From Candidatus Sumerlaeota bacterium (GTDB lineage: Bacteria > Sumerlaeota > Sumerlaeia > JAFGJS01), in contig JAFGJS010000114.1 in the NCBI GenBank assembly GCA_016928995.1, forward strand, positions 1 through 26,903: a stretch of 26,903 nt of DNA, written 5' to 3'. Position 1 is the first letter of the stretch. The number at the start of each line of letters is the position of its first letter. The translations under genes and the position numbers were made by a program. The notes beneath the pieces are model-generated. The model was not told where the DNA came from. It saw only the letters and a program-made list of their open reading frames with translations, and made no database searches. Below are positions 1 through 26,903 of the stretch, in pieces.

Positions 1-72
1 CTGTTGCTGCTCGAACTCGCGCGAAGAAACGACGACTGGGACGAAATCTGGAGCGAACGCTTGGTAGCTTGA
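1..72 (+). CDS. C-terminal tail of an unidentified protein (cut by window edge)
   Basis: The first frame is open from base 1 to a TGA at 70-72 and encodes 23 residues (LLLLELARRNDDWDEIWSER then LVA). It is leucine-rich at first, then acidic and aromatic. The codons are GC-rich at the third position like those of the neighbouring genes, which is the only support for its being real. Nothing in so short a tail identifies a family. The next gene on this strand starts 182 bases downstream behind its own candidate promoter, so the two are probably not in one operon. Confidence 0.4.
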   Translation: MLLLELARRNDDWDEIWSERLVA

Positions 73-112
73 TCAAGATGCGCCCTATGGAGAAGTGGAA
101 TGTTAATTCCTG

Positions 113-141
113 TTGACTTCGGTGCGTAATAGTGCAATAAA
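113..141 (+). promoter_or_regulatory. candidate sigma70-type promoter
   Basis: TTGACT (113-118) is followed after 17 bases by AATAAA (136-141). That is a 5/6 match to the -35 consensus and a 4/6 match to the -10. It sits about 115 bases upstream of the small exported protein gene at 255. It was found by eye only and has no experimental support. Confidence 0.35.
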
Positions 142-254
142 AATCAGAGATATGGCGTTAGATTGTTGAACGGAACCTGCTGGGATGGCCCCTGCGGAGC
201 GCAACGGACGGATACCGGCGGCCCGGCATGACGACTATGAACGGAGGAACGATG

Positions 255-521
255 ATGAAAAAAATGCGCGGAATTGCGGCGGGAGCGGCGCTGTTGGCGA
301 TCCTGGCGCTTTCATCCGGCGTGGCCAACGCCAATTCCTATGATCGCGACGACTCGGACAATCCCATCCGCTGGTTCGCATACCCAGTGCATGCGGTGGG
401 CATCCTGTTGGAGTATAGCATCTCGCGTCCGATCCATTGGATCGTCAGCCAGAATAATTGCGACATTATTTTCGGGCATGACGTGCAGGACGACGAAGAG
501 CCGGCCTTCGAGTGGAAATAA
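255..521 (+). CDS. small exported protein of unknown function (88 aa)
   Basis: The product is a small exported protein. The first 26 residues form a clear Sec signal peptide: a KKMR basic start, a hydrophobic core AAGAALLAILAL, and an ANA signal peptidase I site. The mature part is about 62 residues with a tryptophan- and histidine-rich middle (NPIRWFAYPVHAVG, then SRPIHWIVSQ) and an acidic tail. I recall similar short proteins with an NPxRxxAYPxHxxG...RPIHxxVSQ...FGH layout in PVC and related metagenomes, but I know of no assigned function. Start choice: in-frame ATGs lie at 228, 237, 252 and 255. GGAGG at 243-247 is 7 bases before 255, and starting there leaves the best signal peptide. The gene ends just before a strong bidirectional terminator and converges with the DUF1232 gene. 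Confidence 0.75.
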   Translation: MKKMRGIAAGAALLAILALSSGVANANSYDRDDSDNPIRWFAYPVHAVGILLEYSISRPIHWIVSQNNCDIIFGHDVQDDEEPAFEWK

Positions 522-562
522 AACCGAATTGTGCGTAAACCGCGCAGTTGTGGAATAAACAA

Positions 563-601
563 AAACGCCTCTGCAGAGCAGCATGCTCTGCAGAGGCGTT
601 T
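563..601. terminator. bidirectional Rho-independent terminator
   Basis: This is a perfect 18-bp stem (563-580 with 584-601) around a 3-base loop. It has an A-run on the left and T-rich sequence on the right, so it can terminate transcription from both sides. It lies between the convergent small exported protein gene and the leftward DUF1232 gene, where such a structure is expected. Confidence 0.85.
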
Positions 602-616
602 ATTATATTCTCCTTG

Positions 617-886
617 TCAAGGCTGAGCCTTGCCCGCGGCATTCCGGCGGCAGCGCTGGATGACATGTTTCGGAATCAGGCGGCAGGCCAGCCAGATCAA
701 AAGCGGTATCAGGATCGCGTCGTCGAGATGGCCGAGAACCGGAATGAAGTCGGGGATCAGGTCGATCGGCGAGACAGCGTAGGCGATGGCCAGTCCGAGC
801 AGCCATTTGGCCGCGCGCGGCGTTTCGGGATCCATCAGCGCTAGGCGCCATGTGGCGAGTTCCTGCTTGAAGCGGGCTAGTTTCAT
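617..886 (-). CDS. DUF1232 (YkvA-type) small membrane protein
   Basis: This 89-aa protein carries the DUF1232 signature: AYAVSPIDLIPDFIPVLG followed by LDDAILIPLLIWLA. The family is named for this SPxDLIPDxxPxxGxxDD core and usually spans about 40-60 residues with two hydrophobic segments. Here it covers roughly residues 28-72, after a helical N-terminus. The molecular function is unknown, although the core is predicted to be a membrane hairpin. It starts at the ATG at 886, 18 bases after the yvcK stop on the same strand, so the two are probably one transcript. Its stop is followed by the shared terminator at 563-601. The family assignment is solid and the role is open. Confidence 0.9.
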   Translation of the reverse strand: MKLARFKQELATWRLALMDPETPRAAKWLLGLAIAYAVSPIDLIPDFIPVLGHLDDAILIPLLIWLACRLIPKHVIQRCRRNAAGKAQP

Positions 887-904
887 CCAATCAACGCCTG
901 CGAT

Positions 905-1891
905 TCAGATGCGATCGACGATCTTCATGATGGCCGAGGCGAGCTTGGCCGAGTCATGCCGGATCAGGGTGCGGTGCGCCGAGAGCGCGTCGCCCTTGGA
1001 GTATTGCGACACGCGGTCGCTCAGCAAGTCGCAGGCGATGATCCGGGGATCGTCATGCACATCGTTTTCAATCAGAGTTCCCTGATGCGCGTATAACTCC
1101 AACGCCTCCGGCTGCGGTTGGGCGGAGTTCACCAGGATATAGTGGAATGGATCTTGTCCGTTCATGAAGCGCCGCAGCTCGCGGAGATAGTCGCTGGTTT
1201 TCATCCCGGTGGTCTGGCCGTTTTTATTCATCAGGTTCTGCACGAAGATGCACTCGGCCTGGGTTTTACAGAGCGCCTTGGCCAATCCGGAGACCAGCAG
1301 GTTCGGAATCAGCGAGGTGTAGAGTCCTCCAGGCCCGAGCACGACGGCGTCGGCGTTCATGATTTCATCCACGGCGAGGCGGTTGACTTCCGGAGACGGC
1401 TCCAGGTAAAGGTCTTCGTAGCCCTGATCGATTTTCTCGCTGGCGTAAATTTCTCCTTCGCCGTGCAGCATGGCGCCGTCCTTCAGCACCATCTTCAGCC
1501 GCACTTCGTGGGTTGTGACGGGAAGCACCTTGCCCTTGATCGAGAGGATGCGCCCGGCTTCCTCCACGGCGCGCTCGAAGCTGCCCGTAACTTTCTCCAG
1601 CGTGGAGAGCAGCAGGTTGCCGAAGGTATGGCCGCTGAGGCTGCCGTGTTCCCGCTCGAAGCGATAGCTCATCAGGCTGCGCATCAGCCGGCTGGAGTTG
1701 CTCAGCGCCACGAGGCATTGCCGCACGTCGCCCGGGGGCAGCACGCCCAGTTCGTCGCGCAGCACGCCGGTGCTGCCTCCGTCGTCCGCCATCGACACCA
1801 CCGCGCTGAGCTCGATGTCGTACTGCTTCAGTCCGGTAAGCAATACGAAATTCCCCGTCCCGCCTCCAATTACAACCACCCGCTTAAGCAT
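905..1891 (-). CDS. yvcK: YvcK/CofD-like gluconeogenesis factor
   Basis: This is a 328-aa member of the YvcK (UPF0052, CofD-like) family. These cytoplasmic proteins bind UDP-sugars (UDP-GlcNAc in Bacillus) and link carbon status to cell-wall synthesis and shape. Visible motifs are the N-terminal nucleotide-binding loop GGGTGN (residues 9-14), MADDGGSTG (34-42), PPGDVRQ (52-58) and GHTFGNLLL (87-95). Length is typical for the family. The ATG at 1891 has GAGG about 9 bases upstream, and TATAGA with an extended -10 TG lies at 1917-1912, so the leader would be short. The DUF1232 gene follows directly. In many Firmicutes yvcK sits with rapZ and whiA, and neither is present here. Naming is firm. 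The physiological role is inferred from the family. Confidence 0.93.
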   Translation of the reverse strand: MLKRVVVIGGGTGNFVLLTGLKQYDIELSAVVSMADDGGSTGVLRDELGVLPPGDVRQCLVALSNSSRLMRSLMSYRFEREHGSLSGHTFGNLLLSTLEKVTGSFERAVEEAGRILSIKGKVLPVTTHEVRLKMVLKDGAMLHGEGEIYASEKIDQGYEDLYLEPSPEVNRLAVDEIMNADAVVLGPGGLYTSLIPNLLVSGLAKALCKTQAECIFVQNLMNKNGQTTGMKTSDYLRELRRFMNGQDPFHYILVNSAQPQPEALELYAHQGTLIENDVHDDPRIIACDLLSDRVSQYSKGDALSAHRTLIRHDSAKLASAIMKIVDRI

Positions 1892-1911
1892 CGCAAACCT
1901 CTCTTTTACGT

Positions 1912-1920
1912 TCTATAGCA
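1912..1920 (-). promoter_or_regulatory. possible extended -10 element for yvcK
   Basis: Read on the minus strand, the sequence is TGCTATAGA, a TGn motif followed by a 4/6 match to TATAAT, about 20 bases before the yvcK start codon. No convincing -35 is visible at the right distance, which an extended -10 promoter can tolerate. It was found by eye only. Confidence 0.25.
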
Positions 1921-1982
1921 TTTCTCGAAAGCACTTGTGCATTGGCCAGCGGTCACAGCCGAGGGCGGCTGTGCCACATTTT

Positions 1983-2183
1983 TCAGAAACCGCGATTGCT
2001 TTCGAGAGACGTTCCAAGCAAAAAATGCCTGCTCATCTCGTTCACAGGTATCTTGTCATCATATTCTTCGGGCGCTGTCAAATCCTTATCTGCCGTTGCG
2101 GGAAAAATCAGCGGTAAAAAAGCATCGAAAAAATTTCCTGCGCTCTTGATTGCTTGCGTCAGCGCGGGTAAGATTTTGTGCAT
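1983..2183 (-). CDS. doubtful small ORF (66 aa)
   Basis: This ORF occupies the 363-base gap between the divergent yvcK and M50 protease genes. It reads from an ATG at 2183 to a TGA at 1983. The product has an amphipathic start (HKILPALTQAIKS), an FFDAFLPLIFP stretch and an acidic middle. In its favour, a TATAAT box lies at about 2202-2197 on the same strand. Against it, there is no clear ribosome binding site, third-position GC looks near 50 percent (lower than the neighbours), and I recognise no family. Apart from this and the candidate yvcK -10, I see nothing else in the gap. Confidence 0.22.
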   Translation of the reverse strand: MHKILPALTQAIKSAGNFFDAFLPLIFPATADKDLTAPEEYDDKIPVNEMSRHFLLGTSLESNRGF

Positions 2184-2254
2184 TGATTCGACATTATATA
2201 GAGATCGTTGGTTTTTCCGTCTGATTTTGATATAAGGTAACACGGATTTTCACG

Positions 2255-3220
2255 ATGAGCGGTTTTCACCGGTTTTTGGAGCTTGGTTTACCGCTGGGAC
2301 GGATCAAGGGCATCCGCATCAGCCTGCATTGGACCTTGCTGCTTTTTGCCGTGATCGGGGCGTTTCAGGTCGGCTCGTTTGCGACGGCGTTGTTTGTCTA
2401 TGCGATCGTTTTCGGCAGTGTGTTGCTGCACGAACTGGGGCATTGCTATGGCGCACGTCTGGTGGGCGGCGGCGCGACGAGCATTATCCTCTGGCCGCTG
2501 GGCGGTATGGCCCTGGTTTATGGCGCGGAGAAGGATCCCAAATCGGATTTCATCGTGACGGCGCTGGGACCGGCGGTGAGCGTGGCGCTTGCGCTGTTGG
2601 GTTGGGCTGTGTATGGCATCATGCTGACGGCTCAAGTGTATGTGCCGTACGTGTTTGAATTTTTCCTGTTCCTGGCGTGGATCAACACGATCCTGGCGCT
2701 ATTCAACCTGCTGCTGCCGCTGTTTCCGATGGATTCCGCGCGTTTGGTGCGGGCGGCGCTGTCGTTCCACTTCGAGCCGCGCTGGATCACGCATCATCTC
2801 TGCACCTTCGGAATGTATCTCGGCGGCGGTTTGCTGGCTGTCACGTTGCTCATCCCGGGCTTGCTGCCGGGCGGAAATATGATCGGTCTGATCGGCCTGT
2901 TTGGCGCGTTCGCCTGCCACCAGGAGCGGATTCGCGCACGGATGAGTCCGATTTATGAAAACGAATATTTCTTCTACAATATGGATAATCCGGGATTCTT
3001 CGCCTGGATCCGGCAGAGCTGGCGCGGCATGTTCCGGAGGCCAGTGAGCGCGAAAAAACGGGAAAAGGCGCGGGTGATCAACTTCGAGGCGGAATACCGG
3101 TCCGACGATCCCGTGGACCGGCTGCGCCGCGAGATGAGCCAGGCCGTTGCGCGCGAGGATTTCCGCGAGGCGCAGCGTATCAAAGCGGAAATTGAGCGGT
3201 TGACGAAACAACAGCGTTGA
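2255..3220 (+). CDS. M50 site-2-type membrane metalloprotease with C-terminal UVR motif
   Basis: This is a polytopic membrane zinc protease of the M50 (site-2 protease/SpoIVFB-like) class, 321 aa. The zinc motif HELGH is at residues 59-63 inside a hydrophobic helix. The second conserved element is FNLLLPLFPMDSARL (151-165), where Asp161 corresponds to the third zinc ligand of the usual NxxPxxPxDG motif, with DS replacing DG. Several hydrophobic segments cover roughly residues 25-220. The cytosolic tail is charged, and its last 37 residues (about 285-321, DPVDRLRREMSQAVAREDF onward) match a UVR motif, the UvrB/UvrC helical hairpin also found in McsA and ClpC. The family cuts transmembrane substrates, often anti-sigma factors. 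No such substrate is visible next door. The start lacks a close Shine-Dalgarno, so it is less certain than the stop. Confidence 0.85.
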   Translation: MSGFHRFLELGLPLGRIKGIRISLHWTLLLFAVIGAFQVGSFATALFVYAIVFGSVLLHELGHCYGARLVGGGATSIILWPLGGMALVYGAEKDPKSDFIVTALGPAVSVALALLGWAVYGIMLTAQVYVPYVFEFFLFLAWINTILALFNLLLPLFPMDSARLVRAALSFHFEPRWITHHLCTFGMYLGGGLLAVTLLIPGLLPGGNMIGLIGLFGAFACHQERIRARMSPIYENEYFFYNMDNPGFFAWIRQSWRGMFRRPVSAKKREKARVINFEAEYRSDDPVDRLRREMSQAVAREDFREAQRIKAEIERLTKQQR

Positions 3221-3245
3221 TAGCGGGATGATGGTCGTATCTGTG

Positions 3246-3416
3246 AAATTCTAAATTCGAAATCCGAAACAAATTCTAAATTCCAATGTTCCAAATGGCG
3301 TGTTGCCAAGTGAATTCGACGGGCTTTTCAAACTAGACAGAGCGTCATTCGAGCGATTGTTTTGGTTTTGAATTTTAATTTTTAGGATTTGTTTCGGATT
3401 TCGGATTTAGAGATTA
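3246..3416. repeat. inverted repeat element, AATCCGAAACAAAT type
   Basis: Two AT-rich arms face each other: the left at about 3246-3284 and the right at about 3377-3416. Their cores are exact inverted copies over 17 bases, CGAAATCCGAAACAAAT at 3258-3274 and its complement at 3387-3403, with similar but imperfect flanks. About 110 bases of unrelated sequence separate the cores. Base composition is clearly more AT-rich than the genes on either side. I recall similar AAATCCGAAACAAATTC strings scattered between genes in PVC and Omnitrophota-like genomes, and cannot verify that here. It fills most of the 329-base gap between the M50 protease and RNase J genes. I see no other structure there. Confidence 0.7.
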
Positions 3417-3549
3417 GGATTTTCAAGCAACGTCTGGCGTTTGGCTTCTGTTCTGCCGTTTTATTTCTGCATGCAGTTTCCTATAGACAGCGCCGTGATG
3501 CGCGGACAGATTGTTAAGCCTTGAATCCAAAAACGGCGGCGTTTCCATC

Positions 3550-5256
3550 ATGACAATTCCACATCCCGGTCCCAGCGATGAACCTGCCGGAGAGACCGCG
3601 CCGAAATTGCGCGTGATTCCGCTTGGCGGCTGCGGCGAGATCGGCATGAACATGACCGCGATCGAGTACGACGGGGAAATCCTGATCGTCGATTGCGGGC
3701 ATATGCAGCCGGAAGACGACATGCCGGGCGTGGATCTGGTGATTCCCGACACCTCATACCTGGAGGAGCGGCGGGAAAAAATCCACGGCATCGTGCTGAC
3801 GCACGGCCATGAGGATCACATCGGCGGACTGCCTTACATCATCCCCAAACTGCAATGCCCGGTGTTCGGCACGCGGCTCACCCTGGCGCTGGCCGAGGCG
3901 AAGCTGGAGGAGTATAAGCTCGGCGCCGTGCAGGATTTGCGCGAGGCGCGCTGCCGCGAGCCGCTGCGGTTCGGGCCGTTCACCGTGGAATGGATCAGCG
4001 TGACGCATAGCATTCCGGACGCCAGCGCGCTGCTGATTCGCACGCCGATGGGGATCATCGTGCATAGCGGTGATTATAAGATGGACCTTTCGCCGGTGCT
4101 TGGGGAGCCGTTTGATTTTCACGCCCTCACCACCGTGGGCGAGGAGCGGGCGCTGCTGCTGCTGGCGGATAGCACGAATGTGGAGCGTTCTGGACGTGCG
4201 CGCAGCGAAGCGGCAGTGCGGCCCGCGCTGGAGCGCTATTTTCAGGAAGCTGAAGGATCGATCATCCTGGCCACGTTTTCCAGCGCGCTGCATCGCATTC
4301 AGATTTGTTTCGACCTGGCGGAGCAGTACGGCCGCAAGGTGTTTCTCAGCGGCTTGAACATGGAGCGCAACATCCGCATCGCGCGCAATCTTGGCTTTCT
4401 CAAGATCAACGAGGAGACCCTGGCGCCGCTGAAGCAATATCCGCAACACCCGCGTGAAAAACGCATCGTGCTGACCACCGGCAGCCAGGGCGAGCCGCTC
4501 TCCGGCTTGATGCGCATGTCGCTCGACGACCATAAGCAGGTTCAAGTGGAGCCCGGCGACACGGTGCTGCTTTCCGCGCGCATCATCCCCGGCAACGAAC
4601 GGGCGATCGGCCGGATGATCAACCACTTCTTCCGCCGCGGGGCGAACGTGGTGACCGAGCGTCAGGATGCGATTCACGCCAGCGGCCATGCCAACGCTGA
4701 TGAGATGCGCATGCTGCTGAGCCTCGTGCGGCCCAGGTTTGTCGCGCCGGTGCATGGCGAGGTGCGGCATCAGCTGGAGCACAAGCGGCTTTTGCACGAC
4801 GCCGGCGTGCCTGAGGAGAACGTGTTCATCCTCGACAACGGCTCCGTGCTGGAGTTCGGTCCGGATCAAACCGCGCGGGTGCTGGAGGAGAAGATCAGCG
4901 CCAGCCGCGTGCTGGTGGACGGCGTCATGGAAGACGTGCATGAGGTCGTGCTGCGCGACCGCATGCATCTCGCCGAGGACGGGCTGGTGCTCGTGCTGCT
5001 CACCATCGACCGCAAGACGGCGCAGCTGCTGGCTGAGCCGGAGATCATCTCGCGCGGCTTCGTCTACATGGAAGAGAGCGAGGAGCTGATCGCGGAGCTC
5101 AAGGGCGTGGTGCTGGAGGCGTTCAACGAAACGGAAAAGGAGAGCCGCGAGGAATGGCTTGTGGTGCGCGAGGCCGTCCGTCGCGCCGTGCGCCGCTATA
5201 CCAAGAAACAGATGCAGCGCTTCCCGATCATCCTCCCGGTGGTCACTGAGATTTAA
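3550..5256 (+). CDS. rnj: ribonuclease J (beta-CASP metallo-beta-lactamase RNase)
   Basis: This 568-aa protein is a full-length RNase J, a cytoplasmic endo/5'-3' exoribonuclease acting in mRNA turnover and rRNA processing. The N-terminus has LRVIPLGGCGEIGMNM, a family hallmark. The metal-binding motif HGHEDH is at residues 85-90, followed by THSIPDASALL and HSGDYKMD. The beta-CASP domain follows, including TGSQGEPLSGL and the HASGHAN loop, then HGEVRH and the C-terminal domain. I chose the ATG at 3550 over an in-frame TTG at 3511 because it matches the usual short RNase J N-terminus. Its ribosome binding site is weak. A 16-residue Pro/Glu-rich lead-in precedes the core. The repeat at 5262-5372 begins right after the stop. 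Confidence 0.95.
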   Translation: MTIPHPGPSDEPAGETAPKLRVIPLGGCGEIGMNMTAIEYDGEILIVDCGHMQPEDDMPGVDLVIPDTSYLEERREKIHGIVLTHGHEDHIGGLPYIIPKLQCPVFGTRLTLALAEAKLEEYKLGAVQDLREARCREPLRFGPFTVEWISVTHSIPDASALLIRTPMGIIVHSGDYKMDLSPVLGEPFDFHALTTVGEERALLLLADSTNVERSGRARSEAAVRPALERYFQEAEGSIILATFSSALHRIQICFDLAEQYGRKVFLSGLNMERNIRIARNLGFLKINEETLAPLKQYPQHPREKRIVLTTGSQGEPLSGLMRMSLDDHKQVQVEPGDTVLLSARIIPGNERAIGRMINHFFRRGANVVTERQDAIHASGHANADEMRMLLSLVRPRFVAPVHGEVRHQLEHKRLLHDAGVPEENVFILDNGSVLEFGPDQTARVLEEKISASRVLVDGVMEDVHEVVLRDRMHLAEDGLVLVLLTIDRKTAQLLAEPEIISRGFVYMEESEELIAELKGVVLEAFNETEKESREEWLVVREAVRRAVRRYTKKQMQRFPIILPVVTEI

Positions 5257-5261
5257 ATACA

Positions 5262-5372
5262 TTTAACGCAAAGGCGCAAAGACGCAATGTTGATTAAACG
5301 CAAAGAACATTTCTTTTTTTCGTATCAATAAATTCTTTACGGTTCTTTGCGTCTTCGCGTCTTTGCGTTAAA
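5262..5372. repeat. inverted repeat element, AACGCAAAGACGC type
   Basis: The left arm (about 5262-5289) reads TTTAACGCAAAGGCGCAAAG then ACGC. The right arm (about 5342-5372) is its inverted copy with three or four differences. The spacer of about 52 bases holds another AAACGCAAAGAA fragment. It could fold as one long hairpin between RNase J and uppP, and could attenuate read-through, though it lacks a T-run. A broken copy of the same motif appears at 24011-24069. I recall this type of string between genes of many metagenomic genomes. Confidence 0.7.
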
Positions 5373-5404
5373 ATAACAGGCGGTGCGGCGTATTGTTGAC
5401 GGAA

Positions 5405-6250
5405 ATGAACGCAATCATCTTGGGGATCGTGCAGGGACTGACGGAGTTTCTGCCGATCAGCAGCAGCGGGCACCTGGTCCTGTTTCAGCAGGTCATGGAC
5501 GTGCACAGCGGCAACGTGCTGTTCGAGCTCGTTGTGCATCTCGGCACGCTGCTGGCCATCCTGATCGTCTTCCGTTTCGATTTGCGCGAACTGCTGCTCT
5601 TTGCCGGGGATCAGCTTAAGACGCTGCGCGATCCGGCGGCGTTTCTGAAGGGCATGCGTGAAACCGAAGAGGGCTGGCTGATCACGCTCATCGCGGCCGC
5701 CACGCTTTGCACGGCAGCGATCGGATTGACATTCGAGAAATTTTTTCAGTCCTTGTTTGAAAAGCCGGGCTATGTCGGCGTGGCGCTGTTCGCCACGGGC
5801 GTCCTGCTGTTCGCCACGCGTTATTTCAAGCCGAAATCCGGCGACGAAGCATCCATGCTGGACGTGCCTTTATGGGCCGGCGCGGCGGTCGGCGTGATGC
5901 AGGGATTCGCGATCATCCCGGGAATTTCGCGCAGCGGCAGCACCATCGCCGTCGCGCTGATGCTTGGTTTCAGCCGCGAACTGGCCGGGCGCTTTTCCTT
6001 TCTGATTTTCATCCCTGCAATCCTCGGAGCATTCATCTTGCAGTTCAAGGAGCTGTACGGCATCGGCTTGTTCAGCAATCCCGGATTTGACACGGACCCG
6101 TATTTTCTGGGGCTTGCGTTTTCATTTATCTTCGGTTATTTCGCGTTAAAAATCCTGCTGCGTTTTCTGCGCAATGGACGGCTCCACTGGTGGAGCGCGT
6201 ATTGCTGGATCGTCGGCCTGGCCGCGATCGTGCGTTATTTCGGCCGGTGA
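5405..6250 (+). CDS. uppP: undecaprenyl-diphosphatase (UppP/BacA)
   Basis: This 281-aa integral membrane phosphatase converts undecaprenyl diphosphate to the monophosphate, recycling the lipid carrier for peptidoglycan and other envelope polymers. Overproduction in other bacteria gives bacitracin resistance. Both family signatures are present: GIVQGLTEFLPISSSGHL near the N-terminus and PGISRSGST in the second half, each in a re-entrant membrane loop, plus about eight hydrophobic segments. Length is close to the family norm (about 265-285). I chose the ATG at 5405, which gives the usual MNAIILGIVQG start, over an in-frame TTG at 5393. A GGCGG-like ribosome site is weak. No operon partner is evident. 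Confidence 0.95.
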   Translation: MNAIILGIVQGLTEFLPISSSGHLVLFQQVMDVHSGNVLFELVVHLGTLLAILIVFRFDLRELLLFAGDQLKTLRDPAAFLKGMRETEEGWLITLIAAATLCTAAIGLTFEKFFQSLFEKPGYVGVALFATGVLLFATRYFKPKSGDEASMLDVPLWAGAAVGVMQGFAIIPGISRSGSTIAVALMLGFSRELAGRFSFLIFIPAILGAFILQFKELYGIGLFSNPGFDTDPYFLGLAFSFIFGYFALKILLRFLRNGRLHWWSAYCWIVGLAAIVRYFGR

Positions 6251-6352
6251 TCGCGCCAGCGGCGCCCTGCAGTCAAAAACCGAATATTTACAATGCATAA
6301 TGATTGATACATACTCATTCAATCTTTACTGCGCTAAGTGAATAGCACCCAT

Positions 6353-6404
6353 TTTTTCTATTGCCTGGGTCGCGCTGCTTTTTCTATTGCCTGGGTCGCG
6401 CTGC
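6353..6404 (+). repeat. perfect tandem duplication of a 26-bp unit
   Basis: Two identical 26-base copies lie head to tail, 6353-6378 and 6379-6404, each starting with five Ts and containing ATTGCCTGGGTCGCGC. It sits in the non-coding gap before the six-TM protein gene. A duplication this exact is either recent or a local assembly/replication-slippage event. I saw no other copy in the window. Confidence 0.9.
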
Positions 6405-6487
6405 GCAGAGAAACTTTTTTTGATGGCGGCGATTGCGATTGATGGCGTCCGCTCCGCCGCCGAATGCATCTGTTTCAGGGATTCTTG

Positions 6488-7456
6488 ATGCCCAGAAAAA
6501 TTGAACGTCCCTATAGCGGCCGGATACATGGCTCGCCGTTGCCGCGCGTGCCGGAAGGCGTCCGGATTCCCGCGCCCGTGGCAGCGCCGCCGCATTTGCC
6601 GCGCGTCGAAACCACACCGGACGCCGATGTGGACAACCCCGTGTTTCGCTATCAGCTCGGCGGCGCAGCCTGGCGCCGGCATCGATATATGATCGCCCTC
6701 GGCGTGATCAGTTTATATTTATCCGTCCCGCTCGCCTGGGCGCTCTGCTCCGCGCTGGCCCCGAATCCTTATCTGCTGATCACGCTGATTCTGACCGCGA
6801 TGCACATCGCGCTGTTCACCGGCATGATGATTTATTCGACCCGCATCGGCTTGCTGGGGGAGGGTGATGCGCCGCGCGATTTCCTGCGCGACATGTATCT
6901 TTCGTTTTTATCGCCGGAAGATCTGGCGCGAGGCATCTCGCGCGCCCGGATGAATCGCTTGCTCTATCTGGCGTTGGCGCTGGCGCCGTTTGAGCTCCTG
7001 GCCGTGATGCATGGCTGGCTGTATAATCCCGATCCATGCCGCACCTTGTTTTTCCCGGTTTTCGTGGTCATTTTCTGGATCGACCTGTTGACATCGATGC
7101 AGATCAATCTGACGATTGGGCTGCGCCTGACCGTGGAAAGCAAGGATGAGCGCCGGTTGATGCTGAAGACCTACGCGCTCATGCTGGCATATTTTCCATT
7201 GATGTTTATCTTGTTTTTAATTCCAGTGAACTGTGTCAGCAAGCTCTTTGGCGGCTTTGGCGTGATGGCGGTGACTACGGTCTGGGCTCCCGGCGGTCAA
7301 ATGATTTCCATGCCCGGATACGGTTTGCTGATTTTGCTGATCGTGACGCGCGCATTCTATGTGCTGCTGGTGCGCGTGGGGTATGCGTTGCGCAGCCAGT
7401 CGCTGTATTACCGCAATTTCGACGCCTGGCTGCGCCGCTGGATCACGAGGGAATGA
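6488..7456 (+). CDS. six-TM membrane protein of unknown function
   Basis: I do not recognise this 322-aa protein. It has a cytosolic, Pro/Arg-rich N-terminus (about residues 1-68, PRVPEGVRIPAPVAAPPHLP). Six hydrophobic segments follow at about residues 72-95, 99-121, 157-178, 183-210, 222-250 and 262-288, and the C-terminus is basic and aromatic. Between TM2 and TM3 is a polar loop (GEGDAPRDFLRDMYLSFLSP) reminiscent of cytosolic loops in ABC-2-type permeases, but no ATPase gene is adjacent and I would not assign it there. The ATG at 6488 has AGGG at 6477-6480. An in-frame ATG at 6464 would add eight residues. It stands alone on the plus strand between uppP and the pentapeptide/J-domain gene. 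Confidence 0.75.
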   Translation: MPRKIERPYSGRIHGSPLPRVPEGVRIPAPVAAPPHLPRVETTPDADVDNPVFRYQLGGAAWRRHRYMIALGVISLYLSVPLAWALCSALAPNPYLLITLILTAMHIALFTGMMIYSTRIGLLGEGDAPRDFLRDMYLSFLSPEDLARGISRARMNRLLYLALALAPFELLAVMHGWLYNPDPCRTLFFPVFVVIFWIDLLTSMQINLTIGLRLTVESKDERRLMLKTYALMLAYFPLMFILFLIPVNCVSKLFGGFGVMAVTTVWAPGGQMISMPGYGLLILLIVTRAFYVLLVRVGYALRSQSLYYRNFDAWLRRWITRE

Positions 7457-7468
7457 TTTTGCTCGCCT

Positions 7469-7550
7469 GGCGCCCCATTGACGCGAAAGGAAAAAAGCGT
7501 CAGCGCCCTGGCTTAACGAATTTTTCGTTTGAAAAGGTGTTTTTTACACC
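7469..7550 (+). other. intergenic hairpins after the six-TM gene
   Basis: Three small hairpins follow the stop codon. TGACGC/GCGTCA has outer GGCGC/GCGCC pairs (about 7469-7507). AACGAA/TTCGTT spans 7515-7529. GGTGT/ACACC has a T-loop at 7536-7550. None is a textbook terminator, but together they could weaken read-through into the pentapeptide/J-domain gene. I see nothing else in 7457-7692. Confidence 0.3.
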
Positions 7551-7692
7551 GTACAGTTATTTCTCTTGCTGGACTATGATGCCTTGCTGCCTGCAATGAA
7601 ACGCATGTCCAACCGTAATATTACGGAAGTTTATTTTCCGGGTTGCTTGTTAGATACACAGAGTTCATGGAACGCATAAGGATTCGGAGAAC

Positions 7693-8796
7693 ATGGCGCT
7701 GGATCAACATCTCGACGTGCTCTACAAAGTGGCCAGCAAGCAGCTGGATAAATCGGAATGGGACGATTTACGCAATTCCGCGACATATGTGGATTTGAGC
7801 GAGGCGGACTTAAGCCACTTGGAACTAGCCGGCTTAACTTTTGACGGCGCAGATCTCACCAGCGCGCGAATGTTCAACACGAACCTGGAAGGCGCCAGCA
7901 TGCGCCGCTGCACACTCTCCTTCGCCGACCTGCGGCGTGCGAACCTGGCCAAGGTGAAACTGCAGGAAAGCAACCTTAGCGGCGCCAACCTCAGCGGCGC
8001 CAACATGGTCGAGACGCAATTGCAGCGGGTGAACCTGCAATCCGCGATCATGGCCGGTGTGCATCTGATCAACGGCGACTTGACCGGGGCGTACCTGACC
8101 AAAGCCGACTTGCGCGGCGCAACCTTCAAAATGTCGCGCTTCCGGGGCGCTCAGCTCGCCGGGGCCAACGTCGAGGACGCCGATTTCACGCGCGCGCTGA
8201 TCTCCGACAAGCAATTGAAGGACGTGAAGCATCTGGACCGGGCCTTGATCAACGACCGGCAGCGCCCCAAGGAAGAAGAAGAGGAGACGGCGCAGGATTC
8301 GCCGGCCGCCGAGATCAATTACGATTATCTCTTTCAAGAAACGGATTGTTTTAAGATCCTGGGCGTCGATGCGGACGCCTCGATGGAAGAAATCGCGCGG
8401 GCCTACCGCAAACGGGTCATGGAGTACCATCCGGACCGGGTGAACAATCTGGGCGAGAAGATCAAGGAAGTCGCCCGGCGTGAGTTTGAGCGCATCCAAA
8501 ACGCGTACAAATCGCTCAGCCGGCATCAATCCCGGCCCGACGTAGAGATCGCGATCAAAATCAATCAAAACGAAGTCGTGCGCACCAGCAATCAATTCAC
8601 GCTGGAGCAATACGAGGCCCTGAGCCTGCGCTTCCCGGACGACAGCCGGATCCTGTTCAACCTCGGCAATAAATACATGGAATCGAATCTATATGCGCAG
8701 GCGGTGAAGACGTTCAAGCGGGTGATGGAACTCGATCCGGAAAACGCAAGCGCCGTGCATAACCTGAAAATCGCAAATTTATTGCTGCAAATTTAA
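7693..8796 (+). CDS. pentapeptide-repeat / J-domain / TPR fusion protein
   Basis: This 367-aa protein joins three modules. Residues about 33-172 are pentapeptide repeats (A(D/N)Lxx units such as SEADLSHLEL and SGANLSGANM), which fold as a right-handed quadrilateral beta-helix used for protein binding. An acidic linker (about 185-200, with EEEEET) follows. Residues about 213-278 form a J-domain with the diagnostic YHPD at 245-248, so it should stimulate an Hsp70 ATPase. Residues about 310-365 hold one or two TPR-like helices (NLGNKYMESNLYAQAVKTFK). No signal peptide is present, so it is probably cytosolic. Ribosome sites AAGGA (7678-7682) and GGAG (7686-7689) precede the ATG. No Hsp70 gene adjoins it. 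The closest candidate partner in the window is the one at 14956-16773. The domain calls are firm and the function is inference. Confidence 0.88.
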   Translation: MALDQHLDVLYKVASKQLDKSEWDDLRNSATYVDLSEADLSHLELAGLTFDGADLTSARMFNTNLEGASMRRCTLSFADLRRANLAKVKLQESNLSGANLSGANMVETQLQRVNLQSAIMAGVHLINGDLTGAYLTKADLRGATFKMSRFRGAQLAGANVEDADFTRALISDKQLKDVKHLDRALINDRQRPKEEEEETAQDSPAAEINYDYLFQETDCFKILGVDADASMEEIARAYRKRVMEYHPDRVNNLGEKIKEVARREFERIQNAYKSLSRHQSRPDVEIAIKINQNEVVRTSNQFTLEQYEALSLRFPDDSRILFNLGNKYMESNLYAQAVKTFKRVMELDPENASAVHNLKIANLLLQI

Positions 8797-8830
8797 GGCA
8801 ATCCTAAGCCCAGCCCTTTTGTTTTTTTAA

Positions 8831-8858
8831 TTTATAATTATGAATTCATAATTATAAA
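8831..8858. promoter_or_regulatory. 28-bp perfect AT palindrome upstream of recF
   Basis: The 14-base half TTTATAATTATGAA is followed immediately by its exact complement, with no spacer. All bases are A or T except two GC pairs flanking the centre. It begins about 34 bases after the pentapeptide/J-domain gene stop and ends 39 bases before the recF start. It could be an operator for a dimeric regulator, an AT-rich promoter element (TATAAT is contained within it), or an unusual cruciform-prone site. No regulator is identified. Confidence 0.6.
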
Positions 8859-8896
8859 TGAATGGCTGGCCAGAATCCGGCGGCTGCAAGATCGAC

Positions 8897-10021
8897 ATGC
8901 GCCTTCAATCGATTTCCATCCGCAATTTCCGCAATCTGGAATCCCTCGAACTGGAATTTTCCAGCGGACTCAACGTCATTCATGGGCTGAACGGGCAAGG
9001 CAAGACCAACTTGCTGGAAGCGATGTTTTATTTGGTGACCGGCCGGTCGTTCCGCACACATCAGGATGGCGCCGTGTTGCCGCTGGGCGCGGCTGCGGAC
9101 GCCGTCGCGGCCATCGAGGGGCTGGTGATCCGCGAAAACGGCGGACGCAACCGGCTGCGCGTCGCGATCTCGCGGCAAGGCAAGCGCATCCTGATCGACG
9201 AAAAACCCGTGGCGCAGCTCGCCGGACTCTGGGGCCGGCTGCGAGCCGTGCTGTTCACCCCGGACGACCTGATGATCCTCAAGGACGGCCCGGCATTGCG
9301 CCGCCGGATGATCGACATCACCCTGAGCCAGATCGACGCCGGTTATCTCGCGGCGCTGCAGAATTACTCACGGGCCTTGCGCCAGCGCAACCTGCTTCTC
9401 CGCGATGCGGAGGAACGCCGCGCGCCGCGCGATCAGATTCTGGCGTTCAACGCCCCGCTGGCGCAGTGGGGCGCCGCAATCCACGAAAAACGGCGGCGCT
9501 TCCTGCACGATCTGGGCGAACGCGCGGCGCGGCTTTATGCCGGAATCGCGCCAAGCAGTGAAACGCTGGAGCTGGAATATCGCGACGCGCTGCACGGCAA
9601 AAAATTTTCCTCGCCCGAGGCGGCGCTCACGGCCTGGCGCAAAATGATGGACGGCAACATCGAGACCGACATCCGGCGCGGCCAGACCCTGCGCGGAGCG
9701 CACCGGGAGGACATGCGGCTGGAACTTTCTGGACGCGACCTGCGGCAATTCGGCTCGCAAGGGCAGCTGCGCACGGCCATGCTCAGCTTGCGGCTCGCCG
9801 AACTCGAACTGATGCGCGACTGGTCCGGCGAACCCGCAATCCTGATGCTCGATGATCTGGCCAGCGAATTGGACGCCCCGCGACGAAACCAATTGTTTAC
9901 GCGCTTGGACGCAGGGCTGCAGACGATTCTCACCACCATTGATCCGGAATTGCTCGGTTCGCGGCTGGAAAATGCGCGCACGATTCACCTGCAAGACGGC
10001 CGCCTGATATCCACCGATTAA
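8897..10021 (+). CDS. recF: DNA replication and repair protein RecF
   Basis: This 374-aa SMC-like ABC ATPase loads RecA onto gapped DNA together with RecO and RecR. The start MRLQSISIRNFRNLESLELE is the canonical RecF N-terminus, so I chose the ATG at 8897 rather than an in-frame ATG at 8858 inside the palindrome. Walker A GLNGQGKT is at residues 30-37. The ABC signature region is FGSQGQLRTAMLSLRLAE and Walker B is ILMLDDLASELD. Length matches the family (about 360-375). RecF is often in the dnaA-dnaN-recF-gyrB cluster. Here none of those genes is adjacent. Its stop lies only two bases before the stop of the oppositely oriented msrB. Confidence 0.95.
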   Translation: MRLQSISIRNFRNLESLELEFSSGLNVIHGLNGQGKTNLLEAMFYLVTGRSFRTHQDGAVLPLGAAADAVAAIEGLVIRENGGRNRLRVAISRQGKRILIDEKPVAQLAGLWGRLRAVLFTPDDLMILKDGPALRRRMIDITLSQIDAGYLAALQNYSRALRQRNLLLRDAEERRAPRDQILAFNAPLAQWGAAIHEKRRRFLHDLGERAARLYAGIAPSSETLELEYRDALHGKKFSSPEAALTAWRKMMDGNIETDIRRGQTLRGAHREDMRLELSGRDLRQFGSQGQLRTAMLSLRLAELELMRDWSGEPAILMLDDLASELDAPRRNQLFTRLDAGLQTILTTIDPELLGSRLENARTIHLQDGRLISTD

Positions 10022-10023
10022 GA

Positions 10024-10626
10024 CTATTCCGTCTTGAGCTCTTTGTTCGTTTCGCTATCCGCGGATTGCGGGATGAACTCGAGGGCGGCGGAGTTGATGC
10101 AATAGCGCAGCCCAGTGGGCTGTGGGCCGTCTTCAAAGACATGGCCGAGATGGCTGCCGCAATTGGAGCAGAGGACTTCCGTGCGGGTTGTGATGAGCTC
10201 GTTGTCTTCACGGAATTCAACCGCCTTTTCATCGGCGGGTTGCCAAAAGCTCGGCCAGCCCGAGCCGGATTTGTATTTCGTATCGGAAAGAAAAAGGATT
10301 TGTTTGCATGCCGGGCAGCGATAGACACCAGGCGCGGCGTTATCCCAGTACTTATTGACGAAAGGGCGTTCGGTTCCTTTTTGCCGCATGATGCGGTATT
10401 GCTCTTCGGTCAGCATGTCCTTCCAGTCTTCACCGGTGCAGGTGAATGCGTATGCGCTGGCTGGGGCGGCGGTGTTTTCTGGCTTGTGGTCGGATGCGGT
10501 GGAGGGCGCCGGTTTCAGTGTTTGACTTTGGCTTAGCGCGCCGCCGTCGCCGTTGTTTTTGCCACAAGCAAAAATCAGCATTCCGGCCAGGGCGAGCGCC
10601 AGGGAGTGGTTTATTATACGCAACAT
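10024..10626 (-). CDS. msrB: lipoprotein methionine-R-sulfoxide reductase MsrB
   Basis: This 200-aa protein reduces methionine-R-sulfoxide in oxidised proteins. Residues 1-21 form a lipoprotein signal with lipobox LIFAC (lipidated Cys21). A low-complexity Ser/Thr/Pro/Ala linker runs to about residue 60. The SelR/MsrB domain spans about 63-187: zinc cysteines CPAC (104-107) and CSNC (153-156), SGSGWPSF (120-127), GSHLGHVF (157-164) and the catalytic Cys176 in RYCINSAALEF. Most bacterial MsrB proteins are cytosolic, so the lipid anchor implies repair of envelope proteins, as for PilB/MsrAB-type systems. The ATG at 10626 has AAAGGA upstream. No thioredoxin-like partner is visible here. Confidence 0.94.
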   Translation of the reverse strand: MLRIINHSLALALAGMLIFACGKNNGDGGALSQSQTLKPAPSTASDHKPENTAAPASAYAFTCTGEDWKDMLTEEQYRIMRQKGTERPFVNKYWDNAAPGVYRCPACKQILFLSDTKYKSGSGWPSFWQPADEKAVEFREDNELITTRTEVLCSNCGSHLGHVFEDGPQPTGLRYCINSAALEFIPQSADSETNKELKTE

Positions 10627-10925
10627 TATATTTTCCTTTGAGTTTGCGATTTTTCTTCGTGACGCATGTTAGTCGGTTTTGGCGTAAATAATTTACAGGT
10701 CTGATGTATTTATTGTTAGAGGACGCATCACGGCTTTGATGCTCGGCGCGTGAGTTGTGATCCGCGCACGATTTCTATCAAGTTTCCTTTAGGAATCGAT
10801 GTTACATTGAAATGGCTTGACCAGCAAATCAGAAAGATGTAAATATACAAAGGGTGTCTGTACCGTTTTTTAAAACCAGCAGCGAAACGACTCCGCAGGA
10901 CTAGGACGTTGAAGGAGATACAATT
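10627..10925. other. divergent intergenic region, msrB / response regulator
   Basis: This 299-base gap should contain both divergent promoters. A TTGACC (10817-10822) lies upstream of the response regulator gene, but the nearest TATACA is 21 bases further on, which is too far for a good sigma70 site. The only strong signal is the Shine-Dalgarno GAAGGAGATA at 10911-10920. I see no repeat or RNA structure. Confidence 0.4.
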
Positions 10926-11519
10926 ATGGCTGATGATTGGAAATGGCGGGTATTGGCTGTCGATGATGAACCGAATATACTGAATATCGTGCTTGAGTCG
11001 TTGAAAAACGACTTTGAGGTGCTGACGTTGGACCGGCCGATCATGACCATGAACATTATCCGGCTGTTTCAACCAGATCTGGTGATCCTCGACATCATGA
11101 TGCCGAAGATGAACGGTTATCATATTGCTGAGATGATCAAGAAGGATTATCAATATCAGCATATCAAGGTGATGTTTTTAACGGCGAAGGACAAACAGTT
11201 TGACATTAAAACCGGCTATTCGCGCGGCGCGGATTTGTATATCACCAAGCCGTTCACCCCGGACCGCTTGCTGCGCAATATTAAAATGCTGTTTCAGCAG
11301 AATCCCCCAAGGCGCCAGTCGCGCAATCTGGCGATGTCGGAGGTGCTCGCCCGAATAGCATATGCGGATAGCAACGAGGATCTTGGAGAGCATCTGATGC
11401 ACAAGACGGATCGCAGCGCTTCTGTCACGACGCCTGTGCCTGAGGCGGAGAAGGATCCGGAAACCGGGAAAACGGCGGCAGAGGAAGAACGGTCTGAGGA
11501 GCGGCGCTGGATGGGTTGA
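10926..11519 (+). CDS. stand-alone response regulator receiver protein
   Basis: This is a 197-aa cytosolic signalling protein. The receiver domain (about residues 7-125) has all the key residues: acidic pair Asp13-Asp14 in AVDDE, phospho-acceptor Asp56 in DLVILDIMMPKMNGY, Thr86 in FLTAKD, and Lys108 in YITKPF. No DNA-binding or enzymatic output domain follows. Residues about 126-197 are polar, Glu/Arg-rich and probably disordered. Stand-alone receivers of this type often act by protein contact, for example in motility or as phosphate relays. A near-perfect Shine-Dalgarno GAAGGAGATA lies 5 bases before the ATG, suggesting high translation. No histidine kinase is nearby. The HTH/coiled-coil gene follows 50 bases later on the same strand and is probably co-transcribed. 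Confidence 0.9.
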   Translation: MADDWKWRVLAVDDEPNILNIVLESLKNDFEVLTLDRPIMTMNIIRLFQPDLVILDIMMPKMNGYHIAEMIKKDYQYQHIKVMFLTAKDKQFDIKTGYSRGADLYITKPFTPDRLLRNIKMLFQQNPPRRQSRNLAMSEVLARIAYADSNEDLGEHLMHKTDRSASVTTPVPEAEKDPETGKTAAEEERSEERRWMG

Positions 11520-11569
11520 GCGCCGCGCGCCGATACGCCGGGATGGAGGAAAGGGAGCGGATTTCTTGA

Positions 11570-11944
11570 ATGGTTCGCGAGCTCAACGGCGATGCGAAGG
11601 ACTTTCAACCGGATTTCATTTCCGGGCGCGAGCGCATGTATACAGTCCATCAGGCCGCGCGGCGATTGGATTGTTCGCCAACCACGGTGCGCAGCCTGAT
11701 TCATCTCAGGCGCTTGGGGTATCTGCTGAAAACCGGCTTTGAGCGCAAGGTTTATCACATTCCAGCATCGGCGATTCGCGCTTATGAAAATCTGCGCGAG
11801 GCGGAGCGCGCGCTGGAGCGCGAGCGTCAGGCGAATGCCCGGCTGAACCGGGAACTTCAGCGTTTGCGCGATCAGCTCGGCGAAGAAGAAAACGTCCGTC
11901 AGCGCGAGAGCCGGAGCAAGCCGCCATCAGGTTCATCCTCTTAA
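11570..11944 (+). CDS. MerR/excisionase-type HTH protein with C-terminal coiled coil
   Basis: This 124-aa protein has an N-terminal lead of about 22 residues. A winged-helix HTH of the MerR/excisionase kind follows (about 23-75: MYTVHQAARRLDCSPTTVRS, then IHLRRLGYL, then KVYHIPASAIRAY). After that comes a long charged helix (about 75-112, REAERALERERQANARLNRE) with heptad-like spacing that probably dimerises. It ends in a polar Ser-rich tail. It is likely a DNA-binding protein. MerR proteins usually carry an effector domain after the coil, and here there is none. AAGGGAG at 11551-11557 precedes the ATG. An internal ATG at 11636 directly before the HTH is an alternative start. It lies 50 bases after the receiver gene, which suggests a shared operon and possibly a shared pathway. 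Confidence 0.75.
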   Translation: MVRELNGDAKDFQPDFISGRERMYTVHQAARRLDCSPTTVRSLIHLRRLGYLLKTGFERKVYHIPASAIRAYENLREAERALERERQANARLNRELQRLRDQLGEEENVRQRESRSKPPSGSSS

Positions 11945-12110
11945 TTAGGCTGATCCGCAAGATTGAATCCGTTTTCGAGGAGACACAACAATCCGTACCG
12001 CGACCGTGAGGGAGCGGCCCAACTGGCGTTGCGGCAAGGATTTGTGGGCCGCTCCCTCACGGTCGCGGTACGGAATCGAAAACATCAGGGATTCCGCGAA
12101 CCAGTCTAAT
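11944..12110. repeat. hairpin repeat element, copy 1 (intact)
   Basis: A long self-complementary element of about 167 bp. The core is a perfect 30-bp inverted repeat, 11992-12021 with 12045-12074, around a 23-base loop. Outside it GTTTTCGA (11971-11978) pairs with TCGAAAAC (12076-12083), and GAATCC (11965-11970) pairs with GGATTC (12089-12094). The ends ATTAGGCTGATCCGC (11944-11958) and GCGAACCAGTCTAAT (12096-12110) pair imperfectly. A homologous, decayed copy lies at 13761-13925 in the same orientation. It starts at the stop codon of the HTH gene, so it may also act as its terminator, though it has no T-run. Confidence 0.85.
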
Positions 12111-12668
12111 CGTTGTTTCGTGATTTCAAGGCAACACATCGCGGCATATATTGGCGAAGATGCGGTAATTCAACGATCTTCGTTGACCGTATCATTCTTA
12201 TTTTCAATGCTGTAGCCTGGCTTTGCAGGCTTGAGTTGCGTATATTGATGCTGCAGGCAAATCAGCCTGATGGATTGAACTAAAATTCAGCATTCGCTTG
12301 AAATTTCTACTTGACATTCAACTGATGATTTTGGCATGATGTAAAGATCGTCGAAATAGACCTTTATGTGTAATTATGTGTGGTTTTGCATATAAGTCGT
12401 GCTGCTTACTTTTATTCAACTCCTAAACAACTACGGTGCAGACAAACAGATGACGGGCTGCGGCTCTACGCGAGCAACTGTCCGGTGATACGAATTCGTC
12501 TTAGATATTTTGATACACGCGTCAATGATTCGACCCGCGTGAGCTATGGCGAAGGGAGGATCTATCAAAAAAATTATGTGAAGTTGTATCGAGGGAAGAG
12601 GTGCTATTTAGGATCAAAAGCTTGAGATAAAAAATTCATTCAACCAAAAGAGTTGAGGAGAAAATGCA
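12111..12668 (+). other. AT-rich leader region of the metallopeptidase/lectin gene
   Basis: This stretch of about 560 bases has no convincing gene. It is visibly more AT-rich than the surroundings. It holds GCCTG/CAGGC hairpin-like words around 12210-12275 and one good promoter candidate (12311-12340). If that promoter is used, the mRNA leader would be more than 300 bases long. A GTG-initiated 81-codon frame at 12380-12625 has no ribosome site and no coding signature, and I do not call it. Confidence 0.4.
12311..12340 (+). promoter_or_regulatory. candidate sigma70 promoter
   Basis: A perfect -35 TTGACA (12311-12316) is followed after 18 bases by CATGAT (12335-12340), a 4/6 match to the -10. 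It points toward the secreted metallopeptidase/lectin gene that starts at 12669. It was found by eye only. Confidence 0.45.
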
Positions 12669-13664
12669 ATGAGATCACAATCGAAGTCGTCCAATCTGAA
12701 GGTTTTGTTCGCCGGTTTGATGATTAGTTTTGGTTTGACCATGCAGCCATATGCCAGCATCACCTATACGCTGCATCTGGATGGCGTTGATTCCAGCATC
12801 GCCAGCGCGATCAGCTCCGCGATGGCTGAGGCGGTTTCGCTTTACAATGCGAACGGCACGTTCACCAAGAGCCTGCATGTTTATTATAGTTCCGGCGTGC
12901 CCACGGCCCAGGCGAACTATGACGGCGTGATCACGTTCGGCGGCTCACGCAACACGCGCGTGGCGATGCATGAAATTTCCCATACCTTGGGCATCGGAAC
13001 CTATTCGGCCTATTGGAACCTGATGACCGGCGGCAACTGGGACGGCGGCAATGCGGTTCGCAAACTGAAATCCTTCGACGGCGCGAGCGCGGTGCTGAAG
13101 GGCGACAGTGTGCATTTCTGGCCGTACGGCTTGAATTATGACAGCGAGGACGGCACGACCGCCCGCGTGCGTCACGTGCAGATCGTGCAGGCTTTTCAGT
13201 CGGACATGGGCCTGAACTCCCTGGGCAACGTCGGCGGCATCACGACCGGCAGCAGCAAGTACCTGGTCAACCGCTCGGCCAGCAAGGTGTTGACCGCCGC
13301 CGCCGCCACCAATGGCTCGAACGTAAGCATCGCCACCAAAGTGAGCAGCACCGCCCAGAAGTGGACCATCGCCTCGAGCGGCGCAGGACGCATTTCGCTG
13401 CGGAGCGCTCAGACAGGCGCCCGCGCGATTGACACGTGGAGCTGGGGCACGGTGAATGGCACGAATCTCGCGCTGTATGACTATTATTCGAACGCCTGCC
13501 AGCAGTACATCGCTTACAATGTGAGCGGCAGCTACTACGCGATTTTCCCGAGCCATGCCACTGGCGGCGTTCAGTGCGCCGACGCCTTTGGCACCTCCAG
13601 CGGCTCCAACGTTGGAACGTGGTCCTACTGGGGCGGCACGAATCAGCAATGGTACGTCCAATAA
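12669..13664 (+). CDS. secreted HExxH metallopeptidase-like protein with ricin-type lectin domain
   Basis: This is a 331-aa exported protein. The N-terminus carries a signal peptide of about 30 residues (basic start, VLFAGLMISFGLTM, PYAS). The catalytic-like domain (about 31-185) has HEISHTLGIGT at 101-111. His101, Glu102 and His105 give the zinc HExxH, and Gly108 matches the metzincin HExxHxxG, but the position of the usual third ligand (111) is Thr rather than His or Asp. Residues about 190-331 form a ricin-type beta-trefoil (CBM13-like) with three Q-x-(W/Y) motifs: AQKWTI, CQQYIA and NQQWYV. The likely role is cleavage or binding of extracellular glycoprotein or polysaccharide. GAGGAG at 12655-12660 fixes the ATG at 12669. 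A terminator follows. It is flanked by two homologous hairpin elements. Confidence 0.85.
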   Translation: MRSQSKSSNLKVLFAGLMISFGLTMQPYASITYTLHLDGVDSSIASAISSAMAEAVSLYNANGTFTKSLHVYYSSGVPTAQANYDGVITFGGSRNTRVAMHEISHTLGIGTYSAYWNLMTGGNWDGGNAVRKLKSFDGASAVLKGDSVHFWPYGLNYDSEDGTTARVRHVQIVQAFQSDMGLNSLGNVGGITTGSSKYLVNRSASKVLTAAAATNGSNVSIATKVSSTAQKWTIASSGAGRISLRSAQTGARAIDTWSWGTVNGTNLALYDYYSNACQQYIAYNVSGSYYAIFPSHATGGVQCADAFGTSSGSNVGTWSYWGGTNQQWYVQ

Positions 13665-13698
13665 ATTTCAAAAAAAACTGACATTCAGCGGTCATTTC

Positions 13699-13733
13699 AA
13701 CCCGTGCGCTCAAAACAGCGCACGGGTTTTTTT
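13699..13733 (+). terminator. Rho-independent terminator of the metallopeptidase/lectin gene
   Basis: A 12-bp perfect stem AACCCGTGCGCT (13699-13710) pairs with 13717-13728 around the loop CAAAAC, followed by a T-run to 13733. It starts 35 bases after the stop codon. Confidence 0.92.
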
Positions 13734-13760
13734 ATGTCAATTTCGGCAAGACTCCGGCGG

Positions 13761-13925
13761 CATAGACTGATCCACAAGATTAACGCTACTTTCGAACGGC
13801 GCTGCAATCAGTGCCGCGACTGTGAAGGAGCGGCCCCGACGGCGTTGCGGCAATGCTTTATCGATCGCTCTCTGGCGGTCTCGGTACGGTTTGAAAGCCG
13901 AGATAATAATGGGAAACGGTCTATG
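13761..13925. repeat. hairpin repeat element, copy 2 (decayed)
   Basis: This is homologous to 11944-12110 in the same orientation and with the same internal spacing. The left end TAGACTGATCCACAAGATT (13763-13781) matches copy 1 in 17 of 19 bases. The block at 13816-13859 matches 12000-12043 in about 36 of 44 bases. The block CGGTCTCGGTACGG (13876-13889) matches 12060-12073 in 13 of 14. The ends CATAGAC (13761-13767) and GTCTATG (13919-13925) are exact inverted repeats. The inner stem has many mismatches. This element takes up much of the 434-base gap before the SDR gene. I see nothing convincing in the remainder (13926-14098). Confidence 0.8.
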
Positions 13926-14098
13926 AGCGACCGGACCACGGCGGATTACAGCGATGAATCAACAAGATCAAAGAAGCAATCCATGAATCGGATGAACCGA
14001 TGATCTGATGACCGGAAAAATCCAGGCTTGACACAATGCCTTTATAGAAATCTCTCGAAAACCGTTCGAGGAATGTCGCGCGAAATACGGCAAGGAAT

Positions 14099-14887
14099 TT
14101 ACTGATATTGATGACAGATGGAAAATAGCTGCTCGATGGCATCGCGGTTTTCCGCAAAACGGCAATGTGTCTCCCGCCGATGCTCGAAATATTTGCCCGT
14201 CACTTGACCGCCGGCGGGATCCGTCGCCAGCCAGACCGGAGTGTCCGCGCCCTGCGAAGGCGACTCATGACCGCCAAATCCCAGATTATTGCTCAACTGT
14301 GAATTCACATCGCCCGGATGGCAGCAATTCACCGTGACGCCGTCAGCCTTGAACCGCTCCGCGTACGCCGCGGTTAACATGCGGTCGGCCTGTTTGGACT
14401 GCCGGTACGCGGTGTTATTGCTATACGGACGGCGTTTGAACTCCAGATCGTCGAGCTCCAGGTCGCCCGCCCAATAACTCGCCACATTCACCACGCGCGC
14501 CGGAGCGGATCGCCTCAAAACATCACGAAAGGCGTCGATCATCCAGACATAGCCCAGCACATTCGTGGCGAACTGCAGCTCGATTCCCTCCGGCGTTTCA
14601 CATCGCTTGCGCGGCGTCTGCGCCGCGTTATTGATCAACACATGCAACGGCTTATCCCAGCGCGCCGCCAACGCAGTGATCTCTTTGCGCCGCGATAAGT
14701 CGCAAAGCGTATACGACACATGCGGATTGCCGCTGTTCGTCCGGATCTCTTCGGCAAGTCTTTTCGTCTTGGCCTCGTCGCGACCGACAAGCGTCACGGC
14801 AAAACCCAGATCATTCGCCAGCGCTTGAGCGATCGCCGCTCCGATCGCGCCTGTCGCGCCGGTGACTAAAGCCTGTTTCCTATGCAT
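14099..14887 (-). CDS. short-chain dehydrogenase/reductase (retinol dehydrogenase-like)
   Basis: This 262-aa protein is a classical-length SDR with a Rossmann fold and NAD(P)H-dependent oxidoreductase activity. Residues 9-16 (TGATGAIG) form the dinucleotide loop, GRDE (35-38) the adenosine-ribose site (an Arg here favours NADPH), CDLS (62-65) the adenine pocket, and NNAA (86-89) the NNAG-type motif. The catalytic Ser137, Tyr161 and Lys165 are present (NVASYWAG, YRQSKQA). CCHPGDVNSQL follows, as in retinol-dehydrogenase-like SDRs (PGxVxT). The substrate is unknown. It lies 68 bases after the Hsp70 gene on the same strand and may be at the end of that transcript. A GAGGA ribosome site precedes the ATG at 14887. 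Confidence 0.9.
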   Translation of the reverse strand: MHRKQALVTGATGAIGAAIAQALANDLGFAVTLVGRDEAKTKRLAEEIRTNSGNPHVSYTLCDLSRRKEITALAARWDKPLHVLINNAAQTPRKRCETPEGIELQFATNVLGYVWMIDAFRDVLRRSAPARVVNVASYWAGDLELDDLEFKRRPYSNNTAYRQSKQADRMLTAAYAERFKADGVTVNCCHPGDVNSQLSNNLGFGGHESPSQGADTPVWLATDPAGGQVTGKYFEHRRETHCRFAENRDAIEQLFSICHQYQ

Positions 14888-14955
14888 CGCGATTCATCCT
14901 CGCCCGGCAAAGCCGCTGATCGCGGGTCGTATCGAAGAGCTGCATTGCAATGGGC

Positions 14956-16773
14956 TTATTTATTTTCCCAGGAAGCCTTGTGCGAATAGAACAGATCCTT
15001 ATAACGGCCGCCGATATTGATCAGCTCGCCCTCGGCGTTGGCCACACCCTCCACATTGCCGGCTTGAATATTCACATCCAGCGAGAACATCTTCTCGCGC
15101 AGCGCATGAAGATCCTCTGGCGCCAGACGATCTTCGTATGAGTCCATGAAATTCTGCACCATCGCGCTGAAATCGCGCGCCTGTTGAATGCGCCGCCGGT
15201 CGCGCAAGAAATTCAGATCCTGCTCGATCTTCTCCTCCGCCTCGGCCGCGACACGCTCGGCCTCCTCCGTCGAAGTCTGCGCAGCCGAAGCCACGGTGAC
15301 TTCCATCATATTTCCTGACGTCACGTCCGTCGCCGAAACATTCAAGATCCCATTCGCGTCGATCATGAAACGCACCTTGATCTCCGGCAGGTCTTTCGGC
15401 GCCGGAGCGATGCCGTTCAGCTTGAAATGCGCCAGCGAACGGTTTTCCGCCGCCACTTTCCGTTCGCCTTGCAGCACATGTACATTCACCGCCTTCTGAT
15501 TGTCCACCACCGTCGTGAATGACTTCTCGACCACGATCGGGATGTTGCTGTTGCGAGGAATCAATGTGGAAAACACGCCCCCCGCCAGTTCGATCCCCAG
15601 CGAAAGCGGCGTCACGTCCAGCAGGAGCACTTCCTCCAGGCTGCCGGTGATCACGCCCGCCTGAATCGCCGCCCCCATCGCGACGATCTCGTCCGGATTG
15701 ACCGATTTCGATGGCGGCCGGCTGAAAAAATCTCCCACCAGGTGCTGCACCGCCGGGATGCGCGTCGAGCCGCCCACCAGCAGCACCTGATCGAGATCTT
15801 TCGGCTCCAACTTCGCATCGCGCAAAGCGTTGCGGCACGGCTCCAGCAAGCGCTCCAGGATCGGCGCGATCAGCGCCTCGTACTCCTTGCGCGTCAATTC
15901 GCTCTCGAAATGCTGCGGACCTTCCTCATTCGCTACGATGAACGGCAGGTTGATCTTGACCTTCGTGAGCGAGGATAGCTCGCATTTGGCCGTTTCCGCC
16001 GCTTCGCGAATCCGCTGAACCGTCGCCTTGTCGCCTTCTGGATCGATCCCGGTCTGCTCGCGAATCCGGTCGCGCAGCACCTGGTAAACCAATTGATCGA
16101 TGTCATCGCCGCCCAACGCGCAATCGCCGTTCGTCGAAAGCACCTCATACGTGTCGCCGCTGATCTCCAGCAGCGTCACATCAAACGTGCCGCCGCCAAA
16201 ATCGAACACCGCGACGCGCTGATCCTCATCCAGCGAAACGCCGTAAGCCAGCGCCGCCGCCGTCGGTTCATTGATGATCCGCAACACGCGCAACCCGGCC
16301 AGCTGACCCGCCGCCTTCGTCGCCTGACGCTGGCTGTCGTTGAAATACGCAGGCACGGTGATCACCGCGTCTTCGATCTCCTCGCCCAGATAATCCTCCG
16401 CCGTCTGCTTCATTTTGTACAAGATCGCCGCGCTGATCTCCTCCGGCTTGTACAGCATGGAGCTCACTTCAATCACGGCCATGCCCTCATCATCAGCGAG
16501 CAGCGGATAATGAATCCCGGCCAGCCGATCCTGAACCTCCTCCAGCCGCGAGCCGATGAACCGTTTCACGCTGCGGATCACGCGCTCCGGCTGCGTGATC
16601 AGCTGCCGCTTGGCCACGGCCCCCACGACAGGATCGTCGTCTCCGCTCAGCAGCACGACAGACGGCGTGGTCTTGCTGCCCTCCGCGTTTGGGATCACCT
16701 CCGCCTTGCCGCCCTCCAGAAAAGCCACAACGGAATTTGTCGTTCCCAGATCAATGCCGATGGTGTGCGCCAT
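14956..16773 (-). CDS. Hsp70-family chaperone (DnaK/HscA-like paralogue)
   Basis: This 605-aa Hsp70 couples ATP hydrolysis to peptide binding. All nucleotide-site motifs are present: DLGTTNS (8-14), NEPTAAALAYG (168-178), DFGGGTFDV (191-199) and GGSTRIP (334-340). The interdomain linker LLLDVTPLSLGIEL (383-396) and a beta-sandwich substrate domain follow. The C-terminal lid (about 520-605) is shorter and divergent, with no DnaK-style low-complexity tail. Overall length is nearer HscA (about 616) than DnaK (about 640). It follows a J-domain/TPR gene by 7 bases, with no grpE, hrcA, iscU or fdx nearby. This argues against both the stress operon and the Fe-S operon. I call it a dedicated Hsp70 and do not assign dnaK or hscA. 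Confidence 0.93.
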   Translation of the reverse strand: MAHTIGIDLGTTNSVVAFLEGGKAEVIPNAEGSKTTPSVVLLSGDDDPVVGAVAKRQLITQPERVIRSVKRFIGSRLEEVQDRLAGIHYPLLADDEGMAVIEVSSMLYKPEEISAAILYKMKQTAEDYLGEEIEDAVITVPAYFNDSQRQATKAAGQLAGLRVLRIINEPTAAALAYGVSLDEDQRVAVFDFGGGTFDVTLLEISGDTYEVLSTNGDCALGGDDIDQLVYQVLRDRIREQTGIDPEGDKATVQRIREAAETAKCELSSLTKVKINLPFIVANEEGPQHFESELTRKEYEALIAPILERLLEPCRNALRDAKLEPKDLDQVLLVGGSTRIPAVQHLVGDFFSRPPSKSVNPDEIVAMGAAIQAGVITGSLEEVLLLDVTPLSLGIELAGGVFSTLIPRNSNIPIVVEKSFTTVVDNQKAVNVHVLQGERKVAAENRSLAHFKLNGIAPAPKDLPEIKVRFMIDANGILNVSATDVTSGNMMEVTVASAAQTSTEEAERVAAEAEEKIEQDLNFLRDRRRIQQARDFSAMVQNFMDSYEDRLAPEDLHALREKMFSLDVNIQAGNVEGVANAEGELINIGGRYKDLFYSHKASWENK

Positions 16774-16780
16774 AATCCCC

Positions 16781-17542
16781 CTACTTCTTAAACCGGCTCA
16801 TAAGCTTGGATAAAAATGAGTCGCCGCTCGGACCCCTGATCGCATCGAGTTTTTGTCGTGCGCTGGTGTTGCTTGAGTCCCAGCGCAGCACCTCCTCATA
16901 CTGCTTGGCCGCCAGCGAACGGCTCCCCGCCGCCGCGTAAATGTCGCCCAGATTCATCTTATACTCAAGGCTGTAAGCGTCCAGTTCGCAAGCCCGCTTG
17001 CAAGCCTCCACGGATTTCGTGAAGCCCCGCCGCGCCTTGATCAGCGCCATCGCGAGCTTCGCATGATACGAAGCCTCGTGCGGATTGTTTTGAATCGCCG
17101 CTTCGAAGAATTCGATAGCCCGGTGAAACTCCCCGATTTGATAAAGCTGGCATCCCTTGACGAACGCCTTTTGCGCGATGTTCACCCGGCTTTTTTCGAT
17201 CCCCACGTCCGATGCCGTGATGGGGCGCTGAAAGGATTTGGTCGAGGGTTTGGCGCTGGTTTTCTCGCCGCTCAGCGTCGCTTCCCGCATCGCATCGGTT
17301 TCTTTTTTCAGTTTCGCGTCGTATTCCTTCCGCCGGTCGTCATCCTTGAGCACATTATACGCCTCGGAAATTAAAGCGAATTCCTCTTCGAACTGCTGCT
17401 GCTCTTCCGTCGAAGACGCCTTGTCCGGATGATATTTGCGCGCTAATTGATGATACGCCCGCTTCACCTCGCGGATCGGCGAGTCCTTTGAAACTTTCAA
17501 AATCTGATAATATGTGCGTTCTCCTGCCAAGTTGGTAGCCAT
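16781..17542 (-). CDS. J-domain/TPR co-chaperone of the adjacent Hsp70
   Basis: This is a 253-aa protein. The J-domain is at about residues 9-77 (TYYQILKVSKDSPIREVKRA, then the diagnostic YHPDK, then ISEAYNVLKDDDRRKEYD). A charged linker rich in Lys/Thr/Ser follows (about 78-120). Residues about 125-240 hold three or so TPR-like helical pairs (FVKGCQLYQIGEFHRAIEFF and following). There is no Gly/Phe region and no zinc finger, so it is not DnaJ. It should recruit and activate the Hsp70 whose start lies 7 bases past its stop, and the TPR part probably binds the client. I chose the ATG at 17542, where the J-domain normally begins (MATNLAGERTYYQIL), over a longer frame to 17626. GGAG sits very close to this ATG. 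Confidence 0.88.
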   Translation of the reverse strand: MATNLAGERTYYQILKVSKDSPIREVKRAYHQLARKYHPDKASSTEEQQQFEEEFALISEAYNVLKDDDRRKEYDAKLKKETDAMREATLSGEKTSAKPSTKSFQRPITASDVGIEKSRVNIAQKAFVKGCQLYQIGEFHRAIEFFEAAIQNNPHEASYHAKLAMALIKARRGFTKSVEACKRACELDAYSLEYKMNLGDIYAAAGSRSLAAKQYEEVLRWDSSNTSARQKLDAIRGPSGDSFLSKLMSRFKK

Positions 17543-17722
17543 TCTCCAGAGAGTGAGTTCCTTAATCAAAAGTCGTGCCGCCGGCTCATGCCGCGCCGCA
17601 AGCCGGCGCCTTCGGACGTCAATCAAGACGTTATCCGACAGATCGCCGCACTCCGGCTGTTCATATCATCGTCGTTTCCGGCAATTATCTATAGCGGCGT
17701 TTGCATTCAGCGCCGGTTAATA

Positions 17723-17932
17723 TCAACCTTTCTTCCGGTAAAGTTTCTCATAATCATCCAAAGATTCCGGCTCATCAAGCCCCAACTCTTGGCGCAGCAA
17801 TTTTTCACGTCCGGCATCCTCCTCGCGGCGCCGGCGCTTGCGCTGCAAATAGCGCAGCAAAATATACCCGATCACCGCCCACGCGCCCAACGCCGACAAG
17901 GAAAAATACAACGCCGGTCGAAATTCGTCCAT
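17723..17932 (-). CDS. small single-TM protein of unknown function (69 aa)
   Basis: The ATG at 17932 gives a protein with one hydrophobic helix (about residues 7-26, ALYFSLSALGAWAVIGYILL). A strong basic stop-transfer cluster (RKRRRR) follows, then a charged helical tail (REKLLRQELGLDEPESLDDY). The predicted topology is N-out, C-in. A longer frame starting at 18022 would overlap the end of pilT and has no better ribosome site. It lies 46 bases after pilT on the same strand and may be co-transcribed. I recognise no family. The composition and TM/tail layout make it more credible than a random frame. Confidence 0.6.
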   Translation of the reverse strand: MDEFRPALYFSLSALGAWAVIGYILLRYLQRKRRRREEDAGREKLLRQELGLDEPESLDDYEKLYRKKG

Positions 17933-17978
17933 CGTTCGCCCGTCCGCCCGAAACACGCGCACCCCGCGGCGCGAATCA

Positions 17979-19073
17979 TCAACCGTATTTCGCGACGAAC
18001 TCCTTTTTATCAAACGCCGCATGCAGCGCGTCTTCGTAAGAGATGATGCCCTTCTGAAAAAGATCCCCCAACGAGTTGATCATCGTAATCATCCCCTCGT
18101 CCTGTCCCGTCTGCATCGCCGAGTAAATCTGCGGAATCTTCCCTTCGCGGATCAAGTTCTTCACCGCGCGAGTGCACACCAGAACCTCCCGCGCCGCGAT
18201 GCGGCCGCGCCCATTCTGTGTGCGGATCAACAGCTGCGAAATGATCCCTTCCAGCGTCATCGAAAGCTGAAAACGCACCTGATTCTGCTGATGCGGATCA
18301 AAATTATCGATGATGCGATTGATCGTCTGCGACGCCTCGCCCGTATGCAGCGTGGAAAGCGCCAAATGGCCCGTCTCCGCCAGCGTGATCGTCACCTTCA
18401 TCGTCTCCTGGTCGCGCATCTCGCCGATCAGCACCACGTCCGGATCCTGGCGCACGCTATGCCGCAGCGCCGCCGCGAAATCCTTCGTATCGCGCCCCAC
18501 CTCGCGCTGTGTGATCGTCGCCATCTGCTGCGCATAGACGAACTCAATCGGATCTTCCACCGTCTGGATATGGCAACGCCGGTGCTTGTTGATCTCATTG
18601 ATCATCGCCGCCAGCGTCGTCGATTTCCCCGAGCCGGTCGGGCCTGTCACGAGCACCAGACCCTTTTGCAAATCGCAAAACTTGACGCAAGACTTCGGCA
18701 TCCCGATGTCCTGCAGCGACGGAATGATGTTCGGCAACAGCCGCAGAACCGCGCAGAAACGGTTCTGCTCCTGAAACAAATTCCCGCGCAAACGGCCATA
18801 CTGCCCCAGGCCATACGCGAAATCCAGCTCCAGGTTTTCCTCGAAGTGCTTGATCTGAAACTCACCCAGCATCGGATAGATGAACTTGCGCAAATCCTCC
18901 TTCGTCGGCTTCAGATTCTTCACGTCATACAGCTCGCCGTCGATGCGCAGCCGCGGCGCGTATCCCTCGCGCAGATGGATGTCGGAAGCCGACTCCATCA
19001 TCGCCCGTTCAATTAATGGGGTTAAATCCACGTTTTCATCTTCCTCGGAAAGAATGGGATGGACGGCGTCCAC
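17979..19073 (-). CDS. pilT: type IV pilus retraction ATPase PilT
   Basis: This is a 364-aa hexameric secretion-superfamily ATPase that powers pilus depolymerisation and twitching. SASDIHLREG near the N-terminus is a PilT hallmark. Walker A is GPTGSGKST, the Asp box is VEDPIEF, Walker B is DPDVVLIGEMRD, and the His box is HLALSTLHTGEA. The C-terminal AIRNLIRE motif that marks retraction ATPases appears as AVKNLIREGK, followed by IYSAMQTGQ. The start is GTG at 19073. It gives about 20 residues before the usual PilT N-terminus (DAVHPILSEEDENV). An ATG inside the SASDIHL lead is less likely. No pilin, pilB, pilC or pilM-Q genes are in the window. Its neighbours are a 69-aa membrane protein downstream and CNNM-type genes upstream. 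Confidence 0.95.
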   Translation of the reverse strand: MDAVHPILSEEDENVDLTPLIERAMMESASDIHLREGYAPRLRIDGELYDVKNLKPTKEDLRKFIYPMLGEFQIKHFEENLELDFAYGLGQYGRLRGNLFQEQNRFCAVLRLLPNIIPSLQDIGMPKSCVKFCDLQKGLVLVTGPTGSGKSTTLAAMINEINKHRRCHIQTVEDPIEFVYAQQMATITQREVGRDTKDFAAALRHSVRQDPDVVLIGEMRDQETMKVTITLAETGHLALSTLHTGEASQTINRIIDNFDPHQQNQVRFQLSMTLEGIISQLLIRTQNGRGRIAAREVLVCTRAVKNLIREGKIPQIYSAMQTGQDEGMITMINSLGDLFQKGIISYEDALHAAFDKKEFVAKYG

Positions 19074-19257
19074 CCCGCGCCGTTGGGAGCGATTTTATGC
19101 TCAATGCAAAGCCTTGCGGCGGTCAACAGAAAAATCGCCGGGAACCAGCGCCTGCCAATGCTTTCTCAAGACTGCCGTCACGCCTCATCAATCATTGCAT
19201 ATAGCGCATTGTAAATAGACCGGAATGAAAACTCAACCGAATCCTCAGGTCAGGCCC

Positions 19258-20568
19258 TCAATCCTCTCTCGAATCCGGTTTTGGGCGAATTTCCAGCTCA
19301 AGCGCGATGATCTTATGCCGTTGCATTTCCGTTACGCGGATCACGGCATTGCCGTGAGTTAATTCCTCTCCCGCTTCAGGCACCCGCCCGAGCTGATCAT
19401 ACACGAATCCCCCCAGCGTATCGATGTTTTCATGCGGAAATTCCAGCCCGACGCGCTCTTCCAGATCATACAGGTTCATCGTCGCCGGCACGCGATAGCG
19501 ATTCGCGCCCAGTTCCTCGAGCTGCGGCGCGTCCGCATCGAACTCATCTTCAATCTCCCCTACGATCTCCTCCAGGATGTCCTCCCGTGTGATCCAGCCC
19601 GTGCAGCTGCCGTATTCGTCGATCACAATCGCCGAACGCATATGCCGGTCCAGAAACTCCTGCAGCAAGCTGTCGATCCGCTTCGTTTCCGGCACGAATA
19701 ACGCCTTTTGAACATACTCCTCCAGCGGCCGCGACGGATTGTTGTCGCGCAAAATCTGCAGCACATCCACATACCCGATCAGATCGATCACCCGCTCCCG
19801 GAAAACCGGAAAACGAGTGTGCCCCGTCGCCTGTGCCAGGGCCTTCACGGCCTCCTGCGAAGACGGCAGCCGCAACGCCGCCACCATCGACAGCGGAATC
19901 ATCACCTCGCGCGCCATCGTCGTATGCAAGTCGATGATCTCCCGGATCATCGACAACTCCGTGGCCTCCTCCGGATCCGACGGCGCTTCCTCTGCGCGCT
20001 CCGCCGCCTCCTCTTCCAGGATCTCAATCAAATCTTCGTGGCTGTAGGTCAAATGATACCGCAAGCGTTCCACGCCCAGCGGCGCCGCCAAGCCCCGCGC
20101 CGACCATTCCACCAGCTTCAGCGCCGGATACATCGCCACAGCGAACCAGTTCATCGGCCGCGCCAGCGAGCGCAACAGCGCATGCGCATCCGCCCGGCCC
20201 ATCCGCACCGGAAAGACATCCGTCAGCGTCAGCGCCAGCGGAGAAACCAGCGCCACGATCAGCACAGGACGCCAATGCAGCCAGCCGCTCTCGCCCAGCG
20301 GCGCGTATCGCCGCGCCAGGGCGTAAATCGTGAAGATCACGCCCACCATCAGCAAACTCGATAAAAACGGCGCCACCGGCGTCTGCGAACGACGATACGC
20401 CAGGTAAACCGCCACGGAATCCCGCTCATCCTCATTCCCGCTTTTCTCCAGCGCCTTCAGCTCGCCCGCCGCGCTCAGCAGATCCACCGCCGCCTCCAGC
20501 GCCGTCAACGCGCCGCGCAACACCAGGAGCAACGCCAAAATCAAAATGAAGAAGGGCCAGTCGATCAT
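19258..20568 (-). CDS. CNNM/CorC-type CBS-domain membrane protein (second of a pair)
   Basis: This is a 436-aa protein. The N-terminal half has four or so hydrophobic segments (about residues 1-190) corresponding to a divergent DUF21/CNNM membrane domain. It is followed by an acidic linker (EEEAAERAEEAPSDPEEATE) and two CBS domains (about 225-345; TTMAREVMIPLSM, GHTRFPVFRERVIDLIGYVD, then AIVIDEYGSCTGWITREDIL and EEIVGEIEDEFD). A CorC_HlyC transporter-associated domain closes the protein (about 350-430). The family is linked to Mg2+/Co2+ export or tolerance. The ATG at 20568 overlaps the stop of the upstream gene by four bases (ATGA), which implies translational coupling. A long in-frame extension to 20784 lies inside the upstream gene and is not used. 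Confidence 0.88.
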   Translation of the reverse strand: MIDWPFFILILALLLVLRGALTALEAAVDLLSAAGELKALEKSGNEDERDSVAVYLAYRRSQTPVAPFLSSLLMVGVIFTIYALARRYAPLGESGWLHWRPVLIVALVSPLALTLTDVFPVRMGRADAHALLRSLARPMNWFAVAMYPALKLVEWSARGLAAPLGVERLRYHLTYSHEDLIEILEEEAAERAEEAPSDPEEATELSMIREIIDLHTTMAREVMIPLSMVAALRLPSSQEAVKALAQATGHTRFPVFRERVIDLIGYVDVLQILRDNNPSRPLEEYVQKALFVPETKRIDSLLQEFLDRHMRSAIVIDEYGSCTGWITREDILEEIVGEIEDEFDADAPQLEELGANRYRVPATMNLYDLEERVGLEFPHENIDTLGGFVYDQLGRVPEAGEELTHGNAVIRVTEMQRHKIIALELEIRPKPDSRED

Positions 20569-21929
20569 GCGCCGCCACCCCCTTCCTGCGATCCCCCGGA
20601 GCCCTCCGCTTTGCTGGGAGGAAAGATCAAAATCCGGTTCGCCACGCGCTCGCCCATGCGTTTCACCCGAAGACGACAGCCCTTGTATTCGGCCACGTCC
20701 CCCACGCGAGGCATGCGCTCCAGACAACTCATCACCAGGCCGCTCAGCGTCCGCACATCCGGATGCTCCAAATCGATCCCCCAATCCTCCTTCAAATCCT
20801 CCAGCTCCAGATGCCCCGGCGCGTCCAGCGAACCGTCGGCGTGCGTCTGGATAATCGGTTCCGCCTGTCCGTCCGTCTCATCGCGCATTTTCCCCACGAT
20901 CTCTTCGAGCAAGTCGTGCATCGTCACCACGCCCTGCGCCATCCCGTATTCCTCCACCACGATCGCAATATGCGTTTTGTGCCGCTTGAACCCCCGCAGC
21001 ACATCGAACAATGCCGACTGCTCATTGACATAAAATGGCGGGCGCAGGATCTCCCGGGCGCTACGATCCGGATTCAGCAAAACATCCTTGACGTGCAAAA
21101 TCCCGATGATCCGGTCCGGAACGCCTTCATAAACCGGAACCCGGCTTCGGGCGATCATCCGCATCTTTTGGTTCAGCTCCTCGCGATCCATGCCCACAGG
21201 CAGCAACAACGCCTCCGCAAACGGCGTAAACACCCGGTCCACCCGCGTCTCAGCGAACTCCAGCACGCTGTCGATCAGTTCAAACTTGCCCGACTCCAGC
21301 ACGGACGACTCGGATTCCTCATGACGGGCGCCCGGCTTCTCGCTCGCTCCTTCATCCTGCGCGGAAGACTCGCCCGGTCGGGCTGCGTCCGCCAGCCAGC
21401 CCGGAACCGGTCCGGCGATCCGGCGCACAGGCGAAAGCAGCGTCAGCAGAATCCATAGCGCCCAACCGCCGTATTCCACCCACTCCTCCGGCATTTCAAT
21501 CGCATGTGATCGCGGCGCGATTTCAATCAGAGCCAGCCCAAACACCGCCATCGCCCCGGCCAGCCAATAGATTCCGCCGCCCCAATCGCCCAGCATCGTT
21601 TCGCAGTACAGCATCCAGCTCGCCACGCCGAGAAACAGAAAAAAATGCCGCAGCGCGTCGCACAGCAACGCCGCCTCGCGCCATTGCGCGAGCAGCTTGC
21701 GCACATGCGGAATCTCCCGCCGCCGCTTTTGCTCCTGGCTCAAACTCGGCAGAATCGTCAAACTCTGCAGCGCCGCGCGCAAGCCCCCGGACCACACCGC
21801 TCCAATGACGGACAGCAGCGCAACGGCCAGCGTCCATACGCCATGCGGCCACGCTCCGCCCGATCCCGCCGCGGCGATTAAAATCGCGCACGCCGGAAAT
21901 GCAAACAACAATGGCCAAAACCGCTTCAT
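20565..21929 (-). CDS. CNNM/CorC-type CBS-domain membrane protein (first of a pair)
   Basis: This is a 454-aa protein of the same family as its downstream partner but only distantly alike. The N-terminal membrane part (about residues 1-170) has hydrophobic segments at about 4-22, 30-47, 95-112, 118-137 and 150-167. It is strongly divergent from standard DUF21. A polar Ser/Glu linker (about 185-212) follows, then a CBS pair (about 228-350: TRVDRVFTPF, RSRVPVYEGVPDRIIGILHV, HIAIVVEEYGMAQGVVTMHD, EEIVGKMRDETD). A CorC_HlyC domain is at about 365-445. GGAGG about 9 bases before the ATG at 21929 supports that start over 21986. The two genes probably form a heteromer or an ancient duplication. The proposed role is divalent-cation handling, from family knowledge only. 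Confidence 0.88.
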   Translation of the reverse strand: MKRFWPLLFAFPACAILIAAAGSGGAWPHGVWTLAVALLSVIGAVWSGGLRAALQSLTILPSLSQEQKRRREIPHVRKLLAQWREAALLCDALRHFFLFLGVASWMLYCETMLGDWGGGIYWLAGAMAVFGLALIEIAPRSHAIEMPEEWVEYGGWALWILLTLLSPVRRIAGPVPGWLADAARPGESSAQDEGASEKPGARHEESESSVLESGKFELIDSVLEFAETRVDRVFTPFAEALLLPVGMDREELNQKMRMIARSRVPVYEGVPDRIIGILHVKDVLLNPDRSAREILRPPFYVNEQSALFDVLRGFKRHKTHIAIVVEEYGMAQGVVTMHDLLEEIVGKMRDETDGQAEPIIQTHADGSLDAPGHLELEDLKEDWGIDLEHPDVRTLSGLVMSCLERMPRVGDVAEYKGCRLRVKRMGERVANRILIFPPSKAEGSGGSQEGGGGA

Positions 21930-22431
21930 CGTCCCGCGCCTCCAGGACCAACGGCGATTCCCTGCGCGCCATATGCGCCGCCGCACACCGATGCATATCT
22001 TCGGATGAAGGAAAAAAGAAATGGTGGTTTCAGCGGACGCAATGTCCGCCGGCTAGAGTAATCTGGCACTTCCAAAAGAAACTTCGCTCCCTTGGGAAGC
22101 TAAAATCAAACGCTCAAACAGAAACAATATATTCACCGCAATCCCGTCCGAATTCAATCAAAAACTGAAAATTCCGCGCCGCTCAGCGCGCATCTTAACT
22201 TTATCCCGTATTTTTTCTTGCTCTTGCTCTTGCTCCGATTCTCCGCCTCTCAGCCGGAAATTTTCTTCAACTCTCCGTGTCCTCTGTGTACTCTGTGGTG
22301 AATAATGAATCGCTCTCGCCCCAAGCATCATTTCCATTCCTTTTGACTTGCGAGCCGCGATTGCATCAGGCAAGAGATTATAACGGCAAGCGAGGAATCC
22401 GCGCAAAATTTTTCCTGCGGGAGGCGAAAGC
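21930..22431. other. intergenic region with repeat fragments upstream of purH
   Basis: This gap of about 500 bases separates the divergent CNNM pair and purH. It contains the tandem hexamer CTTGCT three times (22218-22235) and the CTCTCCGTGTCCTCTGTGTA-type element (22271-22302). I see no clear promoter or riboswitch. A purine (G-box/PurR-like) site upstream of purH was looked for and not found. Confidence 0.5.
22271..22302. repeat. CTCCGTGTCCTCTGTGTACTC-type intergenic repeat copy
   Basis: The element is built of related octamers (CTCCGTGT, CCTCTGTG, ACTCTGTG) ending in GTGAA. I recall near-identical strings (complement ACCACAGAGTACACAGAGG) as dispersed intergenic repeats in many environmental bacteria. 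Only one copy is in this window, so calling it a repeat rests on recall. Confidence 0.5.
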
Positions 22432-24003
22432 ATGAACATCGAAGTGAAACAAGCTCTCATCAGCGTATCGGACAAAACGGGACTGGAAAAACTTGTTCCG
22501 GCCCTGCACAAACGCGGCGTGCGAATCATCTCCACCGGCGGCACCGCCAAGGCCGTTGAAGCCCTCGGCGTCGAAGTGCAGACCGTGGAAAATATGACCG
22601 GGCAAGGCGAACTCTTCGGCGGACGCGTCAAGACGCTGCACCCCTATATCTACGCGGCGATCCTGGCCCGCCCGGGCAATAAAGCCGACGAAGCCGAACT
22701 GCGCAAGATGGGCCTCGCCCCGATCGATCTGGTTGTCGTCAACCTGTATCCCTTCCAGCAGACCGTGGTCAAGCCCGGCGTGAAGATCGAACAAGCCATC
22801 GAGAACATCGACATCGGCGGCCCCTCCATGATCCGCGCTTCGAGCAAGAATCACGCAAAAGTCGCCGTGGTCACCGATCCCGCGGACTATGCCGCGCTGC
22901 TCGGCGAGCTCGACGCCAACCAGGGCGCCACCTCCCTCGAATTCCGTCAGCGCATGATGCTCAAGGCCTTCCGCCACACCGCGCAGTACGACACGGCGAT
23001 CCAGGGATTCTTCGGCGGCAAGTTCGACGACCAATCCGGCTCCAAATTCGCCAACCCGCTCACCTTTTCCTACGAAAAACTTTACGACCTGCGCTACGGC
23101 GAGAATAGCCATCAGGCCGGCGCGTTCTACCGCGACTTCACCGTCAAGGAAACCAGCGTCTCCAAATCCAAAGTCCTCGGCGGCAAACAGCTCTCCTACA
23201 ACAACATCGTGGACATCGAGACCGCGCTGGAAGCCGTCCGCGACCTCGACACCTGCGGCGTCGTGATCCTCAAGCACGCCAATCCCTGCGGCGCGGCGAT
23301 CGATAAAACCCTCGTCGGCGCATACAAAAAAGCCTATTCCTGCGACCCCGTCTCCGCCTTCGGCGGCATCGTCGGCTGCAACGTCCCCGTGGACGCCGCC
23401 ACCGCAAAAGAGATGAGCAAGATTTTCATCGAATGCATCATCGCGCCGAAATTCGAAAAGGACGCGCTCGCCATTCTTAAAAAGAAGAAAAACCTGCGCC
23501 TGCTGGAAGCCGGAAAATTCGGCAAGAAACAAGCCTCGCCGCAGCTGAAAAGCGTCGTGGGCGGACTGCTGATCATGGACCGCGACGTCTCTGACGTGCC
23601 CCCAGCCAAATGGCAATGCGTAACGAAAAAGAAACCCTCGCAAAAGGATCTCGAGAATCTTGCCTTCGCCTGGAAGATGGTTAAATGGGTCAAGAGCAAC
23701 GCCATCCTGCTGGCGAAAAACAACCAGATCATCGGCGTCGGCGCCGGTCAGATGAACCGCGTGCACAGCGTGGAAATCGCTGTAAAAAGCGCCGTGGAGA
23801 TCGCCAAAAAAACGACCCAAGGCTCCTACCTGGCCAGCGACGCGTTCTTCCCCTTCCGCGACAACGTGGACCTTGCGGCCGCAGCCGGCGTGCGCGCCAT
23901 CGTGCAGCCCGGCGGCTCCATCCGCGACCAGGAAGCCATCGACGCCTGCAACGAGCACGGCATCATCATGCTCTTCACCGGCATGCGCCACTTCCGCCAC
24001 TGA
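22432..24003 (+). CDS. purH: bifunctional AICAR transformylase / IMP cyclohydrolase
   Basis: This 523-aa protein catalyses the last two steps of de novo IMP synthesis. The N-terminal IMP cyclohydrolase domain (MGS-like, about residues 1-195) shows ALISVSDKTGLE, STGGTAKAVEALG, GGRVKTLHPYI and NLYPF. The AICAR formyltransferase domain (about 200-523) has LRYGENSHQAG (220-230) and catalytic Lys281-His282 in KHANPCG, then SAFGGIVGCN and the C-terminal GMRHFRH. Length is typical (about 510-530). GGGAGG just upstream fixes the ATG at 22432. It stands alone, without other pur genes. It converges with the dockerin-like gene across a strong hairpin. Confidence 0.97.
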   Translation: MNIEVKQALISVSDKTGLEKLVPALHKRGVRIISTGGTAKAVEALGVEVQTVENMTGQGELFGGRVKTLHPYIYAAILARPGNKADEAELRKMGLAPIDLVVVNLYPFQQTVVKPGVKIEQAIENIDIGGPSMIRASSKNHAKVAVVTDPADYAALLGELDANQGATSLEFRQRMMLKAFRHTAQYDTAIQGFFGGKFDDQSGSKFANPLTFSYEKLYDLRYGENSHQAGAFYRDFTVKETSVSKSKVLGGKQLSYNNIVDIETALEAVRDLDTCGVVILKHANPCGAAIDKTLVGAYKKAYSCDPVSAFGGIVGCNVPVDAATAKEMSKIFIECIIAPKFEKDALAILKKKKNLRLLEAGKFGKKQASPQLKSVVGGLLIMDRDVSDVPPAKWQCVTKKKPSQKDLENLAFAWKMVKWVKSNAILLAKNNQIIGVGAGQMNRVHSVEIAVKSAVEIAKKTTQGSYLASDAFFPFRDNVDLAAAAGVRAIVQPGGSIRDQEAIDACNEHGIIMLFTGMRHFRH

Positions 24004-24010
24004 TTCTTTT

Positions 24011-24069
24011 CAACGCAAAGACCCGGCTTCGCCAAGACTACGCCGGGCGAGGGTGAAAAGACGCATAAG
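24011..24069. repeat. broken AACGCAAAGACGC-type repeat with internal hairpin
   Basis: CAACGCAAAGAC (24011-24022) and AAAAGACGCATAAG (24056-24069) look like the two halves of the motif seen at 5262-5372. They are separated by about 33 bases that contain a CCCGGC/GCCGGG hairpin. It sits directly after the purH stop. Confidence 0.45.
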
Positions 24070-24105
24070 AAACGGCGGCGACTCAAAATAAGTCGCCGCC
24101 GTTTC
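24069..24105. terminator. bidirectional hairpin terminator between purH and dockerin-like gene
   Basis: A 15-bp perfect stem, 24069-24083 with 24091-24105, encloses the loop CAAAATA. The AAA and TTT ends of the stem and the T-containing flank suit termination of purH. The same structure would serve the leftward gene ending at 24135. Confidence 0.75.
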
Positions 24106-24134
24106 ATTCTGCTCATCAAGTCTTATCAAAAAAA

Positions 24135-24539
24135 CTACAATCCTTGACTCCTCAGCAAAAGCAAATCCGCGATATCCGTAAACGCATCGCCGTTCGCATT
24201 GAAATCCGCCTGCCACGGATAAAGCCCGAGCAAATACAACCGCAACAGCTCGGATAGCGGCGTCGACACGAATCCGCCGACTGGCGCCAAAATGCCGATA
24301 TACGCCGTGGCATATAAATTATTGGTCGTATCCACGCTCTGCTGCGACATGCCGGCGAGCTCCAGCTGCGCGCCGGCCAGATTCGACTGCGAAGAATAGG
24401 AGTCGCTTTCCGTGGAAATGATTGTCAATGTGACGCCGTTGCCGTTCGTGTTGTCCGCGAATCCGCTTGCAGTGAAAAGGCCGCTCATCGTGCAAACAAG
24501 CGCGCAACAAACTATTAACCGGCGACTGAAATGCATCAT
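24135..24539 (-). CDS. small exported protein with dockerin-like C-terminal motif
   Basis: This is a 134-aa protein. A Sec signal peptide covers about residues 1-28 (RRLIVCCALVCTMSGLFTAS, then GFA). The mature middle is Ser/Gln/Thr-rich (STESDSYSSQSNLAGAQLEL) and resembles the short beta repeats of large secreted proteins in PVC-like genomes. The last 25 residues, DFNANGDAFTDIADLLLLRS then QGL, match a type I dockerin-like calcium loop followed by the IADLLLL helix. Only one such repeat is present, whereas classical dockerins have two. AGGAGG (24546-24551) is 5 bases before the ATG at 24539 and 8 before another at 24536. It follows the WxHP-repeat protein gene by 107 bases on the same strand and could be co-expressed. 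No cohesin is visible. Confidence 0.7.
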   Translation of the reverse strand: MMHFSRRLIVCCALVCTMSGLFTASGFADNTNGNGVTLTIISTESDSYSSQSNLAGAQLELAGMSQQSVDTTNNLYATAYIGILAPVGGFVSTPLSELLRLYLLGLYPWQADFNANGDAFTDIADLLLLRSQGL

Positions 24540-24646
24540 TAAATCCTCCTGACGCTTTGAGCCTAGCATTCGAATGAGGAGCTTTGATCGAAGCTGTAAT
24601 CTAGATAAATTGCCCCTGCGAATGCAAGCGTTTCCTTGTATTTTCT

Positions 24647-26641
24647 TTAATACCCCCAGCGGCGTTCGCTGATGCTGGTTTTACCCGGGGTGTAATTCCA
24701 GCCGATGATCGCCTCATCGGCGCCCAGGGAAGGTGTCGGTCCGATCGCTGAAAGATCCGCATAACTGAAGCGCTCCGGCGCAGTCCAGGCGCCGTCCCGG
24801 AATTCGGTCATATAAAGATTGCGCAGCCCTCCGGGATAGCGCGTCCAGCAGATGATCGCGTCACCGGCGTCGTTCATCGCGACCGCGGGATAGAAGTTGG
24901 TCTCATCATCCAGACCTTGAACAAAATTGTCGTCGATATCGGTGGGATGCATCCAGTTTCCGTTGCGCAAGTGGCTGCGGAAGGCCTGCTGCAGTCCCCC
25001 GGCGACATCCTGATGCCAGACAATCAGCGCGTCGCCGCCGCGCATCGCGACCCGCGCCCAATCGGCATCGTATTCATCCGGACTGATATTGTCCGAACGA
25101 CCGGCCGGATGCTGCCACGATCCATTGCGGCGTTCGCTCAGAAACAACTGCAGAGAAGGAGTCGTTGGATGATTGTCCTGTTGCTGCCAGATGACAATCG
25201 CATCGCCGGAATCGCTGACCGCCGTTTGCGCGCCGGTGCAATCAGAGCCGTCCGGGCTGATCTTGTCAGTTAGCGAGTCCGGATGATCCCAGGTCCAGGC
25301 TTGCGAGGCGAATTCGCCCGCGCTGAGGAAGATCTGCTGCTCCGCTCCATTGTGCTGACTGAAGGCCACAATCGCGTGCCCATTGGCGGCCGCCGTGTCA
25401 AGCTCGCCGGCATCCCCGCCGCCGCTTGGGTTGATGTAATCGTCCGCACTGTCCGGGTGATTCCAGACATACCCCTCAACCGCGTCATACTCCGTATAGC
25501 TGAGAAAAATCCGCAACACCCCTCCGCTATCCATCTGCCGCCAGGCGATCAGGCCGTTATCGTCATTGTCGAATGCAATGCTGAATTCTTCCACGCTCCC
25601 CACGCCCGCGCTGATGTAATCATTCGCCGCCGCGGGATGCGTCCATTGGCCGTTCTTGCGCTCGCTCATATAGAGCTGATAGGCTCCTCCAGGCGAGAAA
25701 TCATATTGTTTCCAAACGATGTAGGCGTTGCCGTTGTCGTTCATAACAACCTGAGGTCCGTTCGCGTTGATAGTCGTGATCAGGTTGATGCTTTCATCCA
25801 TGCTCCCCGGATGCCGCCACTGGCCATCGAAGCATTCGCTCATGTAGATGCGGTTGTACGTGCCGTCGTTCGCGCGCCAGACAACAATGGCGTCCCCCTG
25901 GGCGTTCATGCAGGCATCGACGGTGGAGACCGGATCGTCTCCAGGAGAAATGCCGTCATTGATGGATGCCGGATGACGCCAGCGCAAACGCGTCAGCCGC
26001 ATGCGCTCGCCGTTGACGCTGAATTCAATCGCGCCGTCCTCCGCGACCTGCAGCAACACGCCGCCGCCAATGTCGATCTGATCGCCCGGATTGCCCAGCG
26101 CGCCGGTCAGGCTGTCCGCCGTCGCGGCATGATCGACTGTAATGTTGTCCGGCACCTGCGAATCCGTCACCGCTCCGCTCAGACTCTGCAATGTATGAGT
26201 ATGATCCGCAGTCGCGAAACCGGATGAATCCACTCCATCCAGGTTGTCCGCGTCCTGCGCGAACAGCACGCTGTTCACCTTCACGCGATCCGGAAAAACG
26301 TCCTCCGCGTTGATCGCGCCGTCCGGCGTGGACAAGCTGTCGATCGCCAATTCGTAATAGAGCGCCGGCGCAGCCACGGCCCCGGCTGGCGGAGCGATTT
26401 CAATCGAAAAACGTCCCGTCGCGGAAACGGTGACAGAGCCAGTGATGTCCGAGCCTGCCTGCGTCCCGCTGGTCTCGGCGTCAAAGAAGCGCACACGGTA
26501 TGCGCGCGAACCGGCCAGCGCCGATCCATCTCCCGCAGACAACTGCCCCTGGATCACAATCGTCTCCGGCGCTCCCCAACCCAATGCCGCACAACAACAC
26601 AATACAACCGTCCCCGCCAGCCGCGCTAAAGACATCTTCAT
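24647..26641 (-). CDS. secreted WxHP-repeat protein, probable beta-propeller
   Basis: This is a 664-aa exported protein. A signal peptide (about residues 1-23, MKMSLARLAGTVVLCCCAAL) is followed by a beta-rich domain (about 25-140, QGQLSAGDGSALAGSRAYRV). A spacer of the DADNLDGVDSSGFATADHTH type follows, as is common in PVC-like surface proteins. From about residue 220 on there are eight imperfect repeats of 45-60 residues, each with a (G/A)DAI(I/V)xWxxxD strand, an (L/I)(Y/F)(M/L)SE strand and a W-(x)-HP turn such as QWRHP, QWTHP, SWQHP, NWMHP. The last is WTAP. This is the pattern of a beta-propeller. The ATG at 26641 has AAGGA upstream. The function is probably binding at the cell surface. 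No enzyme residues are evident. Confidence 0.8.
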   Translation of the reverse strand: MKMSLARLAGTVVLCCCAALGWGAPETIVIQGQLSAGDGSALAGSRAYRVRFFDAETSGTQAGSDITGSVTVSATGRFSIEIAPPAGAVAAPALYYELAIDSLSTPDGAINAEDVFPDRVKVNSVLFAQDADNLDGVDSSGFATADHTHTLQSLSGAVTDSQVPDNITVDHAATADSLTGALGNPGDQIDIGGGVLLQVAEDGAIEFSVNGERMRLTRLRWRHPASINDGISPGDDPVSTVDACMNAQGDAIVVWRANDGTYNRIYMSECFDGQWRHPGSMDESINLITTINANGPQVVMNDNGNAYIVWKQYDFSPGGAYQLYMSERKNGQWTHPAAANDYISAGVGSVEEFSIAFDNDDNGLIAWRQMDSGGVLRIFLSYTEYDAVEGYVWNHPDSADDYINPSGGGDAGELDTAAANGHAIVAFSQHNGAEQQIFLSAGEFASQAWTWDHPDSLTDKISPDGSDCTGAQTAVSDSGDAIVIWQQQDNHPTTPSLQLFLSERRNGSWQHPAGRSDNISPDEYDADWARVAMRGGDALIVWHQDVAGGLQQAFRSHLRNGNWMHPTDIDDNFVQGLDDETNFYPAVAMNDAGDAIICWTRYPGGLRNLYMTEFRDGAWTAPERFSYADLSAIGPTPSLGADEAIIGWNYTPGKTSISERRWGY

Positions 26642-26875
26642 TGATTGATCCTTTGTGTAAATAAGATGAAAAAACGGTGTGTATATCAAAGGGACGACAT
26701 CTCCACGAATTGGGATGCCCGGCCCCAGGGGCTGTGAAAAGTTTCGCAAATGGAGTTTGGAAAAAGGTATGCCGAACACCTTCGAGAATCAACATTAATT
26801 TAGCATTGGAAAACTTCTGGGGCGCATCTTGACGGAGCTCCCAAAGTTATGCGAAAGTACATCTGGAGACGAGAA

Positions 26876-26903
26876 ATGACTCCCATTCCTTTTCAAGCGA
26901 GGC
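26876..26903 (+). CDS. possible start of a rightward gene, cut by window edge
   Basis: The ATG at 26876 has GGAG (26865-26868) 7 bases upstream and opens a frame reading MTPIPFQAR to the edge. It is divergent from the WxHP-repeat gene. The rest of 26642-26875 shows no gene and no clear repeat. A TTGACG at 26829 could be a -35, but no -10 is convincing. Nine codons cannot identify a product. Confidence 0.25.

Follow-up and report, generated by a model that had tools for sequence, protein, structure and literature searches.

The window analysed here, a stretch of 26,903 nucleotides, is contig 160 of the 161 contigs that make up a 4.55 Mb genome of Candidatus Sumerlaeota. Its forward strand carries an ORF at 7693-8796 that runs uninterrupted from an ATG start to a TAA stop and encodes 367 aa. 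A helical cap, 28 pentapeptides, a linker, a J-domain, and a short TPR-type helical end follow one another in the translated protein. The Pentapeptide, J, and TPR modules lie in one frame and each is matched by a Pfam model above its cut-off. The features of the locus, with the evidence for each, are:

7678..7689, + strand: plausible ribosome-binding site AAGGA...GGAG (AAGGA/GGAG) upstream of the ATG at 7693, read from the sequence
7693..8796, + strand: whole gene, Pentapeptide-J-TPR protein of 367 aa (ORF and Pfam; 12 further Sumerlaeota genomes have full-length orthologues)
7693..7788, + strand: N-terminal cap, residues 1-32, helices 4-14 and 20-29, invariant W23 (AlphaFold2 pLDDT ~90; orthologue alignment)
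7789..8208, + strand: solenoid, residues 33-172, 28 uninterrupted pentapeptides in seven coils of a predicted right-handed quadrilateral β-helix (PF00805, register, model, Foldseek)
8209..8328, + strand: solenoid end and flexible linker, residues 173-212 (pLDDT <50 at 193-210; linker dN/dS 0.57; charges)
8329..8538, + strand: J-domain, residues 213-282 (PF00226, E 9.9e-16; dN/dS 0.012)
8428..8436, + strand: HPD, H246-P247-D248, the Hsp70-activating motif (invariant in 13 of 13 orthologues)
8539..8592, + strand: J-TPR connector, residues 283-300, variable, with a low-confidence β-hairpin at 286-297 (pLDDT <50 over most of it; dN/dS 0.35)
8593..8790, + strand: TPR end, residues 301-366, a single canonical TPR and its flanking helices, four helices in all (PF14559, PF00515, model helices 304-366, alignment, dN/dS 0.028)

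Upstream of the gene, at 6464-7456 (+), lies a 330-aa ORF that looks by eye like a membrane protein and has no Pfam or NCBIfam match.

The chance that two or three genes were joined here by a sequencing or assembly error is negligible, as 13 separate assemblies show the same fusion in a single frame and no supporting point for an artefact was found. An earlier note on this DNA, made from the letters of the window, had read the gene as one 367-aa chain and held a frame error to be unlikely, and the ORF and the 13 assemblies bear this out. Pentapeptide, DnaJ, and TPR-type domains are the only significant domains in the protein; Pfam DnaJ_C and DnaJ_CXXCXGXG gave no match and no G/F-rich stretch is seen in the translation. 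The J-domain with its HPD makes it a member of the J-domain proteins (Hsp40 superfamily), and its composition, free of zinc-finger, G/F-rich, and C-terminal client-binding domains, is that of class C (type III). The architecture, its conservation, the selection on it, its vertical descent, and the invariant HPD are read from sequence. The protein is best assigned to class C as a J-protein with a new architecture, one that is real and conserved. Pfam Pentapeptide matches in the 4.55 Mb genome occur at this gene only, and the gene is one of seven J-domain loci.

The fold itself is predicted. A structure prediction of the chain had been proposed in the earlier note, and an AlphaFold2 model built with seven aligned sequences yields the cap helices, the β-helix, the J helices with the HPD loop, and the TPR-type helices at a mean pLDDT of 81. 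The pTM is low (0.53) and the relative placing of the modules is therefore not predicted by the model. The two-helix cap with W23 is conserved and had been missed in the earlier note.

The pentapeptide repeats had been placed at about residues 33-172, and this range proved correct. The PF00805 match has an E of 7.4e-37 and the register holds perfectly between L35 and I170, with Leu, Met, Phe, Val, or Ile in the core every five residues. Pentapeptide-repeat proteins are recognised by at least eight contiguous pentapeptides (PMC8145042), and all 28 are contiguous here. The β-helix is predicted with a pLDDT of ~94 and resembles known members in Foldseek, where the matches listed for the full model against the PDB cover the solenoid only and comprise designed solenoids, HetL, MfpA, Qnr, and AlbG. 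No chain with a J-domain is among these listed matches. Residues 31-173 align gap-free across the 13 orthologues; the solenoid length is fixed at 28 pentapeptides. Conservation at the outward positions is uneven, with two adjacent faces more conserved than the other two (mean entropy 1.51 and 1.67 vs. 1.85 and 2.10 bits). Permutation tests on the data from 12 sequences gave p values, uncorrected for analysis choices, of 0.019 for the best adjacent pair and 0.025 for the range. Faces were counted from residue 35, and their numbers may not match the numbering in other proteins. The most conserved outward residues on the two faces include D79, R81, R82, D139, R141, and K146, and the stretch SFADLRRANL/SYADLRRANL, conserved in orthologues, is related to the YADLR repeat of HetL. 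A fixed length combined with two conserved faces is the pattern expected of a binding surface.

The model contains no helix of four or more residues between 30 and 210, and the solenoid is predicted to run into a disordered linker. The earlier note had described this linker as acidic. Its net charge is indeed -5 in the window protein, whereas nine of the 12 orthologues have linkers of +2 to +4, so that the acidic linker is an unconserved feature of the window protein and the importance implied for it is unsupported. Across the family, linker length ranges from 23 to 120 residues.

PF00226 matches residues 218-282 of the J-domain with 58 bits against a cut-off of 27.8, and the intact YHPD that had been read at 245-248 was confirmed as Y245-H246-P247-D248. 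Helix II is basic (AYRKRVMEYHPDR) and the domain plainly resembles J-domains whose structures are solved, E. coli DnaJ included. The loop and helix III (HPDRVxxLGxKxxxVAxxEF) resemble those in J-domains of DUF1232 proteins in Desulfamplus and Desulfobulbus. Since the nearest J-domains outside the family adjoin other N-terminal modules, such as DUF1232, the address parts may be interchangeable. The J-domain bears every sequence sign of activity, and stimulation of an Hsp70 is likely. A J-like domain with NPE for HPD elsewhere in the genome (L010) indicates that loss of the motif is possible in the lineage, but this has not happened in the 7693-8796 gene.

Selection was estimated from a same-genus pair (G016 vs. 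G009) with 93% protein identity and a synonymous distance of 0.59. The overall dN/dS is 0.065, with 0.021 for the solenoid, 0.012 for the J-domain, and 0.028 for the TPR end, compared with 0.57 for the linker and 0.35 for the J-TPR connector; the per-module ratios are rough as the segments are short. Purifying selection acts strongly on every module and less on the joints between them.

The TPR end is matched by TPR_1 (PF00515, E 3.4e-6) and by TPR_19 (PF14559, E 8.3e-6) over residues 305-359, the latter with 26.5 bits against a cut-off of 25. N323, L324, P349, N357, and L358 are invariant in the alignment. The TPR-like C-terminus of the earlier note is therefore present, although as one canonical TPR with flanking helices and not as an array. 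A role as a clamp for EEVD tails was considered and rejected, as a carboxylate clamp has three TPRs and the C-termini of the three Hsp70s that were read (GGKR, ENK, and SGN) are without EEVD. The TPR end may provide a second client contact, contact DnaK, or pack on the J-domain.

Four Hsp70s are encoded in the genome, at C11:86621 (the best score), on C160 (the window), on C45, and at C11:42497. The window DnaK (14956-16773, -, 605 aa) lies directly behind a J-TPR gene (16781-17626) with a gap of 8 bases, and together (14956-17626, -) they look like a core dedicated pair. A J-TPR protein of this kind is found in 32 of the 39 genomes of the class, with or without the pentapeptide-J-TPR gene, and a tie between the 7693-8796 gene and this pair was rejected on that ground. 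The Hsp70 at 14956-16773, which has its own adjacent J-TPR and is one of four, is on present evidence not a privileged partner, and no sequence clue singling out any of the four was found. The settings of two of the other Hsp70s are as follows. On C45 (G000:C45, L144 1471-4692, +), an Hsp70 is fused to TPR in a frame of 1326 aa, of which the first 1074 aa were read, and the start of a protein-kinase-like domain can be seen by eye in this frame (INRGSMGIIYRAKDR...VALKVL). In L010 (G000:C11, ~40.5-44.2 kb), the J-like domain with NPE occurs with a TPR array and is followed by grpE and then the Hsp70 at C11:42497, forming an unusual Hsp70 cluster.

The gene belongs to a family. Of 40 relatives searched with the protein, eight had full-length matches and a further four had split ones. 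All 12 orthologues, which come from eight other Sumerlaeota families and are 29-43% identical to the window protein, have the order cap-solenoid-linker-J-TPR in a single frame. When the class was searched with a profile, 13 of its 39 genomes, from nine of 14 families, proved to carry the gene, with one full-length copy each; its absence from G023 (f12), a genome 90% complete, may reflect an assembly gap. The single genome from another class of the phylum lacked a match. A search of 386 sampled genomes, of which ~346 are from other phyla, gave no further full-length match, and in one genome the solenoid part alone was matched. Scanning a contig collection with the single sequence of the window protein gave no match, and the same scan with the family alignment placed six loci of the same family and two cyanobacterial reversed fusions among the best 80 of 502 candidates. 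Two thirds of the class lack the gene, so its task is not essential to the group.

In plasmids and viral contigs, no sequence matched the protein over most of its length, and the gene tree agrees with that of rpoB; an origin in a mobile element or phage was rejected. The protein tree has the groups (f9,(f11,f2)) and (f14,f4,f12) and leaves the f10 sequences in one group, much as the rpoB tree does, and the presence pattern on the rpoB tree takes four changes, where shuffled patterns average 10.7. This agreement and the small number of changes point to vertical inheritance within part of the class, with losses, and not to mobility. A conserved operon partner was sought between families and none was found, except for a GalT-like gene nearby in f10 and f6. 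The neighbours are otherwise a glycosyltransferase and an acyl-CoA dehydrogenase (f12), an Obg-type GTPase (f2), a GH109-like oxidoreductase (f10), and recF (window). Gene context therefore indicates neither a client nor a pathway.

The earlier note knew of no described co-chaperone with this domain order and proposed a genome search for it. No description of a J-pentapeptide co-chaperone was found in searches of the open-licence literature on pentapeptides with a J-domain or DnaJ, or on bacterial J-protein architecture, nor was the Pentapeptide-J-TPR architecture found in the review of pentapeptide proteins (PMC8145042). The suspicion of an undescribed order held up in the papers searched, but the protein is no one-off. 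Pentapeptide-J-TPR proteins form a Sumerlaeota family with an apparently new architecture, in which the pairing of J-domain and pentapeptides is not itself unique. Cyanobacterial proteins of Nostoc carneum (L101 5680-6381) and Cylindrospermum (L106 5956-6624), for which no description was found, also hold both in one chain; in these ~215-235 aa proteins the J-domain comes first and the pentapeptides follow without a TPR, opposite to the order in the window protein. The reversed fusions imply either two or more origins of the pairing or a reshuffling of it.

Several other systems share parts of the architecture. AtcJ of Shewanella is a dedicated bacterial J-protein whose non-J part contacts a specific partner (PMC6715715). 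Like the window protein, it has a J-domain with HPD and neither a zinc finger nor a DnaJ client-binding domain, but it is short (a J-domain and a 21-aa tail) and sits in an operon with its partners, whereas the window protein has a solenoid and a TPR end and no conserved operon. The NCBIfam ActJ model scores 48 on the window protein against a cut-off of 150. The Sumerlaeota J-TPR proteins such as 16781-17626 share a J-domain followed by TPR, but have no pentapeptide solenoid, more TPR, a position directly before dnaK in the window, and a far wider distribution. The solenoid is predicted to share the quadrilateral β-helix of HetL of Nostoc, which binds HetR mainly by face 3 and partly by face 2, repeats such as YADLR included, so that the partner docks on two adjacent faces (PMC7476756). 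HetL differs in being a single-domain protein of 40 pentapeptides without a J-domain, and its equivalogue model (NCBIfam NF047416) gives 86.9 bits here against a cut-off of 260.

J-proteins determine the site at which Hsp70 acts. The window protein has no DnaJ zinc-finger or C-terminal client-binding domain, and client binding must therefore come from its other modules. On balance, the protein is probably a class-C (type III) J-domain co-chaperone, present in one copy per genome and inherited vertically, whose solenoid docks on one particular partner and which recruits DnaK. Most likely, it is a dedicated adaptor that brings Hsp70 to that partner, with the solenoid as address module and the J-domain as recruiter, as the earlier note had proposed from sequence. 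We infer the existence of a dedicated partner, docking by the solenoid, stimulation of DnaK, and a role for the TPR end, which would work together as follows. The rigid seven-coil solenoid would dock via its two adjacent Arg/Lys/Asp faces on one particular protein or assembly, as suggested by its fixed length, conserved faces, and the HetL precedent. The flexible linker, with its disorder and relaxed selection, would let the J-domain swing, reach, and capture ATP-bound DnaK. The HPD would then trigger ATP hydrolysis, which is likely given the motif and established J-domain biochemistry, and DnaK would clamp the partner held by the solenoid or one of its neighbours. A second protein contact, or the positioning of the J-domain, may fall to the short TPR end.

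A bolder form of this mechanism, to which we give only a limited chance, has the solenoid as a rigid reader of a specific assembly whose acidic surface would fit the Arg/Lys faces, e.g. a filament, nucleoid, or envelope complex, and DnaK parked there as a local disassembly or assembly machine. If true, Hsp70 would in this uncultured phylum be addressed in a new way, with a β-helix. To our knowledge, little is known of bacterial class-C J-proteins with a dedicated partner. Of the tens of thousands of pentapeptide proteins, the partner is known for few (PMC8145042, PMC7476756). A solenoid tied to a module of known function offers a handle on both, as the solenoid's partner is presumably the destination of the Hsp70. 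The fixed seven-coil length and the conserved faces also point to residues worth mutating.

The alternatives to a dedicated adaptor differ in which module they reinterpret. The protein could be a general-purpose co-chaperone, in effect a spare DnaJ with many unfolded clients bound by its solenoid and TPR; the lack of a conserved operon partner and the mixture of several J-TPR and Hsp70 systems in the genome would agree with this. It is nevertheless unlikely: fixed solenoid length and two conserved faces suit one specific partner, and the genome already has seven J-domain loci. The pentapeptide β-helix also has a tightly packed core, and we know of no groove in it for unfolded chains. Loss of the J-domain's function, leaving a scaffold in which it is a structural or binding piece that no longer activates Hsp70, has a precedent in J-like domains without HPD, the NPE domain of L010 among them. 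This is quite improbable for the window protein, as HPD is kept in every orthologue, the most distant included, and the dN/dS of the J-domain is the lowest of all modules.

The earlier note had also allowed that the solenoid mimics DNA. The protein would then protect or regulate gyrase or another DNA-binding protein, and the J-domain would add Hsp70-driven removal. Known gyrase-binding pentapeptide proteins are acidic, mimic DNA, and form dimers through a C-terminal helix (PMC8145042). The predicted solenoid shares the β-helix fold of MfpA, Qnr, and AlbG in Foldseek, and the orthologues are moderately acidic, with net charges of -6 to -13. Neither such strong acidity nor the dimer helix, however, is seen here. 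The window protein has a net charge of -1, its conserved faces carry conserved Arg and Lys (R81, R82, R141, and K146) in place of a strongly acidic rod surface, and the model predicts no C-terminal capping helix for a head-to-head dimer. The 13 orthologues have no indels in the solenoid and are thus without extra loops such as QnrB needs, and the Qnr and MfpA models score far below their cut-offs (Qnr 49 vs. 240 bits, MfpA 48 vs. 360). A DNA mimic is consequently very improbable. As HetL docks HetR via its faces, and given the near-neutral charge, the conserved basic residues, and the predicted lack of a dimer helix, a protein-docking module would fit the solenoid better.

Two further features of the window were observed. 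The protein encoded at 12669-13664 (+) looks secreted by eye; it has a HEISH metalloprotease-like motif and, at its C-terminus, a ricin-type lectin domain. Between the 7693-8796 gene and recF lies a perfect 30-bp palindrome, ATTTATAATTATGAATTCATAATTATAAAT (8830-8859), which is nearly all A/T and is possibly an operator or a mobile hairpin. Only two similar sites occur elsewhere in the genome, with one and three mismatches; one lies upstream of an ORF that resembles the acetolactate synthase small subunit and the other at the start of a terminase-like ORF, both named by eye.
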